Position numbers and translations under genes: made by a program. Positions 1 through 64,000 of a stretch of DNA of 64,000 nucleotides are shown piece after piece. This stretch comes from Lentimicrobiaceae bacterium. Its GTDB lineage: Bacteria > Bacteroidota > Bacteroidia > Bacteroidales > F082. The stretch's first letter is position 1, and every line of letters begins with the position of its first letter. The stretch spans positions 1 through 64,000 of the forward strand of contig SUWU01000006.1 of assembly GCA_015061295.1 (NCBI GenBank), written 5' to 3'. The notes beneath the pieces were generated by a model that made no database searches, was not told the origin of the DNA, and worked only from the letters and a program-made list of their open reading frames with translations.

Positions 1-240
1 TACATGGATTGGTTCATGTTCGTTAGAATAAAAGTAGAATATGAACCCGAAATATTCGTAGATCTTTGGCATAAATTTAAGTTTAGAGTTCCTGATTGCA
101 AATCTAATGAAAATATTCTTTATGGAATGTTGTTTTTTTATAATTTTTGTAGTACCTTTTTTAAAAGTAGGTACAAACAACAATATATATATATTATTAT
201 TATATTGGAAGAACGTAGAAATATATTGAAGGCTCATATA
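1..240. other. No supported gene; AT-rich left edge
   Basis: The first 240 bases hold no convincing gene. An open frame starting at position 4 on the + strand has no recognisable motif and runs on into the 3' half of the barrel gene on the opposite strand, so I treat it as spurious. A small inverted repeat (GTACCT at 152-157, AGGTAC at 169-174) and an AT dinucleotide/trinucleotide stretch near 183-206 are the only structures seen. Confidence 0.5.
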
Positions 241-270
241 AAAAAAATAGCGGCCCAACAGAGTCGCTAT
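241..270 (-). terminator. Rho-independent terminator of the barrel gene at 301-1005
   Basis: Read on the minus strand, a stem ATAGCG/CGCTAT with a loop of about 12 bases is followed by a run of seven T residues. It lies about 30 bases past the stop codon of the minus-strand barrel gene, where a terminator is expected. Confidence 0.7.
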
Positions 271-300
271 CTTTCTGATAATTATAATTTTGATTATATC

Positions 301-1005
301 TTAGAATGTGTAGATGAGACCAAATTGAACAGGAACGCGGTTGTTGATGCCGATGCCGAAGTTGTTTGTCTTGTTGTAAGAGTCTTCAGTTATAGTTACG
401 CCACCTACTTCATATTCGTTTGATGTAGAGACTTTTTTCTGGTTCCAGCCAAGGCTCAAAAGACCGAGTTCAGCATTGAAAGAGATGTGGTCGTTGAGCT
501 GATACGAGAAAGAAGGGACGATGTTGAAACCGATTTCAAATAATTTAGGACCTTTGTCTTTTACCAAGTCGCATCCAACGATGTGTTCATACTTTCTGCT
601 TCCGAAAACGAGAGGAAGTTTAGCGTCGGCGTATAATTTGATTTTTCCGAAGTCGCCGAATACATAGCGGAAAAATGGAGCGAAACCAAAGCCTGAATCG
701 GTGGTTTTTGCGTCAAACTCCTTATTTTCGACGTTGGTACATTCTTTTGTGGTAGCGCTTTCGTAACCTACTGTAACACCGAAACCGATGACATCAGACA
801 TCATGTATCCTACCATTGGTCGAATGTCGAAATTTGAAACACGAGGACTGTAGTCAGTATCGATGACAGTAGTGTTACCTGCTACTGTGGTAATCTCTGA
901 GTTACCACCTGTGTGATTAAAACCTAAGTAGCCGCCGACAAATAATTGGGCTTGTGATGCAACTGCCATAGTTACAAACACCAATACGAATAAAAGTTTT
1001 TTCAT
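301..1005 (-). CDS. Outer-membrane beta-barrel protein (porin-like), paralog of the protein at 17498-18223
   Basis: This 234-residue protein begins with a Sec signal peptide (residues 1-19, cleavage after SQA) and ends in FGLIYTF. A terminal Phe is typical of outer-membrane barrels recognised by the BAM machinery. Alternating aromatic and polar residues and the block RYVFGDFGKIKLYADAKLP suggest an 8- to 10-stranded barrel. The same block, the same LFVGG start of the mature chain and the same ending occur in the protein at 17498-18223, so the two are paralogs. It is transcribed alone, with its own terminator. It belongs to the broad Bacteroidetes porin-family/outer membrane beta-barrel group; its substrate or ligand cannot be told. 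Sure of barrel, unsure of role. Confidence 0.8.
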   Translation of the reverse strand: MKKLLFVLVFVTMAVASQAQLFVGGYLGFNHTGGNSEITTVAGNTTVIDTDYSPRVSNFDIRPMVGYMMSDVIGFGVTVGYESATTKECTNVENKEFDAKTTDSGFGFAPFFRYVFGDFGKIKLYADAKLPLVFGSRKYEHIVGCDLVKDKGPKLFEIGFNIVPSFSYQLNDHISFNAELGLLSLGWNQKKVSTSNEYEVGGVTITEDSYNKTNNFGIGINNRVPVQFGLIYTF

Positions 1006-1094
1006 AGTTTAAAAGTATCAAATTTAAATTTATGCAAATTTAAGTTTTTTTGGGGATATTTGAACGGATTATGATAATTTATTTTAAGTCATTC

Positions 1095-1157
1095 TCCCTC
1101 ATTGAGTGACGAAATCTTAAAAATCAAGCACTCATTGAGGGATTTTTAGTATGTTTG
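1095..1157 (+). promoter_or_regulatory. Promoter -7 box with two upstream CTCATTGAG palindromes (candidate operator)
   Basis: TATGTTTG at 1150-1157 fits the Bacteroidetes -7 consensus TAnnTTTG and would start transcription near 1164, upstream of the methyltransferase. Just upstream are two 14-bp arms, TCCCTCATTGAGTG (1095-1108) and CACTCATTGAGGGA (1129-1142). They are inverted with respect to each other with one mismatch. Each contains the perfect odd palindrome CTCATTGAG, and the two copies are 33 bp apart, about three helical turns. The right arm overlaps the spacer/-33 region. This could be a repressor operator. The hairpin is also followed by TTTTT, so a terminator-like function on the + strand is the alternative. 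Confidence 0.5.
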
Positions 1158-1170
1158 CAGAATGAAAAGG

Positions 1171-1234
1171 GGTTAAAGGGGGAAAGGGAGAAAGGGATAA
1201 AGGATTAAAGTCAAAAGGCTAATGATTAAAGAGA
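1171..1234 (+). repeat. Degenerate 8-bp word array in the leader of the methyltransferase gene
   Basis: Eight consecutive octamers in one register: GGTTAAAG, GGGGAAAG, GGAGAAAG, GGATAAAG, GATTAAAG, TCAAAAGG, CTAATGAT, TAAAGAGA. The first five share GnnnAAAG; the last three drift. It belongs to the same family of degenerate word arrays found at many gene ends in this window, but this one lies between a promoter and a start codon. Confidence 0.6.
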
Positions 1235-1278
1235 AGTAAATAAATATTGGATAAAGACTGTTGATTAAAAAAGTTATA

Positions 1279-2526
1279 ATGCAGAAATTCATAAATAAAT
1301 TAGAATCATCGTTGAAAGACGGAAGTTTCGTAAAGCTGACACTTTCTAAGCCAGATAAATCTCACGTAGAGACATACGGACGTATGTCTGCCGATATTCG
1401 TAATGTCTATGTCAAGCCTATCATCCTTCGTAATGAGAAAATGTATTCTTTTACTTATCGTTATGAGAGACGCGACGAGACCAAGAACTACGATGCTCAA
1501 CAATCATTGGAAGTCATTACAAATCTCATTTCAGAAATATTTCTCAACGCTACCTTATTTACCTTGACGGAAGATGTGACGCTTCTCATAAGCAAGAAAG
1601 GCAAGACTACTGTCATGACGAAGGCTGTCAAGGAACAGCGTGAGCAGAATGTGGAACACGACAAGGTGAAGAATCGTCTGATAAATCCGGAAAATCCTTG
1701 GTGGTTCAAGCTCGGACTTACGACTCGCGATGGAAAAGTCACTGCCGATATGCAGCATAAATTCAAGCAGATTTGTAAATATGTCGAGATTGTCGATGGT
1801 GTGATGAAAAACGTGAAGTTCGATGGCAAGATCCGCATCGCCGACATGGGAGCAGGGAAGGGCTATCTCACTCTCGCTCTGTATGAATATCTTACGCAGA
1901 AATGCAAATACGACATCGCTATGGAAGGTGTGGAAATCCGTCCTGACTTAGTCGCCAAGATAAATGAGATAATCAAAGAATCTAATCTTAAAGACTTTCG
2001 ATTTGTTGAAAGTAGTATAGACAGCTATCAGCTATCAGCTATCAGCTGTCAGCTGCCAATAGCTAACAACCAACAGCCAACAGCCAATAGCCAACTTGAC
2101 ATCCTCATCGCTCTTCATGCTTGTAACACTGCCACCGACGATGCTATTATAAAAGGTATAGAGTCGGGAGCGAAGCTGATAATATGCGCTCCTTGTTGTC
2201 ATAAGCAGATCCGTCAGGAGATGGAGAAGTCGAAAGTTGTTGATGCAATAACGCGTTACGGCATCTTCATGGAACGTCAGGCTGTGATGATTACCGATAC
2301 TATACGCGCCTTGATATTAGAATATTTCGGATATAAGACACAGGTGATGGAGTTTATCGAGATGGAGCATACGCCTAAGAACGTACTTCTCGTCGGAAGA
2401 AAAACTAATGAGCCGAGTGCCGAAGAGAAAGAAGCTGTCTTAAAAGAAATTAATAATCTAAAAGAAAGATACGGAATAGAGAAGCATTATTTAGAGAAAG
2501 TGTTTGTAATGAACAATGAACAATGA
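1279..2526 (+). CDS. SAM-dependent methyltransferase, METTL25/RRNAD1-like (Methyltransf_32)
   Basis: Class I methyltransferase of 415 residues. Motif I is ADMGAGKGYL (residues 188-197), the acidic residue ending strand 2 is E219, and the family signatures ALHACNTATDD (278-288) and CAPCCHKQ (303-310) match the METTL25/RRNAD1-like group. The substrate is not known; eukaryotic relatives have been linked to rRNA or r-protein methylation. I start at the ATG at 1279; a TTG at 1261 would add six residues. Two oddities: about 25 residues (roughly 249-273, rich in S, Q, N, A) are encoded by an array of 7-bp words at 2022-2098 inserted in frame between a strand and the ALHAC motif, and the last residues (MNNEQ) are encoded by another word array that supplies the stop codon. 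Both may be recent additions that the fold tolerates. Confidence 0.8.
   Translation: MQKFINKLESSLKDGSFVKLTLSKPDKSHVETYGRMSADIRNVYVKPIILRNEKMYSFTYRYERRDETKNYDAQQSLEVITNLISEIFLNATLFTLTEDVTLLISKKGKTTVMTKAVKEQREQNVEHDKVKNRLINPENPWWFKLGLTTRDGKVTADMQHKFKQICKYVEIVDGVMKNVKFDGKIRIADMGAGKGYLTLALYEYLTQKCKYDIAMEGVEIRPDLVAKINEIIKESNLKDFRFVESSIDSYQLSAISCQLPIANNQQPTANSQLDILIALHACNTATDDAIIKGIESGAKLIICAPCCHKQIRQEMEKSKVVDAITRYGIFMERQAVMITDTIRALILEYFGYKTQVMEFIEMEHTPKNVLLVGRKTNEPSAEEKEAVLKEINNLKERYGIEKHYLEKVFVMNNEQ
2022..2098 (+). repeat. In-frame array of eleven degenerate 7-bp words inside the methyltransferase gene
   Basis: Eleven heptamers in one register: CAGCTAT three times, CAGCTGT, CAGCTGC, CAATAGC, TAACAAC, CAACAGC twice, CAATAGC, CAACTTG. 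Total 77 bp including flanking register. The reading frame stays open and yields a Ser/Gln/Asn/Ala-rich insert just before the ALHAC motif. Confidence 0.75.
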
Positions 2527-2546
2527 ACAATGAACAATGAACAATT
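2512..2546 (+). repeat. AACAATG heptamer array across the methyltransferase stop codon
   Basis: Four AACAATG units followed by AACAATT, from 2512 to 2546. The first two units encode the last residues of the methyltransferase and its TGA stop (2524-2526). The orientation is sense relative to the gene, as in the other gene-end arrays of this window. Confidence 0.8.
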
Positions 2547-2556
2547 ATGGTAGAGG

Positions 2557-2601
2557 CGTACTAATTGCACCAATCAGAATTAACAATGTGTAATAGGTAC
2601 G
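2557..2601 (+). terminator. Hairpin downstream of the methyltransferase gene (weak terminator candidate)
   Basis: CGTACTAATTGCAC (2557-2570) can pair with GTGTAATAGGTACG (2588-2601) with one mismatch and two G-U pairs. The following T run is short (TCGTTT), so termination is plausible rather than certain. Confidence 0.4.
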
Positions 2602-2724
2602 TCGTTTAATTGGTAATGCATTACAATAAAAAAAATAAAAAAAACATCTCTGTCTAAATAAAAATGTTTATCTTAGCAAGCAATTATTTAAAACAAGTTA
2701 TTAACGTTTAAAAATATTAATATC

Positions 2725-3747
2725 ATGCAAAACATTGAATGGTCAAAACTTCCATTTGGTTATTATCCAACAAATTACAACGTCCGCTGTTACTACAGAA
2801 ACGGACAATGGGGCGAAATTGAAGTAAGTTCTGAAACTACTATTAACATTCACATGGCAGCAACATGTTTGCACTATGGACAAGAGGCTTTTGAAGGTTT
2901 GAAGGCTTTCCGCGGTGTTGATGGTAAAGTTCGTATCTTTCGTCTTGAGGAAAACGCTAAGCGTTTACAGTCATCATGCGATGGCATCATGATGCCACAG
3001 TTCCCATTGGAGAAGTTTGAAGAGGCTATGAAGAAGTGTGTTCAGCTCAACGCTGACTTCATCCCTCCTTACGAAAGCGGCGCATCATTATACCTTCGTC
3101 CATTGATTATCGGAACAGGTATCCGCGTTGGTGTCAGCCCAGCTGATGAATATTTGTTCTTAGTATTTGCAACACCTGTAGGTCCTTATTTCAAAGGTGG
3201 TTTCCAAGCTAATCCTTACGTCATCACACGTAAATACGACCGTGCAGCTCCTCTTGGAACAGGTACATATAAAGTAGGCGGTAACTATGCTGCAAGTATG
3301 CGTCCTCACGTAGAAGCATGCCATGGTGGTAAATACGCTTGCGAATTTTATCTCGACGCTAAAGAGAAATGTTATATCGATGAAGCTGGTGCAGCTAACT
3401 TCTTCGCTATTAAAGATAACACATATATCACTCCATTGTCAACATCAATCCTTCCTTCAATCACAAATAAGAGCTTGATGTTCTTGGCAGAGAAGATGGG
3501 TATGAAAGTGGAACGTCGTCCTATCCATGTTGACGAACTCGCTACATTCGAAGAAGCAGGCGCTTGCGGCACAGCAGCTGTTATCAGTCCAATCTCACGC
3601 ATCGATGATAATGACAACAATAAATCATATACATTTGGCGATGGTAAACCAGGTCCAATGAGTGAGAAATTATACAACAAACTTCGTGGTATCCAGACTG
3701 GTGCAGAACCTGATGAATATGGCTGGATCACTGAAGTAGAAGTGTGA
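2725..3747 (+). CDS. ilvE: Branched-chain amino acid aminotransferase (class IV)
   Basis: PLP-dependent enzyme (340 residues) that interconverts Leu, Ile and Val with their 2-oxo acids using glutamate/2-oxoglutarate, in the cytoplasm. The PLP-binding lysine is K183 in GTGTYKVGGNYAAS. The early block HYGQEAFEGLKAFRG and the late block EEAGACGTAAVISPI are typical of the long, BCAT-type enzymes (near 340-360 residues) rather than the shorter E. coli IlvE type. It is a single-gene unit: a 198-bp AT-rich spacer precedes it and a strong hairpin terminator follows. The start ATG is preceded by an A-rich stretch without a Shine-Dalgarno motif, normal for Bacteroidetes. Identification is firm. Confidence 0.95.
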   Translation: MQNIEWSKLPFGYYPTNYNVRCYYRNGQWGEIEVSSETTINIHMAATCLHYGQEAFEGLKAFRGVDGKVRIFRLEENAKRLQSSCDGIMMPQFPLEKFEEAMKKCVQLNADFIPPYESGASLYLRPLIIGTGIRVGVSPADEYLFLVFATPVGPYFKGGFQANPYVITRKYDRAAPLGTGTYKVGGNYAASMRPHVEACHGGKYACEFYLDAKEKCYIDEAGAANFFAIKDNTYITPLSTSILPSITNKSLMFLAEKMGMKVERRPIHVDELATFEEAGACGTAAVISPISRIDDNDNNKSYTFGDGKPGPMSEKLYNKLRGIQTGAEPDEYGWITEVEV

Positions 3748-3774
3748 TTTAGAATTAATAATTAACACGATTTC

Positions 3775-3830
3775 GAGACGTATTGATGACACATCATAAT
3801 GTAAATAAATGCCATTGATACGTCTCTTTT
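3775..3830 (+). terminator. Terminator of ilvE with stem GAGACGTAT/ATACGTCTC
   Basis: GAGACGTAT (3775-3783) pairs with ATACGTCTC (3818-3826), followed by TTTTAG. The same stem sequence is used by the terminator at 34787-34826 behind unrelated genes. Confidence 0.75.
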
Positions 3831-3858
3831 AGTATTTAAAACTATAATCTATAAAACA

Positions 3859-5613
3859 ATGAAAAAATTATCCTTATTATTAATTGTATTGATGACATGT
3901 CTGATGCAGGTTGATGCTCAGGATTTCGTGTCAACAGAGCCTCAGAAGAAGAATGTCTTGATAGAGGAGTTTACAGGAAGAGGATGTCAAAACTGTCCTG
4001 ATGGACACATCATAGCCAATGCTATTCATAACTCATATCCTGACAGAGTAAGTCTTGTGTCGATACATTCACAAAGTGGCTTGTCACCAGCATCGTATCC
4101 TAATCTTAATACTTCTCTTAGTGCTACCATATTTTCAGCTTTTGATGGTTCGTCAATACCAACGGCAGTGATAAATCGTTCTACTGCTGATAAACAAAGT
4201 CGTACAGCATGGTCGGCATTGGCAGGAGAAGAGTTGACGAAAGACGCTATTGTCAATGTTGACGGAGTGGTGATGATAGATGAAGCTACACGTATGGCTA
4301 CCATAATTGTAGAGGCTTATTACACAGGTGATAGCGAGTCTTCTACAAATTATCTTACTATCTATATGGTGCAAGATAATATTTTGGGATATCAAAGTAA
4401 TGGAAGTAACAATCCATCTCAGGTAGTAGATGGAACATATAGTCACATGCATGTGCTTCGTTCAGCTGTGACATCTACATGGGGTGATGAGATAACAACT
4501 ACTACAGCTGGCACTTTGGTTAAGAAGACATATTCGTATGAAATTCCTTCTACGATAGGAAGTCCTAATGGTGTTGATGTAAATATTGACGATGTTAATT
4601 TTGTTGCTTTCGTTTCTGAGAAATATCAAGGGACACCGACACGCCCTGTGTTGAATGTTAAAACGTTAAAGAAGGTACAAGGTACTTACGGTAATATTGC
4701 ACCTGTCTTTATCGATGCAAAACAAACATCAAAAATATCATGTTCAAGTGATAACTCATTCTTTGCTAAGGTCTTGAATGTAGGAGCAACAAAATTAGAA
4801 TCGTTTAAGATTGATATTAAATTAGATGGTGAGAAAGTTGATGAGTATATCTGGGAAGGCTCCCTTGAACAATATGCGTCAGCATCAATAGATTTTAATA
4901 TCGATGTCGCTGTTGGTGAGCACGAGCTTACATTGGATATTGTTGAAGCTAACGGTCAAGATGTTAATGAGAGTGTCACCATTGACGCAGTGTCTAAATC
5001 GTGGACTACTGTGGAGACAGAACAAGATGAGATGACTCTTACTATTGACGTTACACAAGATAAGTATGGTACCCAGATTACATGGGAGATTATTGACTCT
5101 GATATGAACGTAATTGCTGAGGGAGGCCCATATGACAACCTCGCAGGTTCTTCATCAACAAAATTACACAGAGTCAATGTAGATGTGCCATCTGATGAAT
5201 GTCTCAGATTTATCATCAGAGACTCACAAGGTAATGGAATCTGCTGTAACTATGGCGATGGCTCTTACAAAATTAAAGGTAATAACACAGTCTTGGTTGA
5301 TGGCGATGGAGCATTTGGTGCAGAGGCATCTCACGATTTATCGATAGTTAAGACCATTGGTGTTGATGAACATAATTCTAAAGAGAGTTATCAAATCTTC
5401 CCTAATCCTACTAAGAATGTTATTAACATCGAAGGTGACGACATGGCACAAATTATAATATATAACTCATTAGGTCAGATTATGAAATCTGTTGAATGTG
5501 ATGCTGAGAACGTAACTGTTGATGTCAATAATTTTGATGAAGGAATATATTTTGTCAATATCATAAATAAAGATGGTGGGGTATCTGTTAACAAGGTATC
5601 TGTGATAAGATAA
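3859..5613 (+). CDS. T9SS-secreted Omp28-related protein with thioredoxin-like N-terminal domain
   Basis: The 584-residue protein has a signal peptide (1-20, ending VDAQ) and an Omp28-type N-terminal domain (about 28-275) starting KKNVLIEEFTGRGCQNCPDG, in which CQNC is a thioredoxin-like CxxC. Next come beta-sandwich-like repeats (about 275-500). It ends in a type-A T9SS sorting domain (about 508-584) with the markers FPNPTKNVINIEG, YNSLGQI, and GIYFVNI followed by a basic end. It should be exported by Sec, cross the outer membrane by T9SS and be anchored or released at the surface. Porphyromonas Omp28 proteins are surface antigens; a redox function for the CxxC is inferred only. The gene is monocistronic, convergent with the adhesin gene downstream, and shares its terminator. 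Confidence 0.85.
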   Translation: MKKLSLLLIVLMTCLMQVDAQDFVSTEPQKKNVLIEEFTGRGCQNCPDGHIIANAIHNSYPDRVSLVSIHSQSGLSPASYPNLNTSLSATIFSAFDGSSIPTAVINRSTADKQSRTAWSALAGEELTKDAIVNVDGVVMIDEATRMATIIVEAYYTGDSESSTNYLTIYMVQDNILGYQSNGSNNPSQVVDGTYSHMHVLRSAVTSTWGDEITTTTAGTLVKKTYSYEIPSTIGSPNGVDVNIDDVNFVAFVSEKYQGTPTRPVLNVKTLKKVQGTYGNIAPVFIDAKQTSKISCSSDNSFFAKVLNVGATKLESFKIDIKLDGEKVDEYIWEGSLEQYASASIDFNIDVAVGEHELTLDIVEANGQDVNESVTIDAVSKSWTTVETEQDEMTLTIDVTQDKYGTQITWEIIDSDMNVIAEGGPYDNLAGSSSTKLHRVNVDVPSDECLRFIIRDSQGNGICCNYGDGSYKIKGNNTVLVDGDGAFGAEASHDLSIVKTIGVDEHNSKESYQIFPNPTKNVINIEGDDMAQIIIYNSLGQIMKSVECDAENVTVDVNNFDEGIYFVNIINKDGGVSVNKVSVIR

Positions 5614-5629
5614 ATCAAGTTCATCTAAA

Positions 5630-5684
5630 AACTAAGCGGGGACGCTATGAGTAAATTACTCGGCGTCCCCGCTTAGTTTTTTCT
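5630..5684. terminator. Strong bidirectional terminator between two convergent T9SS cargo genes
   Basis: A perfect 16-bp stem, AACTAAGCGGGGACGC (5630-5645) and its complement at 5663-5678, with a 17-base loop. It is flanked by A-rich and T-rich ends, so it can serve both the + strand Omp28-like gene and the - strand adhesin gene. Confidence 0.9.
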
Positions 5685-5701
5685 TTTATCTAAAACTTCT
5701 T

Positions 5702-8700
5702 TTATCTAACAACTGTGATACGTTTTACAGCTACACCTGACTTTGTAACTATGCGTATCATGTAAACGCCAGCATCGTATTGCGACATATTGATAGTTTC
5801 ATTGTCGCTGTTAACGATGTTGTCTGCAACGGCACGACCCATAGCATCGATAATTGTGATACGTTCGATGCCTTCAGCACTTATCATAACCTTGTCTCTT
5901 GTTGGGTTAGGATATACCATCATGCCTTTGACTCCGTTCTCATCTATTGATACAATATCAACCATAACGTAGTCTTTATCGCTATTATAGACAGAAGCAG
6001 CTTCTGACTCACAAGTCTCTCCATTTTCTTCATAAACAGCCTTGACCTGATAATAATAAGTTCCATCTTCGTTTATTGCGTCGAAGTATGTTCCTTCTTC
6101 GCTGCTGCCTATCAATTGGAAGTTGTCTGCCGTTGTGCTACGATAGATGTTATAGTGATCTAAGGTGCTTGCTCTACGTGTTACGACTTCGTTCTTAGCT
6201 TTTAATGTTGTAGCGTCGGTGTTAATGTTGACAAGTTCTATTTGTTGAGCAGTAATTTCTGATGTCTTATTGGCGAATCCTGCGTAAGCTCTTACCATCC
6301 ATGTCAATGGTGCGCCAAAGATGTCAGGACTTGCTACATCGCCCCAAGTGCTACCATCTAATGAGATCCAGCTGCCGTTAGAGTCGCCACTAAATGCACT
6401 ATATGCAGCAGGATATGTTGCACCATAATCGTTGCGGAATACTACCCAGATGTTTTCTGTTCCGTCTATGGCTACGGGTCTGTTCAATTCAAATTTAACA
6501 AACTCTCCACTTCCTGTTGCGATGTAAGGCTGTGAACAAGCCAATACGCCTGGAGATGTTGTACCACCTTTAAAGACATAGAGTGTACCACCATGATAGA
6601 GACAGTCGAACATTGATACCATTGTCAGGCTTCTGCCTACATATTCACTGAGTAATTCGGCAGGGAACATGACGCCCCAATAGAAGGAGCTACCTGAATC
6701 GCCTGTACCTAATGCGTCTATTTGTACGCCATCGTCATAATACATCCAAGCTTTTTCGTCTTCGTAAGGCCATGTCAAGAGAGCTCCGCAGTCACCTCCT
6801 TGTGAATGATATTCTCCATAGAGATTTTTAGGAGCAGCACAATACATTTCATAGATGACTTCTGCACAAGCGAGGTCTGACATTGCGTAATATGTAGCAT
6901 CTTTATCTCCACCATAAACGACTTTAACACAATATTCATCGCCTTCAACGCCATTGTTATCAGTGAATGTCTCACCTTCAGTGAGTTTATGAGAGAGGAG
7001 CTTCCCGTTACGATATATCATCACACCTAATATCTCGGCAATGGCATTCTCATTTTCTTCTCTAACTTCTCTAACTTCTCTTTCATTGTCATTGTTAATA
7101 AAGATCTCGATATCATCAACTACTACGATATATTCGTCCGATACGTTGAAGTGACGTATAGCGACCCATATTTCTTGACCAGCGTACTCGCTTAAGTCAG
7201 CTTCGTATTTAACCCATTCGGTCTGACGTTTATCACCTTCTATAGTCCATTCTGCTATAGTAGTGAAATCGTCGGAGTTGTTATTACTTGCCGATGAAAC
7301 TGCTACGCCGATGTGTTCATTAGGATAGTTGTAATGTTGGGCGCAGGCGTAGAATGAGATTTTAGATTCTTCTGTAGCGGTGAATTTCTTAGGAGCGACC
7401 ATGTAATTATCAGGGTATAGAGCTATCTGTATTTCATAGTTGAATGACTCAGAATAGACGCATGACTCTCCATTGTGAGCTAATACATCAGCGTTGTAGC
7501 TGTTATGTGTCCAATTGAATCCATCGCCGTCGTTGTCTATCAATGTCCATCCTTCCATGCCGTTTTCAAATCCGTAAGAATATGATACTGGATCTGGTAA
7601 GTCGATGTCGGGTAAAGTCCATGAAAGGACAGCCTTGTTGTCAATTAATTTTGCTGATAAATCGTTGACGCCTAAGAATGTCTCTTCTGGCATCTTAGTC
7701 CATGTGTATTCTACGGCTTCGCTGCTGCCTGAGGTGTATTTAGCGATGACTGAAGTGGTATATTCAGTGCCATCGACTAAGTTTTCATGTTGGAAGAATG
7801 GAGTTACTAATGAATCAGCTACTACATTACCATCTAACATGACTTGATATTTTATCAAAGCTCTTTCGCTGTTAGCATTTGTCAAGGTGACATCGTCTAT
7901 TGTCAAGACAAACATATCGGCGATACCAAAGTGACGAATAGCGATCCAAACTTCTTTGCCAGCATAATCGCTTAGATTTACTTCGTATTTTGTCCATGGT
8001 GTCTGACGTTTGCCACCGTCGATAGTCCATTCTGCTATTGTTTTAAAGTCGGAGGCTGAAGTGTTTCCATCTACCGACACAGCTACTCCGAAATGTTCGG
8101 CGTAATAAGCTTCATCTATAGCACTTGCGTAGAATGAGAATACGGAGGTGTTACTAATAGACACTTTAGTAGGGGAGACGATATAATCATCCGGTAACAG
8201 AGCCTCGTTAGAACCAAGGCAGAATGACTCTGAGAATATATGACCTGTGCCTGTGTGTGAGGTTCCAACGACAGTGCCGTGAGTGTCGGCCTGTGAGCTG
8301 TGATTCCAGGTGTGACCATCTGCATTAGCATCGATAGTAGTCCATCCTTCTAAACCATTCTCAAAGCTATATGAGAACTCATCGCCTGTATCTATGAATT
8401 TACCATCCCACATAGCATATCCAGTAGGTGAGACGTAGAGACCTTCAACAGCTGAGGTGACTTCTGTTAGTAAGACATTGAAGTCAGCTTCATCCCATAT
8501 CTCAACGACTTGGTTTATTATTGTTGAGGAGAAACCTTCTTTTTCGACAGTAAGTTCATAAGTTCCTTTACGGAATGAGTCGAAAGTAACTGTGCCTGTG
8601 TAGTCTAACACTGCTGAATACACGTAGTCTTCTTCAACTGTATTGGCGAGTGTCACAGTAGCTTCTTTTGCTGAGTCACCGTTATTAGTTCTGGCAGTTA

Positions 8701-10045
8701 CCTTAACTTCTGTAGTCATGTCTTTATCTATTGGTTTTGACCATACTATCTCAGACTCCTGACTATTTCCTTCGTATAAAGCGGCTACACCCCATTGATA
8801 TTTACCTGCTTCTTGTGTGCCCCATGAATTATCTACATATACGGTGTCGGTTGTATTTCCAATATTAGTTATATCGCCTGTAAATACATTCGTTCTATAC
8901 ACGTTGTATCCACTTGCGGCAAGTTCTCTTTTGTTTTCATTTGTCACGAAAGTAGCTTTGCTTCCTGGTTTTTCGAGATAGCCTCTTATGATCCACGACA
9001 TCATGGCATCATTGTCTAAGGCATGTTTCCATTCTGTTCCGTTAGAAGAGTACCAGTCGCTATTAGGATTGTTACAATAAAGAGCTGCTACACATGGATA
9101 TGCTAACTCATCGCAGTAGAAGACTATCCATAAGGTTTGTGTGCCATCGATATACACTGGTTCGTCGAGGGTGACTTCATATATAGCATTGGTGTTTCCT
9201 GGCATTCCAAAATCTTGACTTGTTACCAATGTGCCAGGAGCAGTCTCGCCACCGAGATGTATATCGACTCTGAAGTTGGCAGCATTACCTTCATAATCAA
9301 AGAGTGCTACCTTTGTCAAGGTGTAACCTTCTGTCTCTTCTGATGGAGGGAATGATGCAGCCCAATAAACAGGAGATGGCTCTCCCCAACCTATCAGGTT
9401 TGATACCGTGCCGTCATCATAATGTAACCAGCCGCCTTCAAATGACTCTTTTTTAAAGAATGTAATGTCGTCGATATAAAAAGCGTCATCGCCTTCGTTC
9501 CATAATTCGTCTTTGGAATATTCCCATCTGTAGGTGTGTGTGCCTTCTGAGATGTTTAGCTGTTTGTAAATCCAGTCAGCTACACCCGACATCGTGGCTA
9601 CGAGTACACCATCAACATAGAAATATCCATAATCATAATATTGTTCACTCGATATCTTGTAATAGAATCCTAAATAACCATCTGATGGAGCAGTGTATTC
9701 TATCTCAATGGCTGATATACCATAGTTGACATTCTCACAAGTTGACTTCATAGCATATTGTCCTTCGTATGCGTCGGTAGTTATCTCCCAAGGGTAATCA
9801 CTCACCGAGTTGTTCCATGCGTGTGATGAGAAATCTCCTGTCTCGAAGTTTTCTGTACTATCATCTTTCTTTTCAAAACTCCAGGCGACATGAACTGACG
9901 AGTCGTCTATTTCTGTAGCATCGACATACTCTACAGGAGTATTATTCCGTAGAGATTTAGAATAAAGATTTGATAAATTTTGTGCATTTGTCGAACAAAA
10001 AAGCCCGTGTAAGCACAACATTGCAATAATAAAAGACCTTTTCAT
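5702..10045 (-). CDS. Large T9SS-secreted HagA-like adhesin with cleaved-adhesin modules
   Basis: 1447 residues with signal peptide 1-22. Visible modules, approximate positions: a MAM/jelly-roll-like module at 65-200 (FETGDF...YIDDITFF); a YDDG-type domain at 205-355; a fibronectin-III-like stretch, then a carboxypeptidase-regulatory/PEGA-like domain (445-535); a cleaved-adhesin domain at 555-730 (SYSFENGLEGWTTIDAN); a second at 820-990 (YGFENGMEGWTLIDNDGDG); another YDDG domain at 1100-1250; an Fn3-like domain; and the type-A T9SS sorting domain at about 1375-1447 (VYPNPTRDKVMIS...MIRIV). The architecture is like the haemagglutinin/adhesin regions of Porphyromonas HagA, RgpA and Kgp, which bind haem, matrix proteins and red cells. 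Here it is a separate protein without protease. The first module is also found in the two Rgp-like proteases of this window. The ligand is unknown. Confidence 0.85.
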   Translation of the reverse strand: MKRSFIIAMLCLHGLFCSTNAQNLSNLYSKSLRNNTPVEYVDATEIDDSSVHVAWSFEKKDDSTENFETGDFSSHAWNNSVSDYPWEITTDAYEGQYAMKSTCENVNYGISAIEIEYTAPSDGYLGFYYKISSEQYYDYGYFYVDGVLVATMSGVADWIYKQLNISEGTHTYRWEYSKDELWNEGDDAFYIDDITFFKKESFEGGWLHYDDGTVSNLIGWGEPSPVYWAASFPPSEETEGYTLTKVALFDYEGNAANFRVDIHLGGETAPGTLVTSQDFGMPGNTNAIYEVTLDEPVYIDGTQTLWIVFYCDELAYPCVAALYCNNPNSDWYSSNGTEWKHALDNDAMMSWIIRGYLEKPGSKATFVTNENKRELAASGYNVYRTNVFTGDITNIGNTTDTVYVDNSWGTQEAGKYQWGVAALYEGNSQESEIVWSKPIDKDMTTEVKVTARTNNGDSAKEATVTLANTVEEDYVYSAVLDYTGTVTFDSFRKGTYELTVEKEGFSSTIINQVVEIWDEADFNVLLTEVTSAVEGLYVSPTGYAMWDGKFIDTGDEFSYSFENGLEGWTTIDANADGHTWNHSSQADTHGTVVGTSHTGTGHIFSESFCLGSNEALLPDDYIVSPTKVSISNTSVFSFYASAIDEAYYAEHFGVAVSVDGNTSASDFKTIAEWTIDGGKRQTPWTKYEVNLSDYAGKEVWIAIRHFGIADMFVLTIDDVTLTNANSERALIKYQVMLDGNVVADSLVTPFFQHENLVDGTEYTTSVIAKYTSGSSEAVEYTWTKMPEETFLGVNDLSAKLIDNKAVLSWTLPDIDLPDPVSYSYGFENGMEGWTLIDNDGDGFNWTHNSYNADVLAHNGESCVYSESFNYEIQIALYPDNYMVAPKKFTATEESKISFYACAQHYNYPNEHIGVAVSSASNNNSDDFTTIAEWTIEGDKRQTEWVKYEADLSEYAGQEIWVAIRHFNVSDEYIVVVDDIEIFINNDNEREVREVREENENAIAEILGVMIYRNGKLLSHKLTEGETFTDNNGVEGDEYCVKVVYGGDKDATYYAMSDLACAEVIYEMYCAAPKNLYGEYHSQGGDCGALLTWPYEDEKAWMYYDDGVQIDALGTGDSGSSFYWGVMFPAELLSEYVGRSLTMVSMFDCLYHGGTLYVFKGGTTSPGVLACSQPYIATGSGEFVKFELNRPVAIDGTENIWVVFRNDYGATYPAAYSAFSGDSNGSWISLDGSTWGDVASPDIFGAPLTWMVRAYAGFANKTSEITAQQIELVNINTDATTLKAKNEVVTRRASTLDHYNIYRSTTADNFQLIGSSEEGTYFDAINEDGTYYYQVKAVYEENGETCESEAASVYNSDKDYVMVDIVSIDENGVKGMMVYPNPTRDKVMISAEGIERITIIDAMGRAVADNIVNSDNETINMSQYDAGVYMIRIVTKSGVAVKRITVVR

Positions 10046-10150
10046 TTTTAAATAATAATTAATTAATAATTGATATATATTACATGGATAATGTTAATTA
10101 TCTCACATGCGAAAATAGCAATTTTATCTCTATTTTATAACATTTTATCT

Positions 10151-10189
10151 AAAAAAAAGACTGCCTAACTTTTTATCGTTAGACAGTCT
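10151..10189 (-). terminator. Terminator of the phosphotransferase gene
   Basis: On the minus strand a 12-bp stem (10178-10189 with 10158-10169, one mismatch) is followed by eight T residues (10151-10158 region). It lies beyond a word array that directly follows the stop codon. Confidence 0.8.
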
Positions 10190-10190
10190 C

Positions 10191-10222
10191 ATTAACTCAT
10201 TGATTCATTGACTCATTGACTT
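10191..10222 (-). repeat. 8-bp word array after the phosphotransferase stop codon
   Basis: Four octamers on the + strand: ATTAACTC, ATTGATTC, ATTGACTC, ATTGACTT. On the coding strand these read as AGTCAATG-type words that begin at the stop codon and run to the terminator. Confidence 0.65.
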
Positions 10223-11091
10223 TATAAAGTGTCGTATGCTTCAATCAAATCTTTAGCGAAGCCATAGAACATCTGAGCCACCGCTGTGAAGTCCATGTTG
10301 AGGTCTTTGCTTAAGCCAATCATTTCTTTAAACATAGCTACGTTATACCATTGTAAGCATTGGAAAGCTCTGTGGAAATGGAGACGTTTCAGCTCCTCAC
10401 TTGATGGCTTATGACCGAGATAGGCTTCTAACAAGCTGAGAGCTTTATCGAATCCTGCGTTGCCGTAACAAGCGATGTCATAATAAGGGTCGTTCATGCC
10501 TGCAAATTCCCAGTCTAAGATATAAAACTTATCACCATCGATGACTAAGTTAGTTGGCTGATAGTCGCAGTGACAAGGAACATGCTTGATGTCTTTATAT
10601 GTATCTCTCATCGCGTCTAAGCGTTTGCGTAAGTCGATATATTCTTGAGGATGTTCGAAGCCTAAGTCTTTACAATATTTCTCATAGTTGTCTAAACGTT
10701 CAAAGGCATTATATTCTTTGAATTGAATGTCACTTTCGTGTAATCTTTTCAAGGCCTTTGCTGACATCTCGTTATAAGAAACAATATCGGTATTCGACAT
10801 TATTGTTCCTTCAACATATAGTGCGAGTTTCTCTCCTGTTCTGAGTTCAACATATTCAGTCTTATTGTTGACACCTAATTTCTCTACTTTCTGAATGTTA
10901 TCCCATTCTTCATATCTGTCAACAAAACATTCAGCGTATTTGCCTGGAACGCGATATGTATATTTAGTTCCTTTGCATTCTACCACGTAAGTGTAGTTAC
11001 TCATGCCGCCTTCTAAACGTTTGATAATTTTAGCGTCGGTAGCATTCATCAAGATGTTAACTCTTTTAATGATATAACTTTCTATTTCCAT
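10222..11091 (-). CDS. Phosphotransferase, choline/ethanolamine-kinase (LicA/APH) family
   Basis: 289 residues with a kinase-like fold. A glycine-containing nucleotide loop GGMSNYTY (28-35) is followed by the catalytic motif HCDYQPTN (H174, D176, N181) and the metal-binding DWE (D193). These match the choline/ethanolamine kinase and aminoglycoside phosphotransferase superfamily; the overall look is closest to LicA-type choline kinases. Substrate is inferred only: choline or another small alcohol or amino alcohol used to decorate surface glycans. No CTP:phosphocholine cytidylyltransferase lies next to it, so a classic lic locus is not shown here. It follows an Fe-S aldo/keto reductase by 17 bp, suggesting co-transcription, and is ended by a strong terminator. 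Confidence 0.75.
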   Translation of the reverse strand: MEIESYIIKRVNILMNATDAKIIKRLEGGMSNYTYVVECKGTKYTYRVPGKYAECFVDRYEEWDNIQKVEKLGVNNKTEYVELRTGEKLALYVEGTIMSNTDIVSYNEMSAKALKRLHESDIQFKEYNAFERLDNYEKYCKDLGFEHPQEYIDLRKRLDAMRDTYKDIKHVPCHCDYQPTNLVIDGDKFYILDWEFAGMNDPYYDIACYGNAGFDKALSLLEAYLGHKPSSEELKRLHFHRAFQCLQWYNVAMFKEMIGLSKDLNMDFTAVAQMFYGFAKDLIEAYDTL

Positions 11092-11108
11092 TGTGTATTA
11101 TAGTTTAT

Positions 11109-12125
11109 TTATTTATTTGTATAAAATGTCTTGAAATCTTCGTAGTTACGTTTTAATAGGTTAGGCGTGTCTAAGCCGTAGGGACATCTGCTTTTGCAGA
11201 GGTTACAGTGCAGACAGTTATCTATTCTCTTCATTTTCTCATTCCATTCTTCGGTGAGATAAACGCTGTGAGGTGCTCGTCGTAAGAAGAGACTCATTCT
11301 CGCGCAGTCGTTTATCTGTATCCCAGCAGGGCATGGCATACAATAACCGCAGCCTCTACAGAAGTCGCCTGCAAGTTCTTCTCTGTCTTTCTTCACCTTA
11401 GCCCAGCGTTCTTCCGTCATGACGGGTGGGTTGTCTTGATACGAGATAAACTCGTCTAACTCCGACTCTCTCTGAACGCCCCATATAGGAAGCACATGAT
11501 CATATTGATTTAAGAATGCGTAGGCGCAGGCTGAGTCTGTGATAAGACCTCCTGAAAGAGCCTTCATACAGACGAAGCCTATCTCTTTCTCCTTACACAT
11601 ATCAACCAATTCTAATTCTTTTTCAGAACTTATATATGAAAATGGAAATTGTAGTGTCTCATAAAGTCCTGATTCGATGGCTTCTTTGGCTACATGATGA
11701 CGATGGTTGGTGATACCAATATGACGTATCATGCCTTTCTCTTTAGCTTCTAACATAGCATCATAGACACCGCTTTCATCGCCAGGCTTCGGACAGAAAC
11801 TTGGATTATGGAATTGATATAAGTCGATGTAGTCTGTCTTCAACAGTTTAAGACTTGTCTCTAAGTCTTTCCAGAAAGCATCAACATTAGTAGCTGCTGT
11901 CTTTGTTGCTATGATAACTTTATCGCGAATATCGCTCAGGGCATAACCTATCTTCTCTTCGCTGTCGGTGTAGAAACGTGCTGTGTCGAAATATGTTATC
12001 CCGTTGTCGTAGGCTTTACGCAAGAGATAGGCAGCATCATCTTTAGAGATACGCTGTATCGGCAAAGCACCAAAGCCGTTTTTGTTTACAACGAAACCAG
12101 TCTTTCCTAATGTAACCTTTTGCAT
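11109..12125 (-). CDS. Aldo/keto reductase with C-terminal 2x[4Fe-4S] ferredoxin domain
   Basis: The 338-residue protein has an N-terminal AKR TIM barrel (about 1-235) with the tetrad D47, Y52 (DTARFYTD), K75 (IATKT) and H106 (YQFHNPS). It also has a C-terminal ferredoxin-like part with two four-cysteine clusters: C256, C259, C262, C265 and C304, C307, C310, C314. This combination is common in anaerobes and implies an oxidoreductase that passes electrons between an NAD(P)H- or substrate-linked site and Fe-S clusters; the substrate is unknown. It sits 17 bp upstream of the phosphotransferase. The 90-bp space on its 5' side is filled by two heptamer arrays, and no clear promoter is seen there. 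Confidence 0.9.
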   Translation of the reverse strand: MQKVTLGKTGFVVNKNGFGALPIQRISKDDAAYLLRKAYDNGITYFDTARFYTDSEEKIGYALSDIRDKVIIATKTAATNVDAFWKDLETSLKLLKTDYIDLYQFHNPSFCPKPGDESGVYDAMLEAKEKGMIRHIGITNHRHHVAKEAIESGLYETLQFPFSYISSEKELELVDMCKEKEIGFVCMKALSGGLITDSACAYAFLNQYDHVLPIWGVQRESELDEFISYQDNPPVMTEERWAKVKKDREELAGDFCRGCGYCMPCPAGIQINDCARMSLFLRRAPHSVYLTEEWNEKMKRIDNCLHCNLCKSRCPYGLDTPNLLKRNYEDFKTFYTNK

Positions 12126-12214
12126 AACAGTTTACAGTTTACAATTTACAGTTTACAATTATATTGAGATTATTAACTATCAATTGTTAATTGTTAATTG
12201 TCAATTGTTAATTA
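12126..12214 (-). repeat. Two 7-bp word arrays between the Gate-domain gene and the aldo/keto reductase gene
   Basis: 12126-12160 holds AACAGTT, TACAGTT, TACAATT, TACAGTT, TACAATT. 12180-12214 holds TCAATTG, TTAATTG, TTAATTG, TCAATTG, TTAATTA. The second begins directly after the stop codon of the Gate-domain gene when read on its coding strand; the first runs up to the start codon of the reductase gene. Confidence 0.75.
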
Positions 12215-12215
12215 T

Positions 12216-13355
12216 CTAAAATATCCAAGTTAACAAAACATAAAGCCAGTGAGCAGCGACACCAGCGACGAGGCCTCCTATGGTGTGGGCTAAGATAGCT
12301 TTTGAGGTGAGGCTACGATAACCGAGTGAGTCGAGCATTGCAGTATGAGTGCTGAGATAACCGCTCCAGCACATTCCCATTGCTGTAAATACTGCTATGG
12401 CGTTGCCATTGATGATGTTCTCTTGTACGAAGCGAGGAATCAGACCGAGAGCTGCACCTACAGCGCCGAGTGCTGTGATAGGGAATGCAACTAACTCAGG
12501 GTTGGTGAAGCCGAATAACCATTCAAAGACAAAATCTATCTTTCCTGCAAGATATGGTAACAAGGCGATGCCTTCGTAAGCTCCTCCGGTGTAACCGCCT
12601 TCTGGCATTCCAAAGGTAAGCATCATGACTAAGGTAGATATGATGAGCACTCCTGGAATGATGGCGAGACCTATCTCAACACCTGACTTGCCTCCATCTA
12701 AGACAGCATTTAAAAGACGTAAGAAAACGCCACCTTCTGTCTTGAAAGAGATATTCTGTTCGTTGCCTTTCTCTTCACTGATCTCAACATCAAGGTCGGG
12801 ACGTGATTTGAGTATGAAACGTTGCATCAATCGGGTGGAGATGATACTTCCTATAACAGCGCCTAATAAACCGACGAGGGCTGCGTTGAGATAACCTTTA
12901 CCCATCATAAACATGATGACAACGAGACCCATGCCGAAAGCAGTGCCGAAGTTTGTTAATGAGATAAGCTGATATTTTTTGAAATAACGTGCGAAGTTGG
13001 TGTCTTTGGAGAGACTGATGATGGCAGGATTGTCGGATAAGAATGTCATGATGCCACCGAGAGCTGCCACGCCAGGAAGATTATATAAAGGCTTCATCAA
13101 AGGACGAAGAATGACTTCTACTAAACGGACTACACCGAACTCAACCAAGAGATTGCCTAAAGCTCCCGATAAAACAGTGATAGCCATGATATAAAACACT
13201 GTCTCTAACAATAAGCTATATGATGTTTGCATCAGTGTGTTGAGCATGTTGGGAAATCCCATCCTCATGCCGATGAATCCAAAGAATCCCAAGAAGACTA
13301 TCAAGAAGACACCTGCTTCTATACGGCGTTTTGTTAAAAATTTTAAACCTTTCAT
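12216..13355 (-). CDS. Integral membrane protein with two nucleoside-recognition (Gate) domains
   Basis: 379 residues, strongly hydrophobic with about 8-10 membrane segments. Two Gate-like halves are seen: residues about 40-150 (GIMTFLSDNPAIISLSKDTN) and about 215-370. A charged linker follows residue 185 (SRPDLDVEISEEKG). It resembles the CD0519/CD1768 family of membrane proteins, related to nucleoside-recognition and spore-maturation SpmA/B proteins. The transported solute is not established. It follows an outer-membrane barrel gene by 22 bp, which in turn follows a Pit-type phosphate transporter by 12 bp, so it is likely part of the same transcript. A role linked to phosphate or nucleoside uptake is inference from that context. 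Confidence 0.75.
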   Translation of the reverse strand: MKGLKFLTKRRIEAGVFLIVFLGFFGFIGMRMGFPNMLNTLMQTSYSLLLETVFYIMAITVLSGALGNLLVEFGVVRLVEVILRPLMKPLYNLPGVAALGGIMTFLSDNPAIISLSKDTNFARYFKKYQLISLTNFGTAFGMGLVVIMFMMGKGYLNAALVGLLGAVIGSIISTRLMQRFILKSRPDLDVEISEEKGNEQNISFKTEGGVFLRLLNAVLDGGKSGVEIGLAIIPGVLIISTLVMMLTFGMPEGGYTGGAYEGIALLPYLAGKIDFVFEWLFGFTNPELVAFPITALGAVGAALGLIPRFVQENIINGNAIAVFTAMGMCWSGYLSTHTAMLDSLGYRSLTSKAILAHTIGGLVAGVAAHWLYVLLTWIF

Positions 13356-13377
13356 TTTCTCAAATATTTAATTGTTT

Positions 13378-14397
13378 TTATTTTACAAAGTTAACTCTCC
13401 ATGTTACACCAACATTGAACTGTAATGATAGACCTAAGTCGTCAGATTTGTTGGCTGCAAAGAATCCATGAAGTCTCACATTTTTGTTTCCTTTATAAGG
13501 GTAGGCCTCGAAGCCTAATCCTGCAAAAGTATATTCCATGCCAGGAACGACGGTCATATCCATAAATTGAGGTTTGCCATAGATGTCATTGATATTTCTG
13601 TCGTAACCGCCTTTTGCTACAAGGGTGAACTTATCTGTAAAAGCATATTTCACTTCTCCGATAAGGGTGAAGTCGCCCAAGAAGAAGTCTTTCTGATGGA
13701 AGAAGCCTCTGTTCATGAAGTCGATATAGAAATCCAATCTGTCGAAGTCGAACATATTGCCTAAGGCTATATAATTAATGTAATGGTGTTTGGTCTGTTC
13801 AATCATATTGAAAGAGTATGATGTCTTAAAGAATCCCATCCTTCCGTACCATAAGAGGTTGTAGGCATATTTACCTTCAAACTTATAATTTTCTTCATTT
13901 TCGTAGAAGGTTGAGTTGGTGATTTGGAATATGATGTCATGTTTTTTGTCGTTGCTATGGAATGCCACCTGTCCTCCCACGTCGTAGCAATTGAAAGTGT
14001 TCCAGAACTGAGATGCGTAATATACATCGATAGGAGCGAGGTCGTATTCCCATCCACCAACGGCGAGAGGCATCTTACCTGCTGTAACAGAGAGGTTTTT
14101 ATGTCCTTGATAAGTGACAATCATATAGTCTGTCTTAGAACTTCCGTATTGCATATCGAATCTCTGGCGCACACGATAGGAGAAGTCTTGAAGGAAAGTT
14201 CCTTTTATCTCGAAGTTGAAATATTTCCCGTCTATGCCAGACGTCGATGTCTCTCCTTGTTCAAAATAGTCGAAGTCGGCGCGACCTTCTATCGATAATT
14301 TATCGATGGTAAAGTTATCCTTCTCTTGTGCTGAGGCGATGTTGAGAGATAATGTCGCTATTACTGCGATTAAAAAAACTCTTGATACTTTTTTCAT
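13378..14397 (-). CDS. Outer-membrane beta-barrel protein, probable phosphate-linked porin
   Basis: 339 residues with signal peptide 1-23 (ending ASAQ). The rest shows alternating strands rich in Phe, Tyr and Lys, for example FSYRVRQRFDMQYGSS and FDFDRLDFYIDFMNRGFFH, and ends WRVNFVK. This looks like a 14- to 16-stranded barrel. It starts 12 bp after the Pit phosphate transporter gene, so the simplest reading is that it is the outer-membrane channel for the same substrate, comparable to OprO/OprP phosphate-selective porins. That specificity is inferred from position only; I did not recognise a phosphate-binding arginine ladder. Confidence 0.65.
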   Translation of the reverse strand: MKKVSRVFLIAVIATLSLNIASAQEKDNFTIDKLSIEGRADFDYFEQGETSTSGIDGKYFNFEIKGTFLQDFSYRVRQRFDMQYGSSKTDYMIVTYQGHKNLSVTAGKMPLAVGGWEYDLAPIDVYYASQFWNTFNCYDVGGQVAFHSNDKKHDIIFQITNSTFYENEENYKFEGKYAYNLLWYGRMGFFKTSYSFNMIEQTKHHYINYIALGNMFDFDRLDFYIDFMNRGFFHQKDFFLGDFTLIGEVKYAFTDKFTLVAKGGYDRNINDIYGKPQFMDMTVVPGMEYTFAGLGFEAYPYKGNKNVRLHGFFAANKSDDLGLSLQFNVGVTWRVNFVK

Positions 14398-14409
14398 AAC
14401 ATTAATATT

Positions 14410-16632
14410 CTATTCGTTTAATTTAGCTTCGCTGCGTAAGATGTGACGCATCTCGGTTATAAGCTCCGACGACTCTTGTATTATATTAAGGTATAATAAT
14501 GCGAGGTCGATGTTTTCTTTGTTGTGTTGTATTCTGTCCATCTGTTCGTGGCTCATCTCCACCACTTCATCTTCTCTTGTTTTGATACGTTCCATCACGC
14601 CATCAACATCGCTATATTCTGAAGTTGATATTGTTATGTCGGCGGTGTCTATCGACCATATCACTTTTTCTTTCAGACTCTCCACCTCAGGAAGATATTT
14701 CTTGTCTAATGGAGTGAAGCTATTGTCAACATATTCTTTGCATGGATCACATATTCTTCTTAGAGCATATAAAATCTGTTCGATACAGTTATATGACAGA
14801 TGGAACCATGTGTTTTTGTTTATCATCTTATCGTCTAAACGACGCATAATCATAATCTCTTTTCTCTTAAGTTGTTTCATCTTCTCTTTGGCGAGACGGC
14901 AGTCGTTAGACACTTTTCTCAGTGTCTTGATGTCTTCTTTGATGAAAGAACTCACGACATCGGTATAGATGTTTTTAGAGATATTAAGAAGTTCATTGAT
15001 ACTTTGTTTGTTATGCTGGATAAGTGTTTCATAAAGGATTTCTTGGTCGGAGGTGTTCATAGCTTGTTCGAATAAGTCGTCGGTCTCGTTGTTCTTGTTT
15101 GTCTTGGCTCTGTTTTTAATTATGACTAATACTGATAAAGCTATCATCACTATCATTGCCACTATGCCGCCGTAGTAGAATAGCAGGGCTATTAAGAAGC
15201 AGATGAGGAATGCCACTATCGCTGTGATGAACCAGCCGCCTATGACGGCGAACATGCCTGTGACGCGATATACTGCGCTTTCTCTCGACCACGCTCTGTC
15301 GGCTAATGAAGCACCCATAGTAACCATGAAAGTGACATATGTCGTTGACAAGGGAAGCTTTAATGATGTGCCGAGTGCTATAAGCATAGAGGCCAACACT
15401 ATACTCACCGAGCCTCTGATGAGGTCGAAAGAGGCGTTTTCTTCGAGTATCATCTCTCTGTTGTCGAAGCGTCGTTCTATCCATGCCTTTACTTTTGCTG
15501 GTAAAATATTGTCAACAGCAGTAACCATATTATTGGTAAATCTCACTAAGCTACGAGCGATAGCTGAGGAACCGAACGACTCGTTGCCTCCGTTTTGTTT
15601 AGAGAGGTCTAAAGATGTCTGTAAAACGATTTTAGCCTTCTTTGATGTGAGTAATGTTATAGCCATGAGGATGCCTGCGACGACTAAATATATGGTGTTG
15701 GCAGCCGACATGGTGTTTAACGAGCCCATGCTGAGACTGTCGATGGCAACGTTGCTACGTCTCACTTCAATATAAGTGTCTAAGCCTGCAAGAGGTACGC
15801 CGATAAAGTTGACAAGGTCGTTGCCTGCAAATGCCATGGCAAGAGCAAAGGTGCCTATGAGTACTACGAGCTTTAATACGTTTACTTTAAGGAAATAAAG
15901 TATCTGCATCAATATGGTTAAGAAGACAAAACTTATACCGAGTAGTTGCCATGTATGAGTGTCGATCCATGTGTGCATGTCGGCGGTAATAAAAGCTGCT
16001 CCTTTCATTCCTTTGATGAGCATGAAATATATCAAAGCTGTTGTTGCTATTCCACTGAATATGCCAACCTTCCATTTCAGGTTTTTGAGATAATTGAAGG
16101 AGAAGATGAGACGTGTGATATATTGTACAATAATTCCAAAGATGAATGCTATTGCCACAGAGAGGAAGATGCCTACTACCATGGTGAGGGCTTTGTCGGT
16201 ATTGATGAGTTCTGCTAAACTCGCGTCGGCTGTGCCGTTGTGCATCTTAATCATCGCGATGGCTACTGTGGCTCCGAGCAATTCAAAGACGAGCGACACC
16301 GATGTGGAAGTGGGTAAACCTAAGGTGTTGAAGACATCTAATAGAATGAGATTTGCTATCATCACAGCCAAGTATATGTAAATTATCTCGTTGGCGAAGA
16401 AGTACTGTGGGGTGAAGACTCCGTTTCTTGCTATCTCCATCATGCCGTTGCTCATGAGCGAGCCGATAACGATACCTAAGGCTGCGATGATTGTGACAAC
16501 TCTGTATGAAGCAGATTTTGTTCCTACTGCTGCCGACATGAAGTTGGTGGCATCGTTGCTAACGCCAGCTATGATACCTAAAATGGCTAAGATGAAGATG
16601 AAAGTAATGACAATAGGTAAAAAAGTTTCCAT
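14410..16632 (-). CDS. Pit/PHO4-family inorganic phosphate transporter with C-terminal PhoU-like domain
   Basis: The 740-residue protein has about 11-12 membrane segments in residues 1-510. PHO4 signatures occur in both halves: GVSNDATNFMSAAVGTKSA near the N-terminus, VFNTLGLPTSTSVSLV, and LKLPLSTTYVTFMVTMGASL near 415-435. The remaining 230 residues are soluble and helical and resemble PhoU (for instance LKRKEIMIMRRLDDKM), a fusion common in Bacteroidetes Pit proteins that probably gates transport. It should take up phosphate (or metal-phosphate) across the inner membrane using an ion gradient. It is the first gene of a three-gene minus-strand cluster with the barrel and the Gate protein. 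A TATCTTTG -7-like box lies 26 bp upstream. Confidence 0.9.
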   Translation of the reverse strand: METFLPIVITFIFILAILGIIAGVSNDATNFMSAAVGTKSASYRVVTIIAALGIVIGSLMSNGMMEIARNGVFTPQYFFANEIIYIYLAVMIANLILLDVFNTLGLPTSTSVSLVFELLGATVAIAMIKMHNGTADASLAELINTDKALTMVVGIFLSVAIAFIFGIIVQYITRLIFSFNYLKNLKWKVGIFSGIATTALIYFMLIKGMKGAAFITADMHTWIDTHTWQLLGISFVFLTILMQILYFLKVNVLKLVVLIGTFALAMAFAGNDLVNFIGVPLAGLDTYIEVRRSNVAIDSLSMGSLNTMSAANTIYLVVAGILMAITLLTSKKAKIVLQTSLDLSKQNGGNESFGSSAIARSLVRFTNNMVTAVDNILPAKVKAWIERRFDNREMILEENASFDLIRGSVSIVLASMLIALGTSLKLPLSTTYVTFMVTMGASLADRAWSRESAVYRVTGMFAVIGGWFITAIVAFLICFLIALLFYYGGIVAMIVMIALSVLVIIKNRAKTNKNNETDDLFEQAMNTSDQEILYETLIQHNKQSINELLNISKNIYTDVVSSFIKEDIKTLRKVSNDCRLAKEKMKQLKRKEIMIMRRLDDKMINKNTWFHLSYNCIEQILYALRRICDPCKEYVDNSFTPLDKKYLPEVESLKEKVIWSIDTADITISTSEYSDVDGVMERIKTREDEVVEMSHEQMDRIQHNKENIDLALLYLNIIQESSELITEMRHILRSEAKLNE

Positions 16633-16657
16633 TGATTTACATATAAAGTTGCAGGCA

Positions 16658-16665
16658 CAAAGATA
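16658..16665 (-). promoter_or_regulatory. Bacteroidetes -7 box upstream of the phosphate transporter
   Basis: TATCTTTG on the minus strand, matching TAnnTTTG, 26 bp before the ATG. No good TTTG -33 element is seen at the expected 19-20 bp distance, so strength is uncertain. Confidence 0.45.
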
Positions 16666-16749
16666 AAAAAAATATCAAGTCGTTATTTTAATGATAGCAA
16701 AAATTAAACACGTTTTTTTTGTAGCTGTGATAGCGTCGTTAATGAGTTA

Positions 16750-17397
16750 TCAGTCAATGAGGTCTATTATCTCATCTGGACGGTTGATAAACAGACGAGC
16801 TCCGTTTTTAGAAAGAAAAATCTGGTCTCTGTATCCCCATAATACCGATACGCAGAATACTCCAGCATTCTCGGCTGTCTTGATATCGACTTCGCTGTCG
16901 CCGAAGAAGATACAATCGTCTTTATCTACATTATAGATGTCGCACAAGATGTTGATACCATCAGGAGATGGCTTACGGCGACATATCTCACTTTCTCCCA
17001 TGACAGAGTTATACAGATCTTTGAAATAATGCTCGCAACAGTCATCGGCAGCAGATTGAAACTTGTTAGATACTATCCCCACTATCACACCTTTTTCTTT
17101 CAATCGCTGAAGTGTTTCTATGATGCCATCATATGGACGGGTCTTCTCACAGCAATGCTTCACATAATGATCCTTGAAACAAGCGAGACATAACTCAAAG
17201 TCTTTCTCGCTGATGTCAGAAGGTAACGACTGTCGTAATAAATGTTGAACGCCATTGCCTACAAAAGAAGATATTTCTTCTAATGTCTTTACAGGATAAC
17301 CGAATAAATCTAACGTGAAATTAACACTGTTTGCTAAGTCTTCTAAGGTGTATAGAAGAGTGCCGTCTAAGTCGAAAATAACTAATTTTTTCATCAA
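16750..17397 (-). CDS. HAD-family hydrolase, phosphoglycolate phosphatase-like
   Basis: 215-residue HAD phosphatase. Motif I is FDLDGTL with nucleophile D9 and acid/base D11, motif II is S110 (GIVSNK), motif III is K142 (RRKPSPDG), and motif IV is GDSEVD (D167, D171). A helical cap of the subclass C1 type lies between motif I and II (about 16-80). This matches the Gph/PGPase group, which removes phosphate from 2-phosphoglycolate formed during DNA repair or oxygenation; related enzymes act on other small phosphates, so the substrate is not certain. It is monocistronic and divergent from the barrel gene at 17498. A clear -7 box (TATATTTG) sits just upstream. Confidence 0.85.
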   Translation of the reverse strand: MMKKLVIFDLDGTLLYTLEDLANSVNFTLDLFGYPVKTLEEISSFVGNGVQHLLRQSLPSDISEKDFELCLACFKDHYVKHCCEKTRPYDGIIETLQRLKEKGVIVGIVSNKFQSAADDCCEHYFKDLYNSVMGESEICRRKPSPDGINILCDIYNVDKDDCIFFGDSEVDIKTAENAGVFCVSVLWGYRDQIFLSKNGARLFINRPDEIIDLID

Positions 17398-17411
17398 AAT
17401 GGTTTTTTCTG

Positions 17412-17419
17412 CAAATATA
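17412..17419 (-). promoter_or_regulatory. -7 box of the HAD phosphatase gene
   Basis: TATATTTG on the minus strand, an exact TAnnTTTG match, 15 bp before the start codon. This implies a very short leader. The -33 element is not obvious. Confidence 0.55.
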
Positions 17420-17497
17420 ATCAGAATGATTTTTTTTTTAGATGTTAAATTGTAATTTTTTTTAACTTTGTGACGTTAATCTTAAAAATTTAATACT

Positions 17498-18223
17498 ATG
17501 AAAAGATTTTTAATTGTATTAGTGTTCGTGGCTACAGGCTTAGTCGCTAACGCTCAGTTATTTGTAGGTGGTAGCATCGGCTTTAGTCATGGTGCTGGTT
17601 ATTCAGAAGAAACAATTACCGTAAATGGTGTTGTTGAGCCAGATTATGGTGGTCTTGGATATAATCCTCGTACCACGACTTTTTCAATTGCTCCAACAGT
17701 AGGTATGATGTTCTCCGACAGAATGGGCTTCGGTGCAACAATAGGATACAAACAAGATATTACAAAGACTTGTACAGATGTCGAAAAGAAAGAGTTCGAT
17801 GATAAGATAGGATTATCAGAATTTGATTTTACTCCGTTCTTCCGTTATGTATTCGGCGACTTCGGTAAGATTAAGTTATATGCAGACGCAAAACTTCCTT
17901 TGGCTTTCGCTTCATCAAAGATGGTATATAAAGATATAGAAGATGATGAAGAAATAACAGTTAAAGAAAAAGGTCCTAAAGGTTTTGGAATTGGTTTCTA
18001 CATCCAACCTGCTTTCACTTATCAATTTAATGAGCATATTTCTTTCAATGCAGAACTCGGTCTGTTGAGCTTAGGCTGGTATCAGACAAAACTCTCATAT
18101 GTAGAGGAAGAAGAGATTCTTGGTGAAGAGATTAAAGCTGAATATATCGAGAAAGATAGCGAATTTGGTTTCGGCATCAATGGTCGTGTTCCAGTAGAAT
18201 TTGGTTTCGTCTATACCTTCTAA
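17498..18223 (+). CDS. Outer-membrane beta-barrel protein, paralog of the protein at 301-1005
   Basis: 241 residues with signal peptide 1-19 (ending ANAQ), mature start LFVGGSIGFSHGAG and C-terminal FGFVYTF. It shares RYVFGDFGKIKLYADAKLP and the motif HISFNAELGLLSLGW with the protein at 301-1005, so the two are duplicates of one barrel gene now 16 kb apart in opposite orientation. The most variable part is an acidic loop near 148-160 (IEDDEEITVKEKG) that probably faces outside. A TAACTTTG box at 17463-17470 may be its -7 element. It is followed by a bidirectional terminator. Function is unknown beyond being a small outer-membrane barrel. Confidence 0.8.
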   Translation: MKRFLIVLVFVATGLVANAQLFVGGSIGFSHGAGYSEETITVNGVVEPDYGGLGYNPRTTTFSIAPTVGMMFSDRMGFGATIGYKQDITKTCTDVEKKEFDDKIGLSEFDFTPFFRYVFGDFGKIKLYADAKLPLAFASSKMVYKDIEDDEEITVKEKGPKGFGIGFYIQPAFTYQFNEHISFNAELGLLSLGWYQTKLSYVEEEEILGEEIKAEYIEKDSEFGFGINGRVPVEFGFVYTF

Positions 18224-18240
18224 TTATAACATGTAATAGA

Positions 18241-18280
18241 AAAAAAGTAGCGACTTCATTACGAGGTCGCTACTTTTTTT
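18241..18280. terminator. Bidirectional terminator between the barrel gene and slyD-like gene
   Basis: Stem GTAGCGAC (18247-18254) with GTCGCTAC (18266-18273), extended by further pairs. It is flanked by six A on the left and seven T on the right, so it works for both convergent genes. Confidence 0.85.
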
Positions 18281-18281
18281 A

Positions 18282-18818
18282 TTATTCACCGCAGCCGCCA
18301 CCGCAACTTTCGCAGCAGCTCTGATTGTGACAGTGTCCTCCGCCGCAGCCGCCAAAGTCAGACTCGTTGAGCTCACGAACATCTAATATCTCACCTGTGA
18401 AATATAAAGGCACACCTGCTAACTCAGGGTTGAAGTCAACTTTTACTGTTGTCTCGCCAATCTCTAAAATCTTACCAGGGAATGGCTGGTTGTTATTGTC
18501 GGTAAACCACACTTGCGCACCTACTTGACAGATAGTCTCATTGAAGACGCCATCTTGAACGAAGATGTCTTTGTTAACGTCGATAACATTCTCGTCTCTG
18601 TGTTCGCCGTAGCCTTCTTGTGGTGTCAAAGCAAAACCGAATGTGGCTCCTGGCTCTAAACCGTCTAAGTTCTCTTCAAATTTTGGTAATAACATTCCTT
18701 GTCCGAAAATGGCTTGGAATGGTTGTTCTTTTGTCGTTTCTTGGATAATCTCGCCGTCAGCTGTCTCGCGATGTAAGACATAAGTCATGGTGACGACTGT
18801 GTTTTTTGCTACTTTCAT
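18282..18818 (-). CDS. slyD: FKBP-type peptidyl-prolyl cis-trans isomerase, SlyD-like
   Basis: The 178-residue protein has an FKBP domain split by an IF (insert-in-flap) domain, as in SlyD. The N-terminal part contains DGEIIQETTKEQPFQAIFG and LLPKFEENLDGLEPGATFGF, followed by the chaperone insert (about 75-125). The C-terminal 25 residues are rich in Cys, His and Gly (GGCGGGHCHNQSCCESCGG), which fits metal binding as in the His/Cys-rich tail of E. coli SlyD that delivers nickel. It is a cytoplasmic folding helper. It lies 33 bp after the VWA-like gene and is probably co-transcribed with it. Confidence 0.9.
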   Translation of the reverse strand: MKVAKNTVVTMTYVLHRETADGEIIQETTKEQPFQAIFGQGMLLPKFEENLDGLEPGATFGFALTPQEGYGEHRDENVIDVNKDIFVQDGVFNETICQVGAQVWFTDNNNQPFPGKILEIGETTVKVDFNPELAGVPLYFTGEILDVRELNESDFGGCGGGHCHNQSCCESCGGGCGE

Positions 18819-18851
18819 TTTTTTTAAATAATTTTTGTTAATAAATTTATG

Positions 18852-20909
18852 TTAACTGAAATATTTTCTCAAGAACCATTCTATGCTTATCATCGTTATT
18901 ATTATGAATAACAATGATTTTATGTTTATCAATCCGATGAAGTTGTTTTCTTCTCTCACTATAGAGTGTATCCTTTCATCATTATATAATGTTTCAGCGA
19001 GTTGATTTATTTCGTTGATGTTGAAATTTTTGCCGTTGGTGAGTGTTGATAGCAACTCCATTCTTCTTGCATTGGCTACTAAATCTTGGGCCTCGGCACC
19101 TACATTGACGACAGAGAAAGTGCCTTTGTCGCTATATTGTTTGCCGCCGTGTTCGGCTTTTGCCTCATATGTATATATTCCTTCTCCTAAGGTGTTGACA
19201 TTTAATATGTATGACTTGTCATCTTTTGAAAACTCATACTCATAGATGTCGTTGTTATGTTTGTTTCTGATGTTGATTTTTAAGTCGGCATCGTTGAATA
19301 GTTCCTGGCTTGGATTTCTCATCTCGGCGCGCATGATGATGTTCTCGTTGTTGAGGTAACTCTCGTTATGATAAATAGTTAGCTCTTTGTCTTTGTCGGT
19401 GAGGAGGTATTGTATGCTTTTGTTTATTATCTCATCAAAACCATTGAAATTGTTCTCATTATAAAAATTGAAGTACTTCCATCGCCATATTTCCGTTCCG
19501 AAAAGAAAAGCCGTCTTACGACCTTCGTTGTCTGTTGCAAAACTCAATAACGGAGTATCTGTTGTCATATCCATGATGTTCATATAGAACAAGATGTCGT
19601 GTATTCCGTTTGTCTTTATGTCGAGATGTGGCAACGTCAGAGGTGGGAAGTTGTTAGCTATTTCAATGTTTTCCTTGTCGATATTGAATAATCCAAATAA
19701 TTGATTATAATGAGCTTTAACGTCGAGGAGGCTGTTGATGGCTCCTTTTCTTACCTGTATTGACGACTGTATCTCGTTGAGACGTTCTATGTCGGTGTCG
19801 TTGCCTATCATACAGAAGATGGGCATCTCTTTGTTATTCTTAAGTTGTTCTGCTAAAGAAGCGTAGGTGTTCATGCCTAAGAACGGAACTTGATGTAATA
19901 TCAATAAGTCGTAATCATAAAGATTAGGAATGTCGTTGTTGAAGAATGTTATGTCGAAGTCGAAATGGTCTCCTAAGATGTTTTTCAAACTCGCGATGTC
20001 GGGATGTGGCGACTTGGCAAGGCATAGAACCTTATATTTTTTGTCGATGACTTCAATAAATATTCTTTTGTTGTTGTTTCTGGTCTGTGATTCTTCTTCA
20101 AGATTTTTTATCCTGACATCAATTTGTTTTACACCTTCATCTTTAAAATTTATATTGAAATTCAAAGTCTTAGAGAAACGATTAGAGTTGATATGGATAA
20201 TTCTATTATCGATGATGTCATTGTCGAGGAGAACCTCTATTTCCATAGATTTATCCTTGCAGTTGACAGCGTTGGCTGTTATTTGAATAGGAGAGATGAT
20301 GTTGGCGCGACATGCTTTGTTATATCGGATATTGTTGATGAACAAGTCGGGATAATTAGTTGTGTCGCCGAGTGTTACGCTGTATATAGGAAAAGGGTAG
20401 GAGCTGATGTTTTGCTCAGGGAGATATGATTTGTTGCAGATTCCATCGGAGAGTAATACTACAGCACCTACATTTTTTTTATAGTATGTCTTTTCTATGT
20501 AGTTTAAAATCTCGCTGATATCGGTGTAATAATCTTGATAATCAATGGTGTCGAGTTCTCTGACTTCGTCTCCGAAAAGATATTTGTCAACGATAAATTT
20601 TTCATCTAAATCATCACAGATACTATCTAAGAGGAAAGGGTATCGTTCTTTGTAAAAGATGGAGTCTTTGTTGAATGTCAATGACATGGAATTGTCTTGA
20701 GCTATAATTATAGTAGCTTGTTCTATCTTATTCTTTTTGTGTTTTAAATATGGATTAAAAAGTAATAGCACGATGAGAGATACAACAGCAGTTCTTAAAA
20801 TGAACATTACAGATGTCAAAAATCTGCTGTAATGTTGTTTTTTGTTAGAGACATACAAAATAGAAGCGTATGCAAGCCCTATGATTATTGCTGTTATATA
20901 TATCAACAT
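18852..20909 (-). CDS. Membrane-anchored VWA-like protein, function unknown
   Basis: 685 residues. Two N-terminal membrane helices (about 2-20 and 32-52) are followed by a VWA-like region with IIIAQDNSMSL (a DxSxS MIDAS-type motif, near 67-77) and VVLLSDGICNKS (near 150-160). Next come a beta-rich stretch (about 190-290) and a Rossmann/glutamine-amidotransferase-like segment (about 290-400, YKVLCLAKSPHPDIASL), then an Ig-like region. A final C-terminal membrane helix (about 660-680) ends it. The layout resembles conserved Bacteroidetes membrane proteins of the BatA/VWA-GATase-like kind, thought to work in the envelope. I do not know its partner. It precedes the slyD-like gene in one transcript. 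Confidence 0.6.
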   Translation of the reverse strand: MLIYITAIIIGLAYASILYVSNKKQHYSRFLTSVMFILRTAVVSLIVLLLFNPYLKHKKNKIEQATIIIAQDNSMSLTFNKDSIFYKERYPFLLDSICDDLDEKFIVDKYLFGDEVRELDTIDYQDYYTDISEILNYIEKTYYKKNVGAVVLLSDGICNKSYLPEQNISSYPFPIYSVTLGDTTNYPDLFINNIRYNKACRANIISPIQITANAVNCKDKSMEIEVLLDNDIIDNRIIHINSNRFSKTLNFNINFKDEGVKQIDVRIKNLEEESQTRNNNKRIFIEVIDKKYKVLCLAKSPHPDIASLKNILGDHFDFDITFFNNDIPNLYDYDLLILHQVPFLGMNTYASLAEQLKNNKEMPIFCMIGNDTDIERLNEIQSSIQVRKGAINSLLDVKAHYNQLFGLFNIDKENIEIANNFPPLTLPHLDIKTNGIHDILFYMNIMDMTTDTPLLSFATDNEGRKTAFLFGTEIWRWKYFNFYNENNFNGFDEIINKSIQYLLTDKDKELTIYHNESYLNNENIIMRAEMRNPSQELFNDADLKINIRNKHNNDIYEYEFSKDDKSYILNVNTLGEGIYTYEAKAEHGGKQYSDKGTFSVVNVGAEAQDLVANARRMELLSTLTNGKNFNINEINQLAETLYNDERIHSIVREENNFIGLINIKSLLFIIITMISIEWFLRKYFS

Positions 20910-20980
20910 CTGTGATTATCAAATTACTAATGATGAAAAAATAAAAAAATAATCGTATGAAAAAAAATACGGCTATTCAT

Positions 20981-21020
20981 TCTGCAAAAGTAATAAAAAA
21001 GAGTTAATTTTGTTGTCAAA
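20981..21020. promoter_or_regulatory. Overlapping divergent promoters for tsaC (+) and the VWA-like gene (-)
   Basis: On + : TCTG (20981-20984), a 20-bp spacer, then TAATTTTG (21005-21012), a TAnnTTTG match. On - : TACTTTTG (20985-20992), with a TTTG at 21017-21020 24 bp upstream, a little long. The elements interleave, so the two polymerases should compete. Confidence 0.5.
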
Positions 21021-21025
21021 ATAAT

Positions 21026-21604
21026 ATGATTGTTATGACAGATTTTGATAAAGAAGTAAATTATTGTTGTGAGTTATTGAAACAAGGTAAAGTTATTATC
21101 TATCCGACAGATACGATTTGGGGTATCGGTTGTGATGCAACCAATCAGAAGGCTGTTGACAAGGTCTTTGCTGTTAAAGATAGAACCAAAGGCAAGAGTC
21201 TTATAGTCTTGGTTGATAGTATAGATATGTTAAAGGATTATGTGGAGAATTTTCCATTGGTAGCTCCCGATATTATCAAGGCTGCTAAAAATCCATTGAG
21301 TATCATATACTCAGAGTCGAAGGGCTTGGCAAAGAATGTATCTGCCGATAAGACAATATGTATCCGCGTAGTGGATAACGATTTCTGTAAGGCTCTGATA
21401 AAAAAACTCGGCAGACCTATAACATCTACATCAGCTAACTTCGCTGGTGATACCGCACCTTCTATTTATGCGGAAATATCAGAACAAATAAAAAATAAAG
21501 TCGATTATGTGGTGCAACTGTATCATGACGTGCTTACAAAACCTAAGCCTTCTACTATCATACGACTTTATGAAGATAATAGTTTCGAGATTATAAGACA
21601 ATAA
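21026..21604 (+). CDS. tsaC: L-threonylcarbamoyladenylate synthase
   Basis: 192-residue YrdC/Sua5-domain enzyme that makes threonylcarbamoyl-AMP from Thr, bicarbonate and ATP, the first step of t6A37 modification of ANN-decoding tRNAs. Signatures are KVIIYPTDTIWGIGCDA near the N-terminus and STSANFAGDTAP near 140. The length fits the short TsaC form without the Sua5 C-terminal domain. An ATG at 21035 (MTDFDKE) is an alternative start that would suit the promoter better: with the -7 box at 21005-21012, transcription should begin near 21019, leaving only a few bases before the first ATG. A word array follows the stop codon. Confidence 0.93.
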   Translation: MIVMTDFDKEVNYCCELLKQGKVIIYPTDTIWGIGCDATNQKAVDKVFAVKDRTKGKSLIVLVDSIDMLKDYVENFPLVAPDIIKAAKNPLSIIYSESKGLAKNVSADKTICIRVVDNDFCKALIKKLGRPITSTSANFAGDTAPSIYAEISEQIKNKVDYVVQLYHDVLTKPKPSTIIRLYEDNSFEIIRQ

Positions 21605-21646
21605 TGTTGACTATTGGCTGTTGAACTTTGTCTGTTGATTTTTGTT
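21605..21646 (+). repeat. 7-bp word array after tsaC
   Basis: Six heptamers right after the stop codon: TGTTGAC, TATTGGC, TGTTGAA, CTTTGTC, TGTTGAT, TTTTGTT. More degenerate than the others but in strict register. Confidence 0.55.
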
Positions 21647-21664
21647 AAATGAATAAAAACGTTT

Positions 21665-23272
21665 ATGAGATACATCAAATCTTTATTACTTTCCCTGTTG
21701 ATTGCCTTTAATATGGTGGCAATGGCTCAGAATAATGAGCATAATAAGATAGACCCTAAGACGACAATACAGAAGATGACTACGATGTACTATCTTATTA
21801 ATAATTTTTATGTCGATACTGCTAATCTCGAGGCTCTTACCGAAGATGCTATAGTCGCTATGCTTAAGGAGTTGGATCCTCATTCGGCTTACATATCTAA
21901 GAAAGATGTTCAAAAAGCTAACGAGCCTTTGGAAGGTAGCTTCGAGGGAATAGGCGTTACATTTCAGATATTTCAAGATACGATATTAATAGTGTCGCCA
22001 GTGCCAGGTGGCCCATCAGATAAGGTGGGTATTATGTCTGGCGATAAGATTATCACAATAGATGGTGAGGATGCCTTCGGGAAGAAAATCAATAACGAAT
22101 ATGTGACTGAACATATACGTGGTAAGAAGGGAACGAAAGTGACTCTTGGCATCAAAAGAGGTGATAGTGACGAACTTATAGATTATGAGGTGACGAGAGA
22201 TAAGATTCCATTGAATAGCATCAATGCTTATTTTATGCTTGACGAAAACATTGGCTATATCAAGTTAGATCGTTTTGCGAAGACCTCTATGAAAGAGTTT
22301 AAAGAAGCACTCGAAGAGCTTGAAGAACAGAAGATGAAGTCGTTAATACTCGACCTGAGAGGTAACAATGGCGGTTATCTTAATGTGGCATTTGAGTTGG
22401 GTAATATGTTCCTCGATAAAGGTATGACTGTAGTTTATACCGAAGGCGACAAGAGTCCGAAGCAGATTTTTGAGACAGATAAGAAAGGCGACTTCGCAAA
22501 AGGAAAACTCGTGGTGTTGATAGATGAAGGCTCTGCGTCGGCGAGCGAGATAGTGTCGGGAGCGATACAAGATTGGGATAGAGGCGTCTTGATAGGACGA
22601 CGCTCCTTCGGCAAAGGTCTCGTCCAACGACCTTTTAATCTCCCCGATGGCTCCATAGTACGACTTACTACAGCACGATATTACACTCCAACAGGACGCT
22701 GCATACAACGTTCTTACGAGAAAGGAACAGAAGACTATTATAACGAGATGACTAAACGCTTCGATCACGGAGAGTATTATCATGCTGATAGCATTCAATT
22801 TCCCGACTCTCTTAAATATGAGACTCTTGTGAGTGGAAGGACCGTCTATGGCGGAGGAGGCGTCATGCCCGATATATTCGTACCTATCGATACAACATTC
22901 GCTACTAAACTTTATACCGACCTTATCAGAAAAGGAATATTTAACCAATATGCTATTGATTATGTGATGGATAATAGAGAAGCGCTAAAAGAGAAATATC
23001 CTGACTTCTCCTATTATGAAGACGATTTCGTGATAACAGACGAGATGATTGACGACTTTAAAAATGCAGCAGAAAAGAAAGATATAAAATGGGATGAAGA
23101 ACAATTTCTACGCTCAGAAAAGATGATTAAGTTGCAGCTTAAAGCTATGATAGCACGCAATGAATGGGATATGGAAAAATACTATAAAATCATCGCCGAA
23201 GACGATAAAATGATAGGCAAGGCAATAGAAATTTTAAACGATAAAAATCAGTATAAAAAGTTGTTACAATGA
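21665..23272 (+). CDS. S41-family C-terminal processing peptidase (CtpA/Prc-like)
   Basis: 535 residues with signal peptide 1-22 (ending MAMAQ) and a PDZ domain at about 85-170 (EGIGVTFQIFQDTILIVSPV, VGIMSGDKIITIDG). The protease core carries the Ser/Lys dyad S292 (GSASASE) and K317 (SFGKG), spaced 25 residues as in plant D1 processing protease. It acts in the periplasm, cutting C-terminal tails of proteins. Long C-terminal helical extension (about 400-535) is usual for Bacteroidetes homologs. It is immediately upstream of the gingipain cluster but separated by a good -7 box, so it is probably a separate transcript; whether it processes T9SS cargo is speculation. Confidence 0.93.
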   Translation: MRYIKSLLLSLLIAFNMVAMAQNNEHNKIDPKTTIQKMTTMYYLINNFYVDTANLEALTEDAIVAMLKELDPHSAYISKKDVQKANEPLEGSFEGIGVTFQIFQDTILIVSPVPGGPSDKVGIMSGDKIITIDGEDAFGKKINNEYVTEHIRGKKGTKVTLGIKRGDSDELIDYEVTRDKIPLNSINAYFMLDENIGYIKLDRFAKTSMKEFKEALEELEEQKMKSLILDLRGNNGGYLNVAFELGNMFLDKGMTVVYTEGDKSPKQIFETDKKGDFAKGKLVVLIDEGSASASEIVSGAIQDWDRGVLIGRRSFGKGLVQRPFNLPDGSIVRLTTARYYTPTGRCIQRSYEKGTEDYYNEMTKRFDHGEYYHADSIQFPDSLKYETLVSGRTVYGGGGVMPDIFVPIDTTFATKLYTDLIRKGIFNQYAIDYVMDNREALKEKYPDFSYYEDDFVITDEMIDDFKNAAEKKDIKWDEEQFLRSEKMIKLQLKAMIARNEWDMEKYYKIIAEDDKMIGKAIEILNDKNQYKKLLQ

Positions 23273-23309
23273 TTGTAAAAAATACTTACCATATTGTCTT
23301 TTTTATTTG

Positions 23310-23317
23310 TATATTTG
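23310..23317 (+). promoter_or_regulatory. -7 box of the gingipain-family gene cluster
   Basis: TATATTTG, an exact TAnnTTTG match, 31 bp before the likely start codon of the first protease. A TTG at 23294 is too close for a standard -33 element. The three protease genes downstream are spaced by 15 and 13 bp and would share this promoter. Confidence 0.55.
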
Positions 23318-23348
23318 CGAAGTGTAAATTTATATCTAAAACTTGAAT

Positions 23349-26306
23349 ATGCTTATGAAAAGACAAACTTTATTACTACTCTTGACGCTGCTTGTAAATG
23401 TGATAAATGCACAGGGACGCATCGACCTCGATGCGAGTAATAGGGGTAACACTATCCAAGCCTCGTCTTTTGAAAAAATAAGAGCTACGTTTTCGTATAA
23501 TAGTGTGGAGAGCGAACGTGTCGCCACTGAAGCAGGGGAGTTCTCTGTCATATCATTAGATGGCACTGTGGCAGGTGGTAATTATGGCGCTCCTGCTCTG
23601 CCAATATCTCGCAAACTCGTGGCTGTACCTTTCGGAGCTACCCCTGTGATAAAGGTAATCGATTATACTACCGTAGATTATAATCTCGACGATTATGGGA
23701 TAAGTAAGATATATCCTCATCAACCGTCACAGAGTAAAGCGACGAAAGCTGAAGATGTAGTGTTCTACTACGACGAAATGGCTTATCAAACAAGATCGAT
23801 GACCGAGCAACCTAAGACTTCCTTTGAGTTGTTGGGAACGATGCGAGGAGTGAGGCTCGGAGCTTTGCAAATAGAACCGACAAGTTATAATCCTACAAAT
23901 AATACATTACGAGTATTCAATGATATAAAGATAGAGATAACATTCGAGAACGCAGATCAAAACCTTACAGAACAAACCCTCCTCAAAACCTATTCACCTT
24001 ATTTCGATGTTATCTATAACCAACTCTTTAATGCAAGAACTATCAGCGATTTTTATGACAAACACCCCGACTTGCTGAAAACTCCAGTCAAAATGCTCGT
24101 TATTGCAAATCGTATGTTTGAGGATGTTATGCAGCCTTGGATAGAATGGAAAACCCAGAAAGGATTCTATCTCGATGTTAAATTCACCGATGAAATAGGA
24201 ACATCATCAGACGACATCAAGTCATATATTAGACAACAATATGAGTTGGAGGCTCCAACTTTTGTGATATTGTTCGGCGATGAGGAGCAATTGCCGCCGA
24301 GCAAGATTTCGGGTGTAGAAACACAAAGAGTAACAGATAACTACTATTCCACATCTGACGACGATTATATGCCTGACATGTATTGTAGCCGTATGTGTTG
24401 TGAGACGGTGGAAGAGATGGAAGACTTGATAGAGAAGGTGCTTCAATACGAACAATATACTATGCCAGATCCTTCATATCTTAGAAATGCTCTGTTGATA
24501 GCAGGCTTCGATTATTGGTATAATCAAGAAGTAGCACAGCCTACAGTAGAGTATGTGTCAAATTATTACTATAATGAAGATCATGGTTATGATAATGTAT
24601 ATAAATACTTAGATTCTCCATATACAGGATGTTACGATCATCTTAGCGAGGGAGTGGGTTTTGCGCTTTATACAGCTCATGGATTAGAGACGCTATGGGA
24701 TGACCCGAGATTTGCTGTGTCGGACGTGCCTAACTTAACCAATACCGATAAATATTTCTGGGCAGTGGGAAACTGCTGTAACTCTGGCGACTGGGGCTAC
24801 AATGCATCTAAGAGTTTAGGTGAAGCTATGATATGTGCAGAGAAGAAAGGCGCATGGGGTTATATAGGCTCATGCCCTGTGACATATTGGTATGAAGATT
24901 ATTACTTTGCAGTGGGAGCTACTTATGTCACAGGTGAGATGCCTGAATATAATGAGACTACCGCAGGATGCTACGATGCCTTGTGGTCAGACTCTTATAA
25001 TACCCTGTCGTCGGTGATGTATTCTGGAAACCTCGCTGTTACATATTCTCATCTCAACGATTATTCCTCGTCAGTGACATCGAAGTATTATTATGAAGCC
25101 TATCATACTCTCGGTGATGGCTCTGTGATGCCATATCGCGCAAAGCCTTTCGCTAACGAGGTGTCGCATCTTTATACCATACCTGCAGGAGTAGAGTCGT
25201 TTGAAGTGAAAGCAGCTCCAGGTTCTTATGTGGGTATCTCTGCCAATGGAGTACTCTATGGAGCAGGAATGGTAGATGATACAGGAATAGGTAATATCCC
25301 TATAAGTGACATCTCAGGAGGACAAGAGTTGACCATAGTGGTGTCTCACCCTAATCATTATCCTTATAGAGAAACAATATCTTCAGAAGCAATAGAAGGA
25401 ACTTGTATCATGTTTGGCTCATGCCGTATCAACGATGATAACGGTAAACTCGATAGTGGAGAGAATACCTCTCTGTCGTTGGATATTGTTAATGTTGGTT
25501 CTGAAGATGTGTCTGATGTCGAGCTAACTCTCACGACGAACTCCGAATATATCACGATGATAAATAATACAGCTACAATATCTTCATTGGCAAGTGGAAA
25601 GAAAGTGACTGTCAATGATGAATTCATGTTTGAAGTAGCAGCAGATGTGCCAGATCAGACTATGATAGATTTTAAACTTGTGGCGATGACAGGTGATGAG
25701 TCGTGGGAAAATGAGTTCTCAATAGCAGCAAATGCGCCTGCACTGACGATAAGTGATGTCGTTGTGTCTGGCAATGTTATTAATCCAGGGGAGACCGTCG
25801 TGATGAAGTTTGAGGTAAGAAACGAAGGCGGTGGCACAGCATACGATGTGCTGGCAAATATATCATGTAACCCGGAGGATATTAAAATAATACAAAAGAG
25901 TTTTACTAAAGATGAACTATTACCTGATGGTGTGATGTCGGTGTCGTTGAACATATTCATTCCATCAACGGTGGTAAATGGTTCTATGTATCAAGTAAAT
26001 ATTGATGTGTCCTCATCACAATATTTTGCCAATAAAGTTTATGACCTTCTTGTGGGTACCATAGCTCTCGATGAAAATACTGATGAACAAAAGATAGAAT
26101 TGTATCCTAATCCTACATCAGGGATGTTGAATTTCAATATAGATACAAATGTTAATGTCGTGGTGTATAATCATCAGGGACAGGTGATGATGAGATATGT
26201 TGACTGTAAAAATCAGATTGACATCTCTAATCTTAAGTCAGGCATATATTTCGTGGAGATTAATAATGAAAGAAATCATATAATTGAGAAAATAATTTTG
26301 AAATAA
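23349..26306 (+). CDS. Gingipain-family cysteine protease (C25), Kgp-like, T9SS-secreted
   Basis: 985 residues from the ATG at 23349 (23355 is also possible; a TTG at 23343 is less likely). A signal peptide (about 1-22) precedes a C25 propeptide (to about 235) and a caspase-like catalytic domain (about 250-620). An Ig-like domain (SYVGISANGVLYGAGM), a CARDB-like beta region (about 690-900) and a type-A T9SS sorting domain (last 75 residues, LYPNPTSGMLNFNID) complete it. Catalytic His is H444 (YTAHGLET) and Cys is C477 of GNCC. The S1 Asp of lysine-gingipain is kept (D517 in YWYEDYYF). All three align with Kgp H444, C477 and D516, predicting cleavage after Lys. There are no haemagglutinin domains, so it is shorter than Porphyromonas Kgp. 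First gene of a three-protease cluster. Confidence 0.9.
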   Translation: MLMKRQTLLLLLTLLVNVINAQGRIDLDASNRGNTIQASSFEKIRATFSYNSVESERVATEAGEFSVISLDGTVAGGNYGAPALPISRKLVAVPFGATPVIKVIDYTTVDYNLDDYGISKIYPHQPSQSKATKAEDVVFYYDEMAYQTRSMTEQPKTSFELLGTMRGVRLGALQIEPTSYNPTNNTLRVFNDIKIEITFENADQNLTEQTLLKTYSPYFDVIYNQLFNARTISDFYDKHPDLLKTPVKMLVIANRMFEDVMQPWIEWKTQKGFYLDVKFTDEIGTSSDDIKSYIRQQYELEAPTFVILFGDEEQLPPSKISGVETQRVTDNYYSTSDDDYMPDMYCSRMCCETVEEMEDLIEKVLQYEQYTMPDPSYLRNALLIAGFDYWYNQEVAQPTVEYVSNYYYNEDHGYDNVYKYLDSPYTGCYDHLSEGVGFALYTAHGLETLWDDPRFAVSDVPNLTNTDKYFWAVGNCCNSGDWGYNASKSLGEAMICAEKKGAWGYIGSCPVTYWYEDYYFAVGATYVTGEMPEYNETTAGCYDALWSDSYNTLSSVMYSGNLAVTYSHLNDYSSSVTSKYYYEAYHTLGDGSVMPYRAKPFANEVSHLYTIPAGVESFEVKAAPGSYVGISANGVLYGAGMVDDTGIGNIPISDISGGQELTIVVSHPNHYPYRETISSEAIEGTCIMFGSCRINDDNGKLDSGENTSLSLDIVNVGSEDVSDVELTLTTNSEYITMINNTATISSLASGKKVTVNDEFMFEVAADVPDQTMIDFKLVAMTGDESWENEFSIAANAPALTISDVVVSGNVINPGETVVMKFEVRNEGGGTAYDVLANISCNPEDIKIIQKSFTKDELLPDGVMSVSLNIFIPSTVVNGSMYQVNIDVSSSQYFANKVYDLLVGTIALDENTDEQKIELYPNPTSGMLNFNIDTNVNVVVYNHQGQVMMRYVDCKNQIDISNLKSGIYFVEINNERNHIIEKIILK

Positions 26307-26321
26307 ATCTAATTTAAACCT

Positions 26322-29300
26322 ATGAAGAGAATATTATTATTTACAATCATGTTGTGCGTGTCTATGTTTGGATACTCACAGAAATGGAATGGTTTGAAAA
26401 GCGACATTCCTACTAATGTAAAGAAGACTTTGGTGTCATCGTCAGATAAAGAAGTCGTTATCGATGTTAAAGTCGATGGCTACTATTCTACGACAGTTAC
26501 AACACCAAAAGGAAAGCAGATGATAATATCGGCAGACGATATGGCATCAATGCTTAAAGCAGGAGCTCCTGATCTCCCGATGTTCCCTGTCTCTATAATC
26601 ATCGATGACAATGCAGAGATGGAAGTGTCGGTGCTCAACGCAGAATATACCGATATTGAAGGTGTAGAGATAGCTCCATCGAAAGGTAACCTCAATCGTA
26701 AAGTCAATCCTAATGATGTAGAATATGTCTATGGCGAGATGTATCAACAAGACGCTTTCTACCCAGCACAACAGGCTGCATTGGAGACACCTTATATACT
26801 GCGTGACTTCCGCGGACAAAATATTATGGTCTATCCTTACGCATATAACCCTGTCACCAAGACATTACGTGTCTATACTCATATGACCATCTCTGCTAAG
26901 AAAGTTAGCGACAACGGAGTGAACAAGAAAGTGGCATCGCGAAAAGCAAGAACAACAATAGACCCTGAAGTTAATGAGTCTTATAAACGTCGTTTCATCA
27001 ACTATGAGGCATCAGCAAAAAGAAGCTACTTACTTGACGAAGGAGAGATGCTTATTGTATGTGTAGATGAATATTTAGATGAGGTTCAGCCATTGGTAGA
27101 ATGGAAGAACATATCAGGACGTCCAACAAAGATTGTGGCTGTGTCAGAAACTGGAACTGAAACACAATTGAGGAATTATCTCACTAACTATTATCAAGAA
27201 AATCCAGACTTGACGTATGTCTTGTTAGTCGGAGAATATGACGACCTTCCACCTTATTATGTAGCTTATTCTCTTGAGTCGGATAATTATTACGGAATGT
27301 ATGAGGGTAACGATTATTATGAAGAAGTTTTTGTAGGTCGTCTTCCTGTTGCTAATGAGGCAGATGCTGTAGTACAAGTCAATAAGATTATTCGTTATGA
27401 ACGTGATATAAAAGAAGATGCTACATGGTTGTCGAAAGGTTCTGGAGTAGGTGCTAATGAGGGTGATGGAAGAGGCCATTTTGGTGAAGCTGATTATGAA
27501 CATATCGACTTCATCTGTGATACCCTCTTGAACTATACATATACCGACATCTCAAAACATTATGAATATATCAATGGTCCAACTGCATCAGGTATGGTCA
27601 GCGACTTTAGTCAAGGTGTCGGTCTCATCAACTATTGTAATCACGGACTTCCAACAGGTTGGGCAGTGGCTAACTTTGATGTCAGTAATGTACATCAGCT
27701 GACAAACGACAATATGCTTCCTGTGATATGGTCTGTGGCATGTAACAATGGACAATTTGATTATACTGAATGTTTCGCTGAGTCATGGATGCGTGCTACC
27801 AATCCTTCAACGGGTGCAGCAACAGGTGCTATAGGAGGCATGTTCTCATGGATAGCTCAGCCTTGGGTTCCTCCAATGCACGGACAAGATGAGATGGTGA
27901 ATATCTTGACAGAGTGGCGCCCTAACTATAAACATACTCTCGGAGGCGCTTCTTTGAATGGTAATATGTACATCCTCGACGTCTGCCCAGAAGATTATGG
28001 CGAGACACATAACTCTTGGCTCTTGTTCGGCGACCCTTCTATGATGATGAGAACAAAAGCTCCAGAATCAATGAATGTCACCTATTCTCCTTCAGTAATG
28101 CTTGTCGGAATGTCTTCTATGTCAGTCAGTGCTGATACAGAATTTGGTATCGCTACATTGTCGATAGATGGCGAAGTAATAGCTTCATCGTATGTGGAAA
28201 ATGGAGAGGTGAACTTTACCTTCCCTGCATTAAACGAGGTGAAACCATTGAAACTCGTCGTGATAGGATATAATAAAGTCACAGAAGTAAAAGATATAGA
28301 GGTGATACCAGCAGAAGGCTCTTTTGTGGTATGTGAAAGTTATGACCTTAATGATGACAATGGACAGTTAGACTACGGAGAAAACGTGAACATCTCTTTG
28401 AATCTGAAAAATATTGCTACAGAGACTGCCAATAATGTTAAAGTGGAATTGTCAACAGAGTCGGAGTATATCACAATAAATAATGCTGAAACAACAGTGT
28501 CTGAGATAGCATCAAACGAAGTGGTGTCAGTAGATAACCAGTTGAGCTTTAGTGTGGCATATAATATTCCAGATAGAACACCTGTGAAGTTTAATGTCAA
28601 GTGCTCTAATGACTCAGAGGAATGGTTTAGCGATTTTACTATAATAGCTCACGCTCCTGTCATCACAATAGATAATTTAGCAATAGACAATGCTATTGGT
28701 GAGTTATTGCCAGGAGAGACCTCAACATTTACTGTTACCTTCAGTAATACAGGTAGTAGCACTGCTAAAGATGTGAAGACTTACTTAGAAAGTAGCTCCT
28801 CTGACGTGACTTTTGAAAACGTGACATTAGAAACAGATATGGCTATACCAGGAGAACAATATCAAGTAACAACAAATATAACGGTATCAGAGTCAGCGGT
28901 AAATGGTGCCTTGTACCAGGTAGGTTGTAAAGTACAGTCAGGAGCCTATTCTACATTTGGTGAATTTGAATTGTATGCTGGTATGATAAAAGACGACTTC
29001 GAGACAGGCGATCTGTCAACATTTGAATGGAATGATGGAAACGCTGCATGGTCGGTCATAGAAGGTGGATATGAAGGAGAATATTGTGTGGCATCTCCTG
29101 CAAACGGACAAAATAACAAGACATACACTTTGTCACTTACAGCAGAGATATTCTCAGAGGGTTTCGTCAGTTTCTATAGAAAAGTATCATCAGAAGAAGG
29201 TTACGATTTCTTGACATTCTCTATCGACAATAAGGAATTAGGTAGCTGGACGGGTGAGGCTGACTGGGCAAAAGTGGAATATGAAGTAGAAAGCGGTCTC

Positions 29301-29648
29301 CATAACTTCAAGTGGGAATATGTGAAAGACGTCTCATCAAGTGATGGTGACGACAGAGCTTACATCGATTTCGTACAATTCCCTCCATTGTTAGTGTTTA
29401 AAGTCGATGTGGAAGAGGTTGTAGAAGATAATAACGTAACAGTATATCCTAACCCAACAACAGGTATCGTCAACATCGATGTTGATACTCGCTTCGACGC
29501 TGTGATATATAACTATCAAGGTCAGATGGTGATGAAACTGAACGATAAAGATGGTCAGATTGATATAACAAATCTTACATCAGGAATGTATCTGATCGAG
29601 ATAAGAACTGATGAAAATATTATGATTAAGAAAGTCATAAAGAAATAA
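26322..29648 (+). CDS. Gingipain-family cysteine protease (C25), Rgp-like, with adhesin module and T9SS domain
   Basis: 1108 residues: signal peptide 1-20, propeptide (about 21-225), C25 catalytic domain (about 235-590), Ig-like domain (to about 670), CARDB-like repeats (about 670-885), a cleaved-adhesin/MAM-like module (about 890-1030, DDFETGDLSTFEW) and a type-A T9SS sorting domain (about 1035-1108, VYPNPTTGIVNIDVD). Catalytic H441 (NYCNHG) and C474 (VACNNGQF) fit RgpB H211 and C244. The pocket residues D391 (EADYEHID), W515 and M519 (PWVPPMHGQDEM) match RgpB D163, W284 and M288, predicting cleavage after Arg. 15 bp after the Kgp-like gene; closely related to the next gene throughout, so a tandem duplicate. 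Confidence 0.92.
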   Translation: MKRILLFTIMLCVSMFGYSQKWNGLKSDIPTNVKKTLVSSSDKEVVIDVKVDGYYSTTVTTPKGKQMIISADDMASMLKAGAPDLPMFPVSIIIDDNAEMEVSVLNAEYTDIEGVEIAPSKGNLNRKVNPNDVEYVYGEMYQQDAFYPAQQAALETPYILRDFRGQNIMVYPYAYNPVTKTLRVYTHMTISAKKVSDNGVNKKVASRKARTTIDPEVNESYKRRFINYEASAKRSYLLDEGEMLIVCVDEYLDEVQPLVEWKNISGRPTKIVAVSETGTETQLRNYLTNYYQENPDLTYVLLVGEYDDLPPYYVAYSLESDNYYGMYEGNDYYEEVFVGRLPVANEADAVVQVNKIIRYERDIKEDATWLSKGSGVGANEGDGRGHFGEADYEHIDFICDTLLNYTYTDISKHYEYINGPTASGMVSDFSQGVGLINYCNHGLPTGWAVANFDVSNVHQLTNDNMLPVIWSVACNNGQFDYTECFAESWMRATNPSTGAATGAIGGMFSWIAQPWVPPMHGQDEMVNILTEWRPNYKHTLGGASLNGNMYILDVCPEDYGETHNSWLLFGDPSMMMRTKAPESMNVTYSPSVMLVGMSSMSVSADTEFGIATLSIDGEVIASSYVENGEVNFTFPALNEVKPLKLVVIGYNKVTEVKDIEVIPAEGSFVVCESYDLNDDNGQLDYGENVNISLNLKNIATETANNVKVELSTESEYITINNAETTVSEIASNEVVSVDNQLSFSVAYNIPDRTPVKFNVKCSNDSEEWFSDFTIIAHAPVITIDNLAIDNAIGELLPGETSTFTVTFSNTGSSTAKDVKTYLESSSSDVTFENVTLETDMAIPGEQYQVTTNITVSESAVNGALYQVGCKVQSGAYSTFGEFELYAGMIKDDFETGDLSTFEWNDGNAAWSVIEGGYEGEYCVASPANGQNNKTYTLSLTAEIFSEGFVSFYRKVSSEEGYDFLTFSIDNKELGSWTGEADWAKVEYEVESGLHNFKWEYVKDVSSSDGDDRAYIDFVQFPPLLVFKVDVEEVVEDNNVTVYPNPTTGIVNIDVDTRFDAVIYNYQGQMVMKLNDKDGQIDITNLTSGMYLIEIRTDENIMIKKVIKK

Positions 29649-29661
29649 AAATAATAATTAA

Positions 29662-32600
29662 ATGAAAAAACTATCATTGTTAATGGTAATGCTCATGATG
29701 TTGACATCATGGGCATTTTCTCATGAAGAGAACGGCGTGAGAAAAGATGCGCCAGTAAAAGTGAAGAAGACCTTAGTGTCGTCATCGGAGAATGAAATCA
29801 TCATTGATGTTAAAGTAGATGGCTACTTCGCAACAGCAGTCAATACACCGAAAGGACAACAGTTGGTACTCAGTGGTGATGATATGGCAGCTATGCTCGT
29901 TAAAGGCGCTCCCGACATCCCGATGTTCCCCGTCCCTATCATCATCGGCGACAAAGCTGAGATGCAAGTCAATATCATCGACTCAAAATATGTCGATATT
30001 GACAATGTGGAGATAGCTCCGTCAAAAGGTAACATCAGCCGACAAGTAAATCCTGATGAGGTGGAATATGTCTATGGTGAGATGTATCAACAAGATGCTT
30101 TCTACCCTGCACATCAAGTATCATTGGAGGCTCCTTATATCTTACGCGATTTCCGTGGACAAAATATCATGGTTTATCCTTACGCATATAACCCTGTCAC
30201 AAAGACATTACGTATCTATACTCAGATGACAATATCTGCTAAGAAAATAAGCGATAACGGAGAAAACCAGAAAATATCACGCAGAAATAATAGAGTGGAC
30301 TCTGAGATAGCTGTTTCCTATGAAAGACGTTTCATCAACTATTCTAATGATAGATACTCGTTTCTTGATGATAATGGCGAGATGCTCATAGTCTGTGTAG
30401 ATGAATATTTAGATGAACTACAAGACCTCGTCGATTGGAAAAATATATCCGGTCGCCCGACATCTATAGTGCCTGTCTCAACAACAGGAACCCTCGACCA
30501 ACTGAAATCTTATCTTCAAAGTTATTATATCTCACATCCAAACCTTACTCATATTCTCTTGGTAGGAGAACATAACAATCTCCCAGCTTATCCTACTACC
30601 GTGATAAATGGATTTACCACAGCAAGAACAGATAACTACTATGGACAGTTAGAAGGCGACGACCTTTATATGGATGTCTTCATCGGTCGTCTCTCGGTAG
30701 CTAATGAGATAGATGCAGAGAATCAAGTCAAGAAAATAATCTACTATGAACGCGACATCGACGAGACAGCTTCTTGGCTAAGCAAAGGTATTGGTATAGG
30801 CTCGGTGGAAGGTAACGGACACTATGGAGAAAAAGACTATCAACATATCGACTTTATCCGCGATACTTTGATGAATTATACTTATCAAGAGATATCACAG
30901 AGATATGAAGGCGTGTATAGCGCCACAACAGCTGATATTACTGCCGATTTTAATAATGGTGTCGGTATAGCTAATTATTGTAACCATGGTACAAAAGATA
31001 GCTGGGTCATCGCTAACTTCAACACTACATGTGTTAATAATCTTACTAATGACTACAAACTGCCTTTCATCTGGTCGTCAGCATGTTATAACGGTCAGTT
31101 CGATTATAATGAATGTTTCGCTGAGTCATGGCAAAGAGCTGTAAACCCTGCGACGGGTGCTCCTACAGGCGCGATAGGCGGCATGTTCTCCTGGATCTCA
31201 CAGCCTTGGATCCCTCCTATGTATGGGCAAGATGAGATGGTTAACATCTTGGCAGAATATCGTAGCGGTTACAAACATACACTCGCTGGCGCATCATTGA
31301 ACGGTAATATGTATATACTCGATATGTCGCCCGATGACAATGGTGACACCTATAAGACTTGGATTCTCTTCGGCGACCCATCGTTGATGCTCAGAACAGA
31401 AACACCTCAAAAAATGAATGTCGATTGCGATAATACCTTATATCTCGGAATGACAGAGATGCTCGTCAATGCAACAACAGACTATGGTATCGCTACATTG
31501 TCGATGAATGGTGAGGTGATAGCTTCCGCTAACATAGAAAACAATATGGCAAAACTCAACTTCTCAGCTCTTGATACACCAGGCATCGCTAAACTTGTGG
31601 TGATAGGATACAACAAAGTTACAGAGGTGATGGACATCAATGTATCTCCTGCAGAAGGTGCTTATCTCGTATGTACAGGCTATGAGTTAAATCAAGAAGA
31701 CGGACAATTAGATTATGCCGAGACAATAGAACTTTCTTTGTTGGTGAAGAATATAGGTGGTGAGAAAGTAGAGAATGTCAATGTGAAATTGTCATCAGAC
31801 TCTGAGTATGTGACAATACTTGATAATGAAGCCTCGATAAACGCCTTACCATCAAAATTGACAGCTACTATCAATAAAGGATTTAAGATTGTGGTAAGCC
31901 CATCTGTCCCAGATCAAACGATAATTCCATTTGAAGTTGAATGTACAACAGCTTCTGAGACATGGAATAGCGAGGTTTATATCACAGCTAACGCTCCTTT
32001 ATTCGTGATAGATAACGTATCAGTAGTATCTGAAAATCCTGTCTTATATCCAGGCGATAAAGCGACACTTCGTTTCGATATTACTAACGATGGTAATAGC
32101 GTGGCAAATGATGTTATGACAGAGATATTCAGCAGCTCCGATGATATTATCTTCGATGCAACATCAATTAAAGAGGAACAGATAGGTGCGAGAGAGTCAT
32201 TCGTCGTGACATCAGACTTTACATTATCAGATGCTACTGAAAACGGCTACTCCTACGAGATAGCTTATTCTGTGTCTTCAGGAAATTACATCACAGACTC
32301 TACTTTCTTCATCAATATAGGTTCTGTGTTTGAAGACTTTGAATCAGCTGGATTTGACAGCTACGAATGGGAGTCAGGCGGTTCTGCTCCATGGACGATA
32401 AGCGGTGGCGCATATGAAGGCAGCTACTGCGCAAAATCGGGTGCCATAGGCGACAATCAATATTCGAGCATGTATCTCGTGATGGATATTCCTTCAGCAG
32501 GTGAACTGAGCTTCTACAGAAAGGTGTCTTGCGAATGGAAATTCGACAGCCTTTTATTTATGATAGACGGTAAAGCTATTGACGGCTGGCATGACTTCGT

Positions 32601-33225
32601 AGATTGGGGAGAGGTGTCTTATACATTGCCTCCAGGAACACATACACTGGAATGGCGATATGATAAAGATCCAGCAGACTCTGGAAAAGATGACTGCGGT
32701 TATATCGATAATATCACCTTGCCTCCTTTTAATATTGTTACATCTCTCGCTGCAGTGGAGAACCTTACAGCAACAATAGAAGAGACTGCCGTGACATTAT
32801 CGTGGGATGCAAACAACAACGCTGACGAATATATCATCAGACGCGATGGAGTAGAAGTGGCAGTGCAAAGCGAGACTACATTCACAGAGACATTAGATAA
32901 AGGTGTTTATACTTATAGTGTGGTGGCAAGAAATGGTAAAAACTATTCTTTACCAGCTTTCGTGGTAGCCAATATCGATATGGTGTCGCTTAATGAAATA
33001 TCAATGTCAAATGTCAATGTCTATCCTAATCCTACAACAGGAATATTAAATGTTGATATTGATGAGAACTTCGATGCTGTCGTTTATAACTATCAAGGTC
33101 AGGTGATGATGAAGAAAAACGACAATAACAGACAATTGAATCTCTCAAATCTCACAGCAGGAATATATTTCGTTGAGATAAGGACAGAAAATAATGCTTT
33201 TGTTAAGAAGATAGTGCTGAGATAA
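29662..33225 (+). CDS. Gingipain-family cysteine protease (C25), Rgp-like, with adhesin, Fn3 and T9SS domains
   Basis: 1187 residues with the same order as the preceding protease, plus an Fn3-like domain (about 1030-1100, ENLTATIEETAVTLSWDAN) before the T9SS sorting domain (about 1115-1187, VYPNPTTGILNVDID). Catalytic H442 (NYCNHG) and C475 (SACYNGQF), pocket D392 (EKDYQHID), W516 and M520 (PWIPPMYGQDEM): the Arg-specific Rgp pattern. The propeptide is nearly the same as in the preceding gene (shared GEMYQQDAFYPA and APYILRDFRGQNIMVYPYAY-type blocks), pointing to recent duplication. The two differ most in the adhesin module, where binding may have diverged. Last gene of the cluster, ended by a hairpin terminator. 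Confidence 0.92.
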   Translation: MKKLSLLMVMLMMLTSWAFSHEENGVRKDAPVKVKKTLVSSSENEIIIDVKVDGYFATAVNTPKGQQLVLSGDDMAAMLVKGAPDIPMFPVPIIIGDKAEMQVNIIDSKYVDIDNVEIAPSKGNISRQVNPDEVEYVYGEMYQQDAFYPAHQVSLEAPYILRDFRGQNIMVYPYAYNPVTKTLRIYTQMTISAKKISDNGENQKISRRNNRVDSEIAVSYERRFINYSNDRYSFLDDNGEMLIVCVDEYLDELQDLVDWKNISGRPTSIVPVSTTGTLDQLKSYLQSYYISHPNLTHILLVGEHNNLPAYPTTVINGFTTARTDNYYGQLEGDDLYMDVFIGRLSVANEIDAENQVKKIIYYERDIDETASWLSKGIGIGSVEGNGHYGEKDYQHIDFIRDTLMNYTYQEISQRYEGVYSATTADITADFNNGVGIANYCNHGTKDSWVIANFNTTCVNNLTNDYKLPFIWSSACYNGQFDYNECFAESWQRAVNPATGAPTGAIGGMFSWISQPWIPPMYGQDEMVNILAEYRSGYKHTLAGASLNGNMYILDMSPDDNGDTYKTWILFGDPSLMLRTETPQKMNVDCDNTLYLGMTEMLVNATTDYGIATLSMNGEVIASANIENNMAKLNFSALDTPGIAKLVVIGYNKVTEVMDINVSPAEGAYLVCTGYELNQEDGQLDYAETIELSLLVKNIGGEKVENVNVKLSSDSEYVTILDNEASINALPSKLTATINKGFKIVVSPSVPDQTIIPFEVECTTASETWNSEVYITANAPLFVIDNVSVVSENPVLYPGDKATLRFDITNDGNSVANDVMTEIFSSSDDIIFDATSIKEEQIGARESFVVTSDFTLSDATENGYSYEIAYSVSSGNYITDSTFFINIGSVFEDFESAGFDSYEWESGGSAPWTISGGAYEGSYCAKSGAIGDNQYSSMYLVMDIPSAGELSFYRKVSCEWKFDSLLFMIDGKAIDGWHDFVDWGEVSYTLPPGTHTLEWRYDKDPADSGKDDCGYIDNITLPPFNIVTSLAAVENLTATIEETAVTLSWDANNNADEYIIRRDGVEVAVQSETTFTETLDKGVYTYSVVARNGKNYSLPAFVVANIDMVSLNEISMSNVNVYPNPTTGILNVDIDENFDAVVYNYQGQVMMKKNDNNRQLNLSNLTAGIYFVEIRTENNAFVKKIVLR

Positions 33226-33250
33226 TTTGTAAAAAAAACATTGTAAAAAA

Positions 33251-33286
33251 AGGCGAAGGAGATTGATTTTCTTTCGCCTTTTTTTT
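33251..33286 (+). terminator. Terminator of the gingipain cluster
   Basis: AGGCGAA (33251-33257) pairs with TTCGCCT (33273-33279), extended by further pairs. It is followed by a run of T to 33286. Confidence 0.8.
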
Positions 33287-33293
33287 ATATTTG
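33263..33293 (+). promoter_or_regulatory. Promoter of the beta-CASP nuclease gene, embedded in the terminator
   Basis: TTG (33263-33265), 20-bp spacer, TATATTTG (33286-33293). The -33 part lies in the terminator loop and the -7 box starts at the end of its T run. The start codon is 66 bp downstream. Confidence 0.6.
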
Positions 33294-33358
33294 CAAAGGA
33301 AATTGGAAATTGTCACAAAGAAGATAATCATTGTTAAATAACATAAAAATTGAATGAT

Positions 33359-34765
33359 ATGGAAATTAAATTTATCGGTGCAGCAAGAGAAGTGACGGGA
33401 AGTAAGCATCTCATTACCACTCGTCATGGAAAGAAGATACTCCTCGATTGCGGAATGTTTCAGGGTAAAGGCTTGGAGACAGACTCCTTGAATCGTAATA
33501 CTATGGTTGACCCAGCTGAGATTGACCATATCATTTTAACTCACGCTCACATAGACCACTCTGGATTGATACCTTATTTCTATAAAAGAGGTTTTAGAGG
33601 CTCTGTGATATGTACGCAGGCAACACGTAACCTTTGTTCTATCATGTTGCCTGATAGTGGCTTCATTCAGGAGAATGATACACATTGGTTCAACAAGAAA
33701 AGAGCTCGTCAAGGCTTGAAGCCTGTCGATCCTATCTATACAGAGAAAGATGCTCGCGAATGTATGGAACTCTTTATCAGCGTGCCTCTTAACCGTCAGT
33801 TTTATATCGATAACAACATAAAAGTTAAATTCACCAACACAGGGCACCTGCTTGGTAGCGCAGCTGCAACGATAGAGATTGATGAGTTTGGAACTGTGAC
33901 ACGTATCGGTTATACAGGTGATATAGGACGTGGTAATAACTATCTTCTCCGCGCTCCAGATGCTTTCCCTCAATGCGATTACCTTATTGTGGAAAGTACA
34001 TATGGCGATAGACTGCATCAGAATAAACAGTTATCGGAAGACGAATTGTTAAGAATTATTAAGCATACTTGCGTAGAAAAGAAAGGAAAACTTATCATAC
34101 CTTCCTTTGCTATTGGCAGAACTCAAGAGATAGTATATATCTTAAATAATTTTTACAATGAAGGTAAACTGCCGATATTACCTATCTATGTCGATAGTCC
34201 TTTAGCTGTCAATGCTACCAATATCTTCCGTATGCACCTCGATTTGTTTAACAAAGATGTGGCAGAAGTCCTCGAACACGACGATGATCCATTTGGCTTT
34301 GGAACGCTGAAATATATAACGAATGTAAATCATTCAAAAGCCTTAAATCACAGAGAAGAACCTTGTATCATCATCTCAGCATCGGGCATGATGGAGGCTG
34401 GTAGAGTTAAACATCATATAGCAAATAATATCGATAATCCAAAGAACTCTATTCTCGCTATCGGCTACTGCGCTCCAATGACTCTCGGGGCTCGTATCTT
34501 AAATGGAGAGAAGGAAATATCTATTCATGGAATGCCTCACAAAGTAAACGCAGAAGTCTTTAGCATCGATGCTTTCAGCGGTCATGCAGACTATCAGGAG
34601 ATGGAAGAATATCTCCGTTGCCAGAACCCTGAAAAAGTGAAGAAACTATTTATCGTCCACGGCGAATACGAGGCACAGCTGCCTTACAGCAAGGTGTTAG
34701 AAAAAGCTGGCTTTAAAAATATTGTCATTCCTAAAGCTGGAGAGGTATTTACCATTAAGAATTAA
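33359..34765 (+). CDS. Beta-CASP metallo-beta-lactamase-fold RNA hydrolase
   Basis: 468 residues from the ATG at 33359 (MEIKFIGAAREVTGSKH); a TTG nine bases earlier is less likely. It has the metal-binding motif HAHIDHSG (HxHxDH), further ligands in NTGHLLGSA and YTGDIGR, a beta-CASP insert (about 180-370, PSFAIGRTQEIVYIL, ASGMMEAGRVKHH) and a closing RMMBL segment with FSGHADY and IVHGE. This is the YSH1/CPSF73-like bacterial family of RNA exo/endonucleases; the natural RNA target in Bacteroidetes is not known. It lies alone between a combined terminator/promoter and a bidirectional terminator shared with pyrF. Confidence 0.92.
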   Translation: MEIKFIGAAREVTGSKHLITTRHGKKILLDCGMFQGKGLETDSLNRNTMVDPAEIDHIILTHAHIDHSGLIPYFYKRGFRGSVICTQATRNLCSIMLPDSGFIQENDTHWFNKKRARQGLKPVDPIYTEKDARECMELFISVPLNRQFYIDNNIKVKFTNTGHLLGSAAATIEIDEFGTVTRIGYTGDIGRGNNYLLRAPDAFPQCDYLIVESTYGDRLHQNKQLSEDELLRIIKHTCVEKKGKLIIPSFAIGRTQEIVYILNNFYNEGKLPILPIYVDSPLAVNATNIFRMHLDLFNKDVAEVLEHDDDPFGFGTLKYITNVNHSKALNHREEPCIIISASGMMEAGRVKHHIANNIDNPKNSILAIGYCAPMTLGARILNGEKEISIHGMPHKVNAEVFSIDAFSGHADYQEMEEYLRCQNPEKVKKLFIVHGEYEAQLPYSKVLEKAGFKNIVIPKAGEVFTIKN

Positions 34766-34781
34766 GAATTAGGAAATAATT
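34754..34781 (+). repeat. 7-bp word array across the nuclease stop codon
   Basis: ATTAAGA, ATTAAGA, ATTAGGA, AATAATT from 34754. The array supplies the last codons (IKN) and the TAA stop (34763-34765). Confidence 0.65.
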
Positions 34782-34786
34782 AAATT

Positions 34787-34826
34787 AAAGAGACGTATCA
34801 ATTTCTTGTTGCTGATACGTCTCTTT
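34787..34826. terminator. Bidirectional terminator with stem AAAGAGACGTATCA
   Basis: A perfect 14-bp stem (34787-34800 with 34813-34826), 12-base loop, A-rich on the left and T-rich on the right. It serves the + strand nuclease gene and the - strand pyrF. Its stem contains the same GAGACGTAT as the ilvE terminator. Confidence 0.9.
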
Positions 34827-34852
34827 TATTATTGAAGTGTCTTTGTCGTTGA

Positions 34853-35662
34853 TTATAGGAATGCTGCCATTTGTTCTTGTAGTTTCTTTGCTTCTTCGGC
34901 AGCTTTCTCAGCGAAGTCTTTTTCTTTTGAAGCGTAGATGATGCCTCTTGATGAGTTAACAATCAAACCGCAGTCTTTGTTGAGACCATATTTTGCTACT
35001 GCTGCCAAGTCGCCTCCTTGAGCTCCAACGCCTGGTACTAACAAGAAGTGATTTGGTAACATCTTTCTTATCTCGCCTAATTCCTCAGGATGTGTAGCAC
35101 CAACAACATACATCATCTTATTGTCATCAGCCCATGTGCTTGATTTAGCGAGAACTTCTTTATAAAGTTCATGGTCGTTTACATTGAGATATTGGAAGTC
35201 TTTAGAACCTTTGTTAGAAGTGAGAGCTAACAAGATAACCCATTTGTCTTCAAAACCTAAAAATGGTTCAACGGAATCTAATCCCATATAAGGCGCTACT
35301 GTGATAGCATCGCTACTCATGCTCTCAAAAAATGCCCTTGCATAGTTGGCTGATGTGTTGCCAATGTCGCCTCTCTTTGCATCAGCAATGACAAAAATCT
35401 CTGGATAGTTAGCCTTGATATATTTAATAGTCTTGTCTAAACTCTCCCAGCCTTTAGCTCCATACACTTCGTAGAAAGCTGTGTTAGGCTTATATGCTAT
35501 TGTATATTGAGCCGTAGCATCTATGATACTTTTGTTAAATTCAAAGATAGGATCTTCACATTCTAAAAGATGTTGCGGTATTTTGTTGATGTCGGTGTCT
35601 AAACCAACGCAAAGAAATGACTTCTTTGCAAAAATCTGTTCTACTAATTGCTTCTTATTCAT
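34853..35662 (-). CDS. pyrF: Orotidine 5'-phosphate decarboxylase (long type)
   Basis: 269 residues, the long, type-2 form. It converts OMP to UMP, the last step of de novo UMP synthesis. The catalytic block [17 protein letters not shown] holds D94, K96 and D99; the phosphate-binding end is [10 protein letters not shown] and [14 protein letters not shown]. It is the last gene of a minus-strand series after purM and prfA, an arrangement common in Bacteroidales. A 97-bp gap holding two word arrays separates it from prfA, so co-transcription is likely but not shown. Confidence 0.95.
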
Positions 35663-35676
35663 AATATTATTTTTTA

Positions 35677-35766
35677 AGTCAACAAGTCAACAAGTCAACA
35701 AGTCAACAATCTAACTATTAACTATTCATTGTTCATTGTTCATTGTTCATCGTTCATTGTCAATTC
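35677..35766 (-). repeat. 8-bp and 7-bp word arrays between prfA and pyrF
   Basis: On the + strand: four AGTCAACA octamers (35677-35708), then heptamers CTAACTA, TTAACTA, TTCATTG three times, TTCATCG, TTCATTG, TCAATTC (35711-35766). Read in the sense of prfA the words are CAATGAA-like and begin in its last codons. Confidence 0.8.
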
Positions 35767-36830
35767 TCCTTAAGTCGTTCTGCGTTTTCTGCCATCTGTA
35801 GTTTCTCAATAATCTCGTTGATGTCGCCGTCAATTATAGCTTGTAGATTATAAATTGTCAAGTTGATGCGATGGTCGGTGACGCGTCCTTGAGGGTAGTT
35901 GTATGTCCTGATTTTGGCTGAGCGGTCGCCAGTAGATACCATAGTCTTTCTCTGTGATGCTATGCTTTCCAAGTATTTGTTGTATTCTCTTTCATAGAGA
36001 CGTGTTCTAAGTACTTTCATAGCAGTAGCGAGGTTTTTGATCTGCGATTTCTCGTCTTGACAAGAAACGACGATGCCACTTGGTATGTGTGTCAATCTGA
36101 CAGCAGAATAAGTAGTGTTGACGGATTGTCCTCCAGGTCCTGAGGCGCAGAATGTCTCTTTACGTATGTCTTTCTCGTTGAGTTCCACGTCAAATTCTTC
36201 TGCTTCAGGGAGCACCACTACAGAAGCTGCTGAGGTGTGTATTCTACCTTGAGTCTCTGTCTTAGGCACACGCTGTACGCGATGCACTCCTGATTCGAAC
36301 TTTAATAAGCCATAGGCTCCGTCGCCTATAACGTTGAAGACGATTTCTTTGAAGCCTCCAGCGGTACCTTCGTTCATCTCAACGAGTTCTATCTTCCAGC
36401 CTTTGGTCTCGCAATATCTGATATACATTCTGTATAAGTCACCAGCGAATATTGACGCCTCGTCGCCGCCTGTACCTGCACGAATCTCCATGACAGCGTT
36501 CTTGTCGTCGGTAGGATCCTTAGGGATGAGCATCAGACGTATGTCTTCTACAAGAGTCTCACATCTTTGTTCTGCCGTAATCAACTCTTCTTGTGCCATC
36601 TCGCGCATCTCTTCCTCTTTCTCATTTTTTAAGATCTCGCGAGCTTCTTCAATATTTGATAAAAGATTTTTATATTCTTTGAAAGCAATGACGATAGGCT
36701 CTAAGTCTTTGTAATCCTTGTTGATTTTGACGAAACGTTTCATATCGCCAATAATCTCAGGATCGTTGAGTTGTTCGCCGAGAGCTTCCCATTTTGTTTT
36801 AATAGCTTCTAACTTATCAATGATTTCCAT
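35760..36830 (-). CDS. prfA: Peptide chain release factor 1
   Basis: 356 residues. It recognises UAA and UAG stop codons and triggers peptide release. The GGQ motif is in GPGGQSVN with Q235, the residue methylated by PrmC. The stop-codon reading loop has PKT in RVPKTETQG, the RF1-type PxT pattern, not the SPF of RF2. N-terminal coiled helices (1-110) and the full length fit the family. It starts 21 bp after purM. The end of the coding region is entered by a word array that contributes the last bases around the TGA. Confidence 0.97.
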   Translation of the reverse strand: MEIIDKLEAIKTKWEALGEQLNDPEIIGDMKRFVKINKDYKDLEPIVIAFKEYKNLLSNIEEAREILKNEKEEEMREMAQEELITAEQRCETLVEDIRLMLIPKDPTDDKNAVMEIRAGTGGDEASIFAGDLYRMYIRYCETKGWKIELVEMNEGTAGGFKEIVFNVIGDGAYGLLKFESGVHRVQRVPKTETQGRIHTSAASVVVLPEAEEFDVELNEKDIRKETFCASGPGGQSVNTTYSAVRLTHIPSGIVVSCQDEKSQIKNLATAMKVLRTRLYEREYNKYLESIASQRKTMVSTGDRSAKIRTYNYPQGRVTDHRINLTIYNLQAIIDGDINEIIEKLQMAENAERLKEN

Positions 36831-36851
36831 CTTTGGTAGGTTGATTTTTTA

Positions 36852-38018
36852 TTAATATTCAAAGACACCAAACTCACTCTTGATGGTAAGTTGTTTCTTT
36901 TCTGATGCTTCGACATGACCAACAATCTGAGCCTCAATGTTGAAATCCTTAGCTATCTGTATCATTTCCTCAGCAGCTCTCTCATTGGTGTATATCTCAA
37001 GGCGGTGTCCCATGTTAAAGACTTTATACATCTCTTTCCAATCTGTTCCTGACGACTCTTGTATCATGCGGAAGAGTGGAGGCAGTTTAAACATATTGTC
37101 TTTTACGATATGCAAGTCTTTGGTAAAATGTAACACCTTAGTCTGTGCGCCGCCGCTACAATGTATGATGCCGTTTATCTGTTTTCTGAACTCGTGAAGG
37201 ATAGGTACCATCATTGGAAGGTAGGTACGGGTAGGGGAGAGTATGAGTTTTCCTACATCAACGCCTTCTACTTCTGTTGGCTCTGTCAATGTATGTGGTC
37301 CTGAATATATAAGGTCTTCTGGAATTGAGTGATCGTAGCTTTCAGCGTATTTCTCTGCAAGATAATGACCTAAGACGTCGTGACGTGCTGATGTAAGACC
37401 GTTGCTGCCCATGCCGCCGTTATATCTGTCTTCATAGGAGGCTTGTCCTGATGATGAGAAACCAACGATAACATCGCCTGCTTGTATCTTGTTCTCTATC
37501 ACCTCGTCTCTTCTCATACGTGCTGTTACTGTACTATCGACGATGACTGTCCTTACGAGGTCGCCTACGTCAGCTGTCTCTCCACCAGTGAGATATATGC
37601 CGCAACCGAGCGAACGTAACTTGGCAAGAAAATCCTCTGTACCGTTGATGATAGCTGAGATGACTTCACCGGGAATGAGGTTCTTGTTGCGACCTATGGT
37701 AGATGACAACAACATATTGTCGGTAGCTCCAACGCATAACAGATCGTCGGTGTTCATGACGATAGCATCTTGTGCAATGCCAGCCCATACTGATAAGTCG
37801 CCTGTTTCTTTCCAATAAAGATATGCTAATGATGACTTGGTGCCGGCTCCATCGGCGTGCATGATATTGCAATAATTGTAATCGTTGCCGAGAATATCAG
37901 GAATGATCTTACAAAATGCGTTGGGATATAATCCTTTATCTAAGTTCTTTATTGCATTGTGAATGTCTTCCTTCTCTGCTGAGACACCTCTAAGTTGATA
38001 ACGTTTTTCTACTGACAT
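36852..38018 (-). CDS. purM: Phosphoribosylformylglycinamidine cyclo-ligase (AIR synthetase)
   Basis: 388 residues; ATP-dependent ring closure of FGAM to AIR in purine synthesis. Recognisable parts include the AIRS N-domain (CNIMHADGAGTKSSLAYLYW, MNTDDLLCVGATDNMLLSST, YLTGGETADVGD) and the AIRS_C domain (ISPTRTYLP-like LSPTRTYLPMM, HCSGGAQTKVL). It is about 40 residues longer than E. coli PurM, which is usual for Bacteroidetes. It starts 4 bp after the PorE-like gene and is followed by prfA, so the unit joins an envelope protein with nucleotide and translation genes. Confidence 0.93.
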   Translation of the reverse strand: MSVEKRYQLRGVSAEKEDIHNAIKNLDKGLYPNAFCKIIPDILGNDYNYCNIMHADGAGTKSSLAYLYWKETGDLSVWAGIAQDAIVMNTDDLLCVGATDNMLLSSTIGRNKNLIPGEVISAIINGTEDFLAKLRSLGCGIYLTGGETADVGDLVRTVIVDSTVTARMRRDEVIENKIQAGDVIVGFSSSGQASYEDRYNGGMGSNGLTSARHDVLGHYLAEKYAESYDHSIPEDLIYSGPHTLTEPTEVEGVDVGKLILSPTRTYLPMMVPILHEFRKQINGIIHCSGGAQTKVLHFTKDLHIVKDNMFKLPPLFRMIQESSGTDWKEMYKVFNMGHRLEIYTNERAAEEMIQIAKDFNIEAQIVGHVEASEKKQLTIKSEFGVFEY

Positions 38019-38022
38019 ATAA

Positions 38023-40485
38023 TTATTTGTTAAAGATGAGCTTCATATTGGTAGTATCGAACTTAAATTCTCCAAATTGTTTCAGAGTCTTTTGTCCCAT
38101 AACCCAGTCTGAAGTCAAATTGTTATATACTGTTACTTTAATGTTTTCTACTGTTCTGTCGGCTATATGCATCTCTCTGATGACAAACTCAGCTCTGTCG
38201 GCTACCGCTCCGATGGTGATGATTTTCTCTATGTTATCACCTATGAAGTCGTCTTTGGTTATGATGCCTTCTTTCAACAACTCCATTACCTTTTTCTGCG
38301 ACACTCCGAAATCGAAGTCTTTGTCGTATGTTATATCTTCTGTATATGCGTTGATGATGGATTTGAAGATATAATTACCTTGCTTGTTAAGAATGAAATC
38401 TATCTGGTTGTCTTGAGGTTTCATGTCGATCGTTGCCATTTGGTCGTCGCTGATAAATTCTCTCGATACATAGTCTTTGCTGATGACTCTAAACTCAGAC
38501 CTACGGTTTAACTGGTGAGCAAATTCTTTGATGTCGTCATTAGGCAGACTATTGATATAATCTTCTGTGAGTTTTGTTCCAGCTTTAAAGGTAAACCCGT
38601 TGTGTGTATAATCTTTTTGTAATGTACGTGGCACTCTTTCTCCGTAGCCTTTAGCTGTCAGACGATAAGGGTCGATGCCTCTGATGACTAAGTAGTCACA
38701 TACCGATTGAGCACGTTTCTGTGATAAGATGTCGTTGCTCTCATGTGAGTCTCTGCTGTCGGTATGAGAACCTAATTCAATGGTAATATTAGGATTGACT
38801 TGCAGCAGCTCTATGAGTCCACGTAAGGAGTCTTCAAATTGTGGTCGTAACTCCCATTTCGCCAATTCATATAAGATGTCAGGCAATACCACAGGTTTGT
38901 CGGGTATCATGCTCATCTGATATTCTTCGTTGAAATCTCTGCTAAATTCTAATCCTACAGTGCTTATGGTGTCGGTGAAAGTGAGATAGTTCTTTTTGTC
39001 AATGGTGATGACGTATGTGTTGTTAAGTTTAATCTGTGAGTTGGTGAATAAGAATGCTCCCGTCTCACTGCTGTTTGTAGTATAATTAGATCCATCAGAT
39101 CCTGCTATTCTAACAGTAGCTCCGTCAACATATTGAAGGCTATTGACATCTTTGATAGTTCCTGCTATGGTGAATAAGATAGGTGGTTCTATGAAATAAT
39201 AGATGTCATCATCGAGTCCGTTTCTGCTGTCTCTGTTACTGATGAAGAAGCCTCTCTCTTCAGAAGGGTGGAATGAGATGCCGAAGTCGTTGCCGATAGA
39301 GTTGATAGGATATTTTAAATTAACAGGCTTATTCCATTGTCCTGTGGTATCTAATGTGGTCACAAAAATGTCTAATCCTCCCATACCGCCATGTCCGTCT
39401 GATGCGAAGTAGAGTGTGCTGTCGTTTCTCATATATGGATATAACTCGTCACCTTCTGTGTTTATGACGGGACCAAGGTTTAATGGTCGTCCAAATTTAT
39501 CGTTTTTACTTTCTCTCTTCGCTACCCATATGTCTTTGCCACCGTAGCCATTTTTACGTTCTGTGGCGAAATAAATGTAAAGTTCATCGCTTGATAGGGT
39601 GGGGTGCCCTACTACATCTAAACTGTCTATCGTTGTTATTTCTACTATACTTGGGTCGCTCCATGCACTGCCAGAACGTGTAGATTTCATTATCTGACAA
39701 CCAGACTCACGTTTCTTATGGTTGGGACAGCGTGTAAAATATAAGGTCGAGAATGATTTGTTTATGAATGGTGTACCTTCACTACCTTCTGAGTTGATGA
39801 TGTCTTCATCTGCCAATTCTGGCTTCTCCCACTTGCCTTGTTTGTTCTGACGTGCTATATAGAAATCAGGAAAATGTTGTCCTGTGATGGCATCTTTCTC
39901 TTTCGATACTCCGTCTTCTCGCGCCGAAGATAACAATATCTCATTATAATTGTTGGAAATCCATGCTACGCCGAAGTCCGATGCCTTAGAGTTGATTTCT
40001 TTGATGCGTGTCACTTCATATTTCGATGGGTATTCTAACCATTCCTGTATATATTGTATGTCTTCTAAAGCAGCAATGCCGCGCTGATCATCGGGAACTA
40101 ATTGGTTATACATCTCATAATAGACAGCGGCTTCTTCATACTTTTGATTTCTCTTTAAAACATTGGCATAGTTAAGATAAACTATTGGGTTGTCTTTCGG
40201 AAATTCGGTCTTTACCACACGCTTGTATTGTGCCTCAGCCATCTTGGTCTGTTCTGTAAATCTGTAACATTCTCCAAGTTGATATACTATATATGTACGT
40301 TCATCTTTATATTTTTTCTTGCCAGTCTTTTTATACGCTTTCTTATAACGTTCTATGGCTAAGTTATACTGTTTGCGCTCAAATGCCTGATCTGCTGATT
40401 TTGATGGGTTACGTCGTTGTGCAATAAGAGGTTCCGTGAAACCAATGACGAGTATTGTGAGTATTAAAATAACTTTCTTTATCAT
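38023..40485 (-). CDS. PorE-like protein: TPR, PD40 propeller, regulatory-like and OmpA domains
   Basis: 820 residues. A signal peptide (1-22) is followed by TPR repeats (about 30-145, AFERKQYNLAIERYKKAYKK), a WD40-like PD40 beta-propeller (about 165-425, with FPDFYIARQNKQGKWEKP and SDGHGGMGGLDIFV), a carboxypeptidase-regulatory-like domain (about 435-525) and an OmpA_C peptidoglycan-binding domain (about 535-655, IELGSHTDSRDSHESN, LSQKRAQSVCDYL, RRSEFRV). A further 150 residues of unknown fold follow. Apart from that tail this is the layout of PorE (PG1058), a T9SS component of Porphyromonas that ties the machine to peptidoglycan. Paralogs with the same order exist in Bacteroidetes, so assignment to T9SS is likely, not proven. 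First gene of a unit with purM. Confidence 0.75.
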   Translation of the reverse strand: MIKKVILILTILVIGFTEPLIAQRRNPSKSADQAFERKQYNLAIERYKKAYKKTGKKKYKDERTYIVYQLGECYRFTEQTKMAEAQYKRVVKTEFPKDNPIVYLNYANVLKRNQKYEEAAVYYEMYNQLVPDDQRGIAALEDIQYIQEWLEYPSKYEVTRIKEINSKASDFGVAWISNNYNEILLSSAREDGVSKEKDAITGQHFPDFYIARQNKQGKWEKPELADEDIINSEGSEGTPFINKSFSTLYFTRCPNHKKRESGCQIMKSTRSGSAWSDPSIVEITTIDSLDVVGHPTLSSDELYIYFATERKNGYGGKDIWVAKRESKNDKFGRPLNLGPVINTEGDELYPYMRNDSTLYFASDGHGGMGGLDIFVTTLDTTGQWNKPVNLKYPINSIGNDFGISFHPSEERGFFISNRDSRNGLDDDIYYFIEPPILFTIAGTIKDVNSLQYVDGATVRIAGSDGSNYTTNSSETGAFLFTNSQIKLNNTYVITIDKKNYLTFTDTISTVGLEFSRDFNEEYQMSMIPDKPVVLPDILYELAKWELRPQFEDSLRGLIELLQVNPNITIELGSHTDSRDSHESNDILSQKRAQSVCDYLVIRGIDPYRLTAKGYGERVPRTLQKDYTHNGFTFKAGTKLTEDYINSLPNDDIKEFAHQLNRRSEFRVISKDYVSREFISDDQMATIDMKPQDNQIDFILNKQGNYIFKSIINAYTEDITYDKDFDFGVSQKKVMELLKEGIITKDDFIGDNIEKIITIGAVADRAEFVIREMHIADRTVENIKVTVYNNLTSDWVMGQKTLKQFGEFKFDTTNMKLIFNK

Positions 40486-40523
40486 ATGAAATCCTTTTAT
40501 GAAAGGTAACGTAATTATCCTTA

Positions 40524-40554
40524 CAAAAGTATAAAAAAAAACGTAATTGTCAAA
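40524..40554 (-). promoter_or_regulatory. Promoter of the PorE-like/purM/prfA unit
   Basis: On the minus strand: TTTG (40551-40554), 19-bp spacer, TACTTTTG (40524-40531). Both elements match the Bacteroidetes primary-sigma consensus. The start codon is about 39 bp further. Confidence 0.7.
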
Positions 40555-40617
40555 AGTAGAAAGGCAAAAGATTTATAATTTTATTCAACAGCCATAATCA
40601 TAGTTACCAAGTCGATT

Positions 40618-40719
40618 GTCATCGTCATCGTCATTGTCATTGTCATTGTCATTGTCATCGTCATAGTCATCGTCATCGTCATCGTCATCGTCATTGCCAT
40701 CGTCATTGTCATCGTCAAC
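40618..40719. repeat. GTCAT(C/T) hexanucleotide satellite, 17 units
   Basis: Seventeen hexamers in perfect register, mostly GTCATC or GTCATT, with one GTCATA, one GCCATC and a final GTCAAC. It lies in the 320-bp space between secDF and the PorE-like gene. On the minus strand one frame reads as an Asp/Asn-rich peptide, but no start codon supports a gene. Confidence 0.9.
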
Positions 40720-40733
40720 TTCACATCCCTCAC

Positions 40734-40766
40734 AAAAAAAAGAGCTCCTGAATTATCAGAAGCTCT
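40734..40766 (-). terminator. Terminator of secDF
   Basis: On the minus strand the stem AGAGCT...CTGA/TCAG...AGCTCT (40741-40766) has a 4-base loop and is followed by eight T residues. Confidence 0.85.
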
Positions 40767-40767
40767 C

Positions 40768-40802
40768 TTAACTTTAGCCTTTAGTCTTTCGACTTTAGCC
40801 TT
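40768..40802 (-). repeat. 7-bp word array after the secDF stop codon
   Basis: On the + strand: TTAACTT, TAGCCTT, TAGTCTT, TCGACTT, TAGCCTT. It occupies the space between the secDF stop codon and its terminator; in sense it reads AAGGCTA-like words. Confidence 0.65.
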
Positions 40803-40805
40803 TTA

Positions 40806-43800
40806 TTATTTTCTTTTTTTATCTGCAACTTGTTCTAACTCTGCATCATATTTTTTACCTTTGAATAAAGCGTATGCTAAAGGTGATGCGATGAATAATG
40901 ATGAGAATGTACCTGCAAACATACCTACTAACAATGCGAAGACGAAGCCACGGATTGTCTCACCACCGAAGATGAAGATTGCTAACAATACAACGATGGT
41001 TGTTCCTGATGTGTTGATTGTACGTAACAATGTGCTGTTGTTTGCGCTGTTGAAACGTTCTTTCCAGCCTTTCTTAGGGAATAAGTTTACGTTCTCACGT
41101 ACACGGTCGAAGATAACCACTGTGTTGTTGATAGAATAACCAATGATGGTTAAGATTGCAGCGATGAATGACTGGTTGACTTCCATTGTGAATGGTAAGA
41201 TGTCTTTGAATAATGAGTACATACCGATGACCAACAATGTGTCGTGAGTCAAACATACTATACTTGATAAACCATATTGCCATCTTCTGAAACGGATAGC
41301 GATATAAACGAACATGACAACGAGTGATATTATGACAGCGATGAATGCTTTGCGTGTCACATCGTCAGCTACTGTAGCACCAACTTTCTGAGAACTCAAG
41401 ATACCGAGTAATACGTTGCTCTTGTCTGAGTCTGTTGTAAATTGGTCGTATGTCATATCTGTGTTATACAGACCTTTAAGAGCATTGTAAATGAGACCTT
41501 GAATTTCTTGGTCTATTTCAGGACTGTTGTTGTTGATTTCGTATGCTGTTGTTATCTTAACTTGACGGTTTGTTCCGTATGTCTTAACTTCTGGAACCTC
41601 TGTCTTGAACTCGTCTATGCTTGCTAAAGCGTTACGTACTTCATTAACAGTAACGTCTTTGTCGAAACGAACCACATAGTTACGTCCACCTTTGAAGTCG
41701 ATACCGAGATTTAAACCGTTTATTGCTAAAGAACCGACGCTGATTACGATGAATACACCAGCGATGATAGCAGCTGTCTTGCCGAACTTGATGAAGTCGA
41801 ATGAGGTGTTCTTCATGAAGTTACGTGTAGCGTTGTTTGAGAAACTGATATTTTTGTCTTTCTTCAACCAGCCTTCGAATACTAAACGTGAGATGAATAT
41901 TGATGTGAATAATGATGTTGCAATACCGATCATCAATGTTGTAGCGAAGCCTTGAACAGGTCCTGTACCGAACTCAAATAATACGAATGCTGTCAAGAAT
42001 GTTGTGATGTTACCGTCTAAGATAGCTGAATATGCTGCTTTATAACCGTCATCAATAGCTGTTCTTAAAGCTTTACCTGCACGTAATTCTTCTTTGATAC
42101 GCTCGAAGATGATGACGTTAGAGTCAACAGCCATACCGAGTGTTAAGACGATACCTGCGATACCAGGCAATGTTAATACTGTTCCGAATGATGCTAATAC
42201 GCCGAACATGAAGAATATGTTGACTAATAATGCTGTGTCAGCTGCGATACCAGCTTTGTTGTAGAAGAACAGCATGTATATAAGGACTAATACGAAAGCG
42301 ATGATGAATGACCAAAGTCCTGAGTTGATAGCTTCTTGTCCTAATGATGGACCTACGACATTTTCTTCGAGGATTCTTGCTGGAGCAGGTAATTTACCAG
42401 CTTTCAAGATGTTGGCTAAGTCTTGTGCTTCTTCAACAGTCATGTCACCGCCAGAAATTGATGAACGACCATTTGGAATCTCGTCGTTGACAACAGGATA
42501 TGAATATACATAGTTGTCGAGGACGATAGCTACTTGTCTGCCTATGTTCTCACCTGTCAAGCGTTTCCATGCTTTAGCGCCTTCACTGTTCATTTGGATT
42601 GTTACTTCAACGCGACCATTTGGATCATAGTCTTGACGTGCGTCAACGATGACTTCACCACCGAGAGCTGCTTTGTTGTCGCGTGATGTCTTTAATGCAA
42701 CGAGGTCAATGTATTCTGTACCATCTTCTGTAACATTAGGTTTTACACACCATGCGAATTTAACGTTACGTGGAAATACTGATTTAACTTGGTTGAGCAT
42801 TCTGTTGATATTAGCTGTGTCTTTTACTAATGCCATACCAACGCGTGCGGTCTGTGCTGGATATGTCTGGCCAGCTTCATTTTGATAATATGAAGGTGTC
42901 AAATAATTGTAAAGTGGGAAGCTAGCTCTGATTTCTTCTAAACTCTCTTCTTGTACAACTTGTAATGAATCTTCGCTGTCTAATTGTGACAAGAGTGAAG
43001 GTTCTGTCTCTGTTTCTGTTGCAGTCTCTGTTACTACTTCTGTTTCAGTAATTTCATCGTTATTGACTTCTGTTACTTCAGTTTCTGTTAAAGCTTCATT
43101 AGCTTTGTTAAGTTCAGCAAGACGTTTGTTTGCTTCATCGAAATATCCGTAAAGTTCTGTGAAGTTGTATGTCTCCCAAAATTCTAATTGTGCTGTGCCT
43201 TGTAAAAGTTTACGTACACGTTTTGGGTCTTTAATACCAGGAAGTTCAACGAGGATACGTCCTGAGTTTTCTAACTTCTGGATGTTTGGTTGTGCTACAC
43301 CAAAACGGTCGATACGTGTTCTTAAAATTTGATATGAACGATCGATGGCACTGTTTGTCTCTTCTTTGATGACATCTAATACTTCGTCATTTGTAGAATT
43401 GACGGTGATGCCTTTATCCTTAAACTCGAACAAGAAGATAGGAGCTAATTTGGCATTTGGATCTAATTGTTGGAAAGCATCGCCAAATAAATCAACGAAA
43501 TCTCTTTGACTGTTAAGATGTTGCTCATTCGCAATTCTTAATGCTTCAACGAATGTTGGATCTGTACTATGACCAGAAAGGACTTGAATGATGTCTGGAA
43601 CAGAGACTTCCATCATGACGTTCATACCGCCTTTGAGGTCGAGACCTAAGTTGATTTCCATTTCTTTTGCTTGACGATAAGTCTGTCCAAAGATAGGATA
43701 AACCTTAACGGTGCTCATTGAGTCTAAGTAGTAAGTCTCTCTTGCACCTTGAATTGAATCTAATAAATAATCGTAAGCATTCTGATCTCCTTTGGCAAGG

Positions 43801-43949
43801 GTTTCTGCCATTTTCACTGACTCTGAACTTGTAGCATACTCTGCTGCTTTCTTCTCAACGCGTCTTGTTACATACGAAAAGGACAATTGATACAATGAGA
43901 ATACAGCTAAGACAACTGCTAAAAGTTTAATAACTCCTTTGTTTTGCAT
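40806..43949 (-). CDS. secDF: Fused protein translocase subunit SecDF
   Basis: 1047 residues joining SecD (about 1-690) and SecF (about 720-1047), a fusion usual in Bacteroidetes. It uses the proton gradient to pull proteins through SecYEG into the periplasm, the first step for all T9SS cargo here. SecD signatures are LGLDLKGGMNVMME, DRFGVAQPNIQ and the membrane segment TLGMAVDSNVIIFERIKEE; SecF has GLNLGIDFKGGRNYVVRF and YSINNTVVIFDRVREN. The SecD periplasmic part carries an acidic Thr/Glu-rich insert (about 275-345, e.g. TETEVVTETATETETEP) of variable, probably disordered type. Transcribed alone from a good promoter. Confidence 0.96.
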   Translation of the reverse strand: MQNKGVIKLLAVVLAVFSLYQLSFSYVTRRVEKKAAEYATSSESVKMAETLAKGDQNAYDYLLDSIQGARETYYLDSMSTVKVYPIFGQTYRQAKEMEINLGLDLKGGMNVMMEVSVPDIIQVLSGHSTDPTFVEALRIANEQHLNSQRDFVDLFGDAFQQLDPNAKLAPIFLFEFKDKGITVNSTNDEVLDVIKEETNSAIDRSYQILRTRIDRFGVAQPNIQKLENSGRILVELPGIKDPKRVRKLLQGTAQLEFWETYNFTELYGYFDEANKRLAELNKANEALTETEVTEVNNDEITETEVVTETATETETEPSLLSQLDSEDSLQVVQEESLEEIRASFPLYNYLTPSYYQNEAGQTYPAQTARVGMALVKDTANINRMLNQVKSVFPRNVKFAWCVKPNVTEDGTEYIDLVALKTSRDNKAALGGEVIVDARQDYDPNGRVEVTIQMNSEGAKAWKRLTGENIGRQVAIVLDNYVYSYPVVNDEIPNGRSSISGGDMTVEEAQDLANILKAGKLPAPARILEENVVGPSLGQEAINSGLWSFIIAFVLVLIYMLFFYNKAGIAADTALLVNIFFMFGVLASFGTVLTLPGIAGIVLTLGMAVDSNVIIFERIKEELRAGKALRTAIDDGYKAAYSAILDGNITTFLTAFVLFEFGTGPVQGFATTLMIGIATSLFTSIFISRLVFEGWLKKDKNISFSNNATRNFMKNTSFDFIKFGKTAAIIAGVFIVISVGSLAINGLNLGIDFKGGRNYVVRFDKDVTVNEVRNALASIDEFKTEVPEVKTYGTNRQVKITTAYEINNNSPEIDQEIQGLIYNALKGLYNTDMTYDQFTTDSDKSNVLLGILSSQKVGATVADDVTRKAFIAVIISLVVMFVYIAIRFRRWQYGLSSIVCLTHDTLLVIGMYSLFKDILPFTMEVNQSFIAAILTIIGYSINNTVVIFDRVRENVNLFPKKGWKERFNSANNSTLLRTINTSGTTIVVLLAIFIFGGETIRGFVFALLVGMFAGTFSSLFIASPLAYALFKGKKYDAELEQVADKKRK

Positions 43950-43989
43950 TGTAATTTATTTTTTTATAATTAATTCAATTTTTGGGGTG

Positions 43990-44020
43990 CAAAAATAAGT
44001 TTTTTTTGTTTCAAATACAA
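43990..44020 (-). promoter_or_regulatory. Promoter of secDF
   Basis: On the minus strand: TTG (44018-44020), 20-bp spacer, TATTTTTG (43990-43997), 40 bp before the start codon. Confidence 0.65.
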
Positions 44021-44057
44021 GTGTTTTTTTTTATAAAAGTCATAAGCCTTCATCATC

Positions 44058-45377
44058 TTAATATTTCATCCACTTCCAGATCTCTTTTAGGCTTGGTTTC
44101 TTGCCATACATCAGAATACCTGTTCTGTATATTTTCGATGCGATCCATGTGATGATGATAAATGTGATTATCAGTATTAATAGCGAAACTATTACCTGCC
44201 AATATGGTACGCCGAACGGTATCCTTATCATCATGGAGATAGGGGATGTGAATGGTATCATAGAGAGCCATATCCCTAAGCTACTGTCGGGGTTGTTGAT
44301 CATTGCTGTGGCGCAGACGAGTGCTATTATCAATGGTATTGACACCACTGTGCTGAATTGGTTACTGTCGGTTTCGTTATCAACCATACCGCCAATGGCT
44401 GCAAACATGGCAGCATATAAAAGATAACCGAATACAAAATAGAATAGGAAACTCCATAATATTGCGCTGAAGTTGATGGATTGCACCATATTGACAGCCT
44501 CAAGCATGATGTCCTGTCCTTGTGTCGTCTCTGTTATCTGACTTATTTGCTCAGTCATAACAGTTCCTGATGGCGACATGATTTCTGGTCCTAAGATGAG
44601 TGTGCTTGATACTAAATATATTCCTAATGTGAGTATTATCCATAATAAGAATTGCGTCAGTCCTACTAATGCTATGCCCACAATCTTTCCCATCATAAGC
44701 TCAAAAGGTTTGACAGAACTGATGATGACTTCTATAATCCTATTTGTTTTCTCTTCTATGACACCGCGTAAAACTTGATTGCTAAAGAGAAAGACAGCGA
44801 AATATATTATTATGGCAAGCACAAAACCGATGATATATTCCAACTCAGCATAGCTTGTTTTCTCTCCGTTTTCTTCATCCATGCGAATCGTAGCGACATT
44901 AATACTAGTTTGCGAGGCTTTTACCAAGGCAGGGTCGATACCTGAAGCGAGCAGTTTCTGATGTTCAACAACCTGCTTCATCTCTCTCTCGATATGAGAA
45001 CTTAACGTCATAGGTATCTGTTTGTTGCTGTATAATTTAGCGTTGACAGGTATATTAAATTCTGTGGCTGGAATATATAGAACGGCATCATATATACCTT
45101 CAAAGACGAGATTCTTAAGACTATCAACATTTTCGTTATATAAATAAAGAAAGGTGTTGGCATCAGTGTTTTCAATCTTGCCGTCGAATATGCCACTTTC
45201 GTCCAACACTGCGATGTTTTTCTTGCTTTCCATCTTCTCCGATTCTATCATAAGCAATGATGGTGCTATCATCAATGCAGCAAAAAACAACGGACCTAAA
45301 AATGTCAGAATTAAAAAGCTACGCTTCTTGACACGAGTGAGATATTCTCTTTTTATTATTATACTTAAATTACTCAT
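44058..45377 (-). CDS. ABC-2 type transporter permease (NatB-like)
   Basis: 439 residues. An N-terminal membrane helix (about 22-45) is followed by a large extracytoplasmic domain (about 46-170) and then about five more helices (from about 175: YIIGFVLAIIIYFAVFLFSN; IVGIALVGLTQFLLWIIL; FSAILWSFLFYFVFGYLLYAAM and others). The conserved block VLRGVIEEKTNRIIEVIISS before helix 3 is typical of the NatB/YhaP exporters. It pairs with the ATPase gene 37 bp upstream. Substrate unknown; NatAB relatives export sodium or drugs. The two genes follow grpE and dnaJ, a linkage seen in many Bacteroidetes. Confidence 0.88.
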   Translation of the reverse strand: MSNLSIIIKREYLTRVKKRSFLILTFLGPLFFAALMIAPSLLMIESEKMESKKNIAVLDESGIFDGKIENTDANTFLYLYNENVDSLKNLVFEGIYDAVLYIPATEFNIPVNAKLYSNKQIPMTLSSHIEREMKQVVEHQKLLASGIDPALVKASQTSINVATIRMDEENGEKTSYAELEYIIGFVLAIIIYFAVFLFSNQVLRGVIEEKTNRIIEVIISSVKPFELMMGKIVGIALVGLTQFLLWIILTLGIYLVSSTLILGPEIMSPSGTVMTEQISQITETTQGQDIMLEAVNMVQSINFSAILWSFLFYFVFGYLLYAAMFAAIGGMVDNETDSNQFSTVVSIPLIIALVCATAMINNPDSSLGIWLSMIPFTSPISMMIRIPFGVPYWQVIVSLLILIITFIIITWIASKIYRTGILMYGKKPSLKEIWKWMKY

Positions 45378-45400
45378 ACTTGTTTTTTTACGTCAACGAG

Positions 45401-45448
45401 TCATTGTACATTATTTATTGTACATTATTCATTGTTAATTGATTAATA
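45401..45448 (-). repeat. 7-bp word array encoding the C-terminus of the ABC ATPase
   Basis: Register on the + strand: (T)CATTG, TACATTA, TTTATTG, TACATTA, TTCATTG, TTAATTG, ATTAATA. The part from 45415 to 45448 is translated on the minus strand as INQLTMNNVQ and the stop codon, so the protein's last ten residues come from the array. Confidence 0.75.
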
Positions 45449-46395
45449 AAGATGTCATTCATTGAAGGAAGTAGCTCTCTGTATGAAACTATTGTTCCTT
45501 TTTCAGAAAGATAATTTATTAAGATGTTAGGATTGACATCATTTTTAGCTTTGACATTCAATGTTATCTCGCCGTTGGTATCTGTCTTTTCTGAGATTAA
45601 TGTAAATCCTTCAGGGAGAGTTAGAGTTGCGGAGTTGCTGAATTGCAGACTCTCAGAGTCATCGTCTTTGAATCTTTGTGTCTCAGCGTCTTTGTGTCTT
45701 AAAACGATCTCAAAACTATTGTCTTTAAAATCTTGTTTAATTTGATAGACGCTACCTTCGAGGATTTTATTTCCTTTGTTGATAAGCGTGATGTTATCGC
45801 ATAGTTCCTCTACAGAAGCCATGTTGTGAGTGGAGAAAATGATAGTGGCTCCCTTATCTCTCAATTCTAAGATTTCTTTTTTAAGGATATTTACGTTGAT
45901 AGGGTCGAATCCAGAGAATGGCTCATCGAAGATAAGTAACTGAGGTTCATGTATCACTGTTACGATAAACTGTATTTTCTGTTGCATACCCTTACTGAGC
46001 TCTTCTACTTTTTTATCCCACCAACTCAAGATGTCGAATTTTTTGAACCATTGTTTGAGTCGTTTCTCAGCTTCTTTATAACTCACACCTTTGAGTTGTG
46101 CGAGATAGATAGCTTGTTCTCCTACTTTCATAGTTTTATAGAGTCCTCTCTCTTCAGGGAGATACCCTATTTGTGTGATATGACTCCTATTAAGTTTTTC
46201 TCCGTTGATGAATATCTCACCTTCATCGGGAGCAGTGATTTGGTTCAACATTCTTATCAATGTAGTTTTTCCAGCGCCGTTAGGACCGAGAAGTCCGTAG
46301 ATGCTTTGTCTTGGTACTTTGATACTGATGTTATTAAGAGCCTTATAATCTCCGTAGGTTTTGCTTACATTGTTTATCTCAATGAAATTGTTCAT
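45415..46395 (-). CDS. ABC transporter ATP-binding protein (NatA-like)
   Basis: 326 residues. Walker A is GPNGAGKT (37-44), the signature is ELSKGMQQK (near 135), Walker B with the catalytic Glu is LLIFDEPFSGFDP, and the switch His is in IIFSTHNMAS. The C-terminal extension after residue 215 is typical of NatA/CcmA-type exporters. It drives the permease encoded 37 bp downstream. Odd: residues about 231-245 (RHKDAETQRFKDDDSE) are encoded by an in-frame array of 8-bp words, and the last ten residues by another array over the stop codon, so repeat-derived sequence enters this protein twice. Confidence 0.93.
   Translation of the reverse strand: MNNFIEINNVSKTYGDYKALNNISIKVPRQSIYGLLGPNGAGKTTLIRMLNQITAPDEGEIFINGEKLNRSHITQIGYLPEERGLYKTMKVGEQAIYLAQLKGVSYKEAEKRLKQWFKKFDILSWWDKKVEELSKGMQQKIQFIVTVIHEPQLLIFDEPFSGFDPINVNILKKEILELRDKGATIIFSTHNMASVEELCDNITLINKGNKILEGSVYQIKQDFKDNSFEIVLRHKDAETQRFKDDDSESLQFSNSATLTLPEGFTLISEKTDTNGEITLNVKAKNDVNPNILINYLSEKGTIVSYRELLPSMNDIFINQLTMNNVQ
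45663..45702 (-). repeat. In-frame 8-bp word array inside the ABC ATPase gene
   Basis: Five octamers on the + strand: CGTCTTTG, AATCTTTG, TGTCTCAG, CGTCTTTG, TGTCTTAA. They encode part of an Asp/Glu/Lys-rich linker in the C-terminal extension of the ATPase. Confidence 0.65.
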
Positions 46396-46429
46396 GCTTT
46401 TTTAGTTATGCGTAATTTCTAATTCTTCA

Positions 46430-47590
46430 TTAGCTAAAGAATTTTTTAAATCTCTTAAAAGGACCCTCGTTATTATCGGAAGAAGGATTCATATTCTCAC
46501 TTTCTAATAATGACTTCATTATTTTTTCTTCCTCTTTATTGAGTTTCTTTGGAGTCCATACGTTGACATTGACGAGTAAGTCGCCTCTTCCATATCCGTT
46601 GAGACTTGGTAATCCTTTGCCTTTAAGTTTTATAACTTCACCACTTTGTGTTCCTGCAGATATTTTTACATCTGTTGTTCCATTGATGACAGGTATTTCT
46701 ACTGTTGCGCCAAGTGCTGCTTGAGGGAAGCTGATGAACAGGTTGTATATGAGGTCGTCTCCGTCACGTTCTAAGTTTTTATCTTTTTCTTCTTCTATCA
46801 AAATGATGAGGTCGCCTGCTATGCCGTTTCTTGCGCCGGCGTTGCCTTTGCCTCTCACCGATAGTTGCATTCCATCAGCAACGCCGGCTGGAATGTCGAG
46901 TTCTATGATTTCCTCACTCTTGACGATGCCGTTACCTTGGCATTCAGTACATTTATTCTTTATTATCTTACCCTCGCCGCCGCAGTTCGGACATGTCGTT
47001 ACTGTCTGCATCTGACCGAAGATTGAGTTTTGTATCTTAACGGTCTGACCTCTGCCGTTACATGTTGGGCATGTCTCGAAACTATTGTCTTTGGCGCCGC
47101 TTCCTCCGCAATGCTGACAAGGAACGAATTTATTTACTTTTACTTTTTTCTTGACGCCTTCGTTTATCTCGCTGAGATTTAGTTTCACGCGTAGGCGCAG
47201 GTTGCTACCTCTGTTAACGTGACGCTGTGCCTGACGTCCTCCGCCTCCAAATCCACCGAATCCACTGCTGAAACTGAAGCCGCCGCCACCGCCACCGAAT
47301 AAGTCACTAAAGATGTCACCGAAATGACTGAAGATGTCGTCCATGCCACTGAATCCTTGCTGTCCATGTAATCCTGCATGTCCGAATTGATCGTAACGTG
47401 AACGTTTGTCAGGATTGCTCAGCACTTCATAAGCCTCTGCTGCTTCTTTGAACTTCTCTTCAGCATCCTTGTCATTTGGGTTCTTGTCAGGATGATATTT
47501 TATAGCCATCTTACGATAGGCCTTCTTGATTTCTTCACTTGTGGCGTTCTTCGACACCTCAAGCACTTCGTAGTAATCCCTTTTTTCCAT
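46430..47590 (-). CDS. dnaJ: Chaperone DnaJ (type I Hsp40)
   Basis: 386 residues. The J-domain (1-70) has HPD in [10 protein letters not shown], followed by a Gly/Phe-rich linker (about 75-125, [19 protein letters not shown]), then four zinc-binding repeats ([32 protein letters not shown]) and the substrate-binding C-terminal domains. It hands unfolded proteins to DnaK and stimulates its ATPase. Located 18 bp after grpE; dnaK is not in the window. All catalytic features are intact. Confidence 0.97.
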
Positions 47591-47608
47591 TGTTTTTTAT
47601 TTAAAATA

Positions 47609-48175
47609 TCAACCTCCAACAACGACACGTGCGTAGCGGATTACTTTGCCGTTAAGTTTATAACCTTTTTGAATTACGTCTAAGACTTTGCCTTTCTGAG
47701 ATTCGTCGGTGACAGGAACATTTGTCAGAGCCTCATGCTCATCGGTGTCGAATGTTGCATCTTTGGCATTGATTTCTTCGAGTCCTTTTTGTTCTAAAGT
47801 ACGTTTGAATTTATTGTATATCAATAGTACGCCTTCATAATTGGCGTCGGTATCTTTATTTTCCATTGTCTGAAGTGCACGCTCAAAGTCATCAAGTATT
47901 GGTAGTAAATCAACCATAATACTTTCAGATGCTGTCTTCGATAATTCTATTTTTTCTTTGGCTGTACGTTTACGATAGTTGTCAAACTCTGAGAAGAGAC
48001 GAAGATATTTGTCGTTAAGCTCGTCATATTTCTCTGTCAGTTCTTCCAACTGTTTGTCGTTTCTGTTTTTTTTGTTTCTCTTGTTTTTTGGTTCTATTTC
48101 ATGTACTTCATTCTGTTTGTTAACATCTTCTTGATTTACATTGGTGTTAACATTTTCTTTCATATTTTCTTCCAT
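47609..48175 (-). CDS. grpE: Nucleotide exchange factor GrpE
   Basis: 188 residues. A charged disordered start (1-45, rich in Asn, Lys and Glu) is followed by the long coiled-coil helix (about 45-95, LTEKYDELNDKYLRLFSEFD, NYRKRTAKEKIEL) and the beta-wing with the family signature near the end (HEALTNVPVTDESQKG, GYKLNGKVIRYARVVVGG). It releases ADP from DnaK. It heads a four-gene unit with dnaJ and the ABC exporter. A palindrome TGACAAAATGTCA lies 85 bp upstream and could be an operator for heat-shock control. Confidence 0.96.
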   Translation of the reverse strand: MEENMKENVNTNVNQEDVNKQNEVHEIEPKNKRNKKNRNDKQLEELTEKYDELNDKYLRLFSEFDNYRKRTAKEKIELSKTASESIMVDLLPILDDFERALQTMENKDTDANYEGVLLIYNKFKRTLEQKGLEEINAKDATFDTDEHEALTNVPVTDESQKGKVLDVIQKGYKLNGKVIRYARVVVGG

Positions 48176-48260
48176 GGATATATTTTTTAATTATTATTAA
48201 CTAAATAAATGCGATATGGCATTATCAAATAATTTGCCATCAATTCTGAAATGAAAAATT

Positions 48261-48273
48261 TGACAAAATGTCA
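48261..48273 (-). promoter_or_regulatory. Palindrome TGACAAAATGTCA upstream of grpE (candidate operator)
   Basis: Perfect inverted repeat TGACA-AAA-TGTCA, 85 bp before the grpE start. Between it and the gene is a second, imperfect hairpin (GGCATTATCAAATAATTTGCC region, about 48217-48238). No exact TAnnTTTG box is seen here, which would fit use of a different sigma factor or a regulated promoter. Confidence 0.4.
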
Positions 48274-48283
48274 TGCTTTTTTA

Positions 48284-48351
48284 AGTCAACGAGACAACAA
48301 GTCAACGAGACAACAAGAGTACATTGTTAATTGTTAATTGTTAATTGATTC
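48284..48351 (-). repeat. 8-bp and 7-bp word arrays across the murA stop codon
   Basis: On the + strand: AGTCAACG, AGACAACA, AGTCAACG, AGACAACA, AGAGTACA (48284-48323), then TTGTTAA three times and TTGATTC (48324-48351). The heptamer part includes the murA stop codon at 48341-48343. Confidence 0.8.
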
Positions 48352-49648
48352 TAACAATATCTGCGCCTATGGCTCTTAGTCTTTCGTCGATGTTTTGATA
48401 GCCTCTGTCGATCTGTTCAATATTTTCTATAATACTTGTGCCATTGGCTGATAATGCAGCTATTAGTAATGCTACACCAGCTCTGATGTCTGGTGAAACC
48501 ATCTTCACAGCATGTAGTTGTTGCGTGCGGTCTAATCCAACTACTGTTGCTCTATGAGGATCGCAGAGTATTATTTGTGCTCCCATATCGATGAGTTTGT
48601 CAACGAAGAAGAGACGACTCTCGAACATTTTCTGATGGATAAGTACTGTTCCCTTTGCTTGTGTAGCTACCACTAACACTATACTTATCAAGTCGGGTGT
48701 GAAACCAGGCCATGGTGCATCGGCTACTGTCAGTATGCTGCCATCCATAAAACATTCCACCTCATAATGTTCTTGTGCAGGAATGTATATGTCGTCATTT
48801 ATAAATTCCATCTTGATGCCGAGACGACGGAAAGTGTCGGGGATGATGCCGAGGTCATTGATGCCAGCATTCTTTATCGTTAGTTCTGAGCCTGTCATGG
48901 CAGCCATGCCAATAAAACTCCCAACTTCAATCATGTCGGCAAGCAGACGATGATTTGTGCCGTTTAATTTTGAGACGCCTTCTATCTTTAGTAGATTGGA
49001 TCCTATTCCGTCGATTTTAGCTCCCATGGAGGTGAGCATTCTGCATAATTGTACAATGTAAGGTTCACATGCAGCATTGAATATGGTCGTTTCACCTTTA
49101 GCCATGACAGCTGCCATGATGATGTTGGCGGTACCTGTAACAGACGCTTCATCAAGAAGCATATATGCTCCTTTTAATCCGTCAGATGGAACCGAGGCTT
49201 TTTGATATTTGTCGCAATTTTCAAAGGTAGCTCCTAACTTTTGAAGTCCTATGATATGTGTGTCTAAACGACGACGTCCTATCTTGTCACCGCCAGGCTT
49301 AGGTAAAAATCCTTTGCCAAAACGAGCCAACATCGGGCCTAATATCATAACACTACCTCTTAGTCGTGTGGCTTTGTTGGTGAAGTCTTCTGTCTCAAAA
49401 TAAGTGAAGTCAATATCTTTGGCTTGTATGTCAACTTCGTTAGGTGATTTTCTTTCAACATGAACGCCCATATCCTGAAGTAAAGATAAAAGGTTGTTGA
49501 TGTCGGCTATATCAGGTAAATTGGTGATGGTAACTTTATCTTCAGTGAGAAGACATGCGCATATAATCTGCATCGCTTCGTTTTTGGCTCCTTGCGGAAC
49601 AATGCTTCCATGCAATTTGTTGCCGCCAACAATTTTGAATTTTCCCAT
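48341..49648 (-). CDS. murA: UDP-N-acetylglucosamine 1-carboxyvinyltransferase with Asp in place of the fosfomycin-target Cys
   Basis: 435 residues. It transfers enolpyruvate from PEP to UDP-GlcNAc, the first committed step of peptidoglycan synthesis. Substrate-site motifs are PQGAKNEAMQ (K22, N23), RLRGSVMILGP and the loop KPGGDKIGRRRLDTH. In E. coli the loop is PGGCTIGARPVDLH with Cys115 attacked by fosfomycin; here the position is D121 (codon at 49286-49288). Asp at this place, known from Mycobacterium and Chlamydia, keeps activity and gives intrinsic fosfomycin resistance. Full length, downstream of DUF4290 and pcrA genes in a Bacteroidetes-typical order. The stop codon lies in a word array. 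Confidence 0.96.
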   Translation of the reverse strand: MGKFKIVGGNKLHGSIVPQGAKNEAMQIICACLLTEDKVTITNLPDIADINNLLSLLQDMGVHVERKSPNEVDIQAKDIDFTYFETEDFTNKATRLRGSVMILGPMLARFGKGFLPKPGGDKIGRRRLDTHIIGLQKLGATFENCDKYQKASVPSDGLKGAYMLLDEASVTGTANIIMAAVMAKGETTIFNAACEPYIVQLCRMLTSMGAKIDGIGSNLLKIEGVSKLNGTNHRLLADMIEVGSFIGMAAMTGSELTIKNAGINDLGIIPDTFRRLGIKMEFINDDIYIPAQEHYEVECFMDGSILTVADAPWPGFTPDLISIVLVVATQAKGTVLIHQKMFESRLFFVDKLIDMGAQIILCDPHRATVVGLDRTQQLHAVKMVSPDIRAGVALLIAALSANGTSIIENIEQIDRGYQNIDERLRAIGADIVRIN

Positions 49649-49762
49649 TTTTAATCTAAAATTTATGGTTTAAAGTTTAGAGTGTTTTGAAGTTGAATGT
49701 TTAAATTATTTTACATAAGAACAATTACTGCAATTATTCTCAGATTTTAACACTTCAATCTC

Positions 49763-50470
49763 TTAGTTTTTTTTATTTGGTCTGTTTGGATTTAAAACTT
49801 TTTTTATCTGCTGTTTTTTTGCCTTTTTCTTCTTGGCTGGTTGTTGTACAACTTGTGGCTTGTTGAGTATCTCGTTGGTTGAAATAAGTTTTGTGTCAGC
49901 AGGCATTGTGAATCTTTCACCAGAGAGTTTGTATAAATCATCGAGTATTAATAAATCATTGACAGTCTCTCTATTCCAATTAAGATAATCTCTTTTCATT
50001 TGATTGGCCAAAGCTAACAACAAGACTTCTCTTTTTTTATCGTCTTCAATTTCCTCAATTTTTTTAAGCATTTTGCCCATGTAATGCCCATAATGTCCAT
50101 GTTTGATGTTGTGCTTTTGGTAACCAACATGCTCTGGCTTAACTGTGATGACACCTTGTTGTGGTGGATCGAATGGACCGTCAACATCTAATTTATAATC
50201 AGAGATGATGTGCAAATGATCCCATAATTTATGTATGTAATCGTTTGATTCTTTGACTTGAGGATTCATCTGTGCCATAACGCTAACCACAAAATGAGCA
50301 GCTTCTGTTCTTTTGTCTCTGTCTTCAATCTCCATCAGATGATTTATCATCACCTGAATGTTACGTCCATATTCTGATATTATCAGTTTATCTCTTTCTG
50401 TGTTGTATTTTAATCCTTCTTTGTTCATCTGATTATGTGTTGTAACGTTATTAACGTTTTCTTTCGTCAA
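49763..50470 (-). CDS. DUF4290 family protein, function unknown
   Basis: 235 residues, no signal peptide or membrane helix. The core (about 15-185) shows the DUF4290 pattern: LIISEYGRNIQVMINHLMEI, AAHFVVSVMAQMNPQVKES, KLWDHLHIISDY, VDGPFDPP and REVLLLALANQMKRDYLNWN. The C-terminal 45 residues are very Lys-rich (AKKKKAKKQQIKKVLNPN), suggesting contact with nucleic acid or acidic partners. The family is restricted to Bacteroidetes and usually sits next to murA, as here. It starts 9 bp after the helicase gene, so the two are surely co-transcribed. No biochemical role is established. Confidence 0.88.
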   Translation of the reverse strand: MTKENVNNVTTHNQMNKEGLKYNTERDKLIISEYGRNIQVMINHLMEIEDRDKRTEAAHFVVSVMAQMNPQVKESNDYIHKLWDHLHIISDYKLDVDGPFDPPQQGVITVKPEHVGYQKHNIKHGHYGHYMGKMLKKIEEIEDDKKREVLLLALANQMKRDYLNWNRETVNDLLILDDLYKLSGERFTMPADTKLISTNEILNKPQVVQQPAKKKKAKKQQIKKVLNPNRPNKKN

Positions 50471-50479
50471 AAGTTTTCT

Positions 50480-52816
50480 TTATTTTAATATGTTTAATTT
50501 TGCAAATTTAAGCATTAATTGTTTCGTTCCGCATTCGTCAAAGACAACAGTTGCTTTTTTGTTTGGACCAACACCCTCAACTTTTATTACGTTTCCTTGT
50601 CCAAATTTTTGATGATATACTCTCATGCCTTCTTGTATATCATCAGGAGATGCAGCTGTGAAATCAGATGTGTTATTTTGTGACAAGGAGGTGTTGTTTG
50701 TGCTCCTATTAATATAAGGTGTATATTGTTTGTTTTCCTCTCTTTTTTGGTATTCTCTTTTTTCTTGAAAATTTCTTGAAAATGGATTGCTGAAGTTGAT
50801 ACCTTCATTAAATGACGATGTGCCTCGGAATGATGCTTTCCTTGTTTTCTCTATCAATGATTGATCTATTTCTTCGATAAAACGAGATGGCTCGCTTAAT
50901 GTTAAGTTTCCCCAGCGATAACGACTTTCTGCATAGCTTAATACCAATTTGGTCTCGGCTCTTGTCATTGCTACATAAAACAACCTGCGTTCTTCTTCGA
51001 GATCTTCTCTTGTGCTGAGTGATTGTATTCCAGGAAATAGATTCTCTTCCATTCCAACTACATAGACATATGGAAATTCAAGTCCTTTAGCACTATGAAT
51101 AGTCATTAATGTGACATAATCAGAATCTTCATCCTCTTTTTTGTCTTGGTCTGTAAGAAGAGCGACGTCTTCCATGAATTTGTTTAATGTGACTTCATTT
51201 TGTTCTCCTGTCACTTCATCTACTTGCTTGTCGGAAAATTCCATGATGGCGTTGAGAAGTTCCTCTATGTTTTGAACTCTGGCTACGCCTTCAGGTGTGT
51301 CGTCTTCTTTTAGAACTTTGATGATTCCAACTTCGTTGCATATGTGTTTTGCAAGTTCTATTGCTGTTTGCTTATTGAGTAGAGTTTGGAAACTTTTAAT
51401 CATTGTAGCAAAATTGCGTAGTTTCCCCGCTGTTCCACTGTTAAAATCACTTGGCATTGGTTCTTCATCAGAAGATATTACGTCCCATACGCCCTTCTGT
51501 CGTTCATCTGCAACAACCATAAGTCGTTCTATTGTAGTTTTGCCAATGCCTCTTGCTGGATAATTGATGATGCGTAGCAATGCTTGTTCATCGTGAGGGT
51601 TTATTACGACACGGAAGTAGGCGAGAAGGTCTTTGACTTCTTTTCTGTCGTAGAATGAAAGTCCGCCATATATTTTATAAGGTATATTTTGTTTACGGAG
51701 GGCTTCTTCTAAAGAACGTGATTGAGAATTGGTTCTGTAAAGTATCGCAAAGTCTTTGTTGTTGAGTTGTTGCGACATTTTGTAGCCAAAGATGGAGTTT
51801 GCAACAAGAGTTCCTTCTTCACCGTCGGAAGTGGCTCTTAGTAATGTGATAAGGTCGCCTTGTTCTTTATCCGACCATACTTTTTTCTTGATTTGATCTT
51901 TATTATGATCTATGACACTATTAGCAGCCTCAACTATAGTCTTTGTAGAACGATAGTTTTGTTCGAGACGAATTAATTTGTGTTCTGGGTAATCTATTTT
52001 AAAATTGAGAATGTTTTGGATGTTTGCTCCACGAAATCCGTATATGCTTTGAGCATCGTCGCCAACAACACAGATATTCTCTCTCATAGCAGCTATTCTT
52101 TTGATGATGAGATATTGTGCATAGTTTGTATCTTGATACTCATCTACTAATATATATTCAAAGCGTTGTTGGTATTTGTATAAAATCTCAGGAAAGTCGC
52201 GCAATAATACATTAGTATTAAATAGTATGTCATCAAAGTCCATTGCGTTAGCGCGGAGAAGTCGGTTGTTGTAGCTTTTAAATATCTCGCCAACTAAAGG
52301 CTTGTTTGCTCTTAAATCTTGCTGCTGTATTTCAAAATTGTTGCAATAATCTTCTGGTGTGTAAAGTGCAGATTTTGCCATTGAAATACGATGAAGTATA
52401 TATTTTGCAGGATATGCCTTTGTATCTAATTCGTGTTCCTTTAAAATGGTGTTGATTAGTTGCTTTGAGTCGTCGGTGTCATAAATGGTAAAATCAGGGG
52501 TGTATCCTAAGTGTTGAGCTTCTATTCTTAATATTCTTGCAAAAATTGAGTGGAAAGTGCCCATCCATACGTTACGAGCAGCGTGAGGATCCACGAGTTG
52601 CATGATACGATCTTTCATTTCTTTGGCGGCTTTGTTCGTGAAGGTAAGAGCCATTATTGAGAATGGATTTACTCCTTCTTGTATCATATATGCAATTCGG
52701 TGGGTGAGAGCTCTTGTCTTTCCAGAACCAGCACCTGCTATAACCATAACAGCCCCATTTACTGATGTAACTGCTTCTCTTTGAGGATTGTTTAAACCAC
52801 TTAAAATATCTGCCAC
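50480..52816 (-). CDS. pcrA: ATP-dependent DNA helicase, PcrA/UvrD type (SF1A)
   Basis: 778 residues. It unwinds DNA 3' to 5' in nucleotide-excision and mismatch repair and clears proteins from DNA. Motifs in order: Q-motif LNNPQREAV, Walker A AGAGSGKT (27-34), motif Ia LTFTNKAAKEMKDRI, motif II VDEYQDTN, motif III GDDAQSIYGFRGA, motif IV LEQNYRST, motif V TIHSAKGLEFPYVYV, motif VI EEERRLFYVAMTRA. The C-terminal 65 residues form a Tudor-like domain (VYHQKFGQGNVIKVEG), as in PcrA where it binds RNA polymerase. First gene of a unit with DUF4290 and possibly murA, driven by a strong promoter. Confidence 0.95.
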   Translation of the reverse strand: MADILSGLNNPQREAVTSVNGAVMVIAGAGSGKTRALTHRIAYMIQEGVNPFSIMALTFTNKAAKEMKDRIMQLVDPHAARNVWMGTFHSIFARILRIEAQHLGYTPDFTIYDTDDSKQLINTILKEHELDTKAYPAKYILHRISMAKSALYTPEDYCNNFEIQQQDLRANKPLVGEIFKSYNNRLLRANAMDFDDILFNTNVLLRDFPEILYKYQQRFEYILVDEYQDTNYAQYLIIKRIAAMRENICVVGDDAQSIYGFRGANIQNILNFKIDYPEHKLIRLEQNYRSTKTIVEAANSVIDHNKDQIKKKVWSDKEQGDLITLLRATSDGEEGTLVANSIFGYKMSQQLNNKDFAILYRTNSQSRSLEEALRKQNIPYKIYGGLSFYDRKEVKDLLAYFRVVINPHDEQALLRIINYPARGIGKTTIERLMVVADERQKGVWDVISSDEEPMPSDFNSGTAGKLRNFATMIKSFQTLLNKQTAIELAKHICNEVGIIKVLKEDDTPEGVARVQNIEELLNAIMEFSDKQVDEVTGEQNEVTLNKFMEDVALLTDQDKKEDEDSDYVTLMTIHSAKGLEFPYVYVVGMEENLFPGIQSLSTREDLEEERRLFYVAMTRAETKLVLSYAESRYRWGNLTLSEPSRFIEEIDQSLIEKTRKASFRGTSSFNEGINFSNPFSRNFQEKREYQKREENKQYTPYINRSTNNTSLSQNNTSDFTAASPDDIQEGMRVYHQKFGQGNVIKVEGVGPNKKATVVFDECGTKQLMLKFAKLNILK

Positions 52817-52835
52817 TTTTATTTGTTTTAGTTTG

Positions 52836-52867
52836 CAAATTTAATACAATGAAACTTATTTAGCAAA
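52836..52867 (-). promoter_or_regulatory. Promoter of the pcrA unit
   Basis: On the minus strand: TTTG (52864-52867), 20-bp spacer, TAAATTTG (52836-52843). This is an ideal match to the Bacteroidetes consensus. Transcription should start only about 13 bp before the ATG at 52816. Confidence 0.75.
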
Positions 52868-53189
52868 TAAAATATTCTTAATTTTTATATACGATTTTAT
52901 TATACTATGCTCAAAAAATAGCGTGAATTGTTGCGAAAATATTAATATTATGTTATGATTTTTTTCTTTTTTGTAAAGATTGATTATTGTTTTATTTGAA
53001 TAGTTATTTTTGGTTTTATTAAATAATAAAAATAAAATATTTCATTGTAATATATTGGTTAAGTGTTATTTGTTGTTTTATTATATAAATAATTGATGTG
53101 TTTGTTTGATATTTTAATATTCAATAATATGATTGTAGATGGTGAGAAAAATTAAATATTAAAAAAATAAAAAAATAATTTACAAAGTG
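52868..53189. other. AT-rich gene-free spacer between pcrA and the ribosomal cluster
   Basis: About 320 bp, strikingly A+T-rich with runs such as TTTATATACGATTTTAT and repeated AATAAT words. I see no open frame, tRNA, or strong hairpin. It may act as an upstream activating (UP-like) or curved region for the rpsL promoter. Confidence 0.5.
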
Positions 53190-53219
53190 TTGGTAATTAA
53201 AGAAAAAGTTGTATATTTG
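53190..53219 (+). promoter_or_regulatory. Promoter of the str/S10 ribosomal cluster
   Basis: TTG (53190-53192), 19-bp spacer, TATATTTG (53212-53219). Exact -7 match, acceptable -33 match, preceded by a very AT-rich region. Start of transcription expected near 53226. Confidence 0.7.
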
Positions 53220-53225
53220 CACTCG

Positions 53226-53472
53226 AAAAAGTTAGAGAAAAATAACTTTGAGAATGAGATAGTTAGGGGACCTGATAAGTTAAACGTTAGAGGTTTCCGC
53301 ACGCAAGTAAGTAGATGTTTATCAAAGGAGTGCTTGTAGTGTGTTTAGAATGGAGGTCTTTTTAGAGACTTGTTATCCCCGAGCTATGTTTGTTTAGAAG
53401 TGATTTGTTTTCGAGCTAAATTGAAGAAAAGGATTTTTATTATAAATAAATTAGTAATTTAAAGTTAAAAAA
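53226..53472 (+). promoter_or_regulatory. Structured 5' leader of rpsL (about 245 nt)
   Basis: Unlike the surrounding spacer, this stretch is GC-balanced and foldable. A long-range closing stem is possible: ATAG (53259-53262) with CTAT (53384-53387), and GGGGA (53266-53270) with TCCCC (53376-53380). It encloses about 105 nt with further pairing, e.g. GTCT/AGAC around 53356-53369. GAGCTA occurs twice, at 53381-53386 and 53413-53418. A leader of this size before rpsL suggests autogenous control by a ribosomal protein (S7 binds such a site in E. coli, but there between rpsL and rpsG). The structure is drawn by eye. Confidence 0.45.
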
Positions 53473-53865
53473 ATGCCAACGATTCAGCAATTAGTCCGTA
53501 AGGGACGTCAAAAATTGGAAGACAAGAGTAAATCTCCTGCCTTAGATTCGTGTCCGCAACGTCGTGGTGTTTGTGTACGTGTTTACACAACAACACCTAA
53601 AAAGCCTAATTCGGCTATGCGTAAAGTTGCTAGGGTACGTTTGACTAATCAGAAAGAAGTTAATGCTTACATTCCTGGTGAAGGTCATAACTTGCAGGAG
53701 CACTCTATCGTGATGATTAGAGGAGGTCGTGTTAAGGATCTTCCTGGTGTACGTTATCATATCATTCGCGGTGCTTTAGATACAGCAGGTGTTGATGGTC
53801 GTGCACAACGTAGATCTAAATACGGTGCTAAACGTCCTAAGAAACAGGCCGCTAAGAAGAAATAA
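53473..53865 (+). CDS. rpsL: 30S ribosomal protein S12
   Basis: 130 residues. It sits at the decoding centre and monitors codon-anticodon fit. The block [18 protein letters not shown] (K43, K44) and [14 protein letters not shown] (K88) carry the usual wild-type lysines, so no streptomycin-resistance change is seen at these places. First gene of the cluster, 33 bp before rpsG; upstream is an AT-rich spacer and not rpoC. Confidence 0.99.
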
Positions 53866-53898
53866 TTGTTAAACGGTAAAAGTTTAGAACATTAAAAC

Positions 53899-54366
53899 AT
53901 GAGAAAAGCTAAACCAAAGAAAAGAATTATCCTTCCAGATCCAAAGTATGGTGATGTATTGGTAACAAAATTTGTTAACAATATCATGCTTAAAGGTAAG
54001 AAGAACCTTGCTTATGAGATATTCTATAGTGCAATGGATATCGTAAGCAATAAGTTAAATGAAGATCCAATTAGTGTTTGGAAGAAAGCTTTAGAAAACG
54101 TAACTCCACAGGTTGAGGTAAGAAGCCGTCGTATTGGTGGTGCAACATTCCAGATTCCATCAGAGATTCGTCCTTCACGTAAACAAAGTATAGGTATGAA
54201 AAACCTTATCGGTTATGCCCGTAAACGTCATGAGAAATCAATGGGTGAGAGATTAGCTGGTGAGATTATGCAAGCTTACAAAGAAGAAGGTGCTGCTTTC
54301 AAGAAGAAGGAAGAGATCCACAGAATGGCTGATGCTAACAAAGCCTTCTCACACTTCAGATTCTAA
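53899..54366 (+). CDS. rpsG: 30S ribosomal protein S7
   Basis: 155 residues; starts assembly of the 30S head by binding the 3' domain of 16S rRNA and helps form the E site. Signatures are [21 protein letters not shown]-type sequence near 75-95 and [17 protein letters not shown] at the end. In other bacteria S7 is the repressor of the str operon; here it could act on the long leader upstream of rpsL. 23 bp before fusA. Confidence 0.99.
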
Positions 54367-54389
54367 TATTAATTAATGTATAGATAAAG

Positions 54390-56519
54390 ATGAAAAACGG
54401 TCAAGATAATATGAATAACTTAGCTTATACTCGTAATATAGGTATCATGGCACACATTGATGCTGGTAAAACTACGACAACTGAGCGTATTTTGTATTAT
54501 ACAGGCCGTAGTCGTCGTCTCGGTGAAGTACATGATGGTGCTGCTACTATGGACTGGATGGTTCAAGAACAGGAACGCGGTATCACAATTACTTCAGCTG
54601 CTACAACAGTTTTCTGGAATGTTAACAATTCCCAATATAAAATTAACATAATTGACACTCCCGGTCACGTTGATTTCACAGTAGAAGTAGAGCGCTCGTT
54701 AAGAGTCCTCGATGGTGCTGTGGCATTGTTCTGTGCTGTTGGCGGTGTTGAGCCACAATCAGAAACTGTATGGCATCAAGCCGAAAAATATAAAGTGCCA
54801 CATATCTGTTTTGTTAATAAAATGGATCGTTGTGGTGCTGACTTCTTTAAGGTCGTTGAACAGATTAAAGAACGCCTTGGAGCTAATCCAATACCATTAC
54901 AAATTCCAATCGGAAGTGAAGATGCCTTTGTAGGTGTAATAGATTTAGTAAAAAACAAAGCTTTCGTTTGGGAAGATGAATTAGGAACTCAATTCACAGA
55001 AGTAGAAATACCTGAAGAATTAAAGGAAATGGCAGCTGACTATCGTAATAGATTGTTAGAAGGTGCTGCTGAAGATAATGAAGAATTGTTTGAGAAGTTT
55101 ATGGACAACCCAGATTCTATTACAGAAGAAGAACTTATTGCAGAGATAAGAAAAGCAACGTTATCAAGACGTGCTTGTCCTGTCTTGTGCGGTGCTTCTT
55201 TTAAGAATAAAGGTGTTCAACTTTTACTCGATGCTATTGTCAATTATCTTCCAAGTCCTAATGATATTGATGAAGTTACAGGTATTAATCCAAAGACTGA
55301 AAAAGAAGAAATACGCAAAGCGGATTCAAAAGAACCGTTCTGCGCACTCGCTTTCAAAATTGCTACAGATCCTTACGTAGGACGTTTAGCTTTCTTCCGT
55401 GTATATTCTGGAACATTAAAAGCCGGTTCATATGTGCTTAATGTTACAACAGGAAAGAAAGAACGTATTGCACGTATTATGCAGATGAATGCTAACAAGC
55501 AGACACCAATGGAGGAAATTTCAGCAGGTGACATAGCAGCAGCAGTCGGATTTAAGACAATAAGAACAGGCGATACCCTTACTAGCGAAGATAAACCTTT
55601 ATTGCTTGAGTCTATCTCATTCCCACAACCAGTAGTTCAAATCGCAGTTGAACCTAAAACTCAAGCTGAAATGGACAAGTTATCAGTATCCTTAGATAAA
55701 CTTGCCGAAGAAGATCCTACATTCCAAGTCTCCACAGACGAAAATTCAGGTCAAACAATAATCGCAGGTATGGGTGAGTTACACCTTGATATTATTATCG
55801 ATAGATTAAAAAGAGAATTCGGCGTTGAGATTAACGTGGGTAGTCCGCAAGTCGCATATAAAGAGTCATTTACAGAGACTGTTAATCATCATGAGGTATA
55901 TAAGAAACAAACAGGAGGTAAAGGTAAATTTGCCGACATCATGTTTGAGATTGGACCTGCAGATGAAGGCGTTTCTGGATTGCAATTTATCAACGATGTT
56001 AAAGGCGGTAATATCCCACGAGAATATGTACTTGCTGCAGAAAAAGGTTTCAAGAGCGCATTGTCAAATGGCGTCTTGGCTGGTTTCCCAATGGATTCTG
56101 TGAAAGTTCGTTTGTATGATGGTTCAACACATCCTGTTGATAGTGATGCTTTATCATTTGAGACAGCAGCTCATTTAGGTTTCAAGGAAGCTGGCTTAAA
56201 AGCAAAATCAGTTGTTATGGAACCAATAATGAAAGTTGAAGTTAGAGTTCCATCAGAATATCTTGGTGATGTGTCAGGCGACCTCAATAGAAGAAGATCA
56301 ATATTGAGAGAAGTAGAAGCAGGAATGACACAACAAATTATTAGAGCAGATGTCCCGTTGTCGGAAATGTTCGGATACATAACAACATTGAGAACATTGA
56401 CACAAGGAAGAGCTAATTATAGCATGGAGTTTAGTCATTATGCAAGATTAGCCGACGATTTAGCAGATATAGTGATTAAGAAAGCAAAAGGAACATATTT
56501 CTTCTTTGATAAGAAGTAA
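54390..56519 (+). CDS. fusA: Elongation factor G
   Basis: 709-residue translocase GTPase. G1 is [13 protein letters not shown]2 [10 protein letters not shown]3 DTPGHVDF, G4 NKMDR. The five-domain length is normal, ending in the domain IV/V sequences [20 protein letters not shown] and [19 protein letters not shown]. The first ATG (54390) gives [19 protein letters not shown]; an in-frame ATG at 54411 is possible. No tuf gene follows, as usual in Bacteroidetes; rpsJ comes next after 48 bp. Confidence 0.98.
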
Positions 56520-56567
56520 TGACGGAAAGAAATTAGAATTAAAATAAAAAATTAACAACAAATTCTT

Positions 56568-56873
56568 ATGAGTCAAAGAATTAGAATTAAGTTAAAATCT
56601 CACGATCACAACTTGGTTGACAAGTCAGCTGAGAAGATTGTGAAAACCATCAAATTGACTGGTGCTGTAGTTAGCGGTCCAATACCGTTGCCAACAGACA
56701 AGAAAATTTACACGGTTTTGCGTTCGACCTTCGTCCACAAGAAATCGAGAGAGCAATTTGAGTTATCATCATACAAGCGTTTGCTTGATATTTATAACTC
56801 AACATCGCAAACTATCGATGCTTTGATGAAGTTAGAATTGCCAAGCGGTGTAGAAGTAGAAATTAAATTATAA
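56568..56873 (+). CDS. rpsJ: 30S ribosomal protein S10 (NusE)
   Basis: 101 residues; part of the 30S head and, as NusE, a partner of NusB and NusG in antitermination and transcription-translation coupling. Marker sequences are [30 protein letters not shown] and [16 protein letters not shown]. First gene of the S10 series, following fusA without an obvious terminator or new promoter, so read-through from the rpsL promoter is likely. Confidence 0.99.
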
Positions 56874-56905
56874 TTGTAAAACTATCTAGTAATTAAAAGC
56901 GTAGC

Positions 56906-57535
56906 ATGTCAGGAATACTAGGAAAAAAGATTGGGATGACCAGCATTTACGACGAGAGCGGAAGAAATATTCCAGTAACAGTCGTTGAAGCAGGTCCTTG
57001 CGTAGTCACCCAAGTTAAGACAAAAGAGAAGGACGGTTACGATGCTATCCAGATGGCGTTTGATGAAAGAAAGGTGAAGAACACACCTAAGGCTTTACAA
57101 AAACATTTTGAGAAAGCTGGTACAACGCCAAAGAAGGTAGTACGCGAATTTTCACGTTTCGAAGAAGGTCACAGAAAGAGCCTTGGTGAAACAATTACCG
57201 TCGATGTATTTATGGAAGGCGAATTTGTTGACGTAACAGGTGTCAGCAAAGGTAAGGGCTTCCAAGGAGTAGTAAAACGCTATAATTTTAATGGCGTTGG
57301 TCAAGCAACTCACGGTCAACATAACCGTTTGAGAAAACCGGGTTCAATTGGTGCATGTGCATACCCTTCAAGAGTATTTAAAGGATTACGTATGGGTGGA
57401 CACATGGGCAACCGTACAGTGAAGGCTATCAACCTTCAGATCATGAAAATCGTTCCCGAGAAGAATTTGTTAGTTGTGAAAGGTTCAGTACCGGGATCTA
57501 AAAACGGATATTTAAAAATAGAAAGATGGAGTTAG
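56906..57535 (+). CDS. rplC: 50S ribosomal protein L3
   Basis: 209 residues; an early 50S assembly protein whose long loop approaches the peptidyl-transferase centre. Starts [17 protein letters not shown]. The loop reads [20 protein letters not shown]: where E. coli has GSIGQ with the Gln150 methylated by PrmB, this protein has GSIGA, so that modification site is absent. Its last 10 bases overlap the start of rplD, favouring translational coupling. Confidence 0.99.
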
Positions 57536-58152
57536 AAGTTTTAAAGGTAACCGGTGAATCAACAGGACGCAAAGTTCAGTTGAACGAAAATATTTTCGGC
57601 ATTGAACCGAACGATCATTGCATCTATTTAGATGTAAACTTGATCAGAGCAAATCAACGTCAAGGTACACACAAAGCAAAAACACGTAGTGAGATTGCTG
57701 GCAGTACACGTAAGTTGATCCGTCAAAAAGGAACAGGTGGTGCACGTCGTGGTGATATCAACTCACCAGTATTAAGAGGCGGTGGTAGAGTATTTGGACC
57801 ACAACCACGTGACTATGGCTTTAAGTTGAACAAGAAAGTTAGACTTCTTGCCCGTAGATCAGCTTTGACATATAAAATGAGAGATGCAGAGATTGCTATT
57901 TTAGAAGACTTCACCTTTGACAGCATCAAGACAAAGAAGATGGTTGAAGTTTTGAATAACCTTAAAGTGAATGGTGGCAAGAACTTGTTTGTATTCCCAG
58001 CAACAGATACTAATGTAGTAATGTCAGCAAGAAACATACAACGCACTCAAGTCACACTTGCTCGTAACCTCAACACTTATGATATTCTCAATGCCAAGAA
58101 GATTTTCATCTTGGAAAGTTCATTACCACAAATCGAAGAAATTCTTGGATAA
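57526..58152 (+). CDS. rplD: 50S ribosomal protein L4
   Basis: 208 residues; lines the exit tunnel and, in E. coli, represses the S10 operon. The tunnel loop is in [20 protein letters not shown] and [13 protein letters not shown], the region where macrolide-resistance changes occur; it looks standard. Starts inside the 3' end of rplC (10-bp overlap). An L4-responsive leader like that of E. coli is not evident, since rpsJ follows fusA directly. Confidence 0.99.
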
Positions 58153-58174
58153 TTAACCTTAAAAATTAGAAACG

Positions 58175-58465
58175 ATGATTATCATTAAGAAACCTGTAAT
58201 AACAGAGAAAATGACTGCGATAAGCGAAAAGCTTAACAAATATGCATTCATTGTTGACAAACGTGCAAATAAACTGCAAATCAAACAGGCTGTCCAAGAC
58301 CTTTATGGTGTACAAGTGGAATCAGTCAACACTATTAATTATGAAGGAAAGCTTAAGTCACGTTATACAAAGACTGGCGTTATCAGCGGCAGAAGAGATG
58401 CTTTCAAGAAAGCAGTCGTGACATTAGCAAAAGGTGAAACTATTGACTTTTTTAGCAATATTTAA
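58175..58465 (+). CDS. rplW: 50S ribosomal protein L23
   Basis: 96 residues; located at the tunnel exit where trigger factor and SRP dock. Recognised by [40 protein letters not shown] and the closing [16 protein letters not shown]. 22 bp after rplD and 2 bp before rplB. Confidence 0.99.
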
Positions 58466-58467
58466 AG

Positions 58468-59292
58468 ATGGCTTTAAAGAAATATAAACCAACGACACCG
58501 GGTCAGCGCTTCAAAATTATTAGCGCTTTTGACGAAATCACAACAAGCAAGCCAGAGAAGTCATTGCTTGCTACTAAAAAGAGCACCGGTGGACGTAACC
58601 ACGTAGGTAAAATGACAGTCCGCAATATAGGTGGTGGACACAAACAAAAATATAGAATAATTGACTTCAAACGTGATAAAGACGGTATTCCAGCAGTAGT
58701 TAAGACTATTGAATACGATCCAAACCGTACAGCACGTATTGCCCTCGTATTTTACGCCGATGGTGAGAAGAGATATATCATTGCTCCACAAGGCTTAAAA
58801 GTTGGACAAACAATCATGTCTGGTAAAGAAGCTACACCAAACGTAGGTAACACAATGTTCTTGAGCGATGTTCCATTCGGTACAATCATTCACAACATTG
58901 AATTACGTCCTGGTCAAGGTGCTAAGATGGCACGTAGCGCTGGTGCATACGCACAATTGATGTCACGTGATGGTAAATATGCAATTTTAAGAATGCCTTC
59001 AGGTGAGACACGTCTTATCCTCCAAGCATGTAAAGCTACAATCGGTACAGTATCAAATGCTGACCACAACCTTGAGAAATCAGGTAAAGCAGGTCGTAGC
59101 CGCTGGTTAGGTCGTCGTCCACGCGTTCGTGGTGTTGTTATGAACCCAGTTGATCACCCAATGGGTGGTGGTGAAGGTCGTGCATCAGGTGGTCTCCCAC
59201 GTAGCCGTAAGGGTTTACCAGCTAAGGGATACAAGACACGCGCATTGAAGAATGCTTCGAACAAGTACATCATTGAAAGAAGAAAGAAATAA
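58468..59292 (+). CDS. rplB: 50S ribosomal protein L2
   Basis: 274 residues; binds 23S rRNA near the peptidyl-transferase centre and is needed for subunit joining. Contains the conserved [19 protein letters not shown], the C-terminal [19 protein letters not shown] with the functionally important His, and a Lys/Arg-rich end. Length and motifs are normal. It begins only 2 bp after rplW. Confidence 0.99.
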
Positions 59293-59316
59293 TTAACCAG
59301 GTAAAAAATTAGAAAA

Positions 59317-59583
59317 ATGAGTCGCTCACTTAAAAAAGGACCATATATCCACTACAAACTCGAGAAAAGAGTTTTGGATAATGTAGCAACAGGTAAGAAG
59401 ACCGTCATTAAGACCTGGTCGAGAGCTTCAATGATTTCACCAGATTTTGTTGGTCAAACAATAGCTGTACATAACGGCAATAAATTCATCCCTGTTTACG
59501 TAACAGAAAACATGGTAGGCCACAAGTTAGGAGAATTTGCTCCAACACGTATCTTCAGAGGTCATGCCGGAAATAAAAAATGA
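59317..59583 (+). CDS. rpsS: 30S ribosomal protein S19
   Basis: 88 residues; 30S head protein that pairs with S13 and contacts the A-site tRNA. Typical start [18 protein letters not shown] and end [20 protein letters not shown]. 24 bp after rplB, 15 bp before rplV. Confidence 0.99.
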
Positions 59584-59598
59584 TAAATAAAGAATAGT

Positions 59599-60030
59599 AT
59601 GGGAGCAAGAAAACATAATAGAGCAGAAGCTATTAAAGCAGCACGTAAACAAGTTGCTTTTGCAAAGTTGAATGACGTGCCTACATCGCCTCGTAAGATG
59701 CGTTTAGTTGCTGACATGATAAGAGGAATGAAAGTGGAACTTGCACTGCATGCCTTGATGTACTCACCCAAAGCCGCTGCAAAACCGATGTATAAATTAC
59801 TTCGTTCAGCAATAGCAAACTGGGAAGCTAAAAATGAAGGAAAACGTATCGAAGACGCTAACTTATATGTAAAAGAAGTATTTGTTGATGAAGGTCGTAC
59901 ATTAAAACGTATCCAACCTGCACCACAGGGAAGAGCACACCGCATCCGCAAACGTTCAAACCATATCACTATAGTTGTCGATAGTAGAATCGCTGAAGCA
60001 GCTAATGTCGAGGCAAAAGTAGAAGAATAA
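59599..60030 (+). CDS. rplV: 50S ribosomal protein L22
   Basis: 143 residues; its beta-hairpin lines the exit tunnel next to L4. Contains [20 protein letters not shown] and the hairpin region [20 protein letters not shown]. Somewhat longer than E. coli L22 (110), with an N-terminal extension ([17 protein letters not shown]) usual in Bacteroidetes. No duplication in the macrolide loop is seen. Confidence 0.98.
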
Positions 60031-60049
60031 AAATTAATTAGAGTTTACA

Positions 60050-60784
60050 ATGGGACAAAAAACAAATCCAATAGGTCTTAGATTAGGAATCATCAAAGGA
60101 TGGGATTCCAATTGGTATGGCGGTAGAGATTTTTCAAAGAAACTTGTCGAAGACGATAAAATTCGTAAATATTTGAATGCACGTCTTGGAAAAGCAGGTA
60201 TCTCGAAGATTGCTATCGAACGTTCACTTAAACTCGTGACCGTAACTATCTTCACAGCCCGTCCGGGCATGATCATAGGTAGAGGTGGTCAAGAAGTAGA
60301 TAAATTAAAAGAAGAATTGAAGAAGCTCACTGGAAAAGAAGTACAAATCAATATCAGTGAGATTAAGAGACCAGAACTCGATGCTTATATAGTAGCAAGT
60401 ACAATTGCAAAACAAATTGAAGGCCGCGTTTCATTCCGTCGTGCTATCAAGACTGCAGTTTCAGGAACTATGCGTATCGGTGCAGAAGGTATCAAAGTTA
60501 TTGCTTCAGGTCGTGTTGGCGGTGCAGAAATGGCACGTCAAGAAACATACAAAGAAGGTCGTATTCCATTGCATACACTTCGCGCAGACATCGACTATTC
60601 ATTAGTCGAAGCACATACAACATACGGTCGTATCGGTATTAAAGTATGGATCTGCAAAGGTGAAATCTATGGTAAACCTGAATTAGTACCAACCTCAGTT
60701 GCAAGTGCACCAAAGAAACAATCAGCACCAAAGCAAAACGGAGGAGCTCCACGTCGCAATAAACGTAACAACAGTAATAAGTAA
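60050..60784 (+). CDS. rpsC: 30S ribosomal protein S3
   Basis: 244 residues; lines the mRNA entry channel and has helicase activity with S4 and S5. It has an N-terminal [19 protein letters not shown], a KH domain with [20 protein letters not shown], and the C-terminal [21 protein letters not shown] low-complexity basic tail ([19 protein letters not shown]) ends the protein. Confidence 0.99.
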
Positions 60785-60805
60785 GAAAATAAAAAATTAT
60801 AGACG

Positions 60806-61225
60806 ATGTTACAACCTAAAAGAACAAGATTCAGAAGACCTCAGAAGAGCAAGATAAAAGGTATAGCACACCGCGGACACGAACTTGCATTCGGAACTTT
60901 TGGAATAAAATCAATGGAGGATGCTTTGATCACAGCTCGTCAAATAGAAGCTGCTCGTCAAGCTGTCACTCGTTACATGAAACGTGAGGGACAAATTTGG
61001 ATTAGAATATTCCCTGACAAACCTATCACCAAGAAGCCACAAGACGTTCGTATGGGTAAAGGTAAGGGAGATGTCGAATACTTTGCAGCTCGCGTATATC
61101 CTGGTCACATGCTTTTCGAAGCTGAAGGCGTGCCATTAGCAATTGCTAAAGAAGCTATGCGTTTAGCCGCTCAAAAGTTACCTGTTACAACAAAATTCGT
61201 TGTAAGAAGAGATTATGTTGAATAA
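60806..61225 (+). CDS. rplP: 50S ribosomal protein L16
   Basis: 139 residues; helps place the A-site tRNA acceptor arm. Signatures are [39 protein letters not shown] and [19 protein letters not shown]; the Arg hydroxylated by YcfD in E. coli falls near the RMGKGKG stretch. 21 bp after rpsC and 18 bp before rpmC. Confidence 0.99.
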
Positions 61226-61243
61226 TTAGAATGAACAAGCACT

Positions 61244-61456
61244 ATGAAAAAAGAAGCTATCAATGAATTAAGTACAGCTGATTTGATGGAACGCATCGAA
61301 GAGCAACGTTCACAATACGTAAAGATGAAGCTCAATCATGCAGTTTCTCCGCTGGATAATCCACATAAATTAGGCGCTTGTCGCAAGGAAATCGCACGTA
61401 TGATGACAGAACTCAGAAAACGTGAGATGATGGAAAGCAAAAATGACAATAAATAA
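61244..61456 (+). CDS. rpmC: 50S ribosomal protein L29
   Basis: 70 residues, two long helices; sits beside L23 at the tunnel exit. Recognised by EAINELSTADLMERIEEQRS, MKLNHAVSPLDNPHKL and the ending RREIARMMTELRKRE-like sequence. Small but in its standard place between rplP and rpsQ. Confidence 0.97.
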   Translation: MKKEAINELSTADLMERIEEQRSQYVKMKLNHAVSPLDNPHKLGACRKEIARMMTELRKREMMESKNDNK

Positions 61457-61478
61457 TAACGACAATTAAGGAATTATC

Positions 61479-61733
61479 ATGGAAAGAAATCTTAGAAAAG
61501 AGAGAATAGGCGTTGTTGCTAGCAACAAAATGGATAAAACCATAGTCGTTGTTATTGAACGTCGTACAAAACACCCTATTTACGGTAAATTCGTTAAGAA
61601 TTCTACACGTTTTATGGCACACGATGAGAAGAATGAATGCAATATCGGTGACACCGTACGCATCATGGAAACTCGTCCGTTAAGTAAGAACAAACGTTGG
61701 AGACTCGTTGAAATAATAGAAAGGGCTAAGTAA
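61479..61733 (+). CDS. rpsQ: 30S ribosomal protein S17
   Basis: 84 residues; primary 16S rRNA binder with an OB fold. Contains [40 protein letters not shown] and [20 protein letters not shown]. Its stop codon overlaps the rplN start by one base (TAATG), implying coupled translation. Confidence 0.99.
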
Positions 61734-62101
61734 TGTTACAACAAGAATCAAGACTTGCAGTTGCCGATAACAGTGGCGCAAGAGAAGTTCTCTGCATCAG
61801 AGTTTTAGGCGGTACAAAAAAACGTTATGCCGGCATAGGCGACGTGATAGTAGTAACAGTAAAAGACGCTACCCCAGGTGGTAACGTGAAAAAAGGTGCT
61901 GTTGTTAAAGCTGTCGTAGTTCGTACAAAGAAAGAAATTCGTCGTGCTGACGGCTCATACATTCGTTTCGACGATAACGCATGCGTGTTATTAAACAACG
62001 CAGGTGAAATGATGGGAACTCGTATCTTTGGACCAGTTGCCAGAGAGTTGCGTGAGAAACAGTATATGAAGATCGTATCTCTTGCACCTGAGGTACTTTA
62101 A
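61733..62101 (+). CDS. rplN: 50S ribosomal protein L14
   Basis: 122 residues; forms intersubunit bridges and is the docking site of the silencing factor RsfS. Signatures are [32 protein letters not shown]-type [20 protein letters not shown] and [19 protein letters not shown]. First of the spc series; one-base overlap with rpsQ. Confidence 0.99.
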
Positions 62102-62120
62102 TTAAAGAAAGGGACAAGTT

Positions 62121-62438
62121 ATGAGTAAATTACATTTGAAAAAAGGCGATAACGTATTAGTTATCTCCGGAACCCAAAAAGGAAAAAAAGGCACAGTTCT
62201 TAGCGTTGATGTTGAAAAACAAAGAGCAATAGTAGAAGGTGTCAATTTAGTCTCTAAGCATGCTCGTCCAAGCACAGAGAATCCTAAAGGTGGTATCGTA
62301 AAGAAAGAGGCTGGCGTTCATATTTCAAATCTTATGGTTTGCGATAAGAACGGTAAGCCAGGCCGCATCGGTCGTAAAAAAGATGAAAATGGTAAATCAA
62401 TCCGTTATTCTAAAAAAACAGGTGAGGAGATAAAATAA
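62121..62438 (+). CDS. rplX: 50S ribosomal protein L24
   Basis: 105 residues; starts 50S assembly. KOW motif in [20 protein letters not shown], then [20 protein letters not shown] and the C-terminal [19 protein letters not shown]. Preceded by AAAGGGACAAG, a weak Shine-Dalgarno-like stretch. Ends with a one-base overlap (TAATG) with rplE. Confidence 0.98.
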
Positions 62439-62998
62439 TGAATTATCAACCTAAACTAAGAGAACAGTATAAGAGTGAAATCGTGCCTGCATTGATGAAA
62501 GAATTCCAGTATAAAACTGTTATGCAGGTTCCACGGCTTTTGAAAATTTCACTGAATCAGGGTATCGGCGCTGCATTAGCCGATAAGAAACTGATTGACT
62601 ATGGTGTAGAAGAAATGTCAGCTATCACCGGACAGAAAGCCGTTCCAACAATTTCTAAATGTGACGTTTCTAACTTTAAGTTACGTCGCGGTAACCCGAT
62701 CGGTGTACGTGTAACTTTACGCGGTGACAGAATGTACGAATTCCTCGAACGCCTTGTTGCTGTTGCTTTACCACGTGTACGCGACTTCAGAGGTATTAAC
62801 GACAAAGGTTTTGACGGACGCGGAAACTATAGCTTCGGCGTTACAGAACAAATTATCTTCCCAGAAATCGATATGGATAAAGTCAATCGTATCAATGGTA
62901 TGGATATAACCTTTGTTACTTCAGCTAGAACAGACAAGGAAGCAATGGCCTTGTTGAAACAATTTGGTCTTCCATTTAAAAATCAGAAAAAACAGTAA
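62438..62998 (+). CDS. rplE: 50S ribosomal protein L5
   Basis: 186 residues; binds 5S rRNA and contacts P-site tRNA. Contains [60 protein letters not shown] and [19 protein letters not shown]. Three bases separate it from rpsN. All features are standard. Confidence 0.99.
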
Positions 62999-63001
62999 GT
63001 T

Positions 63002-63271
63002 ATGGCAAAAGAGTCAATGAAAGCTCGCGAGCGTAAAAGAGCTCAAATGGTTGAGAAATATGCAGCAAAACGCGCTGCTCTTAAGGAAGCTGGCGACTAT
63101 ATAGGTCTCCAAAAACTTCCTAAGAACGCTTCTCCTATCCGTCTGCATAATCGCTGTCAGCTCACCGGACGTCCAAAAGGTTACATGCGTCAGTTCGGCA
63201 TTTCACGTATCAACTTCCGTGAAATGGCACTGAAAGGTTTAATTCCAGGTGTTAAAAAAGCAAGTTGGTAA
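63002..63271 (+). CDS. rpsN: 30S ribosomal protein S14 (zinc-free type)
   Basis: 89 residues; late-assembling 30S head protein. Ends [20 protein letters not shown]...[12 protein letters not shown]. Only one Cys is present, so it is the long C-minus form that does not need zinc, in contrast to the 61-residue zinc-ribbon form. Tight spacing to both neighbours. Confidence 0.98.
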
Positions 63272-63289
63272 ACAATAAAAATTAAGACA

Positions 63290-63688
63290 ATGATTACAGA
63301 TCCTATAGCAGATTTCTTGACACGCATCCGTAATGCTGTCAACGCTAAACATAGAATAGTTGAAGTACCAGCTTCAAATGTTAAGAAAGCTATAACACAA
63401 ATTCTTTTTGAAAAAGGTTATATTCTCAACTATAAATTTGAAGAAGAAGGTCCTCAAGGCACAATAAAAATCGCTTTGAAGTATCATCCAGTCACTAAAC
63501 AACCAGCTATTATGTCAATCCAGAGAGTATCAAGCCCTGGTTTGCGTAAATATGCTGACTCTGAAAACTTGCCAAGAGTGATGAATGGCTTAGGTATAGC
63601 TATCATATCAACATCACAAGGTATTATGACAGATAAAGAAGCTCGCAAGCTTCATATCGGTGGAGAAGTCTTATGTTACGTAAGTTAA
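63290..63688 (+). CDS. rpsH: 30S ribosomal protein S8
   Basis: 132 residues; binds the central domain of 16S rRNA and in E. coli represses the spc operon. Signatures are [20 protein letters not shown] near the start and [20 protein letters not shown] near the end, with the usual ending GGEVLCYVS. 18 bp after rpsN, 16 bp before rplF. Confidence 0.99.
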
Positions 63689-63704
63689 TGAAAGGAGAAT
63701 AGCA

Positions 63705-64000
63705 ATGTCATTATCAAGAATAGGAAAGATGCCTATCGCTATCCCAGCAGGCGTAGAAGTATCAGTAAAAGATAACGTTTTTACAGCAAAAGGAAAATTA
63801 GGTCAATTGACACAAGATTTTCACGGTGATGTTATTGTAGAAATTGAAGACGGTTTCGTACATGTAAAACCAGCTGAAATAGAAAAAGCAGGTGCAAAAC
63901 ATGGTTTATACCGCGCATTGTTCTTCAACATGGTTAAAGGCGTATCAGAAGGCTTTGAAACTGTACAAGAACTCGTTGGTGTTGGTTATAAAGCAGAAGC
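63705..64000 (+). CDS. rplF: 50S ribosomal protein L6 (partial, cut by window end)
   Basis: Starts at the ATG 63705 (MSLSRIGKMPIAIPAGVEVS) and runs open for 98 codons to the window edge, with KHGLYRALFFNMVKGVSEGF and LVGVGYKAE, all typical of L6. The gene should continue about 85 codons beyond the window. It is preceded by AAAGGAG eight bases before the ATG, a classical Shine-Dalgarno sequence that most genes of this window lack. Confidence 0.98.
   Translation, partial: MSLSRIGKMPIAIPAGVEVSVKDNVFTAKGKLGQLTQDFHGDVIVEIEDGFVHVKPAEIEKAGAKHGLYRALFFNMVKGVSEGFETVQELVGVGYKAE

Follow-up and report, generated by a model that had tools for sequence, protein, structure and literature searches.

In the ORF listing, three genes for C25 proteases follow each other on the forward strand of the window, the whole stretch of 64,000 nucleotides that was analysed. 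They are P1 (23349-26306), P2 (26322-29648) and P3 (29662-33225), separated by 15 bp (P1 end 26306 to P2 start 26322) and 13 bp (P2 end 29648 to P3 start 29662). These coordinates bear out the original prediction of three C25 reading frames with this spacing; the motifs it listed are present in the translations, and the residue positions it gave for the first protein are exact. An S41 C-terminal processing peptidase (21665-23272, forward strand) is encoded directly upstream of P1. A promoter-like element, TATATTTGC (23310-23318, forward strand), is located 30 bp before the P1 start codon; we take it to be the TAnnTTTGC -7 motif of Bacteroidetes. Sites of this type number 23 in the window against 12.86 expected, a count reached by one of 100 shuffles. 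The motif scan found no further promoter-like motif on the forward strand between 23319 and 33285. An intrinsic-terminator-like hairpin with a T run (33245-33285, forward strand) starts 19 bp after the P3 stop codon. Terminator-like sites in the 14-kb stretch scanned numbered 8 against 6.2 expected, and this hairpin has by far the longest stem among the eight, with 18 pairs. Searches of the window for tRNA genes and Rfam families gave no matches. The short gaps, the upstream promoter-like motif, the lack of an internal one in the scan and the downstream hairpin fit a putative single transcription unit P1-P2-P3.

All three proteins score far above the cut-off of 23 bits for Peptidase_C25 (P1 183.2, P2 193.5, P3 178.4) and exceed the cut-offs for Propeptide_C25, Peptidase_C25_C and Por_Secre_tail, so the assignment to the family is not due to chance. 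Each combines the gingipain pro-domain of about 200 residues (PF08126), a catalytic domain with the His/Cys dyad that defines peptidase family C25, and the C-terminal Ig domain (PF03785). The sorting domain TIGR04183 is matched with 46.9, 44.4 and 55.6 bits by P1, P2 and P3, respectively (cut-off 23). The same genome encodes PorU on another contig (1196.5 bits, cut-off 420) and SprA (2560.6 bits, cut-off 200). A C-terminal sorting domain, together with PorU and SprA in the genome, marks P1-P3 as predicted type IX cargo. They share the C25 domain with PorU, the type IX sortase, but stay far under the PorU-model cut-off of 420 bits (P1 21.9, P2 57.3, P3 50.2).

P1 is a Kgp-type (Lys-gingipain-like) protease zymogen of 985 amino acids, identified by profiles, PDB search, tree and residues. 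In the PDB sequence search it reached 443.9 bits to the Kgp catalytic chain versus 104.7 to RgpB, and 177.9 bits to the Kgp pro-domain. Its motifs are YTAHG (441-445, with H444), GNCC (474-477, with C477) and YWYEDYYF (513-520, with D517). The S1 residues are T442, N475, W514 and D517, the catalytic residues H444, C477 and D388; the pro-domain contributes the loop residue Lys130 and a junction at Arg230. In Kgp of Porphyromonas gingivalis, lysine is held by D516, T442, N475 and W513, and Ala451 packs on the lysine side chain, according to the available text of PMC6426963. The four pocket residues all have equivalents in P1 by alignment, as do C477, H444, D388 and C476. P1 further resembles Kgp in its pro-domain, catalytic and Ig domains, sorting tail and loop lysine, and from the sequence Lys specificity is predicted. 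Unlike Kgp, it carries Asp at position 451, is arrayed with Rgp-type genes, and has its near relatives among gut Bacteroidales, not in Porphyromonas. Residue 451 is Ala in 70, Ser in 61, Gly in 22 and Asp in none of 179 Kgp-type relatives. Ala451 is thus no strict mark of the Kgp group, yet Asp is odd, and the specificity or rate of P1 may differ. P1 is also short, with 988 residues from stop to stop; in tandem pairs of the genus, every one of the 51 distinct Kgp-type ORFs is longer (1101-1246). The cleaved adhesin of Kgp (PF07675) had no match in P1 at E up to 0.001.

P2 (1108 amino acids) and P3 (1187 amino acids) are Rgp-type (Arg-gingipain-like) protease zymogens on the same four lines of evidence. 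The PDB sequence search gave 295 bits to RgpB versus 46 to Kgp for P2, and 274.9 versus 43.1 for P3; the RgpB pro-domain was matched with 118.5 and 121.7 bits, respectively. P2 contains EADYEHID (D391), NYCNHG (H441), ACNNGQF (C474) and PWVPPMHGQDEM (W515, M519), with loop Arg126 and a Lys233-Arg234 junction. The corresponding motifs of P3 are EKDYQHID (D392), NYCNHG (H442), ACYNGQF (C475) and PWIPPMYGQDEM (W516, M520), with loop Arg127 and a junction at Arg231. Equivalents of RgpB D163, W284 and M288 and of the His/Cys dyad are present in both; for H211 and M288 of RgpB, the numbering is that of the original prediction. The available text of PMC4357240 names D163 and W284 of RgpB, places pro-Arg126 in S1, gives cuts at pro-Arg126 and pro-Arg229, and prints the catalytic His as 221. 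Arg specificity is predicted for P2 and P3. They resemble RgpB (gingipain R2) in the loop Arg, these pocket residues, the Ig domain and the sorting tail. Unlike RgpB, they are two copies behind a Kgp-type gene and possess extra Ig-like domains plus, ahead of the tail, a domain that matched no family (P2, 28974-29426; P3, 32314-32727; both forward strand). This last domain is 41% identical between P2 and P3 and has no counterpart in the shorter P1. A profile of these two sequences only retrieved no PDB match up to E 1, and PF07675 was absent from the C-terminal parts submitted at E up to 1. No kinship with the cleaved adhesins of P. gingivalis emerged from these searches, although a distant one may have escaped a two-sequence profile.

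The original prediction of one Kgp-like and two Rgp-like proteases holds, as PDB scores, tree, S1 residues and loop residue agree. It had named a tree as one of its tests, and the tree of 118 rows, a quick search, joins P1 to Kgp and leaves RgpB outside that group (SH-aLRT 99); it groups P2 and P3 with RgpB (SH-aLRT 94, below the program's star). The named S1 and catalytic residues are kept in nearly all of 179 Kgp-type and 121 Rgp-type relatives in the alignment. The inhibitory loop of the pro-domain holds Lys in 179/179 of the former and Arg in 121/121 of the latter. A description as just another C25 cluster was discarded, since profile score, tree and loop residue all set the two types apart. 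It is very improbable that P1-P3 are generic C25 peptidases with a true specificity unlike that of Kgp and Rgp and a likeness that reflects family membership only: the family is broad, with matches in 173/173 genomes searched within the bacterial family, 'gingipain-like' is applied loosely to exported C25 proteins in sediments in the available text of PMC6752024, and P1 has Asp451, but scores, tree, S1 residues and loop Lys/Arg are concordant, and further C25 proteins encoded in this genome, e.g. PorU, can be distinguished.

The tandem Kgp-Rgp module is real and conserved outside Porphyromonas. With P1 as query, 98 of the 99 genomes of the genus gave E < 1e-220, the remaining one (G085) 3.6e-35. 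Relatives were recounted in strict groups (same genus, named loci, other families) for all pair, junction-by-group and S41 figures; some of the 80 named loci bear other names (e.g. bacterium F082, a 'Muribaculaceae bacterium'). Of 58 loci fetched from the genus, 52 have an Rgp-type gene behind a Kgp-type gene. In other Bacteroidales families this succession is seen in 22 of 60 loci, and in 24 of 60 a Kgp-type gene is present that has no Rgp-type gene as its next downstream neighbour. Among distinct pairs, 84 are Kgp-first and three Rgp-first, the latter all from other families, and none lies on opposite strands. Intergenic gaps are short in other families too. The S41 gene stands directly upstream of the tandem Kgp-type gene in 43/52 same-genus and 31/41 named loci (0/22 in other families).

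Repeated local duplication could have produced the array as a by-product, the genes being independent and their order without function. Copy number indeed varies (KR, KRR, KRRR, KKR and others, K and R denoting the two types), and the junction residue is independent of the neighbour. Distances of K and R from the same locus correlate, with Mantel r of 0.77 for all loci, 0.48 for other families and 0.50 for the near set, values that shared species history alone could produce; the near set included the 80 named loci besides the genus, and the Mantel set additionally took in the short loci L197-L256. The Kgp-first order of 84 to 3 and the short gaps in other families speak against this explanation, which is considered unlikely. 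The adjacency of K and R is no fresh duplication, since the two types split deeply in the tree.

Independent assembly of the array at several times in Bacteroidales is a real possibility, although not the expected course. Two rather different Rgp-type subclades stand behind Kgp-type genes (e.g. L285 and L310 versus L311 and L316), the S41 gene is confined to the nearer groups, many families have a Kgp-type gene alone, and Rgp-first loci occur. The same order and strand nevertheless recur in distant families, for which one origin with losses is simpler. The original prediction had left the arrangement as ancestral or parallel; the Kgp-then-Rgp recurrence in other families leans towards ancestral.

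Pro-domain junctions in the window carry Arg in all three proteins, in P2 as Lys-Arg. Within the genus, the Kgp-type junction has Arg in 56/62 and the Rgp-type junction Lys in 60/85, a further difference from RgpB that P2 and P3 do not share. These crossed junctions hint at cross-activation. The crossed pattern was found in 0/23 pairs from other families, whose Kgp-type junctions have Lys in 31, Arg in 10 and no basic residue in 24 of 65; the activation scheme is thus not uniform. A tie between Arg at the Kgp-type junction and an Rgp-type neighbour failed, with Arg in 49/54 lacking a neighbour versus 48/60 with one (80 named loci included besides the genus). The Rgp set also conserves a basic residue some 18 positions ahead of its GEML motif, so the junction is not the only site with such a residue. 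The original prediction's suggestion of a self-processing set is in keeping with the basic residues at these junctions.

The reading preferred here, with a probability of roughly three in four, is a matched trypsin-like set from a single transcript, comprising one Lys-specific and two Arg-specific C25 zymogens exported by type IX secretion and activated at basic residues. One transcription unit would yield P1, P2 and P3 as zymogens, which would be exported by Sec and then by the type IX system. Latency would result from the pro-domain loop, whose Lys in P1 or Arg in P2 and P3 would occupy the S1 pocket of the same enzyme, and activation from a cut at the basic residue where pro-domain and catalytic domain meet. 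Given Arg at all three junctions, the Rgp-type enzymes could activate themselves first and P1 afterwards. Where the Rgp-type junction is Lys and the Kgp-type one Arg, as in many relatives from the genus, the two enzymes would depend on each other. The probable role of the set would be to digest extracellular protein at Lys and Arg and so provide peptides as nutrients, presumably in a herbivore gut.

A more far-reaching version is doubtful when all its clauses are taken together. It proposes that, starting from an ancestral Kgp-Rgp array of Bacteroidales, the gut genus evolved a switch of reciprocal activation, the Arg-enzyme freeing the pro-domain of the Lys-enzyme and vice versa, so that full activity would need both. 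P. gingivalis and the window genome would have kept or regained a simpler Rgp-first order of activation, and the gingipain genes would have become scattered in P. gingivalis.

Gingipains have been regarded chiefly as virulence factors of a single oral pathogen, the gum-disease bacterium P. gingivalis, in which kgp, rgpA and rgpB are separate loci. In the available text of a phylogenetic paper that analysed adhesin-bearing Porphyromonas proteins, Lys-gingipains are tied to P. gingivalis alone (PMC10394638). The Kgp S1 signature is widespread in an uncultured gut genus, beside Rgp-type partners, which gives the question of gingipain origins a testable setting that is not tied to disease. The recurring Lys-then-Arg order in many uncultured relatives points to a common module, possibly one that processes and activates itself, and the junction residues yield a clear prediction of which enzyme would activate which.

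P1 (23349–26306), P2 (26322–29648) and P3 (29662–33225) are consecutive genes of peptidase family C25 on the forward strand, encoding proteins of 985, 1108 and 1187 aa, respectively. Gaps of 15 bp (P1/P2) and 13 bp (P2/P3) separate them, as originally noted, and the motifs and residue numbers assigned to the three proteins were all correct. Each N-terminus has a hydrophobic, signal-peptide-like stretch (judged by eye). The domain order in all three is Propeptide_C25, Peptidase_C25, Peptidase_C25_C, weaker Ig-like matches and a type IX sorting tail. P2 and P3 carry an additional stretch of about 140–150 residues ahead of the tail (P2 versus P3, 41% identity), for which searches of PDB and Pfam found no relative.

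A promoter-like element, TATATTTGC (23310–23318, forward strand), fits TAnnTTTGC, the Bacteroidetes −7 promoter motif. This motif occurs 23 times in the window (12.86 expected). No forward-strand copy lies from 23319 to 33285; the following one (33286–33294) stands directly 3′ of a terminator-like hairpin (33245–33285, forward strand) downstream of P3. No clear −33 element was seen by eye near 23310–23318. A sigma-70 scan of a 14-kb stretch yielded 67 promoter-like sites (47.8 expected) and decides nothing, since some of them lie inside the array, on both strands. The element, the gap in forward motif sites and the hairpin are compatible with one transcript for P1–P3, which can with good reason be regarded as a putative operon. 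The next gene 3′ of the array (33350–34765) encodes a beta-CASP metallo-hydrolase. It scored 421.9 bits against the NCBIfam Cas14 model (type VII CRISPR; cut-off 800) and 318.9 bits against the aCPSF1 model (cut-off 580.2), and is probably an ordinary beta-CASP ribonuclease.

In searches of PDB sequences, P1 scored 443.9 bits against the catalytic chain of the Lys-gingipain Kgp and 104.7 bits against the Arg-gingipain RgpB; its pro-domain scored 177.9 bits against the Kgp pro-domain. P2 and P3 scored 295 and 274.9 bits against RgpB versus 46 and 43.1 bits against Kgp, respectively, and both pro-domains match that of RgpB. The predicted set of one Kgp-like and two Rgp-like proteases is borne out by a catalytic-domain tree, which places P1 with Kgp (SH-aLRT 99) and P2/P3 with RgpB (94). 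All Kgp-type and all Rgp-type rows among its 118 fall on these same two sides. The tree was built by a quick search, with a long PorU outgroup, 21 loci from the genus, and order-level Kgp-type rows randomly thinned to 26. Kgp groups with the window's genus and families f35 and f82 (95), next f4 (99); RgpB is sister to the window's genus and families f33 and f49 (95). The P1 reading frame is shorter than each of 51 distinct Kgp-type frames from tandem pairs of the same genus.

In the S1 pocket of Kgp, D516, T442, W513 and the carbonyl of N475 hold the Lys, against which W513, A451 and C476 pack; C477, H444 and D388 form the catalytic triad (PMC6426963). All of these residues are present in P1 except at position 451, which is Asp in P1 and Ala in Kgp. 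Kgp-type relatives comprised 179 distinct proteins: same-genus genomes supplied 62, the named loci 52 and other Bacteroidales families 65. H444, C477, N475, W514 and D517 are conserved in all 179, D388 in 178 and C476 in 176. Seven have Ser at position 442 and the other 172 Thr; position 451 is Ala in 70, Ser in 61, Gly in 22 and Asp in none. RgpB holds Arg by D163, with W284 as lid (PMC4357240). Among 121 Rgp-type relatives (85 same genus, 10 named, 26 other families), H441, C474 and W515 are invariant, position 391 is Asp (117) or Glu (4), and position 519 is Met (106), Gln (11) or Leu (4). We infer on good grounds from these sequences that P1 is Lys-specific and P2 and P3 are Arg-specific.

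In pro-RgpB, a loop carries pro-Arg126, which occupies S1 as a pseudo-substrate; full activation requires cuts at pro-Arg126, then pro-Arg229 (PMC4357240). The corresponding column holds Lys130 in P1 and Lys in 179/179 Kgp-type relatives, Arg126 in P2 and Arg in 121/121 Rgp-type relatives. Directly flanking columns are variable, and some a few places away are equally constant (Gln125, 178/179; Gly122, 121/121). Relatives were typed by catalytic-domain profiles with seeds chosen by full-length BLAST, so this agreement is largely, not wholly, independent of the typing.

P. gingivalis has its kgp, rgpA and rgpB genes at separate loci. Among 58 same-genus loci (56 genomes, picked through Kgp-type hits), the next downstream C25 gene on the same strand is Rgp-type in 52, within 300 bp in 38 and within 3 kb in 14; five lack such a gene and one ends at a contig edge. 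In other families (60 loci, 58 genomes), an Rgp-type gene follows within 300 bp in 22 loci and further off in one; it is missing in 24, and 13 are at an edge. The named loci, the best 80 of 355 relatives from one scan of named genomes, gave 41 with, 29 without and 10 at an edge; many are the same contigs as in the same-genus set, and the 65 isolates behind them include 39 with a tandem. Counting each distinct Kgp-type domain once, adjacent pairs within 3 kb are Kgp-first in 84 cases (51 same genus, 9 named, 23 other families, 1 window), Rgp-first in three (L258, L260 and L296, all from other families) and on opposite strands in none. Listed coordinates of 40 further genomes, read by eye and untyped by profile, contain at least 19 Kgp-first and at least two Rgp-first pairs (G518, G406); genome G312 adds one Kgp-first pair by eye among the matches listed. 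An S41 peptidase gene lies directly upstream of the tandem in 43/52 same-genus, 31/41 named and 0/22 other loci. Kgp-type and Rgp-type distances within loci are correlated (Mantel r 0.77, 80 pairs; 0.48 and 0.50 in two subsets; p 0.001 each). Joint inheritance would produce such a correlation, and so would a common species history. In four loci (L161, L168, L171, L182), two to four long C25 frames follow one another head to tail; they are mostly Kgp-type and about 1400 to 2200 aa long, except for one cut 329-aa piece in L168, and the last in L171 is Rgp-type (1758 aa).

The junctions between pro-domain and catalytic domain read NAR-TIS in P1, AKR-SY in P2 and NDR-YS in P3. Propeptides of P. 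gingivalis Kgp and RgpB end in Arg, as deduced from printed primers (PMC3677877). In the same genus, Kgp-type junctions (n=62) carry Arg in 56, Lys in four and no basic residue in two; Rgp-type junctions (n=85) carry Lys in 60 and Arg in 25. With same-genus and named loci taken together, 48 of the first Rgp-type genes following a Kgp-type gene have a Lys junction and nine an Arg junction. In these sets the Rgp-type tree requires a minimum of 11 changes of junction state and the Kgp-type tree a minimum of seven, so the pattern is not one inherited accident. Among 51 distinct same-genus pairs, 37 are crossed (Arg on the Kgp-type, Lys on the Rgp-type junction), eight have Arg on both, four Lys on both and two a Kgp-type junction without a basic residue. 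Mutual activation of both enzyme types is predicted from the junctions in the crossed same-genus species. This reading is restricted to the window's genus because the crossed pattern is missing in other families (0/23 pairs), where Kgp-type junctions (n=65) carry Lys in 31, no basic residue in 24 and Arg in 10. Arg at the Kgp-type junction is independent of an Rgp-type neighbour, which argues against a tight link between residue and gene order. The window's junctions are not crossed, which makes an Rgp-first activation cascade likelier for P1–P3. Gingipain activation in P. gingivalis is an Rgp-first cascade.

Six proteins of the window's genome (2.10 Mb in 63 contigs) match C25, namely P1, P2, P3, PorU (contig C28) and two others; SprA was also found. 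Contig C63 (L006/L098) encodes a further, weakly Rgp-like C25 protein of 1145 aa (best BLAST score 255 bits against P2/P3), which is not PorU (38.9 bits). Contig C28 (L005/L097) also encodes a 618-aa C25 protein with sorting tail, on the strand opposite to the PorU match and roughly 3 kb away from it. P1 found a match in 99/99 genomes of the genus (E <1e-220 in 98, only 3.6e-35 in G085), and C25 was matched in 173/173 family genomes searched. The 80 named loci belong to uncultured Bacteroidales or Bacteroidia, including Candidatus Limimorpha caballi and bacterium F082. Where titles give a source, it is the rumen or another part of the stomach, the hindgut or faeces; hosts are cattle, buffalo, yak, goat, sheep, deer and horse. 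These sources suggest a herbivore-gut habitat of the window's organism.

Exported gingipain-like C25 genes are described as abundant in estuarine sediment (PMC6752024), and vaginal Porphyromonas as lacking gingipain orthologues (PMC8861167). One study of Porphyromonas, based on proteins that carry the adhesin-linked PF10365 domain, links Lys-gingipains to P. gingivalis; elsewhere it states that a very small number of P. gulae strains also have gingipains (PMC10394638). Searches of an open-access paper library turned up no account of a Kgp-Rgp tandem in organisms other than Porphyromonas. The array of the window is real and more general than first claimed. The Kgp-then-Rgp arrangement recurs within an uncultured gut genus as well as in other families of the Bacteroidales; in this genus its enzymes may activate each other, and the array may have a single ancestral origin.
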